64,000 nucleotides of DNA from a bacterium 1XD21-70. Its GTDB lineage: Bacteria; Bacillota; Clostridia; Lachnospirales; Lachnospiraceae. A program made the position numbers and the translations under genes. Shown piece by piece: positions 1-64,000 of this stretch. Each line of letters starts with the position of its first letter. The stretch's first letter is position 1. Under the pieces are notes generated by a model. That model was not told the origin of the DNA. It did not search any database and worked only from the letters and a program-made list of their open reading frames with translations. Where the stretch lies: NCBI GenBank assembly GCA_003669055.1, contig RAYB01000006.1, positions 1 through 64,000 on the forward strand, written 5' to 3'.

Positions 1-27
1 GTTGGCTTCCTCAGCAGCAACTCGTTT

Positions 28-56
28 ATCTTATCATACCTTGCGAAGTTTGTCAA
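28..56 (-). promoter_or_regulatory. Strong promoter facing out of the window's left edge
   Basis: On the minus strand a perfect -35 TTGACA (51-56) and a -10 TAAGAT (28-33) are 17 bp apart. Upstream (57-90) is almost pure A/T and resembles an UP element. Nothing coding follows within the window, so the transcript leaves to the left. A stable RNA (rRNA or tRNA) operon is the likely target, but that is inference. Confidence 0.6.
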
Positions 57-75
57 CAACTTTTTTCAACTTTTT

Positions 76-116
76 TTATTTTTCTTTCATACCGCTTGGT
101 ATGAGGAAAAAAAGAG
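76..116. other. AT-rich imperfect hairpin downstream of tRNA-Ser
   Basis: TCATACC and GGTATGA pair around a GCTT loop and are flanked by a T-run on the left and an A-run on the right, which extends the stem with G-U pairs and one mismatch. It lies 3' of the minus-strand tRNA gene after a run of seven T (about 107-115 read on the minus strand), so it may help end that transcript. The role is uncertain. Confidence 0.35.
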
Positions 117-133
117 TCATGTGGAATAAAGAA

Positions 134-221
134 CGGAGAAAGAGGGATTTGAACCCTCGCGCCGGTTGCCCGACCTACACCCTTAGCAGGGGCGCCTCTT
201 CGGCCTCTTGAGTATTTCTCC
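134..221 (-). tRNA. tRNA-Ser (anticodon GCU)
   Basis: Reading the minus strand from 221, a complete 88-nt class II tRNA folds: acceptor stem GGAGAAA with UUUCUCC, discriminator G, D-arm with CUC/GAG, anticodon stem CGCCC/GGGUG around the loop CUGCUAA (anticodon GCU), a long variable arm typical of serine tRNAs, and a T-arm GAGGG-UUCAAAU-CCCUC. It decodes AGC/AGU serine codons. CCA is not encoded. It has its own promoter at 282-310. Confidence 0.96.
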
Positions 222-244
222 GAATTGACTTATTCCATATGATT

Positions 245-274
245 GCGTTTCTAAACAACTTTGTTCCGAAACGC
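245..274 (-). other. Leader hairpin between tRNA-Ser promoter and tRNA
   Basis: GCGTTTC (245-251) pairs with GAAACGC (268-274), and an inner AACAA/TTGTT pair extends it. It lies between the predicted transcription start and the mature 5' end of the tRNA at 221, so it would be part of the removed 5' leader. Confidence 0.45.
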
Positions 275-281
275 ATGGCCT

Positions 282-310
282 ATTATAAGTGAAAATCAAC
301 GGCTTGTCAA
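282..310 (-). promoter_or_regulatory. Promoter of tRNA-Ser
   Basis: On the minus strand, -35 TTGACA (305-310) and -10 TATAAT (282-287) are both perfect consensus with a 17-bp spacer. The tRNA begins about 60 nt downstream. This is the form expected of a stable-RNA promoter. Confidence 0.75.
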
Positions 311-430
311 GCCATATTTTTCATCATTTTTCACTTTTTTTCTGAACTACCAAATGTAGATTTTATGTTCTGTTTTTTCCTATATATAGCTAATTTCTCT
401 TCATAATATCTACTGAAATACTGGAAGATT

Positions 431-979
431 TTATCTTTGGTATTCTAATATGGCAGTCTCATAAAGATTATTACCTTCTGAATCAATCACCACCACTACC
501 GGGAAATCTTCCACCTCAAGCTTACGGATTGCTTCTGTTCCCAAATCCTCATAAGCAATTACTTCTGAGGAGAGTATCCTTTTGGAAAGCAGGGCGCCTG
601 CTCCACCGACAGCAGCAAAATAAACAGATCCGTTCCGGATGATACCGTCGATTACTGCCTGGCTCCTTTTCCCTTTTCCGATCATTGCCCCCATCCCCAG
701 ATCCAAAAGCTGTGGGGTATACTTGTCCATCCGGCTGGCTGTAGTTGGACCAGCCGATCCGATCGGCCTTCCTTCCCTTGCCGGAGACGGCCCCATATAA
801 TAGATAATATTGGACCGGATATCAAAAGGCAAAGCTTCCCCCTTGTCTAATGCTTCCTGCATTCTTTTATGCGCGGCATCCCTGGCTGTATAGATAGTTC
901 CGCTTAACAATACATAATCACCGGCTTTTAGTAAGGCTGCTTCCTCTCTGCTGATCGGTGCCTTTATTCTTTTATTCAT
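431..979 (-). CDS. Class I fumarate hydratase, beta subunit
   Basis: Small (C-terminal) subunit of the two-subunit [4Fe-4S] fumarase, which interconverts fumarate and malate in the cytoplasm. The 182-residue length fits the family. Conserved blocks RDAAHKR (33-39) and GPTTASRMD (77-85) are visible. The ATG at 979 is chosen because an AGAGGAG ribosome binding site lies 7 nt upstream; an in-frame TTG at 985 would be almost on top of it. The gene follows the alpha subunit after 12 nt, so both are made from one mRNA. The related L-tartrate dehydratase beta subunit cannot be fully excluded, but fumarase is the commoner role in this order. Confidence 0.9.
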   Translation of the reverse strand: MNKRIKAPISREEAALLKAGDYVLLSGTIYTARDAAHKRMQEALDKGEALPFDIRSNIIYYMGPSPAREGRPIGSAGPTTASRMDKYTPQLLDLGMGAMIGKGKRSQAVIDGIIRNGSVYFAAVGGAGALLSKRILSSEVIAYEDLGTEAIRKLEVEDFPVVVVIDSEGNNLYETAILEYQR

Positions 980-991
980 ATGCAATCTCCT

Positions 992-1834
992 CTACAGGAC
1001 CCGATGTGCATGGCGGTTTACATGGCAACAGATATTTACTGCCACCGGGAGGCCTGCAATATGCGTCGGATAGGTTTCTATATTAACAGCAAACGCTGTG
1101 ACAGTACCGCCTAATCCGCCGGGGCCTATCCCTAAGCAGTTGATTTCTTTTAACAATTCTTTTTCTAATTCCCTTACATAAGGTATTGGAGATTCCTCTT
1201 CTAGGTTTCTGGTCAAGGCATGCTTTGCCATAAGGGCACATTTTTCAAAAGTACCGCCTATCCCTACTCCTACCACCATCGGCGGGCAGGCATTCGGGCC
1301 TGCATCTTTTACTGCCGTAAGAACTGCATTCCTGACACCGTCTATCCCGTCTGCCGGTTTTAACATAAAAACCCGGCTCATATTTTCACTGCCAAATCCT
1401 TTCGGTGCTACCATAATATCGATCCGGTCTCCGGGAACGATGTCATAATGGATCACAGCCGGGGTATTGTCCCGGGTATTTTCTCTCTCAATCGGATCCC
1501 TGACCACGGATTTGCGCAAATATCCATTGGCATACCCCTCACGGACTCCCTGGTTAATAGCATCTGCCAGGGAACCTCCCTCTATGGACACCTCCTGGCC
1601 AATCTTCATAAAAACAACTGCCATGCCGGTATCCTGGCAGATCGGAATCCTGTCCGTTCCTGCAATTACAAGATTTTCCTCCAGCTGCCCTAGTATCTGT
1701 TTTCCCAGGGGAGAGCATTCTTTTTCTATGGAACTGTCAAATACCTTTTTCATATCCGGGGACAAAAAATGATTTGCCTCTATGCACATTTCACTGATCT
1801 GTTTTGTAATCTCTGATACGGAAATGGATCTCAA
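992..1834 (-). CDS. Class I fumarate hydratase, alpha subunit
   Basis: Large subunit of oxygen-sensitive class I fumarase, carrying the [4Fe-4S] cluster that binds the substrate. Candidate cluster ligands are C66 (in ICQDTG), C183 (in NACPPM) and C269 or C270 (in NICCHVNRH); their spacing agrees with the single-chain class I enzymes. The start is a TTG at 1834 with an AGGAGG site 7 nt upstream; the next ATG would delete the first 15 residues. It lies upstream of the beta subunit in one operon. In an anaerobe this enzyme probably serves the reductive or incomplete TCA branch (inference). Tartrate dehydratase alpha is the alternative. Confidence 0.9.
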   Translation of the reverse strand: MRSISVSEITKQISEMCIEANHFLSPDMKKVFDSSIEKECSPLGKQILGQLEENLVIAGTDRIPICQDTGMAVVFMKIGQEVSIEGGSLADAINQGVREGYANGYLRKSVVRDPIERENTRDNTPAVIHYDIVPGDRIDIMVAPKGFGSENMSRVFMLKPADGIDGVRNAVLTAVKDAGPNACPPMVVGVGIGGTFEKCALMAKHALTRNLEEESPIPYVRELEKELLKEINCLGIGPGGLGGTVTAFAVNIETYPTHIAGLPVAVNICCHVNRHAHRVL

Positions 1835-1909
1835 TACAGAACCTCCTTTTATTGCTCATCATGGATTGTTTGTTTATAATCATTCAAAAGGTATTCCGGA
1901 AAGCAAATT

Positions 1910-1950
1910 CCAGGGAGGCTCCTGGTGAGAAACCTCCCTGGGTTTTTCCT
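1910..1950. terminator. Hairpin terminator between fumarase operon and gyrA
   Basis: CCAGGGAGG (1910-1918) and CCTCCCTGG (1933-1941) form a perfect 9-bp stem. A T-run (GGTTTTTCC) follows on the plus side, and AATTTGC on the minus side. It sits 32 nt past the gyrA stop and probably ends the gyrBA transcript, although the minus-strand T-run is weak. Confidence 0.6.
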
Positions 1951-1972
1951 TCTTTACGGTAGAATTTATCCG

Positions 1973-4501
1973 TTATTCTTTATCCTCTGTAGGTTCTTCT
2001 GTTTCTGAATCTTCAAAATCTAATTCCTCGATTCCGTCCCCCTCTGACTTTTTGCCGTCATCCCTTACTTTTGCAATGCTGGCAACCTGTACATTGGAAT
2101 CCGAATCAATATCCATCAGTTTTACCCCGGATGTATTGCGCCCTATAATAGAAATGTCATCTACAGAAATACGGATCACAACACCTTCCGTGGTGATAAT
2201 CATGATATCATGGTCATCATGTACTAGCTTTGCACCTACGATATCACCGGTCTTTTCTGTGATCTTATAGCATAAGATCCCTTTACCGCCCCTGTTTTGT
2301 CTGGTAAATTCTTCGATAGGCGTCCGTTTCCCTATTCCGTTTGCCGAAACTACCAGCATACATTCACCTTGGGTATGCATCTGCATTGCCACTACCTGGT
2401 CACCTTCATTCAGCTTCATGCCGATTACGCCGATTGATACCCGTCCGGTGATCCTTACATCCGTTTCATGGAAACGGATACACTGCCCCTTCTTTGTCAC
2501 CAGGAAGATATCTTTCTCGTTGTTGGTCGCCTTAACCTCAATCAACTCGTCATTATCCCGCAGGACAATTGCCTGAAGGCCGTTCTTACGGACATTTTCA
2601 TATTCCCGGATCGGGGTTTTCTTGACCATCCCGTTTCTGGTAGCCATAAGGAGGAACTCTGTCTCATCATATTTCTTAACCGGGATAATGGCGCTGATTT
2701 TTTCTTCCGGCTGCAGCTGGATCAGGTTCACAATGGCAGTCCCCCTCGCTGTACGGCTCCCTTCCGGGATTGCATATGCTTTGAGGCGGTATACTCTTCC
2801 TTTGTTGGTAAAGAACATAATATAATTGTGGTTATGGGTCAGGATCAGGTCTTCAATATAGTCTTCATCAATGATCTGCATCCCTTTAATCCCTTTTCCG
2901 CCGCGGTTCTGGTTTTTAAAATTATCGATGCTCATGCGCTTGATATAACCTAGCTTTGTCATCGCCACAATCGTTTTTTCGTTGGGAATCAGATCCTCCA
3001 TTGACATATCATATTCATCGAAACCAATAGAAGTTTTTCTGTCATCTCCGTATTTCCCGGATATCACCAGGATCTCTTCCCTGATCACGCCTAACAGCTT
3101 CTTTTCATCTGCAAGGATTGCTTTTAACTGCTCGATCTTTGCCATCAGTTCCCGGTACTCGTTCTCTAACCGGTCCCGTTCCAAACCGGTCAGTGCCCTC
3201 AGGCGCATATCAACAATCGCCTGGGACTGGGCATCACTTAATCCGAAACGTTCCATTAACTGGGCTTTGGCAGCCTGCACGGTATCAGATCCGCGGATAA
3301 TCCTTATTACCTCGTCAATGTGGTCTAAAGCAATCAGCAAACCCTGTAATATATGGGCACGTTCTTCTGCTTTGTTCAGGTCATATTTAGTACGGCGCGT
3401 CACCACGTCTTCCTGATGCCTTAAATAGTGCCTTAACATGTCCAAAAGGTTCAATACTTTCGGCTCATTATTTACCAAGGCAAGCATGTTGACACCGAAA
3501 GTGTCCTGGAGCTGGGTATGCTTATATAGCTGGTTTAAGACCACATTGGCATTGACATCGCGGCGCAGTTCAATCACGACCCGCATTCCCTGCCTGTCTG
3601 ACTCATCCCGCAGGTCCGTAATGCCGTCGATCCTTTTGTCCTTTACCAGTTCGGCAATTTTTTCAATCAGCCTGGCTTTATTTACCAGATAGGGAAGTTC
3701 TGTCACAATAATACGGCTTTTCCCGTTTGGCAATGCCTCAATATCGGAGACTGCACGCACGCGCAGTTTTCCCCGTCCTGTACGGTATGCCTCCTCAATA
3801 CCGGCCTTCCCAAGTATCGTTGCCCCTGTCGGGAAATCCGGTCCTTTGACAATCTCTAAAATCTCCTCCATTGAGGTATCCCTGTCCTCCTGGACGCGGT
3901 TATCAATGATCTTGACTACCGCCGAGATCACTTCCCTGAGATTATGGGGAGGGATATTGGTTGCCATGCCTACCGCTATTCCCGTAGTGCCATTGACCAA
4001 AAGATTCGGATAACGGGATGGAAGTACAACCGGCTCTTTCTCGGTCTCATCAAAGTTCGGTACAAAATCCACGGTATCTTTATTGATGTCTGCCAGCATT
4101 TCCATGGAAATCTTGCTTAAACGCGCTTCTGTATAACGCATGGCAGCTGCTCCGTCGCCATCTACAGAACCGAAATTGCCATGGCCGTCAACCAATGGAT
4201 AGCGGGTAGACCATTCCTGGGCCATATTTACCAATGCCCCATAAATGGAACTGTCGCCATGGGGATGGTACTTACCCATGGTATCACCGACGATACGGGC
4301 ACACTTACGGTGAGGCTTGTCCGGACCATTATTCAATTCTATCATGGAAAAAAGAACCCGCCGCTGAACCGGCTTTAAGCCGTCCCTCACATCCGGGAGG
4401 GCACGGGCTGCGATCACGCTCATTGCATAATCAATATAGGATTTCTCCATGGTTGATTTTAAGTCTATATCATGCACTTTATCAAAAACATTTGGTTCCA
4501 T
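1973..4501 (-). CDS. gyrA: DNA gyrase subunit A
   Basis: Breakage-reunion subunit of DNA gyrase; with GyrB it introduces negative supercoils using ATP. The 842 residues are full length. The catalytic tyrosine is Y123 in [11 protein letters not shown]. The quinolone-determining region reads [13 protein letters not shown] (79-91): the E. coli S83 equivalent is Ser84, but the D87 equivalent is Gly88. The C-terminal half holds the DNA-wrapping propeller with the GyrA-box form QNRGGKG, seen twice, and an acidic tail. The ATG at 4501 has a strong GGAGG site. The 21-nt gap from gyrB indicates co-transcription. It could be confused only with ParC, but the GyrA box and the gyrB neighbour settle it. 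Confidence 0.98.
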
Positions 4502-4522
4502 ACTATCCTCCTTACCTCCGCG

Positions 4523-6469
<1,947 letters not shown>

Positions 6470-7555
6470 CTAGTTTTCCTGTGTCACCACCCCGTCCACC
6501 ACTTTGAACAGACGGTCAATCGGAAAACGGTTATTTACAAAATCTTCCAGCCCTGTACAGGTAATCATGGTCTGGATCTGGTCGATGGCAGAGAGGAGAT
6601 GGTTCTGCCTCTCCCCATCCAATTCCGATAATACATCATCCAGCAAAAGGATCGGATAATCTTTCACTATCTTCTTCACCAGTTCAATCTCTGCCAGCTT
6701 CAAGGACAAGGCGGCTGTCCGCTGCTGTCCCTGGGACCCAAATCTCCGGATATCAATTTTATCCATATAAAAGCCTATATCATCCCGGTGCGGGCCAACT
6801 AAGCTTGTTTTCTGTTTTATATCAGAAAACCTGCTCCTTTTAATCTCTTCCTCCAGCCGGTCTGGCAAGGCACAAGGGTCATAGATGATCTTAAGATTTT
6901 CCCGGTTTCCGGAAAGCTTATTGTGTATCTTCCCGATAATGCCATTGAGCTGGGAAATAAAATCTTCCCGGTACTGGATAATCTCTCTCCCATATTGCGC
7001 TAATTGTAAATCCCATACATCCAATGTCTCTTCGTATTCCGGCCGAAAGGCAAGATCTTTCAGCAAACGATTTCTCTGCATTAAAATATGGTTATAAGAA
7101 ACCAGGGAATGGACATATAGCTTATTCAGCTGGCATAGTTCCAAATCAATGAATTTTCTCCGCTCCGAAGGGCCGTTTTTTATCAGGTTGAGATCTTCCG
7201 GTGAAAAAAAGACTACATTAATGACCCCAAACAATTCACTTGCCTTACGGATCGGGATACCATTAATGGCAATCCCTTTCGCCTTGTTTTTTTTCAGATG
7301 CATATCAATCCGATAAGGAACCTGGTCCTTACAGAGACGGATCTTTAAATGGGATTCTTCTGCCTGAAACCGGATCATTTCCCGGTCTTTGCTTCCTCTA
7401 TGGGATTTTGTTGTAGAACATACATAAATGGCTTCTAATAAATTAGTTTTTCCTTGTGCATTATTACCAAATAAGATATTGGTTTTCGGGCTGAACTGTA
7501 TATGTAAGGTATCATAATTACGGTAGTTTTTTAATTCAATCGATTCAATAATCAT
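6470..7555 (-). CDS. recF: DNA replication and repair protein RecF
   Basis: SMC-like ATPase that, with RecO and RecR, loads RecA on gapped DNA at stalled forks. Visible motifs are Walker A GNNAQGKT near the N-terminus, the ABC signature GSQGQQRT near residue 275, and Walker B LLLDDVLSELD near residue 305. The 361-residue length is typical. It sits 26 nt after yaaA and 33 nt before gyrB, in one transcription unit. Confidence 0.97.
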   Translation of the reverse strand: MIIESIELKNYRNYDTLHIQFSPKTNILFGNNAQGKTNLLEAIYVCSTTKSHRGSKDREMIRFQAEESHLKIRLCKDQVPYRIDMHLKKNKAKGIAINGIPIRKASELFGVINVVFFSPEDLNLIKNGPSERRKFIDLELCQLNKLYVHSLVSYNHILMQRNRLLKDLAFRPEYEETLDVWDLQLAQYGREIIQYREDFISQLNGIIGKIHNKLSGNRENLKIIYDPCALPDRLEEEIKRSRFSDIKQKTSLVGPHRDDIGFYMDKIDIRRFGSQGQQRTAALSLKLAEIELVKKIVKDYPILLLDDVLSELDGERQNHLLSAIDQIQTMITCTGLEDFVNNRFPIDRLFKVVDGVVTQEN

Positions 7556-7581
7556 ATTCTGTCCCCAGAACGGAAAATAAC

Positions 7582-7791
7582 TTACCCGCTGATTTGGACG
7601 GATTTGCCGTCACAGGCAAACACATCGCCATGCCGAAGCTTCTTCCCACGCTGCAACTCCACCTTTCCATTCACAGTCACAGCACCATTCTCTATCAGGT
7701 GCTTGGCATCTACACCAGAACTGCAAATGCCTGCCAGCTTCAATGCCTGGCCAAGTTTGATAAATTCATCTCTTATTTTTATAATTTCCAT
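7582..7791 (-). CDS. yaaA: S4 RNA-binding domain protein YaaA (RlbA)
   Basis: A 69-residue single S4 domain, always found between dnaN and recF in Firmicutes; its homologue in Bacillus is linked to ribosome assembly and to control of recF translation. The S4 signature is visible in VDAKHLIENGAVTVNG and KLRHGDVF. The ATG at 7791 is preferred over an in-frame TTG at 7806 because an AAAGGG site lies 6 nt upstream of the ATG and overlaps the TTG-initiated reading. Confidence 0.93.
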   Translation of the reverse strand: MEIIKIRDEFIKLGQALKLAGICSSGVDAKHLIENGAVTVNGKVELQRGKKLRHGDVFACDGKSVQISG

Positions 7792-7824
7792 TATTTTCCC
7801 TTTCAAACACCTTTGCCTGAAATT

Positions 7825-8940
7825 TTAATCTTCATCAATAAAATTCACCGGTAAAATCAAATAAATATAGTTCCCGGCATCATCCTTAATAAAGCATGGG
7901 GATTTGGGGTTCATCATATAGATATCAGCCTCCTCGTCGTCAATCACCCGCAAAGCATCCAGCAAAAACTTCGGATTGAATGCAATTGTGATATCATCCC
8001 CTGTTTTCTGGGCAGCCACATTTGCATTCATGGAGCCGAAGGAGGAACGTATTTTCATATTGACATTATTTTCTTCTATTTTCAGTATGATAGGTTTGCG
8101 GTCATTATCCCGGATCATAATCATTGCACGGTCTATATGATCCATAAATATTTTTTTGTTGACCTTGATATGCGTTTTATAATCGTTGGACAGCATATGG
8201 TCAATCTTAAAGTATTCCCCCTCAATCAAGCGGGAAATAACTTTTGTATCTTCAAATTCAAACAAGATATGGTTCTTGCTGAAATATATCTGTACCTCTT
8301 TTTCATTGTCACCACTCAGGATCTTACTGATTTCAGAGAGGGTTTTACCGGGAATGATGATTTTCTGGTTTTCATAATTATGCTTTAACAAGATATTGCG
8401 TATAGATATCCTGTGCCCGTCTAAAGAGACTACCTTTAAAACATTATCTTTGACTTCCACCAGTTCCCCACCCATCATCTTATTGCTGTCATTGGGCGCA
8501 GTGGAAAATATGGTCTGCCGTACTGCTTCCTTTAAAGAAAACTGGGAAATGCAAATATATTCGTTTTTTTCAATAAAGGGAAGATAGCTGAATTCCTGCG
8601 GGTCGCGTCCCTGGATTCTGAATATGGCGCCGTCACATTCAATAGTAGTATTATACCTTTCATCGGAGGCAATCGTTACATCCGCATCGCTGTCCGGAAG
8701 TTTGCGGATGATGTCGGAAAAAATCTTAGCTTCCAGGGCAAGCTTCCCTTTTTCTAAAATAGATCCTTCGACTTTCGTTTCAATACCCAGTTCCATATCA
8801 TTCCCTGTCAGCCGGATTTCATTGGAGGAAGCATCGATGAGGATACATTCCAATATGTTCATCGTAGTTTTGGATGGGATTGCCTTTGATACAATATTGA
8901 TTCCGTTTACTAAGGTTTCTTTCTGAAAAGCCAGCTTCAT
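7825..8940 (-). CDS. dnaN: DNA polymerase III beta subunit (sliding clamp)
   Basis: Ring-shaped processivity clamp of the replicative polymerase; two copies encircle DNA. It is 371 residues, with three repeated clamp domains and the conserved closing segment YLILPVNF at the C-terminus. It is transcribed from the minus strand after dnaA, separated by 328 nt that hold part of the origin. A plausible promoter exists in that gap (TTACAC, 17 bp, TACGAT). Confidence 0.98.
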   Translation of the reverse strand: MKLAFQKETLVNGINIVSKAIPSKTTMNILECILIDASSNEIRLTGNDMELGIETKVEGSILEKGKLALEAKIFSDIIRKLPDSDADVTIASDERYNTTIECDGAIFRIQGRDPQEFSYLPFIEKNEYICISQFSLKEAVRQTIFSTAPNDSNKMMGGELVEVKDNVLKVVSLDGHRISIRNILLKHNYENQKIIIPGKTLSEISKILSGDNEKEVQIYFSKNHILFEFEDTKVISRLIEGEYFKIDHMLSNDYKTHIKVNKKIFMDHIDRAMIMIRDNDRKPIILKIEENNVNMKIRSSFGSMNANVAAQKTGDDITIAFNPKFLLDALRVIDDEEADIYMMNPKSPCFIKDDAGNYIYLILPVNFIDED

Positions 8941-9268
8941 GTTGATAAGTTCCTTTCTGTTTGATGGTCGGTCTGCGAAAGAGAATGAATAAATAAATTT
9001 CGCCGTAATCGTAGTAGGGGATGTTAATTTGTGTAAAAGCCTGTTTACCCTTGATAATTAGGACAAACCTGATGTTAAAAAGCATGTTGAAAACTATTCT
9101 CAGGCTCTGGCAAAATCAGCAAGTTTTCCACAAGGGTAAGAATTATCCAAAAATACAAAGGGCAAGGAAATAGTTATCCACAAAAATATGCCGCTTTTCC
9201 ACAAAAAAATGTGAATAACTTTTTTTCCTGTAATCCCTTATATTTCCTTGGTTTTTAGCCGTTTTGGG
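8941..9268. other. oriC, dnaA-dnaN half with DnaA boxes
   Basis: This 328-nt gap holds a perfect DnaA box TTATCCACA (9174-9182) and near-consensus boxes at 9124-9132, 9143-9151, 9195-9203 and 9210-9218 (TGTGAATAA). The 9200-9260 stretch is AT-rich and is the likely unwinding element, placed as in Bacillus just downstream of dnaA. GC skew changes sign across the dnaA region: genes run minus on the left and plus on the right. Confidence 0.85.
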
Positions 9269-10642
9269 CTAATTTGGGCTTAGTTTTTTCTTTAAGATAT
9301 TCACAGTGTTTTGCAGCGTTGGTGATTTCTCTATATCCTTGGATATTTTTTCAATTCCGTGAATAATGGTAGTATGGTCCCTGCCGCCCATGGCTTTTCC
9401 GATCTCCTGTAAAGGGACCTCTGTCATGTTGCGGCAAAGATACATGGCAATCTGCCTGGGATAGACAATATCCTTGCTTCTTCTCTGGGATAAAAGATCT
9501 AAGGTGGTAAGGTTATAGTGTTCTGCCACCACCTGGATAATCAGTTCAGGGGTGATTTTTTGGGATCCTCCGGGTGAGATGATGTCCTTTAAGGCCTCTT
9601 CTGCCATGGAAATGGTGATCTCCTTGCGGTGGTCAAGTTTTGAGAATGCTACAATTTTTGTGAGTGCCCCTTCCAGTTCACGGATATTTGATTTGATGTT
9701 CGTGGCAATATATTTAATTACTTCATTGTCAATGTTGTAGCCTTCTAGTTCTTCCTTTTTGCGCAGGATTGCCATACGCGTCTCATAATCCGGGGACTGG
9801 ATATCGACTGTAAGCCCCCATTCAAACCTTGAACGCAGCCGTTCTTCTAATGTTTCAATATCCTTAGGAGGTTTATCCGAGGATATGATAATCTGTTTTT
9901 TGGATTCATATAGTGCGTTGAAGGTATGGAAAAATTCTTCCTGCGTACTTTCTTTTCCTATAATGAACTGGATATCATCGATCAGCAGTACATCGTTGTT
10001 GCGGTATTTTTCCCGAAATTCTGTTGTGGAAATGTTGTTTTTGTTGCGGATGGCATCAATCAGTTCATTGGTGAACTTTTCTGATGTTACATAAAGAATC
10101 TTTGCCTTGTGGTTGTTTTTGAGAATAAAATTAGCTATGGAGTGCATCAGATGGGTTTTTCCAAGTCCTACGCCGCCGTATATGAACAAGGGGTTGTAAA
10201 TCTCCCCGGGGGATTCGGCTACGGCGAGTGATGCTGCATGGGCTAAATTGTTGTTGGCGCCAACCACGAAGGTGTCAAATGTATACTTGGGGTTCAAATT
10301 GGCATTTTGAAGTGCTTCCTGGCTGATCTTAGCAGTATTGGTGCGGATCAGCTGCTTATCCTTGGAAGGGTCTTCCTTAATCTGGTTTTCAACAATAAAG
10401 TCAATCTCGCATTTGAGGCTGGTAATCTCCTCAATGGCGACTTTCAGAAGAAAACTGTATTTTTTCTTGATATAGCCAAGAAAATTGGCGTCCGGAACAA
10501 TGATCCGGACGGTGTTTCCTGGTTCCAGGGAATACAGACGCAGAGGAACCAGCCATGTGTTGAAGGAGACATCTGATATATCGTGTTCTTCTTTTAAATA
10601 ATGTAAGATATCATCCCACTTACCTTTTAGTGTGTCCAGCAT
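9269..10642 (-). CDS. dnaA: Chromosomal replication initiator DnaA
   Basis: AAA+ initiator that binds DnaA boxes and melts the origin. Domains in order: helicase-loader-binding domain I (about 1-85), a short linker, AAA+ domain with Walker A GGVGLGKT and Walker B LLIDDIQF, and the DNA-binding domain IV with GRDHTTIIHG. The 457-residue length is standard. ATG at 10642 has an AGGAG site. DnaA boxes lie on both sides, so autoregulation is expected. Confidence 0.98.
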   Translation of the reverse strand: MLDTLKGKWDDILHYLKEEHDISDVSFNTWLVPLRLYSLEPGNTVRIIVPDANFLGYIKKKYSFLLKVAIEEITSLKCEIDFIVENQIKEDPSKDKQLIRTNTAKISQEALQNANLNPKYTFDTFVVGANNNLAHAASLAVAESPGEIYNPLFIYGGVGLGKTHLMHSIANFILKNNHKAKILYVTSEKFTNELIDAIRNKNNISTTEFREKYRNNDVLLIDDIQFIIGKESTQEEFFHTFNALYESKKQIIISSDKPPKDIETLEERLRSRFEWGLTVDIQSPDYETRMAILRKKEELEGYNIDNEVIKYIATNIKSNIRELEGALTKIVAFSKLDHRKEITISMAEEALKDIISPGGSQKITPELIIQVVAEHYNLTTLDLLSQRRSKDIVYPRQIAMYLCRNMTEVPLQEIGKAMGGRDHTTIIHGIEKISKDIEKSPTLQNTVNILKKKLSPN

Positions 10643-10860
10643 GTCTTATTCTCCTGATTTTATAGTAAAATGGCATGTATAGTTTTGGGTTTGTGGATAT
10701 CCTGGCATGTTATGTGGATACGCAAACTAACCCAATCTAAATGTATTGTATACCAAAACGGCCGGTTTTTCAACGGAAATAGTAAAAAAGAATAGAAAAT
10801 TCGATTGTTATCAACAAAGTTATCCACAGATTGTGGATAACTTATTCACATTATAAACAG
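10643..10860. other. oriC, dnaA-upstream half with DnaA-box cluster
   Basis: Six boxes are visible: TGTGGATAT (10692-10700), TGTGGATAC (10713-10721), TTATCAACA (10808-10816), TTATCCACA (10820-10828), TGTGGATAA (10832-10840) and TTATTCACA (10842-10850). The last four are packed within 43 bp, with the central two perfect and inverted. The intergenic region to 11004 has no other gene; it also holds the dnaA promoter on the minus strand and an outward promoter on the plus strand. Confidence 0.88.
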
Positions 10861-10875
10861 TATCCGGAGAAAAAC

Positions 10876-10904
10876 TTGACAAGGAAAATGGAAACCGATA
10901 TGAT
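10876..10904 (+). promoter_or_regulatory. Promoter of the ECF transporter gene
   Basis: -35 TTGACA (10876-10881) and -10 TATGAT (10899-10904) are 17 bp apart. The predicted leader (about 10911-11004) contains nested inverted repeats: ATGCA/TGCAT (near 10925 and 10961) outside GGCAC/GTGCC (10934-10938, 10946-10950). No known riboswitch consensus was recognised. Confidence 0.7.
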
Positions 10905-11004
10905 ATACGAGGAAGGTTTATAATATGCACCTTGGCACGATTGCTGTGCCGTCTATTTTATGCATTGTATCTTAATTATTAAGAACAGTAGCAGGAGGTA
11001 AAAA

Positions 11005-11655
11005 ATGAATATGGTAAAAAAGGACACTCGTTGGCTTACCAGTGTTGCACTTATGGCAGCAATTGTCATCTTGTTGGCGAATACGCCTTTAGGGATGATC
11101 CAGCTTCCTATTATTAAGGCAACAACTGTACACATCCCTGTGATCATCGGGGCTATTATGTTGGGACCTGCAGCGGGAGCGGTTCTTGGCTGCGTGTTCG
11201 GGGTTTGTTCGATGATCAGCAATACTGTGGCACCGACGCTTTTGTCGTTTGCTTTTTCCCCGTTTATGAGTATGAGCGGGATACCGGGTGCAATAAAGGC
11301 AATATGGATTGCGGTCGGGTGCAGGACGATGATTGGGGTGGTTTCAGGATGGCTGTGGATTTTACTGAAAAAGCTGAATGTCAACCATATGGTTGCGCTG
11401 CCGGCTGTCGGGTTTGTGGGGTCAATGACCAATACGGTGTTTGTCATGGGGAGTATTTATGTCTTGCTGGCAGGTGAATATGCGGCAGCGAGAACCGTGG
11501 CAATCGATGCTGTGTGGGGGCTGATATTAGGAACCGTCCTGGCATCCGGGGTTCCGGAGGCAATTGCAGCTGCGGTGCTGGTAGTTTTGATTGGAAAAGT
11601 AATGCTATCCGTTTTCCGCGGAATGGTAAGCGCGGGCAGCGGTTCAGTGGCATAG
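11005..11655 (+). CDS. ECF transporter S component (substrate-binding subunit)
   Basis: Integral membrane protein of 216 residues with about six hydrophobic segments. The pattern around VHIPVIIGAIMLGP and AVLGCVFG is that of S components of energy-coupling factor vitamin transporters. The ATPase and T subunits are not in this window, so it probably uses a shared module elsewhere. The substrate cannot be read from sequence; pantothenate-type or another small vitamin is possible. It lies alone between the origin and rpmH, with its own promoter, and an AGGAGG site precedes the ATG. Confidence 0.8.
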   Translation: MNMVKKDTRWLTSVALMAAIVILLANTPLGMIQLPIIKATTVHIPVIIGAIMLGPAAGAVLGCVFGVCSMISNTVAPTLLSFAFSPFMSMSGIPGAIKAIWIAVGCRTMIGVVSGWLWILLKKLNVNHMVALPAVGFVGSMTNTVFVMGSIYVLLAGEYAAARTVAIDAVWGLILGTVLASGVPEAIAAAVLVVLIGKVMLSVFRGMVSAGSGSVA

Positions 11656-11683
11656 AAATTAGGTTTTTTCTATATAAAAACGC

Positions 11684-11712
11684 TTGACGAAGCAGTTTGT
11701 TTTCTATATAAT
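11684..11712 (+). promoter_or_regulatory. Promoter of rpmH
   Basis: -35 TTGACG (11684-11689) and -10 TATAAT (11707-11712) with a 17-bp spacer, about 100 nt before rpmH. The strength suits a ribosomal protein gene and probably drives rnpA-yidD-yidC-jag by read-through. Confidence 0.75.
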
Positions 11713-11809
11713 TGAGAAGATGCCAAATCAGAATCGTCAGAATACTGTGACAGAAGCAGTGATCAAAAAATGAAGAAGACAATGGATTGATAAGAGGAGG
11801 TGCTATATT

Positions 11810-11944
11810 ATGAAGATGACTTTCCAACCAAAAAAGAGACAGAGATCGAAAGTCCACGGCTTTCGTGCGAGAATGAGTACTCCAGGCGGGAGAAAAGTTT
11901 TAGCTTCCAGGAGAGCAAAGGGAAGAGCAAGATTATCCGCTTAA
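11810..11944 (+). CDS. rpmH: 50S ribosomal protein bL34
   Basis: A 44-residue, very basic protein beginning [18 protein letters not shown] and ending GRARLSA, which is the universal bL34 sequence. It is part of the large ribosomal subunit. ATG follows a GAGGAGG site. It is the first gene of the rpmH-rnpA-yidD-yidC-jag cluster that adjoins the origin in most Firmicutes. Confidence 0.97.
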
Positions 11945-11950
11945 TGAATG

Positions 11951-11979
11951 AAGGTCACAAGTAATTGTGACCTTTTTTT
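11951..11979 (+). terminator. Terminator/attenuator between rpmH and rnpA
   Basis: AAGGTCACAA (11951-11960), a GTAA loop, and TTGTGACCTT (11965-11974) form a perfect 10-bp hairpin running into seven T. It starts 6 nt after the rpmH stop, so it probably lets rpmH mRNA accumulate above rnpA. Confidence 0.85.
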
Positions 11980-12018
11980 CTCTGTGGCAGAGATGTAAAA
12001 CAAAAATAAGAGATTGTG

Positions 12019-12363
12019 ATGAGAAAATTTCCGAGTATTAAAAAAACGGCTGATTTCCAGGCAGTGTACCACACCGGGAAATCTTATGCCAACAAGGAAT
12101 TGGTAATGTATATCAGGAGGACAGGGAACCCGGGGCAGAGAATAGGGATTTCTGTCAGTAAAAAGGTAGGAAACAGTGTTGTAAGACACCGTGTGACCCG
12201 GTTAATCCGGGAGTGTTTCCGGTTGAACCAGGAACAGCTGACGAATGGTTTGGACATTGTGGTGGTGGCGAGGGCGGCCGCCGGGACATCGGATTATAAA
12301 AATATGGAACATGCATATTTGCATTTATGCGGGCTGCATAACATTAGCAGGGAATCGAAGTGA
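12019..12363 (+). CDS. rnpA: Ribonuclease P protein component
   Basis: Protein subunit of RNase P, which removes 5' leaders of precursor tRNAs. The family signature RNSxxR is present here as GNSVVRHRVTRLIRECFR. It has 114 residues from the ATG at 12019; a GTG directly before it would add one residue. The ribosome binding site is weak, consistent with low need compared with rpmH. It is followed 7 nt later by yidD. Confidence 0.95.
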   Translation: MRKFPSIKKTADFQAVYHTGKSYANKELVMYIRRTGNPGQRIGISVSKKVGNSVVRHRVTRLIRECFRLNQEQLTNGLDIVVVARAAAGTSDYKNMEHAYLHLCGLHNISRESK

Positions 12364-12370
12364 GTGAAGG

Positions 12371-12595
12371 ATGAGTGATTGGATAAGAAAAGGTTTGATT
12401 CTTCTGATTCGGGGATATCAGATATTTTTGTCTCCTATGAAAATGAGGACTCACTGTATCTACACGCCTACGTGTTCTCAATACGCCATTGAGGCACTGC
12501 AAAAACATGGTGTTGTGAAAGGATTATGGTTGTCTATAAGGAGGATACTTCGTTGTCATCCGTGGGCAGAAGGCGGTTATGACCCAGTTCCATAA
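12371..12595 (+). CDS. yidD: Membrane protein insertion efficiency factor YidD
   Basis: A 74-residue protein with an amphipathic N-terminus, the conserved [11 protein letters not shown] block and the [13 protein letters not shown] ending of the family. It is thought to help YidC in membrane protein insertion. It lies between rnpA and yidC as usual. Confidence 0.95.
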
Positions 12596-12614
12596 CGTAT
12601 GAGGAGGTAACAGT

Positions 12615-13913
12615 TTGGATTACTTAGTATTGACAAAGACCGGGGGAATGATTTTGGGGCCGGTTTCCCAGATTCTTGGATTAATTATGGATCTGCTTTT
12701 CCGGCTGACCAGTTCTGTCGGCATATTAAATATTGGGCTTTGTATTATTCTGTTTACATTGGTTGTGAAGGTTTTGATGTTTCCGCTGACGATCAAGCAG
12801 CAGAAGTCTTCAAAGCTGATGGCGGTTATGCAGCCGGAGATCCAAGCGATACAGAACAAGTATAAAGGTAAAACGGACAATGAGTCCATGATGAAAATGA
12901 ATGTAGAGACCAAGGCGGTCTATGAAAAGTATGGCACTTCAATGACAGGCGGCTGCTTACAGTTAGTGATCCAGCTTCCGATCCTTCTGGCTTTGTACCG
13001 GGTAATCTATAATATCCCTGCTTATGTTAGTTCGGTAAAGGATTATTTTGTGCAGGTGGTGTATGCGATTACCAATGTTTCAAATGTTGCGGATCTGCCG
13101 GAGGGGGCAGGGGCGTCTTTGCTTCAGTTTGCCACGGACCACAATATCCCCCTGACAGGCATCACCAAGATTGGCGACCTGGTGGGAGAAAGCGGAGAAG
13201 TGCTCGGCAATAAGATGGTGGACATCCTTTATAAGCTGAATCCGGAACAGTGGGGAGAACTGGCAAACCGTTTTCCGGAAGCTGCAGCAGTGATTACGCA
13301 GAATTCAGCGGCGATTGAGAAAATGAATTCCTTCCTGGGAATTAACTTAGCGACAAATCCCTGGCAGGGTTTTTCCCCGAGTGTTGCATGGCTGATTCCG
13401 ATTTTGGCAGGTGCCAGCCAGTGGCTGAGTACCAAGCTGATGGTGTCTAACCAGCCTCAGCAGGATGAAAATAGTACCAGTGCCCAGATGATGAAGCAGA
13501 TGAATGTGATGATGCCATTGATGTCAGTATTTTTCTGCTTTACTTTCCCGGCAGCGATTGGAATATATTGGGTGGCCAGCAGTGTGTTCCAGATTATCCA
13601 GCAGTTGATTGTCAATGCTTATCTGGAGAAGGTGGATATGGATGAGATGATCAAAAAGAATTTGGAGAAGGCGAATGCCAAGAGGGCGAAGAAGGGGCTT
13701 CCGCCACAGAAAATTTCTCAGAATGCGACGCTTAATGCCAAGAATATCCAGGCAGCCCAGCAGCGTGAGGAAGAGGCGCGTAATGAGAAGCTGGAGAAGA
13801 CACGCAAACAGGTAAAGGAATCAAATGAATATTATAATAAGGACGCGAAGCCGGGCAGCCTTGCTTCAAAGGCGGCAATGGTTGCCAAGTACAATGAGAA
13901 GCACAACAAGTAG
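12615..13913 (+). CDS. yidC: Membrane protein insertase YidC/OxaA
   Basis: Insertase for membrane proteins, acting alone or with Sec. It has 432 residues, with hydrophobic segments at about 12-55, 105-130, a long loop, and three more at about 255-330 (AWLIPILAG, MNVMMPLMSVFFCFTFPAAIGIYW in part). The C-terminal tail is highly charged, as in Gram-positive homologues. No lipobox is seen. The start is TTG at 12615: AGGAGG ends 7 nt upstream and no ATG is better placed. Confidence 0.94.
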   Translation: MDYLVLTKTGGMILGPVSQILGLIMDLLFRLTSSVGILNIGLCIILFTLVVKVLMFPLTIKQQKSSKLMAVMQPEIQAIQNKYKGKTDNESMMKMNVETKAVYEKYGTSMTGGCLQLVIQLPILLALYRVIYNIPAYVSSVKDYFVQVVYAITNVSNVADLPEGAGASLLQFATDHNIPLTGITKIGDLVGESGEVLGNKMVDILYKLNPEQWGELANRFPEAAAVITQNSAAIEKMNSFLGINLATNPWQGFSPSVAWLIPILAGASQWLSTKLMVSNQPQQDENSTSAQMMKQMNVMMPLMSVFFCFTFPAAIGIYWVASSVFQIIQQLIVNAYLEKVDMDEMIKKNLEKANAKRAKKGLPPQKISQNATLNAKNIQAAQQREEEARNEKLEKTRKQVKESNEYYNKDAKPGSLASKAAMVAKYNEKHNK

Positions 13914-13924
13914 GGGGTAAAATA

Positions 13925-15085
13925 ATGGATATGATTACCATTTCTGCCAAGACGATGGATGAGGCCATTACGAAGGCTTTGTTGGAATTGAAGACCACCA
14001 GTGAACATTTATATTATGAAGTGGTTCAGAAGGAGAGCAGTGGTTTTTTGGGGATTTTCGGTGGAAAGCAATGTGTCATCCGTGCCCGCGTGATGGGGGA
14101 AGAAGAAGAAAAGAATAAAAAAGCAAAGGCTGAGGCAGAGAGAAAAGCTAAAGCAGAAGCAGAAAAGGCAGCGAAGCAGGCGGAGGAAAAGGCCAGGCTG
14201 GATGCGGAGAAAGCTGAAAAAGCAAGAGCAGAGGCAGAGAGGAAGGCCAAAGAGGAGGCGGCGAAAGCCGTACAGGAGAAGGCGTCCGAGGAAAAGGCAG
14301 TGAAAAAATCTGCAGCCCCGATTCCGGAAAAGCCTGCCGAAAAACCTCAAAGCCAGAAGAAATATTCCGAGCAAAGGGATTATGAGAAAAAGAGGTACGG
14401 CAAGAGGGAAGGAAGAGCAGACAGCCATGAAAAACCGGAACGCCGGAATGCGGAGGCTGCAACAGAAAAAACAGAGCCGAAGGTAAGAACCGAGGTGAAG
14501 ATGGATGAAGCCGTGGTTCAGGCAAAGGCAAAGGAATTCTTAGACCAGGTTTTTGGTGCCATGGGAATGCAGGTTGTAATTGAGACTGTTGTCGATGCCA
14601 AGGAAGGCGAGCTTCAGGTGATGATGTCTGGGGACGATATGGGCATTTTGATCGGAAAACGTGGCCAGACCCTGGATTCTTTACAGTATTTGGTTAGTTT
14701 GGTGGTAAATAAAGAGACAGAAGGGTATCTCCGTGTAAAATTGGATACGGAGAATTACCGTGAACGGCGCAAGGAAACGCTAGAAACCCTTGCCAAGAAT
14801 ATTTCTTATAAGGTAAAGAGAACGAAGAGGCCGGTATCGTTAGAGCCGATGAATCCTTATGAGAGGAGAATTATCCATTCCGCCCTGCAGAATGACCGTT
14901 ATGTGGTAACCAGAAGCGAGGGAGAGGATCCATACCGCCATGTAGTGATTTCCTTAAAGCGTGACGGATATAACCGCAGAGACCGTTATCCGTCGAGGAG
15001 GGATAACCGTGACAGGGATGGCGGCAGCCGGGATAAACGTATGGAAAAGCCGGTGATTGAGAAGACGGAAGAGGGATTTGAGTAA
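13925..15085 (+). CDS. khpB: RNA-binding protein Jag (KhpB)
   Basis: Cytoplasmic RNA-binding protein linked to cell elongation and division. Domains: Jag-N (about 1-52, with SSGFLGIFGGK), a long Lys/Glu/Ala-rich linker (55-190) predicted as helix or coiled coil, a KH domain with the loop ILIGKRGQTLDSL (about 238-250), and an R3H domain (RRIIHSAL). The linker is longer than in short KhpB proteins. It follows yidC by 11 nt and is translationally linked. Confidence 0.94.
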   Translation: MDMITISAKTMDEAITKALLELKTTSEHLYYEVVQKESSGFLGIFGGKQCVIRARVMGEEEEKNKKAKAEAERKAKAEAEKAAKQAEEKARLDAEKAEKARAEAERKAKEEAAKAVQEKASEEKAVKKSAAPIPEKPAEKPQSQKKYSEQRDYEKKRYGKREGRADSHEKPERRNAEAATEKTEPKVRTEVKMDEAVVQAKAKEFLDQVFGAMGMQVVIETVVDAKEGELQVMMSGDDMGILIGKRGQTLDSLQYLVSLVVNKETEGYLRVKLDTENYRERRKETLETLAKNISYKVKRTKRPVSLEPMNPYERRIIHSALQNDRYVVTRSEGEDPYRHVVISLKRDGYNRRDRYPSRRDNRDRDGGSRDKRMEKPVIEKTEEGFE

Positions 15086-15104
15086 GAATAGAATAAAGGG
15101 AAAT

Positions 15105-15140
15105 AGCGTTCGGCAAAGTGCAGCTGCCGGGCGCTGTTTT
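15105..15140 (+). terminator. Terminator after jag
   Basis: AGCGTTCGGCA (15105-15115) and TGCCGGGCGCT (15125-15135) form an 11-bp stem with two G-U pairs, followed by GTTTTATAT. It lies 19 nt past the jag stop and 35 nt before mnmE. Confidence 0.6.
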
Positions 15141-15169
15141 ATATCTGGTCCGGTAAACAGGAGGAAGAG

Positions 15170-16558
15170 ATGGAGAGTGGAAGATATTCGGACACGATTG
15201 CAGCGATTGCGACTGCTGTCAGTAATTCCGGGATAGGGATTATCAGAATCAGCGGCAGCAAAGCGATTGTGGTGGCAGACCGTATATTTGAAAGCATAAA
15301 GGAAGGAAAAAAGCTACAGGATGTCCCTACCCACACAATACATTACGGGATGGTGAAAGACGGGAACCAGATTTTGGATGAGGTGTTGGTAACGGTGATG
15401 CGCGGCCCTCACAGTTATACAGGGGAGGATACTGTGGAGATCAATTGCCATGGCGGTGTTTTGGTCATGAAAAGGATCTTAGAGACCGTAATCCGCTCTG
15501 GGGCAGTAGCGGCTGAGCCAGGTGAATTTACGAAAAGGGCATTTTTGAACGGGCGTATGGATTTGTCACAGGCAGAAGCGGTGATGGATGTGATTGCTGC
15601 CAAAAACGATTATGCTATGGCAAATTCTGTCAGCCAGCTGAAGGGTTCGGTATCCAGGAAAATAAAAAAGCTAAGGGAGGCCTTGTTATACCAGGTGGCT
15701 TATATTGAATCGGCTTTGGATGATCCGGAACATATTTCTTTGGACGGATATACCAGGGAATTGAGGAAGGCTTTGGAGGAAATAGTTCCTGAGATAGAAG
15801 GATTGTTAAAGAATGCCGATAATGGCAGGCTTATTTCGGAGGGGATCCGCACTGTGATTTTGGGCAAGCCAAATGCCGGGAAGTCTTCTTTGATGAATAT
15901 CTTGGTCGGGCAGGAACGTGCAATTGTGACAGATGTGGCAGGGACTACCAGGGATATTTTGGAGGAGCAGATACGGATTGGGGATGTTTCTTTGAGATTG
16001 ACAGATACGGCCGGGATCCGGGAGACGGAGGATGTGGTTGAAAAAATCGGGGTATTGCGGGCAAAGGAGGCAGCAAAGGAGGCAGACCTGATTATTTATG
16101 TTGTTGACGGTGCCTGCCCGCTTGACGGAAATGACCGGGAAATCATAGAGATGTTAAAAAGCAAAAGGGCAATTATTTTGCTGAATAAGGTAGATTTGAA
16201 TCTTGTGGTGGAGGAAAAGGAACTGGAGAAAATGACCGGCCATCCGGTTATTGAAATTTCGGCAAAAGAAGAAATCGGGATAGAACGGCTGGAGAAAGAG
16301 ATTTCTTATCTGTTTTTTCATGGAAAGCTTGATTTTAATGATGAACTTGTGATTACAAATATCAGGCATAAAAATGCGCTTGAAGCTGCACTCGGCAGTT
16401 TACGGCTGGTATTTCAAGGGATGAAAGACGGGATGCCAGAAGATTTCTTAACCATTGACCTGATGGATGCCTATGGAAAGCTGGGATTGATCGTTGGGGA
16501 AGCAGTGGAGGACGACCTGGTGAATGAAATTTTTGGTAAATTCTGTATGGGAAAATAA
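15170..16558 (+). CDS. mnmE: tRNA modification GTPase MnmE
   Basis: With MnmG it makes the 5-aminomethyl or carboxymethylaminomethyl group on U34 of certain tRNAs. It has an N-terminal folate-binding domain, a helical domain, and an inserted G domain with G1 [10 protein letters not shown]3 DTAG and G4 NKVD. The invariant C-terminal motif is present as FCMGK. Its 462 residues are typical. It precedes mnmG by 23 nt. Confidence 0.97.
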
Positions 16559-16581
16559 TAATAGGTTTGAGGAGAGTGTCT

Positions 16582-18465
16582 ATGCCTTACTTGGAGGAGA
16601 GTTATGATATTGTAGTAGTGGGAGCGGGGCATGCAGGCTGTGAAGCTGCCTTGGCGTGTGCCCGCCTCGGCTTGGAGACCATAGTGTTTACGGTCAGTAT
16701 TGACAGCATTGCTTTGATGCCGTGCAATCCGAATATCGGGGGGAGTTCAAAAGGGCACCTCGTAAGGGAATTGGATGCCTTAGGCGGTGAGATGGGAAAA
16801 AATATTGATAAGACATTTATCCAGTCAAAGATGCTGAATGAGTCTAAGGGGCCTGCGGTGCATTCTTTGCGGGCACAGGCAGATAAACAGGATTACAGCC
16901 GGGAGATGAGAAGAACGTTAGAGAATACAGGCCATCTTACCATACGGCAGGCAGAGGTCTCGGAAATCTTGGTAGAGGAGGGACGGATAGAAGGGGTAAA
17001 GACTTTTTCCGGTGCCGTTTACCATGCAAAGGCAGTGGTTTTAGCTACCGGCACTTATTTGCGCGCGAGGTGTATTTATGGTGATGTCAGCAACCCGACC
17101 GGGCCAAACGGACTTCAGGCAGCAAACCATCTGACAGATTCTTTGGTTGCCAATGGCATTGAAATGTTTCGTTTTAAGACAGGGACACCAGCGCGGGTTG
17201 ACAAAAGAAGCATCGATTTTTCTAAGATAGCGGAGCAGCCCGGGGATGAAAAAATTGTGCCTTTTTCTTTTTCCACGGATCCGCAGTCAGTGCAAAAGGA
17301 ACAGGTTTCTTGTTGGCTGACTTATACAAATGCTGAGACACACCGGATTATCCGGGAAAATATCGACCGTTCCCCACTATTTTCTGGCGCGATTGAGGGG
17401 ACAGGCCCGAGATATTGCCCATCGATCGAGGATAAAGTGGTAAAGTTCCCGGACAAGGAGAGGCATCAGGTGTTTATAGAACCAGAGGGGCTTTACACAA
17501 ATGAAATGTACTTAAGCGGGATGTCCAGTTCCCTGCCGGAGGACGTCCAATACCAGATGTACCGTACCGTGCCCGGGTTGGAGCAGGTGAAAATAGTGAG
17601 AAATGCTTATGCGATTGAATATGACTGTATTAATTCCCTGCAGCTGAATCCTTCCCTGGAATTTAAAAAGATCAAGGGGTTATTCAGCGGCGGGCAGTTC
17701 AACGGGAGTTCCGGATATGAGGAGGCGGCGGTACAAGGATTTATGGCAGGAGTGAATGCGGCTATGCAGGTATTGGGACGGGATGCTTTTGTCCTGGATC
17801 GATCCCAGGCTTATATCGGTGTATTGATTGATGACCTTGTGACAAAGGAGAACCATGAACCATACCGGATGATGACTTCCCGGGCAGAGTACCGCCTGCT
17901 TTTGAGGCAGGATAATGCAGATCTTAGGCTGCGTGAGATAGGATATGAAATTGGCTTAGTAGATGAGAAAGATTATCATTATGTAAAGGAAAAGGAACAG
18001 CTGATTGAAAAAGAGATCCAGAGAGTGGAAAGAACACAGGTGGGAGCAAATCCTAAAGTGCAGCAATTTTTGGAAACCCATGGGAGCACTCTTTTAAAGA
18101 CAGGGACTACTCTGGCAGAGTTAATCCGGCGACCGGAATTGGATTATTTTATGTTAACTGAAATTGATGAAAATCGTCCTGTAATATCGGAAGAAGTGGC
18201 AGAACAGGTTAACATAAGTATTAAATATGAAGGATACTTGAGAAGACAGAAACAGCAGGTATCACAGTTTAAAAAAATGGAAAGCAAAAAATTAGATCAG
18301 GATTTTGATTATTCCAAGGTGGGAAGCTTAAGAAAAGAAGCGGTACAGAAACTGAATCAGCATAAACCTGCATCAATCGGACAGGCTTCGCGGATATCCG
18401 GGGTATCTCCGGCAGATATTTCGGTACTTTTGGTATATTTGGAGAGAATACGCAGGGAACAGTAG
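16582..18465 (+). CDS. mnmG: tRNA uridine 5-carboxymethylaminomethyl modification enzyme MnmG
   Basis: FAD-dependent partner of MnmE. The dinucleotide-binding motif [12 protein letters not shown] is at about residues 11-22, the second conserved block [17 protein letters not shown]-like is at about 50-65, and the C-terminal helical domain binds MnmE. The ATG at 16582 is preferred (627 residues) because GAGGAGAG lies just upstream; an in-frame TTG at 16567 overlaps that site. Confidence 0.97.
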
Positions 18466-18481
18466 AGTAAGGATGGTGGAT

Positions 18482-19213
18482 ATGGATCAGAGATTTGTGG
18501 ATAGGATGTCTGACGGATGCAGGGATTTGGGGATATCTTTACAGCCAGGGCAGATGGAGCAATTTTATCAGTATTATGAGATTCTGATTGAATGGAATAA
18601 GGTAATGAATTTGACTGCTATAACCGAATTAGAGGATGTTGTCCATAAGCATTTTATTGACAGTTTATCTCTGATAAGGGCAGTGGATGGATGGGAGGAT
18701 TCCCGGGTGTGTTTGATTGATGTAGGCACAGGGGCAGGATTCCCGGGAATTCCTTTAAAAATAGCTTTTCCTTTCCTCTCGGTTACTCTTTTGGATTCTT
18801 TGAATAAACGTGTTTCATTTCTCCAGGAGGTTATTGCAAGGCTCGGTTTATCTGATATTGCGGCGTTGCATGGCCGGGCTGAGGATTTTGGAAGGGATAG
18901 CCGATACCGGGAAAAGTTTGATATCTGTGTATCCAGGGCAGTGGCGAATATTTCTACATTGTCGGAATATTGTGTTCCTTTCATTAAGATAGGAGGATTA
19001 TTCGTGGCCTATAAGTCTGATAGGATAGAAGAGGAGTTAGAAACAGGGAAAGGTGCGATCCGGGTTCTTGGCGGAGAAATATGTAAAAATGCATCTTTCG
19101 TTTTGCCAGGGACAGATGCGAAGAGAAATTTGTTGGTAATAAAAAAGGTAAAGGCTACCGGGAAGGCTTATCCCCGCAGGGCCGGGCTGCCAGGGAAGGA
19201 ACCGATCATATGA
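18482..19213 (+). CDS. rsmG: 16S rRNA (guanine527-N7)-methyltransferase RsmG
   Basis: SAM-dependent methyltransferase of G527 in 16S rRNA. The SAM motif VGTGAGFPGIPLKI is clear. Two close ATGs exist at 18473 and 18482; the second has an AAGGA site at good spacing and is preferred, but the first is possible. The stop overlaps the start of tag (ATGA), which shows translational coupling. Loss of this enzyme gives low-level streptomycin resistance in other bacteria. Confidence 0.95.
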   Translation: MDQRFVDRMSDGCRDLGISLQPGQMEQFYQYYEILIEWNKVMNLTAITELEDVVHKHFIDSLSLIRAVDGWEDSRVCLIDVGTGAGFPGIPLKIAFPFLSVTLLDSLNKRVSFLQEVIARLGLSDIAALHGRAEDFGRDSRYREKFDICVSRAVANISTLSEYCVPFIKIGGLFVAYKSDRIEEELETGKGAIRVLGGEICKNASFVLPGTDAKRNLLVIKKVKATGKAYPRRAGLPGKEPII

Positions 19214-19797
19214 AGGAACAGGATAAACATGTGGAAGATAAGAAAGACAATAATTTATGCAGATGTAAATGGTGCAATTTAAAAAATATAAAATATGTGG
19301 AATATCATGATAAGGAATGGGGTGTCCCTGAGTATAATGACCACAATTTATTTGAATTGTTGATATTGGAGAGTTTTCAGGCAGGTTTATCTTGGGAATG
19401 TGTATTAAATAAGCGCGAAAGTTTCAGAGAAGCATTTGATAACTTTGACCTTGAAAAAATATGTCTCTACGGTGAAGAGAAGGTTCAGGAGTTGATGGAA
19501 AATGGGGGGATCATCAGAAATAAGCTTAAGATCCTGGCAGCGGTTAATAATGCCGGCATTTTCCGTTCTATCCAGCAGGAATATGGATCTTTTTCCAAGT
19601 ATATCTGGAGTTTTACCGGCAATGAGATAATATATGAAAGTGATAAGACAAGTTCAGAACTGTCAGATCGTATTTCTAAAGATTTAAAAAAACGAGGAAT
19701 GAAATTTGTTGGCACGACCATTATATATGCTTATTTGCAATCTATAGGGGTTATTTATTCCCATGGTGAAGAATGTTATCTTTACAAGAGAAAATAA
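19210..19797 (+). CDS. tag: DNA-3-methyladenine glycosylase I
   Basis: Base-excision repair enzyme that removes 3-methyladenine. The family block C-x-W and YHDKEWGVP is near the N-terminus, followed by ESFQAGLSWECVLNKRE, which contains the catalytic-pocket Glu and Trp. The 195 residues include a short charged N-terminal extension. It starts inside the rsmG stop codon. A strong terminator follows, so this is the last gene of the mnmE-mnmG-rsmG-tag run. Confidence 0.93.
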   Translation: MKEQDKHVEDKKDNNLCRCKWCNLKNIKYVEYHDKEWGVPEYNDHNLFELLILESFQAGLSWECVLNKRESFREAFDNFDLEKICLYGEEKVQELMENGGIIRNKLKILAAVNNAGIFRSIQQEYGSFSKYIWSFTGNEIIYESDKTSSELSDRISKDLKKRGMKFVGTTIIYAYLQSIGVIYSHGEECYLYKRK

Positions 19798-19804
19798 GGA
19801 TTTT

Positions 19805-19860
19805 GAGGGCAGGAAACTTTCGGTTTTTTCATACCGGGTTTCCTGCCCTCTTTTTATTTT
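19805..19860 (+). terminator. Strong terminator after tag
   Basis: GAGGGCAGGAAAC (19805-19817) pairs perfectly with GTTTCCTGCCCTC (19838-19850), and TTTTTATTTTT follows. It separates the plus-strand operon from the convergent minus-strand gene at 19908. Confidence 0.92.
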
Positions 19861-19907
19861 TCGCGGATGAAGGTTATACTTTTGTTCCTTCAAAGTGAAG
19901 ATGCAGG

Positions 19908-20273
19908 TTATCTTTGAGGTACGATTTCAATCCAGTATCCATCCGGGTCGGAGATAAAGTATATGCCCATTTTTTCATTTTCAAAGCAGATGATTCCTTG
20001 TTCTTTATGTTTCTTATGGAGATTTTCAAAATCATCAGTGACAAAGGCTAAATGAAATTCACATTCCCCCAGATTATAAGGTTCTTTGCGGTCACGAAGC
20101 CAGGTAAGTTCCAAGGTAAAATCAGAAGTCTGATCTCCCAAATAAACAAGTTTAAAAGATTGGTCTGAGGCGGTTTTTTCACGGACAGGAATTAGATTTA
20201 ATGCGTCTTTGTAAAAATTGAGGCTTTTTTCCAGGTCTAAGACATTAAAGTTAAAATGATTGAATTTAAGCAT
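19908..20273 (-). CDS. VOC-family (glyoxalase/bleomycin-resistance fold) protein
   Basis: A 121-residue single vicinal-oxygen-chelate domain: FNHFNFNVLDLEKSLNFYKDAL at the start (first beta-alpha unit) and YFISDPDGYWIEIVPQR-type ending. Metal ligands compatible with glyoxalase I are a His near residue 4, Glu in the middle and the C-terminal Glu in WIEIV. It may be a lactoylglutathione-lyase-like enzyme, but the family is too broad for a substrate. It is minus strand, against the surrounding leading-strand genes. The SD AAAGGAG lies 10 nt before the ATG. Confidence 0.8.
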   Translation of the reverse strand: MLKFNHFNFNVLDLEKSLNFYKDALNLIPVREKTASDQSFKLVYLGDQTSDFTLELTWLRDRKEPYNLGECEFHLAFVTDDFENLHKKHKEQGIICFENEKMGIYFISDPDGYWIEIVPQR

Positions 20274-20303
20274 AGTATGATAACTCCTTTTCTTTTATTC
20301 AAA

Positions 20304-20319
20304 TGTTTCACGTGAAACA
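20304..20319. other. parS site 1
   Basis: A perfect 16-bp palindrome TGTTTCACGTGAAACA, identical to the Bacillus-type parS consensus bound by ParB/Spo0J. It lies just upstream of the VOC gene and about 1.9 kb before parA. Confidence 0.95.
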
Positions 20320-20354
20320 TTTTTTTAAGATATAAATGTATAATGCACCGATGA

Positions 20355-21302
20355 TTAAAAATAAGTTTTTATCAGTTCATTAAGAGCCTTTGCATTTTCT
20401 AATTGGGGCAGATGCTTTGTTTCCGGAATAAATGCAGTTTCAATAGCCGGATTGAGATCTTTATATTTATCTAATTTTTCTGTAATGTTGTCTATTCCTG
20501 CCCCTCCGATGAGATAGATACTATGATTGATTTTTTTGAGGGCATTATTTATATTACATTTGGTATAATTACACCGTTGGCTGGCATAGATTGATTTAGG
20601 CGATACTCCTAGGTGTGCAGCTTCATAATAAGAGTTAATCCATTCAGGAGTAATACAATATTGATTATAGAAAATCCTTTTTTTAGCCTCTGATTCAATA
20701 AAATTCCTACTGACGGCAATGTGGTAGAGGAGAGTGCCTATGACAGGAATATCAACTATCTTTTTATAAAACCTAGCCCTCTTTCCCGGGATTTTACAAT
20801 ACTCCGAGAGATCCAATGGGTTAACCAACATAATCCGGTCAAATATATCCGGTTCATTGGAACAAGCCATAATCGGAATAGAAGCCGATTCTCCAGTAGC
20901 AATAACATTCGTGCGATGTCCAATTTCAGATTTTATAAAATCGGTAATCAACTGCACATAAAGATAATTCGTGTAAGTCGTATTAATCTTTTCTGAATGC
21001 CCACAACCTAACAGATCAACTGCATAGACCGTATAATTTTCTGCAAGAAGAGGGATCAGTTCTTTCCATTCATAACTGCTAGAAGCAGCATTCAAATCAT
21101 GAATCAAAAGCACAGGCTTCCCCACCCCCACCTTCCGATAATAAATATCCCCCAAACGCCATTGGAAATGATGGGATTCTTGTTGATTTGTATAGTTATT
21201 TCTGATAGCCTTTATTTTAATTATTTTATTGATAAAAGCAGTAGTAGTGATTGTACTAGAAGATAAAATCAATAAAGTTAAAATCTTATTTTTAGCTTTC
21301 AT
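20355..21302 (-). CDS. Alpha/beta-hydrolase, membrane-anchored
   Basis: A 315-residue alpha/beta-hydrolase-fold protein. An N-terminal hydrophobic stretch (about residues 6-24) after MKAKNK is a signal anchor. The oxyanion region VLLIHDLNAASSSYEW, the VDLLGCGHS block and the nucleophile elbow ATGESAS (Ser) are visible, and the candidate catalytic His is in ETKHLPQ near the C-terminus. The substrate is unknown. The ATG at 21302 has a perfect AGGAGG site, so the longer upstream reading is rejected. It sits between the two parS sites, on the lagging orientation, and has its own promoter at 21413-21441. Confidence 0.82.
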   Translation of the reverse strand: MKAKNKILTLLILSSSTITTTAFINKIIKIKAIRNNYTNQQESHHFQWRLGDIYYRKVGVGKPVLLIHDLNAASSSYEWKELIPLLAENYTVYAVDLLGCGHSEKINTTYTNYLYVQLITDFIKSEIGHRTNVIATGESASIPIMACSNEPDIFDRIMLVNPLDLSEYCKIPGKRARFYKKIVDIPVIGTLLYHIAVSRNFIESEAKKRIFYNQYCITPEWINSYYEAAHLGVSPKSIYASQRCNYTKCNINNALKKINHSIYLIGGAGIDNITEKLDKYKDLNPAIETAFIPETKHLPQLENAKALNELIKTYF

Positions 21303-21405
21303 AAGTACCTCCTGAAAATATAAAACACTAACAAAAAAACCTCTCAATCATACCCTTAGTGCACAAGGTGTGTGAGTCCCTTTGTCCACTGAGGCTACCA
21401 AACCT
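21303..21405 (-). other. Structured leader of the hydrolase gene
   Basis: Between the promoter and the gene, the minus-strand RNA can pair AGTG-ACAA-GG with CC-TTGT-CACT (about 21390-21354) with one mismatch and one bulge, and it has a GAGAGG followed by seven T (about 21349-21336). No known riboswitch family was recognised. It may be an attenuator. Confidence 0.35.
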
Positions 21406-21412
21406 TAAGATA

Positions 21413-21441
21413 AGTATAATACAAAATGGGCTTTGATACAA
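21413..21441 (-). promoter_or_regulatory. Promoter of the hydrolase gene
   Basis: On the minus strand, -35 TTGTAT (21436-21441) and -10 TATACT (21413-21418) are 17 bp apart. It lies 27 bp from the second parS site, so ParB binding or spreading could affect it. Confidence 0.5.
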
Positions 21442-21467
21442 TGAAAAAGTAAATTTTCTTTTATTAA

Positions 21468-21483
21468 TGTTTCACGTGAAACA
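21468..21483. other. parS site 2
   Basis: A second perfect TGTTTCACGTGAAACA palindrome, 692 bp before parA and 1164 bp from site 1. Two perfect copies of a 16-mer cannot be chance. Confidence 0.96.
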
Positions 21484-21539
21484 TCAATAAAAAACCCCTC
21501 CATTTATTCCGTTTATCCATATGAAAATTAATAAAAATG

Positions 21540-21548
21540 TGTTATAAT
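21540..21548 (+). promoter_or_regulatory. Extended -10 promoter reading toward parA
   Basis: TGTTATAAT (21540-21548) is a perfect extended -10 element (TGnTATAAT); no good -35 is present. It is the only clear plus-strand promoter between the parS site and parA. If it drives parAB, the leader is about 620 nt and contains the hairpin element and the tandem array. Confidence 0.5.
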
Positions 21549-21565
21549 GTACACGAAAGCGAAGA

Positions 21566-21693
21566 GCAGTGCGGAAAAAAATCATTAAGAGGCTGCGTTG
21601 TGCTCGCACAAAAGCAGCCTCTTAATGATTTTTTTCCATAGGGCCGAAGGCCCGTGAGCGAACTGGAGCGAAGCGGAAGTGAGCGGGCACTGC
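21566..21693. repeat. Nested inverted-repeat element with 24-bp perfect hairpin
   Basis: The outer arms GCAGTGC (21566-21572) and GCACTGC (21687-21693) enclose two hairpins. The first is a perfect 24-bp stem, 21573-21596 with 21614-21637, starting GGAAAAAAATC and ending in the complement, with a 17-nt loop that itself pairs TTGTG/CACAA. The second is GGGCC-GAA-GGCCC (21641-21653). The A7 and T7 tracts make the first stem look like a bidirectional terminator. The order suggests a three-way junction or a miniature mobile element. No transposase or target duplication is seen. Confidence 0.75.
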
Positions 21694-21720
21694 GGAGTAG
21701 AAATCAAGCGAGTTAGGAAA

Positions 21721-22106
21721 AAGCGAAGGCAAAGCCGAGCCAGCAAGAAAAAGCGAAGGCGAAGCCGAGCCAGCAAGAAAAAGCGAAGGCAAAGCCGAGC
21801 CAGCAAGAAAAAGCGAAGGCAAAGCCGAGCCAGCAAGAAAAAGCGAAGGCAAAGCCGAGCCAGCAAGAAAAAGCGAAGGCAAAGCCGAGCCAGCAGGAAA
21901 AGCGAAGGCAAAGCCGAGCCAGCAGGGAAAGCGAAGGCAAAGCCGAGCCAGCAGGGAAAGCGAAGGCAAAGCCGAGCCAGCAGGGAAAGCGAAGGCAAAG
22001 CCGAGCCAGCAGAAAAAGCCGAAGGCAAAGCCGAGCCAGCAGAAAAAGCCGAAGGCAAAGCCGAGCCAGCAGAAAAAGCGAGTGCAAAGCCGAGCCAACA
22101 AGAAAA
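21721..22106. repeat. Tandem array of thirteen 29-30-bp units upstream of parA
   Basis: Thirteen head-to-tail copies. Units 1-6 are 30 bp (core AAGCGAAGGCAAAGCCGAGC), units 7-10 are 29 bp, units 11-13 are 30 bp. Most units differ at 0-3 positions; the last is the most diverged (AGTGC, CCAAC). No stop codon occurs in several frames on either strand, so long open frames cross it, but the 29-bp units shift frame, so it is not a conserved repeat protein. No spacers, so not CRISPR. Downstream, 22107-22175 holds only the parA leader and its AAAAGGA site. Confidence 0.95.
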
Positions 22107-22175
22107 AGCAAGAATCCCCACCCCCCTCTAACCCTCAAAAAAACAAAGGTAGATAACAAATTAAAAGGAAAAAAC

Positions 22176-22943
22176 ATGGGAAGAATAATAGCAATTGCAA
22201 ACCAAAAAGGCGGAGTTGGCAAGACAACTACCGCGATCAACCTCTCCGCATGCCTTGCAGAAGCAGGACAAAGAGTATTAACTGTAGATTTCGACCCACA
22301 AGGAAACGCCACCAGCGGCCTAGGGTTTGAAAAAGGATACATGGACAAAACAGTTTACGAATTACTAATGGGAGAGTGTGAGATCCATGAATGCATTATC
22401 CAGGAAGTACAAAAAAATCTAGACATCCTACCATCTGATGTGGATTTAGCAGGGGCAGAAATAGAACTACTCGATGAAAAAGAAAAAGAAGCAAAACTCC
22501 GAAAAGAGTTAGATAAGATAGAAGCAAAATACGATTTCATAATCGTAGACTGCCCGCCATCTTTAAACCTTTTAACAATCAATGCCCTAACAGCAGCAGA
22601 TACCGTACTTGTCCCAATCCAATGCGAATATTATGCCCTAGAAGGGCTAAGCCAGATCATCCAAACCGTAGATTTGGTAAAAAAGAAACTAAACCCCAAA
22701 CTAGAACTAGAAGGCGTAGTTTTCACCATGTATGATGCAAGGACAAACCTTTCCTTAGAAGTAGTAGAAAATGTAAAAAACTACCTAAAAGGAACAATCT
22801 ACAAAACCATTATCCCAAGAAATGTAAGGCTTGCAGAGGCTCCAAGCCACGGAATGCCGATCAATCTTTATGACAACCGTTCGGCAGGGGCAGAAAGTTA
22901 CCGGATGTTGGCAGCAGAAGTGATCAGCAGAGGAGAAGTTTGA
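22176..22943 (+). CDS. parA: Chromosome partitioning ATPase ParA (Soj)
   Basis: Deviant-Walker ATPase that works with ParB and parS in origin segregation and, in Bacillus, controls DnaA. The P-loop is NQKGGVGKTTTAINL at residues 9-23, with the signature lysine, followed by VDFDPQGNATSG and the VDCPPSL box. The 255-residue length is typical. It overlaps the region before parB by sharing the stop. Codon use in about the first 220 residues is unusual: many CTA, CCA and C-ending codons and C over G on a leading-strand gene, unlike parB and the genes after it. Confidence 0.96.
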   Translation: MGRIIAIANQKGGVGKTTTAINLSACLAEAGQRVLTVDFDPQGNATSGLGFEKGYMDKTVYELLMGECEIHECIIQEVQKNLDILPSDVDLAGAEIELLDEKEKEAKLRKELDKIEAKYDFIIVDCPPSLNLLTINALTAADTVLVPIQCEYYALEGLSQIIQTVDLVKKKLNPKLELEGVVFTMYDARTNLSLEVVENVKNYLKGTIYKTIIPRNVRLAEAPSHGMPINLYDNRSAGAESYRMLAAEVISRGEV

Positions 22944-22945
22944 TT

Positions 22946-23896
22946 ATGGCAAAAGCAAAACGCGGATTAGGGAAAGGATTAGGGGCTTTTTTTGGGGAAG
23001 AGGTAGTTCAGGAAGTAACAAAAGACCAGGAGAATGAAAAAAAAGAAATAACATCAGAGAAAGATGATAATATAGCAGCAAAAGAAAATGAGGCAGAGAA
23101 CGAAAGCGGGGAGTTTTTTATCAAGATTTCCAGGATCGAACCAAACAGAGAACAGCCCCGGAAAGACTTTTCAGAAGAACAGTTACAGGAATTGGCAGAT
23201 TCCATCCGTCAATACGGCGTACTCCAGCCCTTATTAGTACAGAAAAAAGGGGATTTATATGAGATCGTTGCCGGAGAACGGCGTTGGCGTGCGGCTAAAA
23301 TGGCAGGCCTTAAAGAAATTCCGGTGGTGGTGCGGGAGTACGGAAAACAACAGGCAATGGAGATTGCACTGATCGAGAATGTGCAGAGAGAGGATTTAAA
23401 CCCAATTGAAGAGGCTGTTGCCTATCAAAGGCTGATGCAGGAATTCCATTTAAAACAGGAAGAGATTGCGGAAAGAGTTTCAAAGAACCGTTCCACAATT
23501 ACAAATAGCATGCGTCTGCTAAATTTGGTGCCAGAGATTCAGCAAATGCTGATTGACGGGTTGATAAGCAGCGGCCACGCCAGGGCTTTGTTAGCGGTAC
23601 CTGATCCTGCCCAGCAGCTGGCATTAGCAGAGAGAATCATAAAAGACCATTTAAGTGTAAGGGAAGTAGAAAAAGCAGTTAAAGCTTTAGGAAAAATACA
23701 AAAAGAAAAGAAAAAAGAAAAAGAAGATGAAGCCCTGGAATTGATTTTTAAAAATCTTGAAGAAAGAATGAAAACAGTAGTAGGGACAAAAGTAAATATT
23801 AACCGCAAAGACCGCAGCAAGGGGAAGATTGAGATAGAATATTATTCGGAGGCCGAATTGGAAAGAATTGTTGAATTGATAGAAACAATAGGATAG
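22946..23896 (+). CDS. parB: Chromosome partitioning protein ParB (Spo0J)
   Basis: CTP-switch clamp that loads at parS. It has an N-terminal ParA-stimulating stretch (KAKRGLGKGLGAFF), a Lys/Glu-rich linker, the ParB/Srx CTPase fold with GERRWRAAK, a helix-turn-helix that reads parS (about 160-220) and a C-terminal dimer domain. The ATG at 22946, two bases after the parA stop, has AGGAG 10 nt upstream; the in-frame TTG at 22940 lies too close. Its sites are the two parS palindromes upstream. Confidence 0.96.
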   Translation: MAKAKRGLGKGLGAFFGEEVVQEVTKDQENEKKEITSEKDDNIAAKENEAENESGEFFIKISRIEPNREQPRKDFSEEQLQELADSIRQYGVLQPLLVQKKGDLYEIVAGERRWRAAKMAGLKEIPVVVREYGKQQAMEIALIENVQREDLNPIEEAVAYQRLMQEFHLKQEEIAERVSKNRSTITNSMRLLNLVPEIQQMLIDGLISSGHARALLAVPDPAQQLALAERIIKDHLSVREVEKAVKALGKIQKEKKKEKEDEALELIFKNLEERMKTVVGTKVNINRKDRSKGKIEIEYYSEAELERIVELIETIG

Positions 23897-23906
23897 GAGT
23901 AAACGG

Positions 23907-24425
23907 ATGACGGAAAGTATATGGAATCTTTTGGGTATTGACCCTTTCTATATAATACTCGGACAAGCAGGGCTGACACTTATTTTGACCATTGTCGTTA
24001 TCGTATGTATTTTTAAAATAAGGAAATTATATCGCATCTATGATTATTTTATGAGAGGAAGGGATGCTGAAACCCTGGAGGATATTATCATTGAGCATAT
24101 CCAGGATATTCAGGAATTAAAATCCCAGGATCATGCCAATAAGGATCAAATCCGCACCAATAATAAAAACATGAGAGCCTCCTTCCAAAAGTTCGGTGTG
24201 GTAAGGTACAATGCTTTTAAGGGAATGGGAGGAAACCTAAGTTTTGCATTTGCTTTGTTAGACTATACTAATACAGGGTTTATTTTGAATTCAGTTCATA
24301 ATAGGGAAGGGTGCTATTTATATTTAAAGACCGTTGATAGGGGACAAACGGAAATTATGCTTGGAAATGAGGAGAAAGAAGCGCTGGAGCAAGCATTAGG
24401 ATATAAAAAATTGAAGGATATGTAG
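23907..24425 (+). CDS. DUF4446 family membrane protein
   Basis: A 172-residue protein with one N-terminal transmembrane segment (about 16-38), a helical charged region and a conserved globular C-terminal part with VRYNAFKGMGGNLSFAFALLD. This is the DUF4446 family, found next to parAB in many clostridia; function unknown. It begins 10 nt after parB and is in the same operon. The link with ParB suggests a role near the origin or membrane, but this is inference. Confidence 0.88.
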   Translation: MTESIWNLLGIDPFYIILGQAGLTLILTIVVIVCIFKIRKLYRIYDYFMRGRDAETLEDIIIEHIQDIQELKSQDHANKDQIRTNNKNMRASFQKFGVVRYNAFKGMGGNLSFAFALLDYTNTGFILNSVHNREGCYLYLKTVDRGQTEIMLGNEEKEALEQALGYKKLKDM

Positions 24426-24456
24426 AGAATCTTTTGGTTCTGATGGGGACAGTACA

Positions 24457-26130
24457 ATGAGGAAGCAGAAAAAAACCAAGAGCCAGGAACGGCAGGAACG
24501 TTTTGAAGAAATTTATATCCAGACATATGAGGATGTCTGTAGGTATATTCGTTTATTAATTCCCAATAGAGAAAAAGCAAAAAAATTGCTGATATTGACC
24601 TATGCAGATTTTTATTCCAATATAGTGGACTATTTTGGAAAAAGTAATATAGCAGAGTTGCTGCAGGAAAAAGCAGATGATATCGCTTTGCTTAAATTAG
24701 GGATCAGCCAAGAACAGATCCGGGCTGCCCATATGAAAAAAAGTAAAGGGATAGGTGTGCCAGAAAGCAATTCAGGGAAAGATAAGTTAGATGAGACATC
24801 TATTTTCTTTGAAATATGGGATTACCTAAAATTAGATGAAAATCAGGATGGGAATGGGAATTTTTCCAAAATTCGCTTTATAGGCATAAACCTGCTTTCT
24901 GCTGCCTTGCTCTTATCTGCGATTGCGGCATTAGTCTTTGGGGCAGGAAAAATCAAGCAAAAACTGGAATCATTGCGGAAGCCTTTTCTGGAATCATTGG
25001 CGGCGGAAGAAAGTAAGAGGCTAGAAGAAGAAGAGAAAAAGAAAAAGAAGAGTATCAAAATAGGAGGAAAAGCGGTTTATCTGTCAGAGGTTGGACAGGT
25101 TTTATATTCACTTCCCCTTGACCAGACGGAATTTGCGTCAGAAAACCCAGAAAATCCGGAAATCCAGGTAAGCAACGACGGATGGTCCTATTATCTTCCA
25201 TGCCCGGAAAGAAAAGATTCTGTTTTATCAGAAGTTTCTCCGGAACTGTTCCATACATTGTACCGGATGAGGGAAGGCAAGGGTGATATTGAGATTCTTT
25301 CCCGGGAAGTAGATGATTTTTGTATTTTTGAAGATAAAATCTATATCGAGAGTTTTGACAGAATCCAGGTGGTAGAGATGGGGGAGGATTTTGAAAAAAT
25401 AACCCCTGGGATTTATGTACACCAGGAAAATTGCGAGTTTTATCTCAGGGATATGTTAGGGCGTGCGGTACAAAAAGAAAAGGACGGGAATATCCATTAT
25501 GGAGACCGGATTTTTCAGATGGATTCCGACCGGATCGCGGATGTGGTAAAATCCGAGCAGGTGAAGGATGGCATACGGTATGAATTAAGAGATTTGGAAG
25601 ATTCACAAAAAGGGATTTACCGGGTCAAGAATGGGATCGGGGAACTTTTCATTGAGGAGGATATCACGATCGATAGTTTTTGTATTGCAGGGGATTATCT
25701 TTATTATAGTGCCTATATCAGAAACGGCGGTTCAGGAGCAAATTATAGTAAGATATTCCGTAAATCCCTGAAAGAAGAGAAGAAAAGGGAAAAAGTCCAT
25801 GATGAGTTTGGCGGACGGATCTGGCAGATGTATTATTGTGAGGAGAATAAGCAGATTTATGGGAACTATACGCCAAAGAATTGGACGAACAACCATGGAG
25901 TGATCGCAGTAATTGACCCTAGCGGAAAGATGAGTTATCTGAATGACAGTGAGCAGCGTTCGGTAAGAGAGACGACAGGAAATGATACCTTGGAGTTTGT
26001 GATGATGCGGGATAACCAGGTATACTGTTATTGGAAGGACTATCAGTGGGAAAAGGGGAAAGAGCCGGAGATCCTCTGGAGAGATGTAATTGTAATTCCT
26101 AATGGAAGCAGAACGAGGATAAAAGATTAA
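24457..26130 (+). CDS. Unknown membrane protein with sigma-like N-terminus and extracellular domain
   Basis: I do not recognise this 557-residue protein by family. The N-terminal cytoplasmic part (about 14-60) reads FEEIYIQTYEDVCRYIRLLI, which resembles region 2 of ECF sigma factors. A transmembrane segment follows (about 147-168), then a coiled, Lys/Glu-rich stalk and an outer domain of about 350 residues rich in short beta-strand repeats (YLYYSAYIRNG, GVIAVIDPSG), compatible with a beta-propeller. It starts 31 nt after DUF4446 and ends at a strong terminator. It could be a sensor or a signalling protein; no catalytic motif is seen. Confidence 0.75.
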   Translation: MRKQKKTKSQERQERFEEIYIQTYEDVCRYIRLLIPNREKAKKLLILTYADFYSNIVDYFGKSNIAELLQEKADDIALLKLGISQEQIRAAHMKKSKGIGVPESNSGKDKLDETSIFFEIWDYLKLDENQDGNGNFSKIRFIGINLLSAALLLSAIAALVFGAGKIKQKLESLRKPFLESLAAEESKRLEEEEKKKKKSIKIGGKAVYLSEVGQVLYSLPLDQTEFASENPENPEIQVSNDGWSYYLPCPERKDSVLSEVSPELFHTLYRMREGKGDIEILSREVDDFCIFEDKIYIESFDRIQVVEMGEDFEKITPGIYVHQENCEFYLRDMLGRAVQKEKDGNIHYGDRIFQMDSDRIADVVKSEQVKDGIRYELRDLEDSQKGIYRVKNGIGELFIEEDITIDSFCIAGDYLYYSAYIRNGGSGANYSKIFRKSLKEEKKREKVHDEFGGRIWQMYYCEENKQIYGNYTPKNWTNNHGVIAVIDPSGKMSYLNDSEQRSVRETTGNDTLEFVMMRDNQVYCYWKDYQWEKGKEPEILWRDVIVIPNGSRTRIKD

Positions 26131-26174
26131 AAGAAGGTGCTTTGGTTGACATAATACCAAAGCACCTTCTTTTT
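26129..26174. terminator. Bidirectional terminator
   Basis: An 18-bp perfect stem (26129-26146 with 26156-26173) beginning AAAAGAAGGTGC, with A-run and T-run at the ends, lies between convergent genes and can end transcription from both sides. Confidence 0.92.
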
Positions 26175-26180
26175 AACCAA

Positions 26181-26408
26181 CTATTCATCGAATAACACAA
26201 CAACATAAAATCCCCGGTCATTTTCATGTATTTCTTTGATGATTCCTTTTCTGGATTTAATACGGTCACGAGCCGGGAAACAGCCGGACATAGCTACGGC
26301 AGGTTCGATGATATAGCTGTAGGTAACTCCTTCGCGTTCAATGATTTCAACTTCATCGCCGGTTTTTACAAGCCCTTGGCGTTCCATTTTAAATTCGACC
26401 TCTCTCAT
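26181..26408 (-). CDS. Small conserved-looking protein of unknown function
   Basis: A 75-residue protein, MREVEFKMERQ onward, rich in beta-strand-like segments (VEIIEREGVTYSYIIEP, GFYVVVLFDE). It has the GxxGxV and hydrophobic alternation of a small beta-barrel (SH3-like) domain. The ATG has a CGGAGG site 8 nt upstream. It is on the minus strand and convergent with the preceding gene, sharing its terminator. No named family recognised. Confidence 0.65.
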   Translation of the reverse strand: MREVEFKMERQGLVKTGDEVEIIEREGVTYSYIIEPAVAMSGCFPARDRIKSRKGIIKEIHENDRGFYVVVLFDE

Positions 26409-26526
26409 GCTTTTTCCTCCGCTTTTTGTACCCTCAGCCGATAAGGGAATATTTGGATTATAACATATTTTCCATAATCTTTCTATGGAAGGGAAATTAG
26501 ATTTATCTAGAAAGCGGAAAAGATTC

Positions 26527-26556
26527 TTGAGTTTTTTAGTTGATATCAGTTATAAT
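26527..26556 (+). promoter_or_regulatory. Promoter of the decarboxylase-gmk-holB operon
   Basis: -35 TTGAGT (26527-26532) and -10 TATAAT (26551-26556), spacer 18 bp. A start near 26563 puts the first possible TTG of the long open frame (26540) upstream of the transcript and supports the start at 26627. Confidence 0.6.
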
Positions 26557-26626
26557 AAACTATCAAGAATTTGATGAAAGGCCAGGATTTCTTAACCGGC
26601 TTTTATTACAGGGAAAGGCAGTTAAA

Positions 26627-28087
26627 TTGAAGAAGGAAGATTTGCTACTGGAACGTTTAAAGTCTTACACACAATCCCTGGCATATCCGTTCCATATGCC
26701 GGGACACAAGAGAAGGAAAAACAATTTTTGTCAAGAATTTATCAATCCTTATGAAATAGATATTACAGAGATTGAAGGGTTTGATAATCTGCACCACCCG
26801 GAGGGGATCCTGCAGGATTCGATGCAGTGGGCGTCTGAAATCTATGGGTCAGACCGGACATATTATCTGATTAATGGGAGCAGCAGCGGTATTTTAAGTG
26901 CAATCAGCAGTGTATGCGGTTTTAATGATAAGATTATAGTAAGCAGAAACTGCCATAAATCGGTATATCATGGAATTATCCTCAAAAAACTAAAAGCAGT
27001 GTACAGTTATCCACAAATTTTAAAAAAAATGTGGATAACCGGCGGCATTTCAGTAAATGATGTGGAAAAGATATTGGAGAAAAATCCAGATGCCTGTGCG
27101 GTATTGGTTGTCTCGCCAACTTATGACGGCATTGTATCAGATATCAGAGGGATTGCTGAGGCAGTGCATAAACGGGGGATCCCCTTGATTGTGGATGAGG
27201 CACATGGTGCACATTTTTCGTTTGAAAGAGAGAAAGAGGGAAGGCTGTTTCCGCTATCCTCCTTAGATTGCGGTGCGGATATCGTAATTCAGAGCCTGCA
27301 CAAGACCCTTCCTTCCTTTACCCAGACAGCGGTGCTTCATGTACGGGAGGGTTATATTGATTTGGAAAAATTAGAATGGTATCTGCAGGTTTATCAGAGC
27401 AGCAGCCCTTCTTATATTTTAATGGCAGGGATTGAACATTGCATTTTTGAGATGGAACAGAAAGGGAAGGCATATTATTCAGAATTTAGAAAAATGATTT
27501 TAAAAACCCGGAAAAATTTAGCCGCTATGGAATATTTAGAACTTCTCGACGAAGATGTAATTGGGCATTGCGGGATCTATGGCCTGGATAAATCTAAAAT
27601 CGTGGTTTCCTGCAGGAATACAGGGTACTCCGGAGAAGCATTGGGGAAACTGCTGCGGGAAAAATATAACCTGGAGATGGAAATGTGCGGAGCAGATTAT
27701 GTGGTAGCTATCACAACGGTTTTTGACACACAGGAAGGGCTTGATAGGCTGGAAAAGGCATTTTTGGAGATTGACAGGGATGTTTTTAAGAATCAGCTGA
27801 TTCGGGGAACCGTGCAGGAGGAGTGGGAAGGCTGCTGTCCCCAGATATGCATGACGCTGTCAGAGGCAATGGAGGGGAACAAGGAGAGGGTGCTGATTTT
27901 TGGCTGTGCAGGGCGGATATCGGCAGAATTTATCTATCTGTATCCTCCAGGGATCCCTATTGTAGTGCCTGGGGAACGGATAGAAAAGGAAGCGGTGGAG
28001 AGGGTGCTTTGGTACCGGAAGATGGGATTTTTAGTGCAGGGGATGGCAGACAAAAAGGCAGAATATCTTTTTGTTTGCAGGGAATGA
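26627..28087 (+). CDS. PLP-dependent Orn/Lys/Arg decarboxylase family protein
   Basis: Fold-type I PLP enzyme of the YaaO/SpeA-like group. Visible motifs: FHMPGHKR near the N-terminus, YLINGSSSGILSAI, VDEAHGAH, and the Schiff-base lysine in SLHKTLPS. It is 486 residues from the TTG at 26627, which has a GGGAAAGG site and lies after the promoter. The Orn/Lys/Arg assignment is by family; the substrate is not certain. Two inverted perfect DnaA boxes lie inside the gene (27007-27015 and 27030-27038), in a stretch coding for a surface loop. It leads the operon with the kinase-like gene and holB. Confidence 0.85.
   Translation: MKKEDLLLERLKSYTQSLAYPFHMPGHKRRKNNFCQEFINPYEIDITEIEGFDNLHHPEGILQDSMQWASEIYGSDRTYYLINGSSSGILSAISSVCGFNDKIIVSRNCHKSVYHGIILKKLKAVYSYPQILKKMWITGGISVNDVEKILEKNPDACAVLVVSPTYDGIVSDIRGIAEAVHKRGIPLIVDEAHGAHFSFEREKEGRLFPLSSLDCGADIVIQSLHKTLPSFTQTAVLHVREGYIDLEKLEWYLQVYQSSSPSYILMAGIEHCIFEMEQKGKAYYSEFRKMILKTRKNLAAMEYLELLDEDVIGHCGIYGLDKSKIVVSCRNTGYSGEALGKLLREKYNLEMEMCGADYVVAITTVFDTQEGLDRLEKAFLEIDRDVFKNQLIRGTVQEEWEGCCPQICMTLSEAMEGNKERVLIFGCAGRISAEFIYLYPPGIPIVVPGERIEKEAVERVLWYRKMGFLVQGMADKKAEYLFVCRE
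27006..27039. other. Inverted pair of perfect DnaA boxes inside a coding gene
   Basis: TTATCCACA (27007-27015) and TGTGGATAA (27030-27038) are both perfect boxes, inverted and 14 bp apart, within a 10-bp inverted repeat GTTATCCACA/TGTGGATAAC. The spacer is A/T only. It is about 16 kb from the origin and is the only such close pair outside oriC that I found in this window. Confidence 0.8.
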
Positions 28088-28119
28088 CAGATAACATCTA
28101 TGAAAAAAAGAGGAAAAAA

Positions 28120-28692
28120 ATGGGCAGGATATTTTATTTGATGGGGAAAAGTGCATCAGGAAAAGACACGGTTTACAAGAGGCTTTTAGAGGAATACCCA
28201 AAGCTTTGCCCGTTGGTTCTTTATACGACACGTCCGATGAGGGATGGGGAGGCACAAGGGGTGGAGTATCATTTTGTTCCGCAAGAAAGAATGGAATATT
28301 TTAAGGAGAAGGGAAAAGTAATAGAATCCCGGGTTTATCAGACAGTGGCCGGGCCATGGATCTATGCGACGATAGATGATGGGGGGATGGCAAGGGAGGA
28401 TCGGGATTATCTGGCAATCGGAACCCTGGAATCCTACAAAAAAGTAAGGGATTACTTTGGAAAAGAAAGGGTAGTGCCGATTTATATTGTAATTGAGGAT
28501 GGTTTGCGTTTAGAACGTGCCTTGAAGAGGGAACGGCAGCAAAAGGAACCTAATTACCTGGAAATGTGCCGCAGGTTTTTGGCAGATGAGGAGGATTTTT
28601 CCTTAGAAAAACTTAAACAGTGCGGGATCGAAATCGTCTATGAGAATGAAAGCCTGGAAAGCTGCATGGAGGAAATCAGGAAGATTATTTAA
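28120..28692 (+). CDS. Guanylate kinase-like protein
   Basis: A 190-residue P-loop kinase-like protein. The P-loop reads GKSASGKDT instead of the guanylate kinase form GPSGVGKGT. A TTRPMRDGE block matches the GMP-binding TTRxxRxGE motif of guanylate kinase, and GVEYHFV follows. It may be a paralogue rather than the essential Gmk. The ATG at 28120 has an AGAGG site; a longer reading from 27823 overlaps the decarboxylase and is rejected. Confidence 0.8.
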   Translation: MGRIFYLMGKSASGKDTVYKRLLEEYPKLCPLVLYTTRPMRDGEAQGVEYHFVPQERMEYFKEKGKVIESRVYQTVAGPWIYATIDDGGMAREDRDYLAIGTLESYKKVRDYFGKERVVPIYIVIEDGLRLERALKRERQQKEPNYLEMCRRFLADEEDFSLEKLKQCGIEIVYENESLESCMEEIRKII

Positions 28693-28750
28693 TTTTCTAT
28701 ACAGAACCCTGATTTTATGTTATACTTTTTCGTGTGTGAAAGGAGCAGCT

Positions 28751-29758
28751 ATGCCTGGTTTTGAAGAAATTCTTGGACATGATTCAATCAAGAGGCATTT
28801 TCTAAGGGCAATTGAGACAAAGAAGATATCCCATGCTTATATTTTAGAGGGTGAAGCCGGGATGGGAAAGAAATCTTTGGCTGTTGCATTTGCGCTGACG
28901 TTGTTGTGCCAGGGGGAGGGAAAAAGGCCTTGCCTGGACTGCCACGCGTGCAGGCAGGTGCTGAGTAGTAACCATCCGGATCTTTTCTATGTAAGGCATG
29001 AGAAGACAGCCAGTATCGGTGTGGATGATATCCGGGAACAGATTAATGACAGTGTACTGATCCGCCCTTATAGCGCTTCCTACAAGATCTATATCGTGGA
29101 TGAGGCAGAGAAAATGACGGTACAGGCACAGAATGCCCTGCTTAAGACGATGGAGGAGCCGCCGGATTATGTGATTATTCTTCTGCTGGCGGCCGGCCAG
29201 GAAGCATTTCTGCCGACAGTGCTTTCACGGTGTGTGCAGTTAAAGCTAAAGCCGTTGCAGGATAATGTGGTAAAAGGCTATCTGACGGAAAAGCTTAAGA
29301 TGGCGGAGGCAGAAGCAGATACCTGTACGGTGTTTGCCAGGGGGAATTTGGGGAGGGCGATTGCCATTGCATCCTCTGGGGAATTCCAGGCTATGCAGCA
29401 AGATTTTTTACATGTATTAAAAAATATTTATAAATTTGACATTTCAGAAATTTTGGATGAGATCCGTAAGATAAAGGATAATAAGCAGGATGTCGGGGAA
29501 TTTTTGAATTTTATAGAAATTTGGTATCGGGATATATTGGTTTTTAAGGCAACAAAGGATCGGAACCTGCTTATTTTTAAAGAAGAATATCCCTCAATCA
29601 GGGAGATCAGCAGTAAGAGCGGTTATGGGAACTTAGGGAGGATCTTAGATGGGATCTTAAAAGCAAGGATGCGCCTCAATTCAAATGTAAATATGGAATT
29701 AGTGGCAGAATTGCTTTTCCTGATATTGAAGGAGAACACGGTTTCCATAGAAACATGA
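28751..29758 (+). CDS. holB: DNA polymerase III subunit delta'
   Basis: Clamp-loader subunit that helps DnaX and HolA place the beta clamp on DNA. It has 335 residues, an AAA+ N-terminal region with GEAGMGKKSLA, a zinc module with four cysteines (CQGEGKRPCLDCHACR in part), and VDEAEKMTVQAQNALLKTMEEPP. The ATG at 28751 has an AAAGGAG site. HolB is usually next to ricT and trmN6 in Firmicutes, as here. Confidence 0.93.
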   Translation: MPGFEEILGHDSIKRHFLRAIETKKISHAYILEGEAGMGKKSLAVAFALTLLCQGEGKRPCLDCHACRQVLSSNHPDLFYVRHEKTASIGVDDIREQINDSVLIRPYSASYKIYIVDEAEKMTVQAQNALLKTMEEPPDYVIILLLAAGQEAFLPTVLSRCVQLKLKPLQDNVVKGYLTEKLKMAEAEADTCTVFARGNLGRAIAIASSGEFQAMQQDFLHVLKNIYKFDISEILDEIRKIKDNKQDVGEFLNFIEIWYRDILVFKATKDRNLLIFKEEYPSIREISSKSGYGNLGRILDGILKARMRLNSNVNMELVAELLFLILKENTVSIET

Positions 29759-29786
29759 GGTTCATAGGAAAAGGAGAGATGAATAT

Positions 29787-30695
29787 ATGACTACAGTGAT
29801 AGGGGTCAGGTTCCGGAGCGGCGGGAAGGTATATTATTTCGGGCCGGGGAAACTGGAGATTAAAAGCGGCGACCATGTGATTGTGGAGACGGCACGTGGC
29901 GTGGAATATGGCTATGTGGTGTTAGGAAACCGCGAGGTGGAGGACGAGAAGGTGATCCAGCCTTTGAAGTCCGTGATCCGTATGGCGACAGAAGAGGATA
30001 AGGCCAGGGAGGAGAGCAACCGCAAGAAAGAAAAGGATGCCTTTGGTATCTGCCAGGAGAAGATCCGGAAGCATGGGTTGGAGATGAAACTGATCGATGT
30101 GGAATATACTTTTGACAATAATAAGATATTGTTTTATTTCACTGCGGACGGCAGGATTGATTTCAGGGAGTTGGTCAAAGACTTAGCATCCGTATTTAAG
30201 ACAAGGATTGAACTGAGGCAGGTCGGTGTGCGGGACGAGACGAAGATTGTGGGAGGTGTGGGAATCTGCGGGCGTGAACTTTGCTGCCATTCCTATCTTT
30301 CAGAGTTCATACCGGTGTCGATTAGGATGGCCAAGGAGCAGAATTTGTCATTAAATCCCACAAAGATTTCCGGCGTCTGCGGAAGGCTGATGTGCTGTTT
30401 GAAGAACGAAGAGGAGACCTATGAATACCTTAACAGCAAACTCCCCAATGTAGGCGACTATGTGACTACGGATGACGGGTTAAAGGGGGAAGTACAAAGC
30501 GTCAATGTGCTGCGCCAGCAGGTAAAAGTCATTGTGGTAGTAGACCATGACGAGAAAGAGATCCGGGAGTATAAGGTGGATCAGCTGCGGTTCAAGCCAA
30601 GAAGGAGAAAGAAAAAGGCTGAGGTTGAGGATGCGGAATTAAGGAAGTTAGAGGCTTTGGAAAAGAAAGAGGGAAGGTCAAAGCTTGATGAGTAA
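29787..30695 (+). CDS. ricT: PSP1-domain protein RicT (YaaT)
   Basis: Member of the RicA-RicF-RicT complex that carries [4Fe-4S] clusters and affects RNA processing and sporulation onset in Bacillus. PSP1 domain covers most of the protein. Cluster-binding Cys motifs CGRELCCHSYLSEF and GVCGRLMCCL are visible. A basic tail follows from about residue 265. It is 302 residues. It is preceded by a GGAGAG site and its stop overlaps the start of trmN6. Confidence 0.92.
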   Translation: MTTVIGVRFRSGGKVYYFGPGKLEIKSGDHVIVETARGVEYGYVVLGNREVEDEKVIQPLKSVIRMATEEDKAREESNRKKEKDAFGICQEKIRKHGLEMKLIDVEYTFDNNKILFYFTADGRIDFRELVKDLASVFKTRIELRQVGVRDETKIVGGVGICGRELCCHSYLSEFIPVSIRMAKEQNLSLNPTKISGVCGRLMCCLKNEEETYEYLNSKLPNVGDYVTTDDGLKGEVQSVNVLRQQVKVIVVVDHDEKEIREYKVDQLRFKPRRRKKKAEVEDAELRKLEALEKKEGRSKLDE

Positions 30696-31434
30696 ATCAG
30701 AGGTAACAATCCGGGAGGATGAGCGGATAGATGACCTGCAGAGGAACCATTACCAGATTATCCAGAAAAAGAAAGGTTTTTGTTTTGGCATGGATGCTGT
30801 CCTGCTGTCCGGATTTGCCCAGGTAAAGCAAAAGGAGAGGATGATTGACCTTGGCACCGGAACCGGGATACTGCCGATTTTGCTTGAAGCAAAGACAGAA
30901 GGGGAATCCTTTACCGGCTTAGAGATCCAAGAAGAGATAGCCGAGATGGCTTTAAGAAGCGTGCGCCTAAACAGGTTGGAGGATAAGGTTTTTATTGTAC
31001 AAGGGGATATCAAGGAAGCCAGCCGGATTTGCGGCAAGGCTTCTTTTGATGTTGTGACGTCCAATCCTCCATATATGGTGGCGCAGCAGGGGATGGAAAA
31101 TCCGGATTCGGTGAAGGCAGTTTCCCGCCATGAGATACTCTGTACACTTAAGGACGTGGTGCGCGAGGCATCATTGCTTTTAAAGCCTGGAGGCCGGTTT
31201 TACCTGGTACACCGTCCACGGCGGCTGGCAGAGATTATCTGTGTGCTTAAGGAGCATAGGTTGGAGCCAAAAAGGATGAAGATGGTGCATCCGTTTGTGG
31301 ACAGGGAGGCAAATATGGTCTTGATTGAGGCAGTGAGGGGCGGGGGAGTGATGATGAAAGTAGAGGCGCCGGTGATTGTCTTTGAACGGCCGGGTGAATA
31401 TTCACAGGAGATCCGCACGACATATGGATATTAG
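30688..31434 (+). CDS. trmN6: tRNA1(Val) (adenine37-N6)-methyltransferase-like protein
   Basis: SAM-dependent methyltransferase of the YabB/YfiC group. Motif I is DLGTGTGILPIL and the catalytic NPPY tetrad is in SNPPYMV. The 248 residues from the ATG at 30688 fit. An in-frame TTG directly before is possible. It overlaps ricT by 8 nt, so they are coupled. The exact tRNA target is taken from the family. Confidence 0.88.
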   Translation: MSKSEVTIREDERIDDLQRNHYQIIQKKKGFCFGMDAVLLSGFAQVKQKERMIDLGTGTGILPILLEAKTEGESFTGLEIQEEIAEMALRSVRLNRLEDKVFIVQGDIKEASRICGKASFDVVTSNPPYMVAQQGMENPDSVKAVSRHEILCTLKDVVREASLLLKPGGRFYLVHRPRRLAEIICVLKEHRLEPKRMKMVHPFVDREANMVLIEAVRGGGVMMKVEAPVIVFERPGEYSQEIRTTYGY

Positions 31435-31462
31435 CAGGGCGGATAGGGAAGGAGGAAAAAGG

Positions 31463-32329
31463 ATGGATAGGACGGCAAATGGCAAGGCCGGCAAATTGTT
31501 TCTCTGCGCAACGCCGATTGGCAATCTTGAGGACATTACCCTCCGGGTATTGAACACATTAAAGGCAGTGGATCTGATTGCGGCGGAGGATACCCGGCAC
31601 AGCATCAAATTGCTGAACCATTTTGGGATCAGGACACCGATGACCAGTTACCATGAATATAATAAGGTAGAAAAAGCCCGGCTGCTTGTGGATAAACTTT
31701 GCCGGGGCCTGGATATCGCCCTGGTGACGGATGCAGGGACTCCGGGAATCTCTGACCCGGGGGAAGAATTGGTAAGGCAATGCTATGAGGCAGGGATTGA
31801 GGTGACCTCGCTTCCCGGCCCGGCTGCTTGTGTGACGGCGCTGACGATTTCCGGGCTGGCTACCAGGAGATTTTGTTTTGAGGCATTTTTGCCGGCGGAT
31901 AAGAAGGAACGCCAGTGGGTTTTGGAGGAGTTAAAAAGGGAGACACGGACGATCCTGGTATATGAGGCCCCGCACCATCTGGTGAGGACATTGAAGGAAC
32001 TGGCAGATATATTAGGGCAGGAGCGGCGGGTCACAATCTGTAGGGAACTTACGAAGAAATATGAGGAAGCCTGCCGCTGTACATTTGAGGAGGCGTTAAA
32101 TCGGTATCAGGATGAGGAGCCAAAAGGGGAATGTGTGCTTGTAATTGAAGGAAGGAAAATAGCGGATATTAAGCAGGAGCAGCAGAAAAATTGGGAGGAG
32201 ATCAGTGTCCGTGAGCATATGGAAATCTATCTGAGCCAGGGAATAGAAAAGAAGGAAGCCAGGAAACTGGTAGCAAAGGACAGGGGAGTAAGTAAGAGGG
32301 AGATTTATCAGGAACTGGTGGGGGAGTGA
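31463..32329 (+). CDS. rsmI: 16S rRNA (cytidine1402-2'-O)-methyltransferase RsmI
   Basis: SAM-dependent methylation of C1402 in the ribosomal P site. Conserved ATPIGNLEDITLR, AEDTRHSIKLL and TDAGTPGISDPG blocks are visible. The 288 residues from the ATG at 31463 are supported by a GGAGG site 6 nt upstream. It ends the holB-ricT-trmN6-rsmI run; cysK has its own promoter. Confidence 0.95.
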   Translation: MDRTANGKAGKLFLCATPIGNLEDITLRVLNTLKAVDLIAAEDTRHSIKLLNHFGIRTPMTSYHEYNKVEKARLLVDKLCRGLDIALVTDAGTPGISDPGEELVRQCYEAGIEVTSLPGPAACVTALTISGLATRRFCFEAFLPADKKERQWVLEELKRETRTILVYEAPHHLVRTLKELADILGQERRVTICRELTKKYEEACRCTFEEALNRYQDEEPKGECVLVIEGRKIADIKQEQQKNWEEISVREHMEIYLSQGIEKKEARKLVAKDRGVSKREIYQELVGE

Positions 32330-32351
32330 AGAAACCGGTGTTCATTTAACC

Positions 32352-32379
32352 TTGACAAAAAAACGGAAAGAAGTATAAT
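32352..32379 (+). promoter_or_regulatory. Promoter of cysK
   Basis: -35 TTGACA (32352-32357) and -10 TATAAT (32374-32379), both perfect, spacer 16 bp. The leader is only about 40 nt, which leaves no room for a T-box or SAM riboswitch. Confidence 0.75.
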
Positions 32380-32421
32380 AACTAAAAATTGAAGGTGAAA
32401 GATTTTGAGGAGGAATGAGTG

Positions 32422-33351
32422 ATGGGGAAAATCTATACTTCTGCGGAACAGCTGATAGGAGGGACTCCTCTTTTGGAACTGGTCCGTCTCAAAAAAAAAT
32501 ATGGCCTAAAGGCACGGATAGTGGCAAAGGTGGAATATTTTAATCCCGCAGGTTCGGCAAAAGACAGGGTGGCAAAAGCCATGATTGACGAGGCGGAGGA
32601 AAAAGGGCTTTTAAAGCCTGGCTCTGTGATCATTGAACCTACATCGGGAAATACAGGGATTGGATTGGCACTGATGGCAGTAGTCCGGGGTTACCGGATT
32701 ATCATTGTAATGCCGGAGACAATGAGCATGGAACGGCAGCAATTGATGAAGGCATATGGGGCGGAACTGGTACTTACGGAGGGAAGCCGGGGGATGGAAG
32801 GGGCAATATCCAAGGCAGAGGAATTGGCCAAAGAGATTCCGGGCAGCTTTATCCCCGGGCAGTTTTCCAACCCGGCCAATGCCGATGCCCACAGAAGGAC
32901 GACAGGGCCGGAGATCTGGGAGGATACGGATGGAAAAGTGGATATTTTTGTATCTGCGGTAGGGACCGGAGGCACCATAACCGGCACCGGGCAGTATTTA
33001 AAGTCCAAAAACCCTGGAATCCAAGTGGTTGCCGTAGAACCGGCAGCTTCCCCGGTACTCAGCGGGGGGATGGCCGGAAGCCATAAAATACAAGGGATCG
33101 GCGCCGGATTTGTGCCGGATGTATTGGACCGGGATATTTACGATGAAGTTATGCCGGTAACGGATGAAGACGCTTTTGCAATGGGAAAGGAAATTGGCCG
33201 GGCAGAGGGGATACTGGTAGGGATTTCTTCCGGGGCGGCCGTTTGGTCGGCGGTTGAATTGGCGAAGAGGCCAGAAAACAAAGGGAAAACAATTGTGGTA
33301 TTATTGCCGGATACAGGGGATCGGTATCTGTCAACTCCAATGTTTGGATAA
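32422..33351 (+). CDS. cysK: Cysteine synthase A
   Basis: PLP enzyme that makes cysteine from O-acetylserine and sulfide. The PLP lysine is in [12 protein letters not shown], phosphate-binding loops are TSGNTGIG and [10 protein letters not shown]. It has 309 residues from the ATG at 32422 (a GTG just before is possible). It has its own promoter and its own terminator, so it is probably a single-gene unit. Confidence 0.95.
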
Positions 33352-33360
33352 AATCGGTAA

Positions 33361-33404
33361 AAAGCCGGATTTGTCGAGAAATAGCGCTTGACAAATCCGG
33401 CTTT
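33361..33404 (+). terminator. cysK terminator that overlaps the fabH promoter
   Basis: AAAGCCGGATTTGTC (33361-33375) pairs perfectly with GACAAATCCGGCTTT (33390-33404), a 15-bp stem, followed by CTTATATAG. The same right arm lies inside the fabH promoter spacer. Confidence 0.8.
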
Positions 33405-33416
33405 CTTATATAGAAT
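33388..33416 (+). promoter_or_regulatory. Promoter of the fatty-acid operon
   Basis: -35 TTGACA (33388-33393) and -10 TAGAAT (33411-33416) with a 17-bp spacer. The -35 sits in the loop/right arm of the cysK terminator, so the two elements share bases. Confidence 0.75.
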
Positions 33417-33427
33417 ACAAATAGATA

Positions 33428-33442
33428 TTTTGAAAATCAAAA
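33428..33442. promoter_or_regulatory. Candidate FabT operator at the fabH promoter
   Basis: TTTTGA-AAA-TCAAAA is a perfect 6+6 inverted repeat that matches the TTTGA-n-TCAAA form of streptococcal FabT sites. It lies just after the predicted transcription start, where a bound repressor would block transcription. A FabT-like regulator is encoded at 45690. Confidence 0.65.
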
Positions 33443-33495
33443 CATTTGAGAATAAAACTAAATTTAAGAATGTCCTTTAAGAAGGAAAACAGACT

Positions 33496-34458
33496 ATGAC
33501 AAGCAGAATAATTGGCACCGGTTCTTATATGCCGGCACAGATTGTAACGAACGATGATTTGGCAAAGATTGTGGATACCAGTGATGAATGGATTGCCAGC
33601 AGGACCGGCATCCGCAGGAGGCGGTTGGTCAGGGAAGAAAGCACCGGCTTTATGGCAACGGAGGCGTCTAAGAGGGCTCTTGAAAGTGCCGGGGTGAAAC
33701 CGGAAGACCTGGATTTGATCCTGGTGGGGACAAGTTCTGCTGACCATTGTTTTCCTAGTGCTGCCTGTGAGGTACAGGGAGAATTAGGGGCGGTTCATGC
33801 GGCTGCTTTTGACATCAGCGCTGCCTGTTCTGGATTTTTGTTTGCAGTCAATACCCTGCAGGCATTCATCCAGGCAGGGATGTATAAGACCGGCCTTGTG
33901 GTCGGGGTTGACTGCTTAAGCAAACTGGTGGACTGGAAAGACAGAAGCACCTGCGTTTTGTTTGGTGACGGTGCGGGGGCAGCAGTAATCCGGGCAGAGG
34001 ATCAGGGGATCCGCCGCACGGTTATGAAGTCGGACGGCGCAAAATGGCAGGTTCTTTCCTGTGTATCACGGACAAACGGGAATTTTATCAACGGCAAAGA
34101 GCCAAAATTGGGAAACCTTTATATGGATGGGCAGGAGGTATTTAAATTTGCCGTAAAAAAGGTGCCGGAATGTATTTTTGAGGTACTAGATGGGTCAGGG
34201 GTGGATATCGGGGACATCCGGTATTTTATCCTGCACCAGGCCAATTACCGGATTGTGGAGTCTGTGGCAAAGAGGCTTAAACAGCCTATGGATAAATTCC
34301 CAATGAATATGGAGCATTATGGCAACACCTCTGCAGCAACGGTTCCGGTTCTTTTGGATGAACTGAACCGGTCAGGAAAGCTAAAGCAAGGGGACCGGAT
34401 TATATTATCCGGTTTCGGGGCAGGGCTGACTTGGGGGGCTACGCTGCTGGAATGGTAA
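33496..34458 (+). CDS. fabH: 3-oxoacyl-ACP synthase III
   Basis: Starts fatty acid synthesis by condensing acetyl-CoA (or branched acyl-CoA) with malonyl-ACP. The catalytic triad is visible: Cys in ISAACSGF, His in LHQANYRI, Asn in YGNTSAAT. It has 320 residues. It heads the operon in the order fabH-acpP-fabK-fabD-fabG-fabF-accB-fabZ-accC-accDA, the same order as in streptococci. Confidence 0.97.
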   Translation: MTSRIIGTGSYMPAQIVTNDDLAKIVDTSDEWIASRTGIRRRRLVREESTGFMATEASKRALESAGVKPEDLDLILVGTSSADHCFPSAACEVQGELGAVHAAAFDISAACSGFLFAVNTLQAFIQAGMYKTGLVVGVDCLSKLVDWKDRSTCVLFGDGAGAAVIRAEDQGIRRTVMKSDGAKWQVLSCVSRTNGNFINGKEPKLGNLYMDGQEVFKFAVKKVPECIFEVLDGSGVDIGDIRYFILHQANYRIVESVAKRLKQPMDKFPMNMEHYGNTSAATVPVLLDELNRSGKLKQGDRIILSGFGAGLTWGATLLEW

Positions 34459-34483
34459 ATTTTCTTGGGAAAAAGAAAATTTA
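34456..34483. other. AT-rich inverted repeat between fabH and acpP
   Basis: TAAATTTTCTT (34456-34466) pairs with AAGAAAATTTA (34473-34483) across 6 nt. A TATAAT follows at 34509-34514 without a clear -35. It may be a weak terminator, an operator or an RNA processing site that raises acpP expression. It starts at the fabH stop. Confidence 0.4.
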
Positions 34484-34561
34484 TATAGAAAAAAAAGGAA
34501 AAACCTTTTATAATGGGAAAGGCAGCATTGCTAAAAAAATATCAAAAAGGAGTAAAGAACC

Positions 34562-34795
34562 ATGTTAGAAAAAATGAAAGAGATTATTGCGGAGCAGCTG
34601 AGTGTGGAGGAGGAAATCGTTACGGAATCTTCCTCTTTCAAAGAGGATTTGGGCGCGGATTCTTTGGATCTGTTTGAGCTTGTGATGGCGCTGGAGGATG
34701 AGTATTCCATTGAGATCCCTTCCGATGACCTTCAGAATCTGTTGACCGTCGGTGATGTCATGAACTACCTGAAGGACAAAGGTGTAGAGGCGTAA
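34562..34795 (+). CDS. acpP: Acyl carrier protein
   Basis: Carries the growing acyl chain on 4'-phosphopantetheine attached to the Ser of the DSLDLFEL motif (about residue 37). It is 77 residues, acidic. It follows a GGAG site. Confidence 0.97.
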   Translation: MLEKMKEIIAEQLSVEEEIVTESSSFKEDLGADSLDLFELVMALEDEYSIEIPSDDLQNLLTVGDVMNYLKDKGVEA

Positions 34796-34825
34796 TGCCC
34801 TGCACCTTCCTCTTATATTTGCGGA

Positions 34826-34866
34826 GGTTACGGCTTGTTATGGGATATCGATACCAGGCTGTAACC
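34826..34866 (+). other. 12-bp stem-loop in the fabK leader
   Basis: GGTTACGGCTTG (34826-34837) pairs with CAGGCTGTAACC (34855-34866), all 12 positions paired with two G-U, around a 17-nt loop. No T-run follows, so it is not a simple terminator. It sits in the 128-nt gap between acpP and fabK. Confidence 0.55.
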
Positions 34867-34923
34867 CCGGCAGGATAAAAGGCGAAAAAGGGTAAATAGA
34901 CCGTTGTGTATCTGGAGGAGAAT

Positions 34924-35850
34924 ATGGAGACAAGAATTACGGAATTATTAGGAATCGAATATCCAATCATCCAGGGAGGCATGGCCTGGGTGGCGGAGAA
35001 CCATTTGGCAGCCGCCGTGTCAGAGGCAGGAGGCCTGGGGCTGATCGGAGGTGCCAATGCACCGGGTGAAGTGATCCGTGACTATATCCGCAAGGTGAAG
35101 GAAGTAACCGACAAGCCATTTGGCGTCAATGTGATGCTGATGAGCCCTTATGCGGACGACGTGGCAAAGGTAGTTGTGGAGGAAGGCGTCAAGGTAGTGA
35201 CCACAGGTGCCGGCAATCCTGAAAAATATATGGAACTTTGGAAAAATGCCGGAATCCGGGTCATACCGGTAGTGGCGTCCGTGGCTTTGGCTAAACGGAT
35301 GGAAAAGTATGGTGCAGATGCTGTGGTTGCTGAGGGAACGGAGTCCGGCGGCCATATCGGTGAGGCGACTACTATGACCCTGGTACCCCAGGTTGCAGAT
35401 GCCGTATCGATTCCGGTGATTGCTGCCGGCGGTATCGGCGACGGCAGAGGGATTGCAGCAGCATTTATGCTGGGAGCCGAGGCAGTACAGATGGGAACCC
35501 GTTTTTTGGTGGCAAAAGAATGTGTCGTACACCAGAATTATAAAGACAGGGTGCTGAAAGCAAAGGATATTGATTCTGCAGTAACCGGCAGAACCCACGG
35601 ACACCCGGTGCGCTGCCTGCGGAACCAGATGACCCGGGAATATGTAAAGCTGGAGAGCCAGGGCAAAAGCTTTGAGGAACTGGAATACCTGACGCTGGGC
35701 ACGCTGCGCAAGGCAGTGCAGGAAGGCGATGTAGTCAACGGCACCATAATGGCAGGTCAGATTGCAGGCATGGTCAGCAAAGAACAGACCTGTAAGGAAA
35801 TGATAGAAGAGATGATGGCGCAGGCAAATACATTATTAAACAGGAAATAA
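34924..35850 (+). CDS. fabK: Enoyl-ACP reductase II (FMN-dependent)
   Basis: Last step of the elongation cycle, using NAD(P)H and FMN, in place of FabI. It has a TIM-barrel of the nitronate monooxygenase superfamily, with IQGGMAWV, GGHIGE and AAGGIGDGRGI phosphate/FMN-binding regions. It is 308 residues from the ATG at 34924, with a GGAGGAG site; a GTG at 34906 would include that site in the protein. FabK enzymes are insensitive to triclosan. Confidence 0.94.
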   Translation: METRITELLGIEYPIIQGGMAWVAENHLAAAVSEAGGLGLIGGANAPGEVIRDYIRKVKEVTDKPFGVNVMLMSPYADDVAKVVVEEGVKVVTTGAGNPEKYMELWKNAGIRVIPVVASVALAKRMEKYGADAVVAEGTESGGHIGEATTMTLVPQVADAVSIPVIAAGGIGDGRGIAAAFMLGAEAVQMGTRFLVAKECVVHQNYKDRVLKAKDIDSAVTGRTHGHPVRCLRNQMTREYVKLESQGKSFEELEYLTLGTLRKAVQEGDVVNGTIMAGQIAGMVSKEQTCKEMIEEMMAQANTLLNRK

Positions 35851-35910
35851 TGGCACAAATTTAGAATCTGGTTGGAAAACCTCAGCAAGAAGAAAGAAGG
35901 AGTATGGCCA

Positions 35911-36834
35911 ATGAGTAAAATTGCATTTATTTACCCCGGACAGGGTGCGCAGGCCTGTGGGATGGGAAAAGATTTTTATGAGCAGACCGAGATTGGGAAG
36001 CAGGTTTTTGACCTGGCCAGCAGTTTGCTGGGATTTTCCGTGCCGGAATTATGTTTTACGGAGAATGACCGTCTGGATATCACGGAATATACCCAGGCGG
36101 CAATGGTGACAACAAGCATTGCAATGACAAAGGTATTGGAAGAGAAAGGAATAAAGCCGGATGCGGCGGCCGGCCTTAGCCTTGGTGAGTATTGTGCCCT
36201 CTACGCGGCCGGTGTGATGAGTGAAGGGGATGCCATCGCCACGGTGCGTCAGAGGGGGATCCTGATGCAGGAGGAGGTTCCGGTAGGACAAGGAGGCATG
36301 GCGGCGATCCTGGCCATGGATGCCGCTGCAATTGAAGATGTGATTGCGGATATCGAGGGCGTGCAGATTGCCAATTATAACTGCCCGGGCCAGATTGTGA
36401 TCTCCGGGAAAAAAGAATCAGTGGAAGCTGCCTGCGGGAAGCTGAAGGAGGCGGGCGCAAAGCGGACAGTAATGCTGAATGTCAGCGGGCCGTTCCATTC
36501 CCGGATGCTGACGGGTGCAGGGGAAAAATTAGAAAAGGTGTTAGAGCCGGTTGAGGTACATACCCCGGCGGTGCCATATGTGGCGAATGTGACGGCATCC
36601 TATGTAACAGAGGCGGATCAGGTAAAACCGTTGCTGGTGCAGCAGGTGTCCTCTTCGGTGCGGTGGCAGCAGAGCATGGAATTGCTGCTCGCGGACGGAT
36701 ATGACATCTTTATTGAAATAGGACCCGGAAAAACCCTGGCGGGATTTATGAAGAAGATCAATCGGACTGTAAAAGTCCTGAATATAGAGAAACTGGAAGA
36801 TGTAGACAAAGTGGCAGAGGCGTTGCAACAATAA
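35911..36834 (+). CDS. fabD: Malonyl-CoA:ACP transacylase
   Basis: Moves malonyl from CoA to ACP. Motifs: FIYPGQGAQ at the start, the nucleophile Ser in [10 protein letters not shown], His in GPFHSRM. It is 307 residues from the ATG at 35911 (GAAGGAG upstream). The stop overlaps an ATG for fabG, but the better fabG start is downstream. Confidence 0.96.
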
Positions 36835-36857
36835 TGTCAGGAAAGGAAGAGAAAAAG

Positions 36858-37598
36858 ATGCTGACAGGGAAGATAGCAGTAGTGACTGGCGCCAGCAGGG
36901 GAATCGGCAAGGAAATTGCCGTGACATTGGCGTTAAAAGGTGCGACAGTAGTTGTAAATTATAACGGGTCTGCGGCCAAGGCAGAGGAAGTGGTGAAAGA
37001 GATCGAGGCTGCCGGCGGTAAGGCAGAGGCAGTGCAGTGCAATGTTTCTGATTACGGTAAGGCAGAGGAACTGTTAAATTATGTGGTAAAACAGTACGGC
37101 AGGGTGGACATCCTGGTAAACAATGCCGGGATTACCCGTGATAACCTGCTGATGAAAATGAGCGAAGAAGATTTCGATGCGGTTTTGAATACAAACCTGA
37201 AGGGGGCATTTAACTGTGTCCGCCATGTTGCGCGGCAGATGTTAAAGCAGAAGGCTGGCCGGATCATCAATATCTCTTCGGTATCCGGTGTCCTGGGAAA
37301 TGCCGGGCAGGCCAATTACTGTGCATCAAAGGCCGGCCTGATCGGCCTCACCAAGTCAGTGGCCAGGGAACTGGCCAGCCGGGGGATTACGGTGAATGCG
37401 GTAGCCCCGGGCTTTATTGACACTGAGATGACCCAGGTTCTGCCGGATGCAATAAAAGCTGCTGCCGTAGAACAGATTCCTATGAAGCACTTTGGCGAGA
37501 CAAAGGATATTGCCAATACAGTAGCATTCTTAGCATCCGAAGACGCACGCTATATTACCGGCCAGGTAATCAGCGTAGACGGCGGGATGGCGATGTGA
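36858..37598 (+). CDS. fabG: 3-oxoacyl-ACP reductase
   Basis: NADPH-dependent ketoreductase of the short-chain dehydrogenase family. Cofactor motif TGASRGIG, catalytic Ser in NISSVSG and YxxxK in ANYCASKAG. It is 246 residues from the ATG at 36858, with AAGGAAG upstream; the overlapping ATG at 36834 lacks a site. Confidence 0.96.
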
Positions 37599-37604
37599 CC
37601 TACC

Positions 37605-37638
37605 ATTCAGCGGTGCGGATGATGAACCCCCGCTGAAT
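37605..37638 (+). other. Stem-loop between fabG and fabF
   Basis: ATTCAGCGG (37605-37613) pairs with CCGCTGAAT (37630-37638), 9 bp, 7 nt after the fabG stop. It has no T-run. It may slow 3' decay of the upstream mRNA or set relative expression. Confidence 0.4.
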
Positions 37639-37728
37639 TCCAATATTTTGGTTCATTCCAACATAATTTTCACATTACCCATATCCAAGTAGGTAACATC
37701 CACTACAAAAAGATCAAGGAGATAGATT

Positions 37729-38961
37729 ATGAGCAGAAGAGTTGTTGTGACCGGCCTAGGAGCCATCACTCCGATCGGAAATAATGTAAACGAATTCTGG
37801 TGTGCATTAAAAGAAAAGAAAGTCGGGATCGGACCGATCACATATTTTGACACAACAGACTACAAGGCAAAGCTGGCCGCTGAGGTCAAAGATTTTGATG
37901 CAAAAAAACATATGGATCCCAAGGCGGCAAAGAGGATGGAGCAGTTCTGTCAGTTTGCGGTGATTGCAGCCAAGGAAGCCTTAGAGGATGCAGGGATTGA
38001 CATGGAAAAAGAAGACCCGTTCCGGGTCGGTGTCAGTGTAGGATCCGGGATCGGAAGCCTGCAGTCAATTGAAAGAGAATACAAAAAGCTTCTGGATAAA
38101 GGGCCGGGCCGGGTAAATCCGCTTCTGGTTCCGCTTATGATCAGCAATATGGCCGCCGGGAATGTAGCCATCCAATTTGGACTGAAAGGAAAATGCATTA
38201 ACGTAGTGACAGCCTGTGCGACCGGAACCCACAGTATCGGGGAGGCATTCCGTTCCATCCAGTACGGGGAGGCCGATGTGATGGTGGCAGGGGGCACGGA
38301 ATCCAGCATCACCCCGATCGGCGTGGCAGGATTTAGTGCATTGACAGCGCTCAGTACCTCGGAAGATCCGATGAGGGCATCCATCCCGTTTGATGCCGAG
38401 AGAAACGGGTTTGTCATGGGAGAGGGCGCAGGAATTGTAATTTTAGAGTCCTTAGAGCATGCGCAGGCAAGAGGCGCGAAAATATATGCAGAAGTGGCAG
38501 GCTATGGGGCTACCTGTGACGCATACCATATCACTTCTCCGGCGGAGGACGGAAGCGGGGCTGCCAAGGCTATGGAGGCGGCAATTGCGGATGCAGGGTT
38601 AAAGCCGGAGGATGTGGACTATATCAATGCCCATGGCACCAGCACACATCACAATGACCTGTTTGAGACCAAGGCAATCAAGCTTGCTTTGGGCGGGCAT
38701 GCCAAAGAGGTGAAGATTAATTCCACCAAATCGATGATCGGCCATCTTTTAGGTGCAGCCGGCGGTGTGGAATTTATCACCTGTGTGAAGTCGATTGAGG
38801 AAGGCTTCGTCCATGCTACGGCGGGCCTTACCGTGGATGACCCCGAGTGCGACCTTGATTATGTCAAGGGAGAAGGCGTGGATATGGAGGTTAACTGTGC
38901 AATCAGCAACTCCCTTGGATTTGGCGGGCACAATGCAACCTTGCTGGTAAAGAAATTCTGA
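37729..38961 (+). CDS. fabF: 3-oxoacyl-ACP synthase II
   Basis: Main elongation condensing enzyme. Catalytic Cys in TACATGTHS, the two His in NAHGTSTHHND and IGHLLGAAG. It is 410 residues. Strong AAGGAG site. Confidence 0.97.
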   Translation: MSRRVVVTGLGAITPIGNNVNEFWCALKEKKVGIGPITYFDTTDYKAKLAAEVKDFDAKKHMDPKAAKRMEQFCQFAVIAAKEALEDAGIDMEKEDPFRVGVSVGSGIGSLQSIEREYKKLLDKGPGRVNPLLVPLMISNMAAGNVAIQFGLKGKCINVVTACATGTHSIGEAFRSIQYGEADVMVAGGTESSITPIGVAGFSALTALSTSEDPMRASIPFDAERNGFVMGEGAGIVILESLEHAQARGAKIYAEVAGYGATCDAYHITSPAEDGSGAAKAMEAAIADAGLKPEDVDYINAHGTSTHHNDLFETKAIKLALGGHAKEVKINSTKSMIGHLLGAAGGVEFITCVKSIEEGFVHATAGLTVDDPECDLDYVKGEGVDMEVNCAISNSLGFGGHNATLLVKKF

Positions 38962-39014
38962 CAGATTCCAGGAGCATATCCTAACTCTACCTCAAAAATA
39001 AGGAGAAAAAGAAC

Positions 39015-39560
39015 ATGACGATTGATGAGATTGTAACACTGATCCAGGCGGTATCGGATAATGGGCTGACCAGTTTTGTATATGAAGAAGGCAATCAGAA
39101 GCTGATCCTGAAAAAGAAAAAGAAGAAAAATGTTGCCCAGGCGCCAGTAGCCCCGGTTGTGATTTCCCAGCCTGCGGCGCCGGTGATGAGCCCGGTGGCG
39201 GTGACGGTACCGGCTGCTGATGCCAGCCTTACAGGCTTCACAGGCGTTAGCCGCCTGACGCTGCCGGAGGCAGAAGCCGGGAATAAGGCGGATGCGGAAA
39301 ACAAGGAACATCTGGATATCGGTTCAGATAAAGTGGTTACCTCACCGCTTGTGGGAACCTTCTACTGCGCCCCCTCCCCGGAGGCCGAGCCGTTTGTGCA
39401 GGTGGGGGATACCGTGAAAAAAGGCCAGGTTTTGGGAATTATTGAGGCGATGAAGCTGATGAATGAGATTGAGAGCGAATACGACGGGGTCGTGGAGGCT
39501 ATTCTCGTGGAAAATGAAAATGTGGTAGAATTTGGCCAGCCGCTGTTTCGGATCCGCTAG
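39015..39560 (+). CDS. accB: Biotin carboxyl carrier protein of acetyl-CoA carboxylase
   Basis: Carries biotin on the Lys of EAMKLMNE in the C-terminal biotinyl domain (about 100-181). The N-terminal half has a poly-Lys stretch (KKKKKKN) and a Pro/Ala/Val linker. Length 181. Confidence 0.95.
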
Positions 39561-39592
39561 GGATTTGGGGATGCGGCGATAAGGAGGATAAC

Positions 39593-40021
39593 ATGAAATT
39601 GGGAATTAAAGAGATCCAGGAGATTATTCCGCACAGGCATCCGTTTTTGCTGATTGACTGCATTGAGGAACTGGAACCGGGTGTGCGTGCCGTGGGTTAT
39701 AAGTCCATTACTTACAATGAACCTCAGTTTGCAGGGCATTTCCCCCAGGAACCGGTGATGCCGGGTGTGCTGATGATTGAAGCGTTAGCCCAGGTTGGGG
39801 CGGTTGCCATTTTGAGTGTGGAGGCGAATAAGGGAAAGACGGCGTATTTTGGCGCTATCAATAATGCAAAGTTTAAACAGAAGGTCGTTCCTGGTGACCG
39901 GCTCCGCCTGGAATGCGAGATTATCAAACAAAAGGGTCCGGTGGGGATCGGCAAAGCTACGGCTACCAATGCAGAAGGTAAAGTGGCAGTGTCTGCAGAA
40001 CTGACATTTATGATTGGTTGA
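39593..40021 (+). CDS. fabZ: 3-hydroxyacyl-ACP dehydratase
   Basis: Hot-dog-fold dehydratase; active-site His and Glu lie in [31 protein letters not shown] is the family opening. It is 142 residues. It overlaps the sequence just before accC. Confidence 0.96.
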
Positions 40022-40035
40022 TAAGAGGTAGGCTT

Positions 40036-41388
40036 ATGTTTGAAAAAATATTGATCGCAAACCGCGGCGAAATTGCGGTGAGAATTATCCGTGCCTGCCG
40101 GGAGATGGGAATTAAGACTGTGGCAGTATACTCGGAAGCGGATGCAGACAGCCTGCATACCCTGTTAGCGGACGAGGCTATTTGCATAGGCCCGGCGCCG
40201 TCGGGGCAGAGTTACCTCAATATGGAGAGGATCTTAGCGGCAACAGTGGCCATGAAGGCGGAAGCCATCCATCCAGGTTTTGGGTTCCTTTCGGAAAATA
40301 CCCGTTTTGCGGAATTGTGTGAGAGGTGCAGCATTGCATTTATCGGCCCGTCTGCCTCGATTATTAACCGGATGGGAAATAAGTCAGAAGCCCGCAAAAC
40401 CATGATGGAGGCCGGTGTGCCGGTTGTGCCAGGCGGTAAGGAACCGGTGTATACGGCAGAGGAGGCACTTGAACTGGCAAAAAGGATTGGTTTTCCGGTG
40501 ATGATTAAGGCTTCTTCCGGCGGCGGCGGCAAAGGAATGCGCATCTCTTACAGTGAGGATGATTTTGAGGCGAATTTCCAGAATGCCCAGATGGAATCGG
40601 TCAAGGGTTTTTCGGACGATACCATGTACCTGGAAAAATATATCGAAAAGCCGCGCCATATCGAATTCCAGATTATGGCGGATAAGCATGGGAATGTCAT
40701 CCATTTAGGGGAGAGGGATTGTTCCATACAAAGGCGCCATCAGAAGGTACTAGAGGAGTCTCCTTCTGTCGCGATCTCTGAAGAACTGCGCAAAAGGATG
40801 GGAGAGACGGCAGTGCGTGCGGCAAAGGCCGTGGGATACGAGAATGCCGGAACCATTGAATTTTTGCTGGATAAGGATAAAAACTTTTATTTTATGGAGA
40901 TGAATACCAGGATCCAGGTGGAACATCCGGTGACAGAGATGGTCAGCGGCCTGGATCTGATCAAGGAGCAGATCCGGGTGGCAGCAGGGGAGCCTTTAAG
41001 TGTGTCCCAAGACCAGGTCTGCCTGCGGGGACATGCCATTGAATGCCGGATCAACGCAGAAAACCCGGCAAAGAATTTTATGCCCTGCCCGGGAGTAATT
41101 ACCAATGTGCATGCACCGGGCGGCAATGGAGTACGGGTAGATACCCATATTTACAATGATTACCGGGTTCCGGCGAATTACGATTCCATGCTGATGAAGC
41201 TGATTGTCCATGGAAAAGACAGGGACGAGGCGATTGCCAAGATGCGCAGTGCATTAGGGGAATTAATCATTGAAGGAATCGATACAAACCTTGATTTCCA
41301 GTTTGAGATTTTATGCCACCCGGCATATGAGGATGGGGATACGGATACGCATTTTATCCCAACTTATTTTTCACAATATGGCAAGTGA
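40036..41388 (+). CDS. accC: Biotin carboxylase of acetyl-CoA carboxylase
   Basis: ATP-grasp enzyme that carboxylates biotin on AccB. The glycine-rich loop is SSGGGGKGMRI, with the EMNTRIQVEHPVTE block near residue 290. It is 450 residues from the ATG at 40036. Confidence 0.97.
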   Translation: MFEKILIANRGEIAVRIIRACREMGIKTVAVYSEADADSLHTLLADEAICIGPAPSGQSYLNMERILAATVAMKAEAIHPGFGFLSENTRFAELCERCSIAFIGPSASIINRMGNKSEARKTMMEAGVPVVPGGKEPVYTAEEALELAKRIGFPVMIKASSGGGGKGMRISYSEDDFEANFQNAQMESVKGFSDDTMYLEKYIEKPRHIEFQIMADKHGNVIHLGERDCSIQRRHQKVLEESPSVAISEELRKRMGETAVRAAKAVGYENAGTIEFLLDKDKNFYFMEMNTRIQVEHPVTEMVSGLDLIKEQIRVAAGEPLSVSQDQVCLRGHAIECRINAENPAKNFMPCPGVITNVHAPGGNGVRVDTHIYNDYRVPANYDSMLMKLIVHGKDRDEAIAKMRSALGELIIEGIDTNLDFQFEILCHPAYEDGDTDTHFIPTYFSQYGK

Positions 41389-41475
41389 TGGATGCCGGGC
41401 GGTAACAAATAAGCACTACGGTTGAAGCAAACAGGGATTTTATAAGAAAGAAAGCAGAGAAAGGGATGTTCGGTC

Positions 41476-43239
41476 ATGTTAAAAAATATGTTTAAAAAGA
41501 CATATACCATCATTGATACAAAGTATAAGTCGCAGAAAAAGGAAGAGGAGCCGAGCATCCCCCAGGGGCTTTGGCGTAAGTGCAACAAATGTGGCCAGCC
41601 CATTTATGTGGAGGATGTGACCAGCAACTTTTATGTCTGCCCGAAATGCGGCGGATATTTCCGTGTCCATGCTTACCGCCGGATTGAGATGCTGATAGAT
41701 GAGGGAACCTTTGAGGAATGGAATGCAGAGATGCCGTTTTCCAATCCTTTAGATTTTCCGAATTACGAGAAAAAAGTGCAGGCGGCGAAGGAACGCACGA
41801 TGCTGAACGAGGCGATTGTCACGGGAAAAGGCATGATTGACGGCCAGGAGACAGCTTTTGGTGTCTGTGATGCCAGATTCCTCATGAGCAGTATGGGGCA
41901 TATCGTGGGGGAAAAGATTACCAGGATGGTAGAACGCGCCACAGCGGAAAAACTTCCGGTTATCATTTACTCATGTTCCGGCGGTGCGAGGATGCAAGAA
42001 GGGATCGTATCCCTGATGCAGATGGCAAAGACGTCGGCTGCTTTGAAAAAACACCATGAGGCAGGGCAGCTGTTTATCAGTGTATTTACAGACCCGACTA
42101 CCGGCGGTGTGACAGCCAGCTTTGCAATGCTAGGAGATATTATTTTAGCGGAACCGAATGCCTTGATTGGTTTTGCCGGGCCGAGGGTGATCGAGCAGAC
42201 CATACGGCAGAAGCTGCCGGAGGGGTTCCAGCGGGCGGAATTTCTGCTGGCGCACGGATTTATAGACAAGATAGTGGAACGGAAGGATCAGAAAAAAGTT
42301 CTGGCACAGATCCTGCGCCTGCACAAAAAAGAGGCTCCGGTTGCCGGCATCTCCAGAGAGCCGGAACTGGCTGGGGAACCGCTGATGGCAGGCAACGTGT
42401 TCAATATGGACACACGGCAGAAAAAAGAAGACCAGAAAAAGGGATTGCCCGAAGAGCCGAGGACGGCCTGGGATACGGTACAGATTTCCCGTGCGGCGGG
42501 GCGCTTGGTGGCAACGGATTATATAGAAGAAATCTTTGATGATTTTATCGAACTGCACGGTGACAGATATTTTAGTGACGACGGCGCCATTGTGGGCGGC
42601 ATTGCTTCCTTTAACGGGATGCCAGTGACAGTAATCGGGCAGCAGAAAGGGAAAAACACCAAGGATAATATCAAGCGTAATTTCGGTATGCCGTCCCCCG
42701 AAGGTTACCGGAAGGCACTGCGGCTGATGAAACAAGCGGAGACTTTTGGCCGTCCCATTATCTGCTTTGTAGACACCCCGGGGGCTTTTTGCGGCCTGGA
42801 GGCTGAGGAGCGGGGACAGGGAGAGGCGATTGCCCGGAATTTATTTGAGATGGCTTCTTTGAAGGTGCCGGTTCTTTCTATTGTGATCGGTGAAGGCGGA
42901 AGCGGCGGCGCACTTGCCATGGCAGTGGCCAATGAAGTCTGGATGCTGGAAAATGCGATTTACTCGATCTTGTCTCCGGAGGGATTCGCATCCATCTTGT
43001 GGAAGGACAGCAAGAAAGCCCCGGATGCAGCCCGGGTTATGAAGATCACGGCCTCAGATCTCTATGAGAAGGGGCTGATTGAACAGATCATCCCGGAAGA
43101 GGAACCGGCATGTGAGGAGACGCTGCCTGTGCTGGCAAAGATTATGCGCAGGAAAATGGCAGATTTCTTTACAAAGTATGCAGCGATGGACCCGGATGCG
43201 GTTGCCGCGCAGCGTTACCAAAGATTCAGGAATATGTAG
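41476..43239 (+). CDS. accDA: Fused acetyl-CoA carboxyltransferase beta-alpha (AccD-AccA)
   Basis: A single 587-residue protein holding both carboxyltransferase subunits, which are separate in E. coli and Bacillus. The N-terminal part is AccD: Cys4 zinc ribbon CNKCGQP...CPKCGG (about 36-60) and SCSGGARMQEG. The C-terminal part from about 330 is AccA: VDTPGAFCG and GEGGSGGALA. The linker (about 300-325) is Lys/Glu-rich. No internal stop or frameshift is seen. It transfers CO2 from biotin to acetyl-CoA. Confidence 0.94.
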   Translation: MLKNMFKKTYTIIDTKYKSQKKEEEPSIPQGLWRKCNKCGQPIYVEDVTSNFYVCPKCGGYFRVHAYRRIEMLIDEGTFEEWNAEMPFSNPLDFPNYEKKVQAAKERTMLNEAIVTGKGMIDGQETAFGVCDARFLMSSMGHIVGEKITRMVERATAEKLPVIIYSCSGGARMQEGIVSLMQMAKTSAALKKHHEAGQLFISVFTDPTTGGVTASFAMLGDIILAEPNALIGFAGPRVIEQTIRQKLPEGFQRAEFLLAHGFIDKIVERKDQKKVLAQILRLHKKEAPVAGISREPELAGEPLMAGNVFNMDTRQKKEDQKKGLPEEPRTAWDTVQISRAAGRLVATDYIEEIFDDFIELHGDRYFSDDGAIVGGIASFNGMPVTVIGQQKGKNTKDNIKRNFGMPSPEGYRKALRLMKQAETFGRPIICFVDTPGAFCGLEAEERGQGEAIARNLFEMASLKVPVLSIVIGEGGSGGALAMAVANEVWMLENAIYSILSPEGFASILWKDSKKAPDAARVMKITASDLYEKGLIEQIIPEEEPACEETLPVLAKIMRRKMADFFTKYAAMDPDAVAAQRYQRFRNM

Positions 43240-43264
43240 ATGAGGACAGGGGAGGGAGAAAGGC

Positions 43265-44413
43265 ATGAAAGTTTATAATCCGTTAGTAATCGGGGATCTG
43301 GTTGCGAAATATCCTATCATACAGGGCGGTATGGGGGTGGGTATCAGCCTTTCTTCCCTGGCCGGGGCGGTTGCGAAGGCCGGAGGGATCGGGATTATTT
43401 CAACTGCCCAGATCGGATTCCGTGACCCGGATTTTCTGAAGGAACCAATGGCTGCTAATATGCGGGCAATCCGGAGCGAATTTGATAAAGCGAGGGCAAT
43501 TGCACCCAAAGGGATTATCGGATTTAACATTATGGTGGCAACCAGGAATTATGCCCAGTATGTGAAGGAAGCCATCAAGGCCGGGGCAGATATTATCATT
43601 TCCGGTGCCGGGCTGCCGGTAGATTTGCCGGAATACCTGGCAGAAGCAAAAAAAATTGCCGCAGATGCCGGGGAGACGGTGCGTACAAAAATTGCCCCTA
43701 TTGTCTCCACAGCCAAATCGGCTATGGTTATCTGCAAGATGTGGGACCGGAAGTACAAGAAGATCCCCGACCTGCTGGTAATCGAAGGCCCTTTGGCAGG
43801 AGGGCATCTGGGATTTAGCCGGGAACAGCTGGCTCATTACGGGGCAGATACTAAGGATGTGCCGCAAACCTACCATCAGGAGGTATATGATGAGGAGATT
43901 CGTGGCATCATGAAAGTAGTAAAGCAGTATGAGGAAAAATACAGCCGGCATATCCCTGTGGTGATTGCAGGAGGCATCTATACCCGTGAGGATGTAGAGC
44001 ATGCCATGGAACTGGGTGCCGATGGCGTACAGGTGGCCACGCGTTTTGTAACCACAGAGGAGTGCGACGCGCCCATGAATTATAAGCAGTCTTACATCGA
44101 TGCAAAAAAGGAAGACATCGTGATTACCCAAAGCCCGGTGGGAATGCCGGGGAGGGCGATCCGCAATGAATTTTTGGATGCCGTCAAAAAGCAGAAGGAG
44201 GAAGGGGAAAAAGCAAAAATCACGCATTGTTACCAGTGCTTGGAGCATTGTGACCCCCAAACCATCCCATACTGCATCACCAAGGCATTGTCCAATGCTG
44301 CGGAGGGTGACCTCGGCCATGCGTTGCTGTTTTGCGGCAGCAATGCTTACCGTGCCGACCGGATCGAGACGGTTGACGGAGTAATTCAGGATCTGATGGG
44401 AAAATCATCATAA
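43265..44413 (+). CDS. FabK-like flavoprotein (nitronate monooxygenase family)
   Basis: A 382-residue TIM-barrel FMN protein. IIQGGMGVGIS, GGHLGF and IAGGIYTREDV match the family of FabK and 2-nitropropane dioxygenase. It is larger than FabK and ends with a Cys-rich stretch (CYQCLEHCDPQTIPYC), which is unusual. It starts 25 nt after accDA, so it is in the fab operon. It could be a second enoyl reductase or a nitronate monooxygenase. Confidence 0.8.
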   Translation: MKVYNPLVIGDLVAKYPIIQGGMGVGISLSSLAGAVAKAGGIGIISTAQIGFRDPDFLKEPMAANMRAIRSEFDKARAIAPKGIIGFNIMVATRNYAQYVKEAIKAGADIIISGAGLPVDLPEYLAEAKKIAADAGETVRTKIAPIVSTAKSAMVICKMWDRKYKKIPDLLVIEGPLAGGHLGFSREQLAHYGADTKDVPQTYHQEVYDEEIRGIMKVVKQYEEKYSRHIPVVIAGGIYTREDVEHAMELGADGVQVATRFVTTEECDAPMNYKQSYIDAKKEDIVITQSPVGMPGRAIRNEFLDAVKKQKEEGEKAKITHCYQCLEHCDPQTIPYCITKALSNAAEGDLGHALLFCGSNAYRADRIETVDGVIQDLMGKSS

Positions 44414-44465
44414 AGCCGGGTTCCTGTCCATAGATTAAAACAAAAGAGCACAAAAAGGGTCTGAA

Positions 44466-45065
44466 ATGTTAAATTATCTATGGGGAGCCATGATATTGGC
44501 TGGAATGCTGTGGGGGTTGCTGAATAACAATCTGGAAGCCGTCACCCAAGGCCTGTTGGATTCTGCCGCCGAGGCAGTGAAGCTTAGCCTTACAATGGCC
44601 GGGATCTTGTCCTTTTGGAGCGGGATATTGGAGGTAGGGAATGAGGCAGGCCTGATTGAGTGGCTGTCAAAAAGGATGAGCCCGGTTCTGACTTTTTTAT
44701 TTCCGCAGCTAGAAAAAGACCATCCCGCCCGCCAGCCGATTGCAGTGAACATCATTGCCAATATGTTAGGCTTGGGGATGGCGGCGACGCCTGCAGGTTT
44801 AGAGGCGATGAGGCTTTTGCAAAAGGGGCGCGCCCCCGGCAGCGATTTGCAAAGTGCCAGCGACGCCATGTGTACCTTTTTAATCATCAACATCTCCTCT
44901 TTGCAGCTGGTTCCGGTCAGCATGATTGCTTACCGGAGCCAGTATGGGTCTGCCGACCCTGCGGCAATCCTTGGCTTTGCATTGGCAGCCACGGGCTGTT
45001 CGACTTTAGCGGCAGTTCTATTCTGCAAGCTGATAGAATTTGGAAAGGCGGTGGCAGGGAAATGA
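44466..45065 (+). CDS. spmA: Spore maturation protein A
   Basis: Integral membrane protein of 199 residues with a Gate (nucleoside-recognition) domain; with SpmB it lowers the water content of the spore core in Bacillus. Conserved NIIANMLGLGMAATPAG is seen. Stop overlaps the spmB start by the ATGA arrangement. Confidence 0.92.
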   Translation: MLNYLWGAMILAGMLWGLLNNNLEAVTQGLLDSAAEAVKLSLTMAGILSFWSGILEVGNEAGLIEWLSKRMSPVLTFLFPQLEKDHPARQPIAVNIIANMLGLGMAATPAGLEAMRLLQKGRAPGSDLQSASDAMCTFLIINISSLQLVPVSMIAYRSQYGSADPAAILGFALAATGCSTLAAVLFCKLIEFGKAVAGK

Positions 45066-45583
45066 TCCAATGGATATCCCGCATGCTGGTGCCTTTGACT
45101 GTCAGCTATATTGTGGGTTTTGGGATTTTATCAAAGAGGCCGGTGTTTGATGATTTTTTGACGGGGGCAAAAGAGGGGATCCGGACAGTGGCCGATATTC
45201 TTCCGACCCTGATTGGGCTGATGACAGCAGTAGGGGTGCTGCGTGCATCTGGATTTTTAGATAGCCTAGGCAGTGTTTTGGCAGCTCCGGCCATGTGGCT
45301 GCATTTGCCTGCGCCTTTGATCCCGCTGACGCTGGTCAGGCTGATTTCAAATTCGGCGGCAACCGGGCTGATGCTCGATATCTTTGCCCGTTATGGGCCG
45401 GATTCCTTGTTAGGGATGGCGGCTTCGGTGATGATGAGCAGCACAGAGACGGTATTCTATTGTATCAGTATTTATTTTGGCTCGGTTCGCATCACAAAAA
45501 CCCGATATGTGCTTCCGGGTGCTCTGTTTTCTACTGCTGCCGGGATTGCGGCAAGCATATATCTTGTTTTTTTCACAAATTAG
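45062..45583 (+). CDS. spmB: Spore maturation protein B
   Basis: Second Gate-domain membrane protein (173 residues), partner of SpmA. RLISNSAATGLMLDIFARYGPDS and MMSSTETVFYCISIYFGS are typical. It starts at an ATG overlapping the spmA stop by 4 nt. Confidence 0.92.
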   Translation: MIQWISRMLVPLTVSYIVGFGILSKRPVFDDFLTGAKEGIRTVADILPTLIGLMTAVGVLRASGFLDSLGSVLAAPAMWLHLPAPLIPLTLVRLISNSAATGLMLDIFARYGPDSLLGMAASVMMSSTETVFYCISIYFGSVRITKTRYVLPGALFSTAAGIAASIYLVFFTN

Positions 45584-45619
45584 ACACAAGCTTGTAAGAA
45601 TTTTCTAAGGAATTCAAGG

Positions 45620-45648
45620 TTGCCTGACTGAAAAAAATCATGTATAAT
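45620..45648 (+). promoter_or_regulatory. Promoter of the FabT-like gene
   Basis: -35 TTGCCT (45620-45625) and -10 TATAAT (45643-45648), spacer 17 bp. No TTTGA-TCAAA palindrome is seen here, so self-repression is not evident. Confidence 0.6.
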
Positions 45649-45689
45649 CATTGGGAAGCTTTTGCCTTCCAAAAGAGTGAGGGAGATTC

Positions 45690-46133
45690 GTGGATACTTA
45701 TGAGACGTTGAACAGCGCATTGGTTAATTTGTTCCGGGATGTGATGGATTTGGAAGAACATGCAATCATGACTTCCGAATACCATGATATTACCAACAAC
45801 GACATGCATGTAATCGAAGCGGTTGGGCTGGGTGAGCCTAAGAATATGTCCGCTATTGCCAAGCTGCTTTCCGTGACAGTGGGGACGCTTACGATTGCGA
45901 TGAACAGCTTAGTAAAAAAAGGCTATGTGAACCGGGAACGGGGGAAAGAAGACCGCAGGGTGGTTTATATTTCCTTGTCGGAAAAGGGGAAACGTGCGTA
46001 TCAGCACCATGAGAAGTTCCACCGTCATATGATTGACGAGATTTTAAGGGATCTGACAAAAGAGGAGACAGAAGCTCTGGTGAGGTCACTGGTTAAGCTG
46101 GATCAGTGGTTTCGCAGATTTCAGGAGGATTGA
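45690..46133 (+). CDS. fabT: MarR-family regulator resembling FabT
   Basis: A 147-residue winged-helix protein. The recognition region MSAIAKLLSVTVGTLTIAMNSLVKKGYV and the wing with DRRVV match FabT of streptococci, the repressor of fatty acid synthesis that uses long-chain acyl-ACP as corepressor. It starts with GTG behind GAGGGAG. In streptococci fabT precedes fabH; here it is after spmB, 12 kb away. The matching operator lies at 33428-33442. Confidence 0.78.
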   Translation: MDTYETLNSALVNLFRDVMDLEEHAIMTSEYHDITNNDMHVIEAVGLGEPKNMSAIAKLLSVTVGTLTIAMNSLVKKGYVNRERGKEDRRVVYISLSEKGKRAYQHHEKFHRHMIDEILRDLTKEETEALVRSLVKLDQWFRRFQED

Positions 46134-46150
46134 AGGAGGCATTTTCCATT

Positions 46151-46720
46151 ATGAAAAAGGCAAGTGTGCGATTAATCAGAACCATTTTATGCATGGCAGG
46201 CGCTATGATGATTTTTTCAATGACCGCCTGTACCCCAACGGATAAGGGAAAGGATGTGAGCGAGACAGAGACAGTCGCCCAGACTGCCCCGCCGAAGAAT
46301 CCCGACCCGACTGCCCCGGTGCTGGATGTGGTATCCGTCTATTGTGTCAGTGAGGACGGCAGCAAATTAGAAGGAACCATGGATGCGGTAGATGAATTGA
46401 ACGAAGAATCCCTGGTAGCGCTCCTGGTTCAGTACGGAGTGCTGGAGGAAGGGACAGAAGCCTTAGATTTTAAGGCAGAAGGGGCGCCAAGCAGCGAGGA
46501 GGTAGGCCCTGGGGTAGTAAAGATCCCTGGAGTGGAAAGCGAGGCAAAAGAATACGGGACTTTGAACCTTAACAAGTTCCCTGACACGGAAAACAAACTG
46601 CTTTTACAGGCAGTTGCCAACACATTCATTGAGAACATGAATATCGTATACCTGACCATCCAGGTAAACGGCGAGGCAGTGGCAGAAAACCTGTCCATGG
46701 CTGATGCCGTAAAACAATAA
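46151..46720 (+). CDS. Lipoprotein with GerMN-like domain
   Basis: A 189-residue lipoprotein: hydrophobic signal (about 10-26) and lipobox SMTAC. An acidic linker (DVSETET) and a domain of about 115 residues similar in pattern to GerMN (ENMNIVYLTIQVNGE, LLQAVANTFIEN). GerM-type proteins act in spore peptidoglycan and germination. The GAAGGAGG site overlaps the end of the MarR gene, so they are co-transcribed. Confidence 0.7.
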   Translation: MKKASVRLIRTILCMAGAMMIFSMTACTPTDKGKDVSETETVAQTAPPKNPDPTAPVLDVVSVYCVSEDGSKLEGTMDAVDELNEESLVALLVQYGVLEEGTEALDFKAEGAPSSEEVGPGVVKIPGVESEAKEYGTLNLNKFPDTENKLLLQAVANTFIENMNIVYLTIQVNGEAVAENLSMADAVKQ

Positions 46721-46722
46721 AA

Positions 46723-46769
46723 ATGCGGGCAGCCGCGGGAGGTATTATCCTGCGGCTGCCCGTATTTTG
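46723..46769. terminator. Bidirectional terminator
   Basis: ATGCGGGCAGCCGC (46723-46736) pairs with GCGGCTGCCCGTAT (46752-46765), 14 bp with one G-U, followed by TTTTGTTATTTTT. It lies between convergent genes and serves both. Confidence 0.9.
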
Positions 46770-48617
46770 TTATTTTTGGGCTTGCCCTTCGAGCCAAACT
46801 GTAAAGTACGCCTGTATTACATCAAATGGGGCATCACCCATATCCAAAAGGAATGTATGGAAAGCTTTCGGGTCAAAATCTTCGCCCAGCTTTTTTTTGG
46901 CAGCCTCGCGCATATTCATGAATTCCATATAGCCGACATAATAAGAAAGATAGTTGGACGGGTTCTCAATCATAGCGGTATAAAGGGCATCTGCCAGGGT
47001 TCCTGGATCATCATAATACTGTTTTAGATATTCCTCAACCTGGTTCCTATCCCATCCCATGTAGTTGATGTAGACATCCAGGCAGGCATGCAGCCCGAGG
47101 GTTGCTACGGAGTTTGCAGCCAAAAGTTCGCCCATCTCTGGTTTTAGGCCATTGTCCATGGTATAGGCCAGGTGTTCCACATAAGTAGCCCAGCCTTCGC
47201 TGTAACCTTTGAAGGAGAGCAGATGCCGGATTTTGGAACCGGTGTGGGTATGGGAGTACACATTCTGGTATAAATGCCCCGGATAGCCTTCATGGGCAAG
47301 GGTGGTATAAAGTTCACTGGTGGCAAAACGTGGGTTTTCATTGATAAAGATCACGTTGTCCTGGTAGTCGTCTATCGGTGAAACCAGGTAAAATGCCGGG
47401 CTTAAGGCCAGTTCCAGGGATTTGGGGACGGTTTTTAAGGTATAGCTGCATTCTGCAAGGGAGGGGAACTCTTCCTGGCAGAGAATTTTTAATTCTTCCA
47501 TGATTGCCGTCGGGTCTGTCTGGCGGTAGGAATAGTTATCCAGTTCCTCGGCCAGTTCCGGATGGAAGCGGAGCAGCAGGGAGGTCTGTACCAGCTGCTT
47601 CTCCATGGTAAGTTCCATATCCTTTAGAAGTTTCTCGATGGAACCGTAGGAGGTTCCGGTATTGCTGTAAACCAGGTATTCATAATATTCCTTGCCTTGG
47701 GGGTAGGCACACAGCCCTTTCTCCTCCTGGCCGGTGCCGCGCAGTTCGTTCAGGCCGTCAATCAGCAGTTGATAGGCGGGGACAAAATCGCTTTGCAGCA
47801 GGGCTTCATTCTGCTGGCGGTAGGAAGCTTTTTCTTCTTCTGTCAGTTCCGGGAGGTTCTCTAAGCGGCTGTTGAAGGTATCTACCATAAAATTGTCACC
47901 GGGGGGCAGGAGGTAACCCTCGCACGATTCAATCAGGTGATCCAAAAGAAGGTCGCTCATCATCAGGCCGTTTTCTGCTTTCAGGCGCTGGAAATCCAGA
48001 AGCTGGGCATAGTATTCATCAATCCCGGCCAGCAATTTTAGGTAATCCTCCACATCCTGCCTGCGGTAAAAGATATACTCGGACAGAAGGATCGGAAGCT
48101 GTGCCTGCACGCCGATTGTCACAGCCAGGGGCTGGCTGTAGAGTTCTAAGCCATAGCTTTTTGCTTCTGTGCGCAGCAGGCTCTGGAGGACACGCAGCGT
48201 AAGCTTTTGGTCATTGGTCAGCAGCGCCGGGTCAAAACCATCCAGCTGCTTTAATAATTCCTGCTGGTCGGCTTCGGATTCCTTGATGGCTTCCAGGCTA
48301 AAGTCATTGTAGATATTTTGCGCCTTATCGATCCCGTAAGCGGAAGGGTCTTTCAGCATAAAGTGCAAATCAACCTGGCTGCTGCTGACCTCATCGAGGA
48401 AGAGTTCCTCCATCAGATGGTCAAATTCGGCCTGAGCCTTTAGCTGGGCCTCTTCAAAATGTTCATAATCCTTTGGAGGATCTTCCGTAAAGGGGGCGGC
48501 AGTGGTAGGGATGACCTCTTTAGGGTGCGGGGAACATCCTCCGGACAGAATGGTGCAGAAAAGCAGAAAAACCAGCATCAGGCTGGCCAGACGCTTCCTT
48601 TTTTTTCGATAACCCAT
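46770..48617 (-). CDS. DUF885 family lipoprotein, putative metallopeptidase
   Basis: A 615-residue lipoprotein (N-terminal KKRKRL, hydrophobic core and lipobox ILSGGC). The HEGYPGH sequence near residue 435 is the conserved zinc motif of DUF885, a family related to M32-type metallopeptidases. A candidate third ligand is the Glu in YSEGWATYVEH. It is probably anchored outside the membrane and cleaves peptides or dipeptides; the substrate is not known. The ATG at 48617 has an AGGAGG-type site. Confidence 0.85.
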   Translation of the reverse strand: MGYRKKRKRLASLMLVFLLFCTILSGGCSPHPKEVIPTTAAPFTEDPPKDYEHFEEAQLKAQAEFDHLMEELFLDEVSSSQVDLHFMLKDPSAYGIDKAQNIYNDFSLEAIKESEADQQELLKQLDGFDPALLTNDQKLTLRVLQSLLRTEAKSYGLELYSQPLAVTIGVQAQLPILLSEYIFYRRQDVEDYLKLLAGIDEYYAQLLDFQRLKAENGLMMSDLLLDHLIESCEGYLLPPGDNFMVDTFNSRLENLPELTEEEKASYRQQNEALLQSDFVPAYQLLIDGLNELRGTGQEEKGLCAYPQGKEYYEYLVYSNTGTSYGSIEKLLKDMELTMEKQLVQTSLLLRFHPELAEELDNYSYRQTDPTAIMEELKILCQEEFPSLAECSYTLKTVPKSLELALSPAFYLVSPIDDYQDNVIFINENPRFATSELYTTLAHEGYPGHLYQNVYSHTHTGSKIRHLLSFKGYSEGWATYVEHLAYTMDNGLKPEMGELLAANSVATLGLHACLDVYINYMGWDRNQVEEYLKQYYDDPGTLADALYTAMIENPSNYLSYYVGYMEFMNMREAAKKKLGEDFDPKAFHTFLLDMGDAPFDVIQAYFTVWLEGQAQK

Positions 48618-48675
48618 AAAATATCCTCCTGAGTGTTTGATTGGGAAAGGGGATGGAAGCCCTTTTTTGCCAGTA

Positions 48676-48704
48676 ATAATAAACTATATTCAAGGGAAAA
48701 ACAA
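48676..48704 (-). promoter_or_regulatory. Promoter of the DUF885 gene
   Basis: On the minus strand, -35 TTGTTT (48699-48704) and -10 TATTAT (48676-48681), spacer 17 bp. The -35 touches the stop codon of the DUF4317 gene. Confidence 0.5.
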
Positions 48705-48705
48705 C

Positions 48706-49833
48706 TTATGAGTGGGGATTTACCACAATCCCGTTTACTTCCACGCCGCCGTCTACTGCGATTACCAGGCATTGGCGCCCGTCGATCTCGCGGGTTTCCA
48801 AAAGATCCGTCCGTTCAGGATTTACCTTGATGATCACATCAGGGGTTTTGACCTCAAATGCGCGCGGATTGACAATATTACCGGCAAATATAGAGGCTCT
48901 TTCACCAACCGTTTCATCAAAGTTTTTATCAAAATTTTCTAGCTGCCCTTCCTCGATACCGCTGTTTTCCAACAGGGATTTCACCTGGTACTTATCCAGC
49001 ATCAGCGGCTCCGGGGCGTCTTTATGTTCTTCCAGCATTTCGCTGAGGTTTTCGTGAATGGTTTTTACCGTATTATAATCACAGGCATCGCCTAGGGTTT
49101 CCTCAATGACGGTATGGAATGTCTCTTTCTGGAAATCGGCAGCAAGGGGCAGGGGGCAGCCTAGCAGCTGTTCGACAAAGACATCATGGAGGTCATTGGC
49201 ATTCTTGGAATAATATAAAGCGCTATGTATATCTGTGGAACGGTCATGGAAGGCCGGGAATAAAAAGCCAAGTTCCGGCATTCCAACCACCCAGTCACGG
49301 GTACGGTTCTGGAAGGCATTCTGCGTTTCATTGTAGCTGAGGCCGGGTTTTGATAAGTCTACCGGGCAGATACAGCAGAGGATATAGTGATACACCTCAT
49401 CGGAGGCATCTTCCATGCCCAGCCCGTCTGACGTTTGCCCCGGGATATCGTAGGCATCATGGACCAGGAGGATTAAATAGTTGCCGACATATTCATAAGT
49501 GTCAATAATGCGGTCATAAAAGGATGCCAGCAGGCTGTCGTCCTGAAGCTTGCTGTTCCTTAGACGAAGCAAAAATTCCTGGGTGCCGCCTTCTTTTTCC
49601 GTGTCCAGCGGGAAGTCAAGGTTCACTAAGTTCTTTCCCACAGTGCCGGAAAGCGCCTTGCGGAGAATCTCAAAATATTTGAACATATCCTCTTCCGGCA
49701 GGGACAAAAAAGCCTCTTTAAATTCCGTTTTTTTATTTTTTTCTCCATCGACATAGCAGCCGCAAATCCGCGATATGGAACAGGCGGACGGTGTAAACTG
49801 GCGTTTGATCTCAGAAACTTCTTTTTTTACCAT
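48706..49833 (-). CDS. DUF4317 family protein
   Basis: A 375-residue cytosolic protein (no signal or membrane segment) of the DUF4317 family of clostridia, function unknown. Visible are ISRICGCYVDG near the start and a C-terminal NPERTDLLETREIDGRQ-type region. It is divergent from gdpP. The ATG at 49833 has GGAGG nearby. Confidence 0.85.
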   Translation of the reverse strand: MVKKEVSEIKRQFTPSACSISRICGCYVDGEKNKKTEFKEAFLSLPEEDMFKYFEILRKALSGTVGKNLVNLDFPLDTEKEGGTQEFLLRLRNSKLQDDSLLASFYDRIIDTYEYVGNYLILLVHDAYDIPGQTSDGLGMEDASDEVYHYILCCICPVDLSKPGLSYNETQNAFQNRTRDWVVGMPELGFLFPAFHDRSTDIHSALYYSKNANDLHDVFVEQLLGCPLPLAADFQKETFHTVIEETLGDACDYNTVKTIHENLSEMLEEHKDAPEPLMLDKYQVKSLLENSGIEEGQLENFDKNFDETVGERASIFAGNIVNPRAFEVKTPDVIIKVNPERTDLLETREIDGRQCLVIAVDGGVEVNGIVVNPHS

Positions 49834-49855
49834 AACAAGTCACCTCCAAAGGATT

Positions 49856-49884
49856 ATTGTATAACAAACAAAGAAAAAAGACAA
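49856..49884 (-). promoter_or_regulatory. Promoter of the DUF4317 gene
   Basis: On the minus strand, -35 TTGTCT (49879-49884) and -10 TACAAT (49856-49861), spacer 17 bp. Confidence 0.5.
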
Positions 49885-49926
49885 TACCGGAGCTGTCTGC
49901 ACACGACAAGTGGTAAAGTGAATGAG

Positions 49927-49955
49927 TAGACGAATTTCCGTTTCTGTGGTATACT
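49927..49955 (+). promoter_or_regulatory. Promoter of gdpP-rplI-dnaB
   Basis: -35 TAGACG (49927-49932) and -10 TATACT (49950-49955), spacer 17 bp, about 20 nt before the gdpP ribosome binding site. Confidence 0.5.
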
Positions 49956-49981
49956 TAAAAACACTATAAGGAGATCTTAAG

Positions 49982-52021
49982 ATGAAAGAAAGCATAAAAG
50001 TAAAAGGCCAGCTGAAATTATATTTGTCCTGGCCGCTGCTGTTGTCATTGTTTATTATATTCGGAAACATCGGCGTGGCTGCCGTGAGCAAAGCGGGAGC
50101 CCTGGTTCTGTTTCCGTTCACGTTATGTTATGTCGGAATTGCTGCCTGGATTTATTGGTACCGACGGATCCGCGTGTTGGGCGGCCTGGTGGAATTCTCA
50201 GCAGAATATGCCTGGATTCAGAAGCAGCTGCTGTCCGAGATGGCAGTCCCCTATGCGCTGGTGGATGAGGACGGACGCATTTTGTGGAGCAACGATGTTT
50301 TCCAAGAGATTATCAAGGAGAAAAAGCCGGTCCGCAAAAATCTGCTGGCACTGTTTTTGGAGGTGGGCAAGGAGAACCTGACATCGGATGAGCCGTCCCA
50401 GGTCCATACATCATATGGCGAAGAAAAGTTCCGGATGGATATCCGCCCGGTCTATGTCACCGGCGATGAGGAAGACGAGAATGCCATTGTCTCGGGCACC
50501 CAGAAAATGGTGGCGGTTTATCTTTTCAATGAGACGGAGATCCTCCTCTACAAGCAGGAGATCACGGATGAAAAGATGGTGGCCGGGCTCATTTACTTAG
50601 ACAATTATGAGGAGGCTTTAGAAAGCGTTGAAGAGGTGCGCCGTTCCCTGCTGACTGCTTTGATTGACCGGAAGATCAACAAATATATCGGCGCCTTGGA
50701 CGGGATAGTCAAGAAAATAGAAAAAGATAAATACTTTTTCATGATTAAGCAGAAACATATGGAGCAGATCCAGGAGGAGCGTTTCGGCATCCTGGAGGAT
50801 GTAAAAGCAGTTAATATCGGCAATGAAATGGCAGTGACCTTAAGCATCGGGATCGGCATGAACGGGGAAAGCTATAGCCAGAATTATGAATATGCCCGCG
50901 TTTCGATCGATATGGCGCTGGGGCGGGGCGGTGACCAGGCCGTGGTCAAGGACGGCGGGAAGATCCAGTATTACGGCGGCAAGGCGCAGCAGCTGGAGAA
51001 GTCCACCCGGGTCAAAGCCCGCGTCAAGGCGCATGCTTTGCGGGAATTGATGGAAACCAAGGATCGGCTGCTGATCATGGGGCATAAGCTGGGCGACATC
51101 GATTCTTTCGGGTCGTCGCTCGGGATTTACCGCATTGCCACTTCCCTGAACAAAAAATCACATATTGTGATCAACGAAGTGACTACCTCTGTCCAGCCGA
51201 TGATGGACCGTTTCCTGGGCAACCCCGAATACCCGGAGGATTTGTTTTTAAATGGCGCCCAGGCGGCGGAGCTGGTGGACAATAATACCATGCTGGTGGT
51301 GGTAGACGTAAACCGCCCCAGCATCACGGATGCCCCGGAACTTCTGCATATGGTCAAGACGATCGTCGTGCTGGACCATCACCGCCAGAGCAGCGAGGTG
51401 ATCAGCAATGCGGTGCTTTCCTATGTGGAGCCCTATGCTTCTTCGGCCTGTGAGATGGTAGCGGAGGTGCTGCAGTATATCGCGGATGACATCCGGATCA
51501 AACCGCCGGAAGCAGATGCCATGTATGCAGGGATTGTGATTGATACCTTGAATTTTACCAACCAGACCGGGGTGCGTACATTTGAAGCGGCAGCATTTTT
51601 GCGGCGCAACGGCGCGGATGTTACGCGGGTGCGTAAACTGTTCCGTGACGATATGATAGAATATAAGGCAAAAGCATCCGCGATTACCTCGGCAGAGGTT
51701 TACCGGGATGCATTTTCCATCGGTATCTGCCCGGCAGAGGGGCTGCAGAGCCCGACGATTGTGGGTGCCCAGGCGGCGAACGAGTTGTTGGATATCAAGG
51801 GGATTAAGGCTTCCGTGGTGCTGACGGAGTACCACGGCAAGATTTACCTCAGTGCCCGTTCGATCGATGAAGTAAATGTCCAGGTGATGATGGAACAGCT
51901 TGGCGGCGGGGGGCACCGGACGGTTGCCGGGGCACAGCTGGAAGGTGCTACTGTGGAAGAAGCAAAAGCCAGGGTAAAAGAAGTGATTGACAGCATGCTT
52001 GAGAAAGGAGATATATCATAA
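49982..52021 (+). CDS. gdpP: Cyclic-di-AMP phosphodiesterase GdpP
   Basis: Membrane-bound enzyme that breaks c-di-AMP to pApA. It has two N-terminal transmembrane helices (about 12-55), a PAS-like domain, a degenerate GGDEF domain (about 190-320), and DHH-DHHA1 domains with LDHHRQSSE and [12 protein letters not shown]. It has 679 residues. Its stop overlaps the start of rplI, the usual order in Firmicutes (gdpP-rplI-dnaB). Confidence 0.95.
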
Positions 52022-52467
52022 TGGAAATTGTATTGCTGGAGGATGTAAAGGCATTAGGAAAGAAGGGTCAGATCGTAAAGGTGAATGACGGGTACGCCCG
52101 GAATTTTATCCTGCCGAAAAAGCTGGGCGTGGAAGCGACAAGCAAGAACCTTAACGACCTAAAGCTGCAGAAGGCAAATGAGAAGAAACTGGCAGAGGAG
52201 CAGCTGGCGGCGGCAAAGGAACTGGCAGCTAAGATAGAGAAGCAGTCGGTGACCCTTTCCATGAAGGCGGGGGAGAGCGGCAAAGCATTTGGCTCCATTT
52301 CAGGAAAAGAGATTGCGGCAGCGGCCGTGGATCAGCTGGGGTTGGAGATCGATAAGAAAAAACTGGTTCTGCCGGAGCCGTTAAAAACCTTCGGAACCCA
52401 TGAAGTGCCGCTGAAGCTGCACAAAGATGTGACGGCGAAGCTGGCTGTAAAGATTGTGGAAGCATAG
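52021..52467 (+). CDS. rplI: 50S ribosomal protein bL9
   Basis: A 148-residue ribosomal protein with the N-terminal RNA-binding domain ([18 protein letters not shown]), a long central helix and a C-terminal domain. The ATG overlaps the gdpP TAA. Full length. Confidence 0.97.
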
Positions 52468-52470
52468 GAT

Positions 52471-53802
52471 ATGGAAGAAGCTCTGATGAAGCGGGTACTT
52501 CCGCACAGTATTGAAGCAGAACAGTCGGTCATAGGCTCTATGCTGATGGATAAAGATGCGATTATTGCCGCCTCGGAGACTTTGGCAGAGGAGGATTTTT
52601 ACCAGCGGGCTTACGGGGTCATGTTCGGAGCCATGGTAGAACTGTTCAATGAGGGGAAGCCGGTTGACCTAGTTACACTCCAGGATCGCCTAAAGGAAAA
52701 AGATGTCCCGCCAGAGGTCAGCAGCCTGGAGTTTGTGAGGGATATCCTGACATCGGTTTTCATCTCGTCAAATGCCGGGTATTATGCCAAAATCGTGCGG
52801 GAGAAGGCAGTGATGAGGCGCCTGATCAAGGTGACGGAGGAGATTGCCAACAGCTGTTATTTGGGACGGGAACCCCTGGAACAGATTTTAGCAGATACGG
52901 AGAAATCCGTTTTTGACCTGCTCCAGAGCCGTGATTCTGCGGAGTTTGTCCCTATCCGGCAGGTGGCGCTGAATGTGCTGGAAAAGATAGAGGTGGCCTC
53001 AAAGAATCCCGGGACAGTGACTGGGATCCCTACCGGTTTTATTGACCTTGATTATAAAACTTCCGGCATGCAGCCCTCGGATCTGGTGCTGATTGCCGCC
53101 CGCCCTTCCATGGGTAAGACAGCCTTTGTGCTGAATCTGGTAGACTATATAGCAGTGCGCAGGGGACAGCCATGCATGGTATTCAGCCTGGAGATGTCCA
53201 AGGAACAGCTGGTGAACCGTATGTTGGCCATGGAGTCTAATGTGGATTCACAAAAGCTGCGTACCGGCAACCTGACGGATGCAGATTGGGACGCCATAGT
53301 GGAAGGCATCGGGGTAATCGGCAATTCACGCCTGTTTATTGACGATACACCGGGTATCTCGATCACGGAACTCCGATCAAAATGCAGGAAGATGAAATTG
53401 GAATATGGCCTGAGCATGATTATCATCGACTATCTGCAGCTGATGTCAGGCAGCGGGCGCACGAATGATAACCGGCAGCAGGAGATCTCAGAGATTTCCC
53501 GTTCCTTAAAGGCACTTGCGAGGGAGATGAATGCGCCGGTGCTGGCACTGTCCCAGCTAAGCCGTGCCTGTGAGAGCAGGCAGGATCACCGCCCGATGCT
53601 GTCGGATCTGCGTGAGTCCGGGGCAATCGAGCAGGACGCGGATGTGGTGATGTTTTTATACCGGGATGACTATTACAATAAAGATACGGATACCCCGAAT
53701 ATTGCAGAGGTGATCATTGCAAAGCAGAGGAACGGCCCGATCGGCACAGTAAATCTGTTGTGGCAGCCAGAGTACACGAAGTTTGTGAACCTGGCCAGGT
53801 AA
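52471..53802 (+). CDS. dnaB: Replicative DNA helicase DnaB
   Basis: Ring helicase that unwinds DNA at the fork. It has an N-terminal helical domain (PHSIEAEQSVIGSML), a linker and a RecA-like domain with Walker A ARPSMGKTAF and Walker B IIDYLQLM. It has 443 residues from the ATG at 52471; an ATG at 52486 is possible. It follows rplI by 3 nt. It is called DnaC in Bacillus. Confidence 0.97.
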   Translation: MEEALMKRVLPHSIEAEQSVIGSMLMDKDAIIAASETLAEEDFYQRAYGVMFGAMVELFNEGKPVDLVTLQDRLKEKDVPPEVSSLEFVRDILTSVFISSNAGYYAKIVREKAVMRRLIKVTEEIANSCYLGREPLEQILADTEKSVFDLLQSRDSAEFVPIRQVALNVLEKIEVASKNPGTVTGIPTGFIDLDYKTSGMQPSDLVLIAARPSMGKTAFVLNLVDYIAVRRGQPCMVFSLEMSKEQLVNRMLAMESNVDSQKLRTGNLTDADWDAIVEGIGVIGNSRLFIDDTPGISITELRSKCRKMKLEYGLSMIIIDYLQLMSGSGRTNDNRQQEISEISRSLKALAREMNAPVLALSQLSRACESRQDHRPMLSDLRESGAIEQDADVVMFLYRDDYYNKDTDTPNIAEVIIAKQRNGPIGTVNLLWQPEYTKFVNLAR

Positions 53803-53816
53803 TTTGGGGAAAAGGA

Positions 53817-53838
53817 ACGCCGGCTGGATAGCCGGCGT
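53817..53838. terminator. Hairpin between dnaB and the MerR-like gene
   Basis: ACGCCGGCT (53817-53825) pairs with AGCCGGCGT (53830-53838), 9-bp GC-rich stem, GGAT loop. The T-run is weak (ATTACATT). It lies between convergent genes. Confidence 0.6.
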
Positions 53839-53866
53839 ATTACATTGCAGGGGAGAGGGACAGCGT

Positions 53867-54544
53867 TTATAATTTTTTTCCGCTGCGCCCGAATTTTTTG
53901 CGTTTGAAGAACGGGAGCCTGGTGGCGGCTGCCTCGGCTTTTCCTTTACTTTCTTTCTGGTAAGCCCGAAGGGTTTCATCCAGGGCTTTAAAGCGTTCTT
54001 CGGCCCGTTCGTCATTGACCCGCATCATATACTCAAGTTCCTGTACCATTTTATCGTTGACCTGGCGGCTGATCTCGTCACTTAAGGCCTCATTGTTTTC
54101 CTGGATGGCCTGTCCCACAGCCCGGCCTATAATCTGATTCATAATCTGCTGGAATTGTTCCATTTTTTCCGGATTGAAAGTGATGGCAGTGGTTTCTGTT
54201 TTTGGTATTGTTTTTAAATTAGTCTCATCTTCCATCTCGTTCCCTGCACTTCCTTCTTTTAAAATATTTACTGCATTTTGTTCCAATACCTGATCCGGGC
54301 TGATGTCCTCGTCACCGTCAATCATTTTTTTCAGAACCTGCTCAATCGCTTTCAGCTGGTATCCCTTCTCTTTCAATTCTTTAATCTTTTGGAACAGGCG
54401 AATATGTAATTCCGTATAGCAGCGGTGGCTTTTTCCGTTTCGCGGTATGTCAAGCTGCAGTTCGTCTTCCCAGTAGCGGAGCACGTGGGATTCCACCCCA
54501 ACTAGTTTGCCGGCTTCCGATATGGAATATTGTGTTTTTTCCAT
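53867..54544 (-). CDS. MerR-type DNA-binding protein with coiled-coil and basic tail
   Basis: A 225-residue protein. The MerR helix-turn-helix (about 5-75: YSISEAGKLVGVESHVLRYWEDEL) is followed by a linker, a predicted coiled-coil region (about 125-200, Glu/Gln/Lys-rich) and a Lys/Arg-rich end (FKRKKFGRSGKK). No effector-binding domain is seen. This plan is like RacA, which tethers the chromosome to the cell pole during sporulation in Bacillus, but also like simple MerR regulators. Convergent with dnaB. Confidence 0.78.
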   Translation of the reverse strand: MEKTQYSISEAGKLVGVESHVLRYWEDELQLDIPRNGKSHRCYTELHIRLFQKIKELKEKGYQLKAIEQVLKKMIDGDEDISPDQVLEQNAVNILKEGSAGNEMEDETNLKTIPKTETTAITFNPEKMEQFQQIMNQIIGRAVGQAIQENNEALSDEISRQVNDKMVQELEYMMRVNDERAEERFKALDETLRAYQKESKGKAEAAATRLPFFKRKKFGRSGKKL

Positions 54545-54677
54545 TTTTCCTCTCCTTATGTTTATTGTGAAGTACTTTTTTATGCAAAGATAACTTTATT
54601 ATTATCATATGAAGGGAGGAAGGGAATTATGACCAAAATCGAAAAAATTTATAAGAAAAAGGAAAACAATTTAGGTG

Positions 54678-54707
54678 TTGTAATCTGGCGGGAGGTTGTG
54701 CTAAAAT
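54678..54707 (+). promoter_or_regulatory. Promoter of the NlpC/P60 lipoprotein gene
   Basis: -35 TTGTAA (54678-54683) and -10 TAAAAT (54702-54707), spacer 18 bp, about 40 nt before the ribosome binding site. Confidence 0.45.
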
Positions 54708-54756
54708 AAACAATATTCGACAGAGGAGAAAAGAAGCAGAAAGAGAAGGTGACAAT

Positions 54757-56364
54757 TTGATTGATTTTACCAGGAGAAAGAGGTCGGCAGGGAAAGCTAT
54801 GATCACGGCCCTGGCTGTCGGGCTGATTGCCAGCCTGGCAGGCTGCAAGCAACAGCAGGTGGAGGAGACAGAAACCACTGTCCAGAAGATAGTGCTGTTA
54901 GATGAGACATTAAGCCCTACCGAGGCGGATGAGACAGTGATGGCATTGACCCCGGACGGGCCGCTTTTGCCTTCCGTGGAGGGGGTGTCGGCAGAATATA
55001 CGGATCCGATCCCGGATTATCTGCGCCCGGGGATGCAGCACCCGGTAGTGGTAAAACTGCAGGAACGCCTGATGATGCTTGGGTTTATGGATACGGACGA
55101 ACCTACGGATCTGTATGGCGATGTGACGATGAACGCAGTGAAGATCTACCAGAGGCAGAATAAGCTGGCACAGGACGGGGTAATCGGCCCGAATACCCTA
55201 AAGGCAATCCTTTCACCGGAAGCCAAGTATTATGCGGCTCAGAAAGAGGATGAAGGCGACGACATCGGCAGGATCCAGCAGAGGCTTTACGAGTTAGGGT
55301 ACCTGGCAACGGCAGACATGGTAACCGGGCATTTCGGCGACAGCACGGAAACCGCGGTTAAGAAGATGCAGGAGGTCAATGCGCTTGACCAGGACGGAAA
55401 AGTGGGAAGAAAGACCATGAACCTGCTATACAGTGAGGAAGTAAAGCCCAATATGCTTTCTTTTGGGGAGACCAGCGATGTGGTTCTGGCAGCACAGAAG
55501 CGCTTAAAACTCCTGGGCTATATGACCTCGGAGCCGGACGGGAATTATGGCAATGATACGGTGATGGCAGTGAAGCAATTCCAATCCCGGAACGACCAGG
55601 TGGTGGACGGATACTTAGGGCCGTCCACGCGGATTGCGCTTAACAGCGATATGGCGGTACCAAACGGGTTACGGCTTGGGGACAGCGGCGATACGATTTC
55701 CAAGGTTCAGGACATGCTGAGCAAGCTGGGATATATCCATTCCGGCAATGTTACCGGATATTACGGCGAGATCACGGAGAATGCCGTAAAACTTTTCCAG
55801 AGGACAAACAACCTGTCGGTTGACGGCGCGGTCGGGGCACAGACGATGGCGATGCTGACAGGGGGAGGGGCGAAGCGGGCACCGGCCAATGCACCCCGGC
55901 AGACCACAGGGAGTTCCGGCAGTTCTTCCGGAGGCCGGACCCAGACAGGCGGGAGCAGTTCCTCCTCCGGCGGCGGCATGCCAAATACCGGGACGGCCTC
56001 CGGGAGTGCGAGTGCTTTGATCTCGGTGGCAAAATCCAAGCTGGGTTCGCCCTATGTATGGGGGGCGAAGGGCCCGAATTCTTTTGACTGTTCCGGATTT
56101 GTATATTGGTGCCTGAATCAGGTTGGGGTGCGGCAAAGCTATATCACTTCGTCCGGATGGCGCAGTGTGGGCCGCTACACGAAGATTACCAGTTTTTCAA
56201 ACCTGCGTGCCGGTGACATCATTGTCGTCAGCGGCCATGTGGGCATCGTGGCAGAGGGCGGCACCGTGGTGGACGCCTCCTCCGGAAACGGCAGGGTGGT
56301 GCACCGTTCTTTAAGTTCCTGGTGGAGGAATAACTTTATTTGCGGCTGGAGGATTTTCGGGTAA
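54757..56364 (+). CDS. Lipoprotein with four peptidoglycan-binding repeats and NlpC/P60 domain
   Basis: Putative cell wall hydrolase of 535 residues, from a TTG start (GAAGGTG site 5 nt upstream). N-terminal signal with lipobox SLAGC (about residue 29). Four PG_binding_1 repeats follow (about 89-150, 168-228, 232-300, 305-370), each with YG/FG...AVK.FQ and DG.vG..T. A Gly/Ser-rich linker (about 375-420) leads to the NlpC/P60 domain with catalytic Cys in FDCSGFVYW and His in SGHVGIV. It is expected to be anchored to the membrane and to cut peptide bonds in the wall. Confidence 0.88.
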   Translation: MIDFTRRKRSAGKAMITALAVGLIASLAGCKQQQVEETETTVQKIVLLDETLSPTEADETVMALTPDGPLLPSVEGVSAEYTDPIPDYLRPGMQHPVVVKLQERLMMLGFMDTDEPTDLYGDVTMNAVKIYQRQNKLAQDGVIGPNTLKAILSPEAKYYAAQKEDEGDDIGRIQQRLYELGYLATADMVTGHFGDSTETAVKKMQEVNALDQDGKVGRKTMNLLYSEEVKPNMLSFGETSDVVLAAQKRLKLLGYMTSEPDGNYGNDTVMAVKQFQSRNDQVVDGYLGPSTRIALNSDMAVPNGLRLGDSGDTISKVQDMLSKLGYIHSGNVTGYYGEITENAVKLFQRTNNLSVDGAVGAQTMAMLTGGGAKRAPANAPRQTTGSSGSSSGGRTQTGGSSSSSGGGMPNTGTASGSASALISVAKSKLGSPYVWGAKGPNSFDCSGFVYWCLNQVGVRQSYITSSGWRSVGRYTKITSFSNLRAGDIIVVSGHVGIVAEGGTVVDASSGNGRVVHRSLSSWWRNNFICGWRIFG

Positions 56365-56385
56365 ACATCAATTATGTTTTACAAT

Positions 56386-56427
56386 AAAAGGCAGGGCATG
56401 GGATCACAACCCATATCCTGCCTTTTT
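56386..56427. terminator. Terminator after the NlpC/P60 gene
   Basis: AAAAGGCAGG-GC-ATGGG (56386-56402) pairs with CCCAT-AT-CCTGCCTTTTT (56410-56427), with a small internal loop. It can also end the convergent histidine kinase transcript. Confidence 0.88.
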
Positions 56428-56433
56428 AGCCGG

Positions 56434-58728
56434 CTATTTTTTAACAATCTTAAAGCCTATGCGGGCTTTATATAAATCTCCGTCCACCAGTATCTCAAAG
56501 GTTCCGCCCTGCAGCTTGGTCAGGCTCTGGGCAATAGAAAGGCCAAGCCCGCTGCCTTCGGTAGTCCTTGAGACGTCCCCCCGGACAAAACGTTCGGTCA
56601 GGTCATCGGAACTGATATTCAGCGGATGTGCGGAAACATTTTTGATGGTGAAATAGGCGTACTCGTTTTCACAGGTAACCTCGGCAAAAACCCGGCTATG
56701 CTCCATGGCATATTTAAATGCATTGTTATAGAGGTTTTCCAGGACACGCCAGAGATGGCGCCCGTCTGCCTCGATGATGATGCTGTGGCTGGGGAGACCC
56801 GGCACCAGTTCCAGATCTCTTTCTGAAAATTTCTCTTCAAACTCCCCGTTGGTCTGCCAGATCATCTCTACCAGGTCAAGCTGCATCATTTCCAGCTTTA
56901 AGGTGCCTGAACTTGCTTTTGATGCTTCCAGCAGATCCTCCGTCAGGGTCTTTAAACGCTGGGATTTCTGTTCGAGGATCACCAGGTATTCCTGGACTTT
57001 TTTATTTTGTACCTGTTCCCGCTTGATTAAGTCCACATAATTGATAATCGATGTCAGGGGAGTCTTGATATCATGGGATACATTCGTAATCAGGTCTGCT
57101 TTGAGGCGTTCGCTTTTGACCTTTTCCTGGAGTGCGCGTTCCAGGCCGGTACCAATGCGGTTGATCATGCGGGCAGTGGCCAGTTCTTTGCCGGACAAGC
57201 CGTCCAGTTCCATCTGGTAGGAGGTATCGCCGCCGGCGATTTTGGCGATTGCATCGGCGATCTTGTCCTCCTGCCTGACCGATAAAAACATTTTCTGGAA
57301 AGTAAGGTAATCTACTGCCAGCAGGGAGGCAAAGAGCGCCAGGGCGGCAAACTTAGCCAGAGGAAGGTGCCAGTGGGAGACAGACAGCAAAAACAGGGCG
57401 GCACCGGAAAGCTGAGCCAGGACGAAAGCGAAAAAGCCGCAGAACAGGCGGTGGCTGAAGGAACGGTGCACAAAATACAGGTTGATGTTCTGCAGGATGT
57501 GGAAGGTAAGGCTGTTTGCCCAAAGCTGCCTGCATTTATAACGGCGCAGCAGGCTGAAACCGGAAATAACTACACACCCATAGATGATAATCGCAGACAT
57601 CATGCGTTCGGCGTATTCCCAAGAGGATTCTGCCACCAGCAGATGCATCACGCGGTAACCGATTTTTTCGCCTAAAAACATAGCGAACATGGTGAAAATC
57701 CCGGCAAGGAGGACAAAACACTCCGTATAGACCAGGTCAAAACCGGAAAGGGACGGTGAGGGGCTGCCTTTGTGCTTATAGCCAGACACGAGGATCAGGT
57801 AATATAAGGAGGTCAGGCAGCCAATGATGCCGATTGCCAGCCCCAAAAGCCCTTCCAGGATGCGCCCGCGCAATTGTTGGTAGAGAGCCGCATTTTCGGC
57901 ATAGATATCGTCGGCAGCATAGCTGGTATCCACGGCAGCCATTATGTAATAATGTTCGGCATCATAAAAATTATTCTTTTCCATGGAGGCAGTCATATTG
58001 GAGGGGAGTTCCAAAAGGTTGGTGTCAATGACAGCAGAATGGCTGTCCATATAACAATAAGCCCCCAGCTGCCGCAGCTGTGCCAGGGAGAGCCCCTCGG
58101 CATTTGTATACAAAAGCTGCTCATCCTCATCATCATACTGAATACGGAAGTAGAGATTGGAAGGGTTGGCAATCATCCGGTAATGGACTTTATAGTAAAA
58201 ACCGAGGCAGTTTAAGACCTCGCGGGACAGTTCTAAGAGCGAGGTGTAGGCATCACCGGGCTCCGTGATCTGCTGGTCCGTCATGTAAGCCCGCCAGTTG
58301 ATGCGGCAGTCCTTGGCAGTGGCGGCATTGTCGTATACCAGGAGGTCGCTGGCAACATCAAAATTACTGTTCAGATAGAAGCCCTGGCTGCGCGCGTAGC
58401 GAAGCACCTCCTCCAATGTATAGATGATCTCCGGCCCGTCGCCCCGGCTGATGGAGAACATTTGGCTGGAGAGATCCAGGGAACCGTCCTCCTCAAAAAC
58501 GTCGCGGTAAGAGACATAGCGGAAAATGTTATCCAAATCCTTCTGGAACTGTGCCGTAAACTGGGGTGAATCCTCATAAGAACGGTCCCGAAGCCAGGAA
58601 AGCCCGGATCCGGCTCCAATATTCAGATATATAATGCTGATCCCGCCGACGGCCAAAGTCAGGAAGATGAGATGCAAAAGGACAGCAATATTTTTTTTGA
58701 TCAGCAGTGAGTAGTCTTTGAATTTCAT
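56434..58728 (-). CDS. Sensor histidine kinase, multi-pass
   Basis: A 764-residue membrane kinase. The first membrane segment (about 13-33) is followed by an outer sensor region of about 250 residues, then about five more membrane helices (about 285-480). A HAMP-like linker leads to the HisKA box NVSHDIKTPLTSIINY (phospho-acceptor His) and HATPase motifs NLYNNAFKYA and GSGLGLSIAQ. It is similar in the kinase part to VanS-type sensors. The signal is unknown. It is 8 nt downstream of its response regulator. Confidence 0.9.
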   Translation of the reverse strand: MKFKDYSLLIKKNIAVLLHLIFLTLAVGGISIIYLNIGAGSGLSWLRDRSYEDSPQFTAQFQKDLDNIFRYVSYRDVFEEDGSLDLSSQMFSISRGDGPEIIYTLEEVLRYARSQGFYLNSNFDVASDLLVYDNAATAKDCRINWRAYMTDQQITEPGDAYTSLLELSREVLNCLGFYYKVHYRMIANPSNLYFRIQYDDEDEQLLYTNAEGLSLAQLRQLGAYCYMDSHSAVIDTNLLELPSNMTASMEKNNFYDAEHYYIMAAVDTSYAADDIYAENAALYQQLRGRILEGLLGLAIGIIGCLTSLYYLILVSGYKHKGSPSPSLSGFDLVYTECFVLLAGIFTMFAMFLGEKIGYRVMHLLVAESSWEYAERMMSAIIIYGCVVISGFSLLRRYKCRQLWANSLTFHILQNINLYFVHRSFSHRLFCGFFAFVLAQLSGAALFLLSVSHWHLPLAKFAALALFASLLAVDYLTFQKMFLSVRQEDKIADAIAKIAGGDTSYQMELDGLSGKELATARMINRIGTGLERALQEKVKSERLKADLITNVSHDIKTPLTSIINYVDLIKREQVQNKKVQEYLVILEQKSQRLKTLTEDLLEASKASSGTLKLEMMQLDLVEMIWQTNGEFEEKFSERDLELVPGLPSHSIIIEADGRHLWRVLENLYNNAFKYAMEHSRVFAEVTCENEYAYFTIKNVSAHPLNISSDDLTERFVRGDVSRTTEGSGLGLSIAQSLTKLQGGTFEILVDGDLYKARIGFKIVKK

Positions 58729-58736
58729 AGCTGCTC

Positions 58737-59432
58737 CTATTGTTTTTCAATCTTATAGCCTACACCCCATACCACTTTTAAGTAACGCGGTTCCCGGGGA
58801 TTGATCTCGATCTTCTCCCGGATATGGCGGATATGGACAGCCACCGTATTGTCGGCGCCAATGGCTTCCTCGTTCCAGATCTGTTCATAGATCTCGTCAA
58901 TAGAAAATACTTTTCCGGCATTTTTGACTAGCAAAAGCAGGATATTATACTCGATTGGCGTCAGCTTGATAGGGTCGTCATCCACCCATACCTCCTTGGT
59001 ATCGTCATTGATGGCAAGCCCCCCGCATTTATATACCTGGTCGCTGGCCTGCTGGTTCATATTCCCAAGCTGGGTATAGCGGCGGAGCTGGGATTTGACC
59101 CTGGCAACCAGTTCTAAAGGGCTGAACGGTTTGGACAGATAGTCATCCGCGCCGATGTTCAGCCCCAGGATCTTATCCGTGTCCTCCGATTTGGCAGAGA
59201 GGATGATGATGGGGATGCTGCTGGTCTCACGTACCTTTAAGGTGGTGCGGATGCCGTCTAACCCCGGCATCATGACATCCACAATCATAAGGTCTGCCGG
59301 CTGGTTCTCCAATATTTCCAGTGCTTCATACCCATCATAAGCCTTTATAACCTGGAAGCCTTCCCCAGTCAGGTATATGTCAATCGCATCCACGATCTGC
59401 TTATCGTCATCACATACTAAAATTGTCTGCAT
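58737..59432 (-). CDS. OmpR/VanR-family response regulator
   Basis: A 231-residue two-domain regulator. The receiver has the acidic pair CDDDK, phospho-acceptor Asp in MIVDVMMPGLDG, and the conserved Lys in YLSKPFSP. The C-terminal winged helix ends in VWGVGYKIEKQ. The ATG at 59432 has AAAGGAG 8 nt upstream; a longer reading to 59558 would run into the upstream terminator. Confidence 0.94.
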   Translation of the reverse strand: MQTILVCDDDKQIVDAIDIYLTGEGFQVIKAYDGYEALEILENQPADLMIVDVMMPGLDGIRTTLKVRETSSIPIIILSAKSEDTDKILGLNIGADDYLSKPFSPLELVARVKSQLRRYTQLGNMNQQASDQVYKCGGLAINDDTKEVWVDDDPIKLTPIEYNILLLLVKNAGKVFSIDEIYEQIWNEEAIGADNTVAVHIRHIREKIEINPREPRYLKVVWGVGYKIEKQ

Positions 59433-59483
59433 AGTCCCCGCTCCTTTTCTTGATGTTTTCCTGTAAATTTTGCCTATGTGGAT

Positions 59484-59512
59484 AGTATACAACAAAAGGG
59501 ACCCCGCCGCAA
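59484..59512 (-). promoter_or_regulatory. Promoter of the two-component operon
   Basis: On the minus strand, -35 TTGCGG (59507-59512) and -10 TATACT (59484-59489), spacer 17 bp. The -35 lies inside the terminator of the upstream kinase-like gene. Confidence 0.5.
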
Positions 59513-59525
59513 TCGGCAAGATCCC
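59490..59525 (-). terminator. Terminator of the kinase-like gene
   Basis: On the minus strand GGGA...TCCC and GCCG/CGGC pair (59498-59501 with 59522-59525, 59506-59509 with 59514-59517), followed by TTTTGTTG. It has an internal loop. Confidence 0.6.
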
Positions 59526-59544
59526 TCCGGGTGAAAAAATCGGC

Positions 59545-60297
59545 TTACTGGTAATCACAGATGTCCACCCATTTGTGAAGCAATTCTGCTTCCTCAGGGC
59601 GGTGTTTGGTCAGCTGCGCGGCAGCTACCAGCGGCAGCCACTGCTGCACATAGCGGCGGTCTGTATCTGTTTTCTCACAGAACAGTTCCATATACCTATC
59701 TGCCCGTCCCTGATCCTCCAGGCACAGCAGAAGATAGGTGCGGGCGGCATCCGCGCTGGCATTGCCCTGGGTCGCATGAACCCAGTCCAGCACATACATG
59801 GAGCCGTCATCGGTTACGATGATGTTGCTGGGCTGAAAATCTCCATGGCACAGCTTTACATGTTTGGGCATACCATCCAATCTTGTCAGGAGGTCATAAC
59901 GATTGACAGAGTTTAATCCTTCCACGTCAGAAATCTGCCGGATCATCTTGTCTTTGAGTTTGTTCAGTAAGGGGCAGACCTTGGAATGAATTGTCAACTG
60001 TAAGTCAACCATCTGCTCCATGTACTCATCCAGCTTATCAGGATTCTCATCCATCAGCTGTTTGAGGGTTTTGCCGTCAATGAAGTCTTTGGTAATGGAC
60101 CAGCATCCGTCCTCGTCAACGGAAACTGCCAGGGTAGCGGGGATATTGATTCCGCCGATCTCTTCCACCCGGGCACTGACTAAGGCTTCGTTTAACACCT
60201 CTGCCTTGGGAAATCCCTTGCAGAAAGATTTGATTGCCTTGTCACCGTCGCGGTATACGCTTTTGGTCGCATTTTTGGATATTAACTCTCTTGCCAT
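59545..60297 (-). CDS. Aminoglycoside phosphotransferase-fold kinase
   Basis: A 250-residue kinase-fold protein. The Brenner motif LCHGDFQPSNII and the metal-binding YVLDWVHA are clear. A Lys in DKAIKSF and the ITKDFIDG hinge are seen. It is like the TIGR02172-type family, whose substrates are unknown, so antibiotic resistance should not be assumed. The ATG at 60297 has GGAAGGAG upstream. Confidence 0.82.
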   Translation of the reverse strand: MARELISKNATKSVYRDGDKAIKSFCKGFPKAEVLNEALVSARVEEIGGINIPATLAVSVDEDGCWSITKDFIDGKTLKQLMDENPDKLDEYMEQMVDLQLTIHSKVCPLLNKLKDKMIRQISDVEGLNSVNRYDLLTRLDGMPKHVKLCHGDFQPSNIIVTDDGSMYVLDWVHATQGNASADAARTYLLLCLEDQGRADRYMELFCEKTDTDRRYVQQWLPLVAAAQLTKHRPEEAELLHKWVDICDYQ

Positions 60298-60351
60298 ACA
60301 TAACTCTCCTTCCTTTTTTGTTACGGATATAACCAATGGCCGATCAACTTT

Positions 60352-60380
60352 ATTCTACTACAAACCGGGAAGAATGTCAC
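60352..60380 (-). promoter_or_regulatory. Promoter of the kinase-like gene
   Basis: On the minus strand, -35 GTGACA (60375-60380) and -10 TAGAAT (60352-60357), spacer 17 bp. Confidence 0.5.
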
Positions 60381-60461
60381 TTGTTTTTTTGATAAATTTT
60401 TAACAAAATCTCACCTGCCTATTGTCACATTTATGGCTTGGAGAGAATTTTCCTCTTGCTA

Positions 60462-62378
<1,917 letters not shown>

Positions 62379-62379
62379 A

Positions 62380-63723
62380 TTATTTATCCTCCCTGATCTT
62401 TAAGGCAACCCCCTCGTTGCCCGGTAATGTGATAGTAAGCTTGCCGTCTTTTATAGGGATGATGGAACCGTCCATCAGGTTTTCTGCCAGGGATGCCTTG
62501 AAAGGAACCGGTATGGCGAGATCCGCGGGCTGGGAGTCATTGTTGGCTGCCGTGATAACCGCAGAGCCGTCCGCATGGCGGGCAAAGGCATACTGGCGGT
62601 TGGTCAGCAGCAGTTCCTGGTAACGCCCGCCGGCAAATTCCGGCTGGGTGGTATGGATGTGTGCCAGCCGGGCAATATAGTCTGTCAGGCTGCAGTGCAG
62701 CCGTTTGCTGTCTGCTATGGCAATTTGCGGGCGTAACTGGGTGTCGCTGTTGTTGGTGCGCATTCCCTCCACGCCCCATTCCCCGCCGTAGTAGACAGAA
62801 GGGATGCCGGGCAAGGTAAACAAGAGCAGATAGGCAAGCGGCAGGTGTGCTTTTTCTTTCAGCTTGCTGGCAATCCGGTTCTCGTCATGGTTGTCAACGA
62901 AGGTATATAATTTTGTGCCGATGGCCTCCAAGCGCCGTACATTGTGGGCAATTTCAAAGAAATTGTGGTCATTCAGCCCGGAATACAAGCTTTTATGTAG
63001 CTCGTAATTGGTGACGGAATGGAGCATCCCGGGATTGGCCCAGCGGGAATAGTCGCCGTGGATTACCTCGCCCATCAGCCAGAAATCCTCCTTCATGCCA
63101 GCCGTCTGCTGGCGCAGTTCCGCCATAAACTGGAAATCCAGCACATTGGCACAGTCCAGGCGGATACCGTCAATGTCAAATTCGTCGATCCAGAAGCGGA
63201 TCACATCGAAAAGGTATTCCTTAACCTGCGGGTTCTGGAGGTTGAGGCAGGGAAGTTCATAATGCCCCTGCCAGGCCTCATAGCCAAAAGAGTCTCCCAG
63301 GGGGCTCTGCCAGCCGAAATTGACACCTTTGTACCAGCCGGCATAAGGGGAAGCTTCTCTTTTTTGCTGAATATCCTGAAAGGCAAAAAACTCACGGCCA
63401 GTATGGTTAAATACGCCGTCAACCACCACACGGATATCGGCCTCATGGCACAATTTTACAAATTCGGCAAAGTCTTCATTCGTTCCCAGGCGCCGGTCTG
63501 TCAGCTTGTAGTCACGGGTGTCATAGCCGTGGGAGGACGACTCGAAAAGCGGGCCGATATAAAGGGCATTGCAGCCCAATTCTTCCATATGGGCTACCCA
63601 GAGATCCAATTCTTCAAACCGTTTGGAAGGAACGCTTTCTAAATCCTGGTTTTCTTTGGGCGCGCCGGTCATGCCCAGCGGATACATGTGGTAAAATACA
63701 GCCTTTTCGTACCAAATACTCAT
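62380..63723 (-). CDS. GH13-family alpha-amylase-like enzyme
   Basis: A 447-residue intracellular (no signal) GH13 hydrolase. Catalytic Asp in DGIRLDCANV, Glu in LMGEVIHG, Asp in VDNHDENR. It lacks an extra starch-binding domain. Probable role: breakdown or trimming of maltodextrin or glycogen, next to glgB. The exact GH13 subfamily is not clear. Confidence 0.9.
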   Translation of the reverse strand: MSIWYEKAVFYHMYPLGMTGAPKENQDLESVPSKRFEELDLWVAHMEELGCNALYIGPLFESSSHGYDTRDYKLTDRRLGTNEDFAEFVKLCHEADIRVVVDGVFNHTGREFFAFQDIQQKREASPYAGWYKGVNFGWQSPLGDSFGYEAWQGHYELPCLNLQNPQVKEYLFDVIRFWIDEFDIDGIRLDCANVLDFQFMAELRQQTAGMKEDFWLMGEVIHGDYSRWANPGMLHSVTNYELHKSLYSGLNDHNFFEIAHNVRRLEAIGTKLYTFVDNHDENRIASKLKEKAHLPLAYLLLFTLPGIPSVYYGGEWGVEGMRTNNSDTQLRPQIAIADSKRLHCSLTDYIARLAHIHTTQPEFAGGRYQELLLTNRQYAFARHADGSAVITAANNDSQPADLAIPVPFKASLAENLMDGSIIPIKDGKLTITLPGNEGVALKIREDK

Positions 63724-63757
63724 TGATGTAAACCTCCTGAAAGATACAAATAATCGG

Positions 63758-63982
63758 TCAGAGCCCCTCTAATAATTTGAAGCGTCTGAGCAGAAACTGA
63801 TACCGGAGCTGTGCCGCCTTCAATTCGTAGATATAACAGTCGATCAGCGTCGGATCCACCACCTGTTCAAAATGGTTCCGGGCAGACTCGATCGTGTTCC
63901 GTGTGCGGTCGATCTCTTCAATCAGTTCCTGGTTTTCTGGCGGCAGGCTCTGCCTGCGTTTTGGTAAAAGCCCTGTTTTCAT
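63758..63982 (-). CDS. DUF2508 (YaaL-like) protein
   Basis: A 74-residue helical protein, MKTGLLPKRR onward, with a conserved FEQVVDPTLIDCYIYELKAAQ region. It is the DUF2508/YaaL family, often next to recR and bofA in Firmicutes, function unknown. The ATG has AGGAGA upstream. Its upstream neighbours are outside the window. Confidence 0.85.
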   Translation of the reverse strand: MKTGLLPKRRQSLPPENQELIEEIDRTRNTIESARNHFEQVVDPTLIDCYIYELKAAQLRYQFLLRRFKLLEGL

Positions 63983-64000
63983 AATCCTATCTCCTGTCTG

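Follow-up and report, generated by a model that had tools for sequence, protein, structure and literature searches.

The pneumococcal BOX, RUP and SPRITE repeats are short, interspersed and folded, and operon transcripts can include them as extensions at the 5′ and 3′ ends; insertion of a repeat into leaders is known for BOX (PMC3049150). Other repeats in transcribed regions, REP/BIME, ERIC and Correia, are said to be attenuators, cleavage sites or promoters (PMC3049150). In the Bacillus cereus group, bcr1-bcr18 are dispersed repeats of 100-400 bp with mobile features, of which bcr1 averages 39 copies per strain (PMC6542083). The Clostridiales-1 class was listed in 2010 as a probable RNA, with cis-regulation marked 'n' and, in the accessible part of the source, without a function given (PMC2864571); Rfam types the corresponding family, RF01699, as sRNA.

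We analyzed a window of 64,000 nt, i.e., the whole stretch of DNA at positions 1-64,000 (forward strand) of contig RAYB01000006.1 from bacterium 1XD21-70 (Lachnospiraceae; assembly GCA_003669055.1). The window contains two exact parS sites (20304-20319 and 21468-21483; 0.01 expected), and the extended -10 sequence TGTTATAAT, a 24-bp hairpin and an array of 13 tandem units are all found between the second parS site and parA. Our comparisons make it very probable that a dispersed, Clostridiales-1-related RNA of ~146 nt was inserted behind a native parA promoter that has been kept, and that this RNA now heads the parAB transcript. The features are as follows:

21468..21483, strand not assigned: second parS site TGTTTCACGTGAAACA, exact match
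21521..21548, + strand: putative native parA promoter, -35-like ATGAAA and extended -10 TGTTATAAT (21540-21548); promoter scan, geometry common to 18/19 congeneric parA loci
21552..21697, + strand: structured RNA element of the R1 family (Clostridiales-1-like); 151.1 bits with R1 (a score on a training sequence, as the window copy belongs to the R1 training set), 44.5 bits with RF01699 at 21566-21693, BLASTN relatives in own genome and genus
21566..21572, + strand: P1 5′ strand GCAGUGC, pairs with 21687-21693; alignment A1
21573..21596, + strand: P2 5′ arm, 24 nt, pairs with 21614-21637; 24/24 pairs in the window copy
21597..21613, + strand: conserved P2 loop GUUGUGCUCGCACAAAA with inner hairpin; alignment A1
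21614..21637, + strand: P2 3′ arm, holding the T tract; folding, pair count, covariation
21641..21653, + strand: P3 hairpin (GGGC/GCCC), invariant in 20 copies
21658..21684, + strand: P4 hairpin with GA-rich internal loops; covariation in 20 copies
21687..21693, + strand: P1 3′ strand GCACUGC; alignment and covariation
21717..22109, strand not assigned: tandem array, 13 units of 29-30 bp, non-coding; TRF score 637
22176..22943, + strand: parA; relatives found by ParA search, name from sequence
22940..23896, + strand: parB, 318-aa ORF after parA; name from position and sequence reading

The parA promoter and its long leader

It had been proposed in the initial annotation that parAB may be transcribed through a long leader that contains a structured element and a tandem array. 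The extended -10 at 21540-21548, the 24-bp hairpin, the 13 tandem units and the non-coding character of the stretch from the -10 to parA (627 nt) are all confirmed in the sequence. The further claim was that this is the only clear plus-strand promoter between the second parS site and parA. The promoter scan gives ATGAAA-16-TATAAT (10/12 matches, with TG) and no rival, except for one plus-strand site between parS and parA, the second hexamer of which is located inside parA; however, the scan detected 7 promoter-like sites versus 8.9 in shuffles, i.e., no excess. Because the motif scan alone is no better than chance, the promoter claim rests on comparison.

A ParA search (cut-off E <= 1e-100) yielded matches in 19 of the 24 genomes of the genus, own genome included, and none in the other 5. 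In 18 of the 19 loci, parA is preceded by a TA(T/G)GAA-like box, a constant gap and TGnTATAmT, the sole exception being G019, which has a TATAAT-like sequence without TGn. In the window, 627 nt separate the -10 from the start codon, compared to 39-172 nt in the 17 other congeners. G018, the closest relative by ParA (97%), has a leader of 168 nt, in which the element was searched for and not found; the leaders of the parA relatives are too diverged to place the 3′ edge of the insertion. Of the named parA loci, 79 have 150 nt or more of upstream sequence; 59 of these have a TGnTATAmT-like site within 400 nt before parA, at a median distance of 50 nt, and 20 do not. The comparison, with the promoter geometry kept in 18/19 congeneric loci, supports a real parA leader through which parAB would be transcribed, as the initial annotation suggested.

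The 24-bp hairpin is one helix (P2) of the multi-helix element of ~146 nt that recurs in the genome and in the genus and was overlooked at first. In the window, all 24 pairs of P2 are Watson-Crick pairs (-44.2 kcal/mol, z -9.8). The hairpin had been described as having a T7 tract; the A and T tracts are located within the stem, so that the free U-tail of a textbook terminator is absent. The P2 hairpin is not listed by the terminator scan, and the Rfam scan of the window at gathering scores returned tRNA only. A role of the P2 arm as an antisense guide was considered and rejected, as the 15-nt core of the arm occurs nowhere else in the genome, even with one mismatch allowed.

The array (13.3 copies according to TRF) has spacings of 30 nt five times, 29 nt five times and 30 nt twice. 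The five 29-nt units break the frame, so that ORFs over the array are not maintained and a coding array is ruled out. Derivation of the array from the element is weak, given that 23 of 500 shuffles score as high. Among the 67 sites of the element described below, a tandem array is found downstream of it at 9 and upstream at none. At one locus (L162, G017:C20), a 79-bp tandem array downstream of the element includes part of the 3′ half of the element; thus, arrays can include element sequence.

A dispersed RNA family related to Clostridiales-1

Apart from the self-match and the inverted match of the hairpin, BLASTN with the leader hit two more places in the own genome, and it yielded matches in 16 of the 24 genomes of the genus, own included. 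The R1 covariance model matched the own genome at 4 places, and it had matches in all 24 genomes of the genus and in 62 of 120 genomes drawn from the family, own genome included; summed over the per-genome figures, there are 174 matches in the genus and another 252 in other genomes of the family.

Twenty copies align gap-free over P2. In these copies, 31 of 46 pairs change on both sides, and 97.1% of cells are paired, compared to 37.7-49.5% in slid controls. Covariation is found in 23 of the 24 pairs of P2 and, in the P4 region, in all 5 pairs of helix 5 and in neither of the 2 pairs of helix 6. Loops and junctions are conserved beyond the helices, and P2 ends in A/T tracts in most of the 20 copies, the T-tract being absent from L017 and L025. 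In the larger set of 97 R1 matches, the alignment of which was itself fitted to the model, covariation extends to 44 of 46 pairs. Wobble counts, which come from related copies and hence are not independent events, are 18 for G-U versus 2 for A-C in the 20 copies, and 57 versus 20 in 86 copies; the excess of G-U over A-C is as expected if the plus-strand RNA is selected.

The RF01699 model scored 44.5 bits against the window (E 1.7e-8 in 696 bases) and did not reach its gathering score of 48; the window copy aligns end to end with model positions 1-166, and the helix order and the loop motif agree. Applied to 15 loci at E <= 1, RF01699 matched four (L028, 43.0 bits; L027, 39.4; L021, 38; L012, 35.1). 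In a search of the genomes of the genus, 20 of 24 had matches, 14 of them above the cut-off; nothing was listed in the own genome, so the window copy was missed by that search. The R1 model matched 7 of 23 canonical Clostridiales-1 loci, at 18.6-21.8 bits. Because the window copy stays below 48 bits and R1 scores at most 21.8 bits on canonical loci, we regard the element as a related subfamily, and not a member, of Clostridiales-1.

The canonical Clostridiales-1 copies have 6-8-nt flanking direct repeats in 9 of the 11 loci (out of 23) in which the 3′ end motif was found, versus 1.6% of mismatched pairs with repeats of 5 nt or more, and their end motif TGATnnnnGGGTCAAAAGGT is found again in 15 of 24 genomes. 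Such direct repeats, together with inverted ends, are seen in L131, L132, L134, L135, L140, L151, L152, L154 and L157. From their sequences, canonical copies look like miniature transposable elements. Several are positioned at a stop codon or, by eye, directly after a terminator-like T-run (L133, L136, L140, L158, L159; L153, L137, L138, L141). A stretch like the 3′ end of a canonical element is located, by eye, between parS and parA in G019 (L119). A GA-cis RNA (RF02987, 74.8 bits) at 2598-2682 of L185 (the same place as 2597-2681 of L020) is found ~1 kb from a copy of the element.

At parA itself, the element is exceptional. Across 99 parA loci (80 named and 19 from the genus, a few of which hold little or no sequence before parA, L093 none), an R1 copy before parA is present in one, the window's own, which argues against an old parAB attenuator. 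Two R1 matches elsewhere near parA are not leader copies: that in L085 (84.8 bits, 7552-7692) is downstream of parA, and that in L051 is weak and partial (25.8 bits), on the opposite strand and ~850 nt before parA. The parA leaders of G018, G023 and G014 were also examined for decayed elements, and these loci had no Rfam match at E 0.5.

Placement behind -10 hexamers and at stop codons

For the first analysis of positions, we used 86 copies at >=61.1 bits (76 from the genus and 10 from the family), clustered into 67 sites; the clustering is imperfect, as L188, L264 and L004 have similar upstream genes and yet fall in three clusters. Another 39 loci from the family, left out at first and not clustered, served as the held-out set. 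Secondary matches in the same locus were dropped (11 of 97 matches, and 2 of 41 in the held-out set), and genes were called by codon score, not by annotation. The 67 sites comprise 27 promoter-type sites, defined by a regular expression, 28 stop-type sites and 12 others. A TATAAT-like hexamer (up to one mismatch) ends 3 nt before the element at 20 of the 67 sites and 2 nt before it at 6; each other offset has 0-4 sites. Among the 34 non-promoter sites with an upstream gene on the same strand, the stop codon is within 20 nt before the start of the element or inside the element in 29, versus 6.1 expected under uniform placement, with 300 nt assumed where no downstream gene was called; one of the overlaps is 36 nt.

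We also used a boundary test, in which the 5′ end of the element was examined on the sense strand for a -10-like hexamer within 6 nt, or for the stop of a frame of at least 80 codons. The -10 was found at 29 of the 67 sites and the stop at 33 (both at 7, either at 55), compared to 1 and 6 (either at 7) in the mirror control, i.e., the 3′ end on the opposite strand. For random positions in the same loci, 3.5% passed the -10 test and 7% the stop test. In the held-out set, the -10 was found at 15 of the 39 loci and the stop at 18 (both at 3, either at 30), compared to 4 and 5 (either at 9) in the mirror control. Of the 9 held-out copies found at neither boundary, two begin directly after tRNA genes on the same strand: L207 (1501-1643, minus strand), 3 nt after the 3′ end of tRNA-Pro, and L216 (1501-1635, plus strand), 1 nt after that of tRNA-Arg. 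The tRNA 3′ end is a possible third type of boundary.

The next called gene is co-directional at all 26 promoter-type sites that have one (one further site has no called gene), and 5 of the 28 stop-type sites precede a convergent gene. A few copies are positioned after terminator T-runs. Weaker termination in promoter-type copies was considered and not supported, as the T-runs of the 3′ arm do not differ significantly from those of stop-type copies (p 0.23). Pfam searches covered 24 of the 26 proteins downstream of promoter-type copies (4 without match) and 6 of the 28 proteins upstream of stop-type copies; glnS, parA, atpB, dnaB and gltD were named by eye. The promoter-type neighbors include NAD synthase, a MutS-domain protein, D-Ala-D-Ala ligase, SAICAR synthetase, CbiD, CbiK, an iron hydrogenase-domain protein, histidine kinases and an Asp23 protein, and the stop-type neighbors include SpoIVA, SpoIIP, ribosomal protein L17, an ABC transporter and a FabG-like reductase. 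No pathway common to the genes beside the copies is visible.

Several genes could be compared between genomes with and without the element; because they were chosen from element-bearing loci, the comparison shows the anatomy of occupied sites and not their frequency. At mutS2, G017 carries the element. The motif TGnTA(T/C)A(A/C)T is located no more than 200 nt from the start in 20 of the 21 other orthologous loci, in which no element leader was seen by eye; G019 lacks the motif. In G002 (L338), a different hairpin, possibly another type of element, directly follows the mutS2 -10 hexamer, by eye. At glnS, the element of G017 is located behind a promoter that is closely matched in G012 (TGTGATATAATGTC). 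The glnS motif is present in 9 of 23 loci, G017 included (8 of the 22 others), and absent from 14 in the upstream sequence searched (up to 330 nt), several of which have a tRNA gene there instead. At these promoter-type sites and at parA, the sequences suggest that the promoter exists without the element, most clearly for parA and mutS2. At stop-type sites, all 23 SpoIVA proteins found end in GG(M/L/V)ICIII, and the element directly follows the spoIVA stop codon in G003, G004, G014, G016 and G023, with other sequence in the rest; decayed copies seem to follow it in G011 and G012. Among 18 atpB loci read, the element is positioned at the stop codon in G016, and those of G013 and G015 hold what look like its remnants; as with SpoIVA, relatives that lack the element retain the end of the AtpB protein.

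Target-site duplications are not above chance in the R1 subfamily (37 sites at >=100 bits, shared word of at least 6 nt): with three flank sizes, 2, 3 and 4 shared words were found versus 0.85, 1.5 and 4.8 expected. The case for mobility, therefore, rests on dispersal, i.e., the 67 clusters of non-orthologous sites, and on private sites.

Proposed origin, alternatives and known repeats

According to the reading that we consider very probable, the element would have been inserted 3 nt downstream of the -10 hexamer of the native parA promoter. Because this promoter was kept, the element would now be the first part of the parAB transcript, followed by the copy-specific array, the ribosome-binding site and parA. 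Transcription from the native promoter would start at ~21554-21556, within the first bases of the element, and read through P2 into parAB; the 5′ end of the mRNA would fold into P1 to P4, and the RNA would run on through the array, which presumably arose with or after the insertion. Such a portable, tightly folded 5′ end may change the stability of the mRNA or cause partial termination, and this appears to be the most likely effect, as opposed to a ligand- or segregation-responsive switch. Hairpins at the 5′ end of an mRNA or just after a stop codon protect RNA from exonucleases. The favored positions of the element are those where hairpins have this effect; thus, an effect on stability may reasonably be guessed first, the alternative being partial termination at P2. 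P2 looks like a bidirectional terminator and, without read-through, genes such as glnS would be cut off; attenuation is possible as a side effect.

A cis-regulatory attenuator of parAB, in which P2 terminates and a protein or ligand at the conserved loops, or coupling to translation, permits read-through, would agree with the conservation of loops and junctions beyond the helices, with the A/T tracts that end P2 in most of the 20 copies, and with the co-directional gene at 26/26 promoter-type sites that have a called downstream gene. It is nevertheless unlikely, considering that the element is present at 1 of 99 parA loci, that the neighbor genes of the copies have no common pathway, that about as many sites are directly at stop codons, and that L017 and L025 have no T-tract; moreover, the sequences of the P2 arms vary wholly, so that no conserved anti-terminator partner is seen. 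The same count of 1/99, together with the dispersal of the element at many unrelated genes, speaks against the earlier proposal of an RNA control device for chromosome segregation; the comparison of the locus among relatives, suggested there as a check, recovers the promoter in 18/19 congeneric loci and the element in that of the window alone.

If the element were an sRNA gene with a promoter of its own, located before parA by chance alone, the 27/67 promoter-type sites, the sRNA type of RF01699 and the 'n' for cis-regulation (PMC2864571) would be accounted for. This is doubtful in view of the promoter present in element-free relatives at parA, mutS2 and some glnS loci, of the 28/67 stop-type sites, and of the sequence upstream of the -10, which, by eye, is not common between loci, orthologous ones excepted. 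Selection at gene ends for a hairpin repeat that serves as a bidirectional terminator or insulator is improbable for other reasons: 27 of 67 sites are between a promoter and a gene, glnS, mutS2 and parA included, and P3, P4 and the loops, needless for a terminator, are conserved. The perfect 24-bp hairpin with A/T tracts, the positions at stop codons and, in a few cases, after terminator T-runs, and the convergent gene following 5/28 stop-type sites are in its favor.

A broader and tentative idea is that a clan of structured RNAs in this bacterial family spreads in sense orientation and joins host genes, almost to the base, at the borders of untranslated RNA: at the stop codon, ~3 nt behind the -10 and perhaps at the 3′ ends of tRNAs. 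Insertion would then be coupled to transcription or proceed through an RNA intermediate. A point ~3 nt behind the -10 is within the region melted by RNA polymerase, and insertion there would leave promoter and protein intact. If this is true, these elements would be a bacterial counterpart of SINEs, each insertion making a new structured leader or 3′ segment. The insertion considered very probable above would make the apparently unique parAB leader one case of a general process that gives genes long structured leaders. The analysis adds position data for a relative of Clostridiales-1 and evidence that canonical copies carry flanking direct repeats.

The initial annotation also stated that no system of this form had been described. 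This applies to the placement, in that no report of such an element at a -10 or a stop codon was found in the open-licence literature searched; the RNA, however, is related to Clostridiales-1, and insertion into leaders is described for BOX (PMC3049150). Like the window element, Clostridiales-1 has a closing P1, a long hairpin with a GUGCUYGCAC loop, a small hairpin and a GA-rich hairpin, and, like the R1 family, it is multi-copy within the genus; flanking direct repeats and inverted ends are seen in canonical copies of the TGATACC form and not in the R1 subfamily. The bcr repeats, likened by description only, are tied to a TTTAT motif, unlike R1 (PMC6542083). REP/BIME, ERIC and Correia are different elements from R1, which they resemble by analogy alone. 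The BOX, RUP and SPRITE repeats differ from R1 in sequence and structure, and the accessible part of PMC3049150 does not describe placement at a -10 or a stop codon; the likeness is one of description, not of comparison. BOX consists of modular repeated units, a further point of likeness (PMC3049150), and BOX repeats are the best analogue of the R1 elements.
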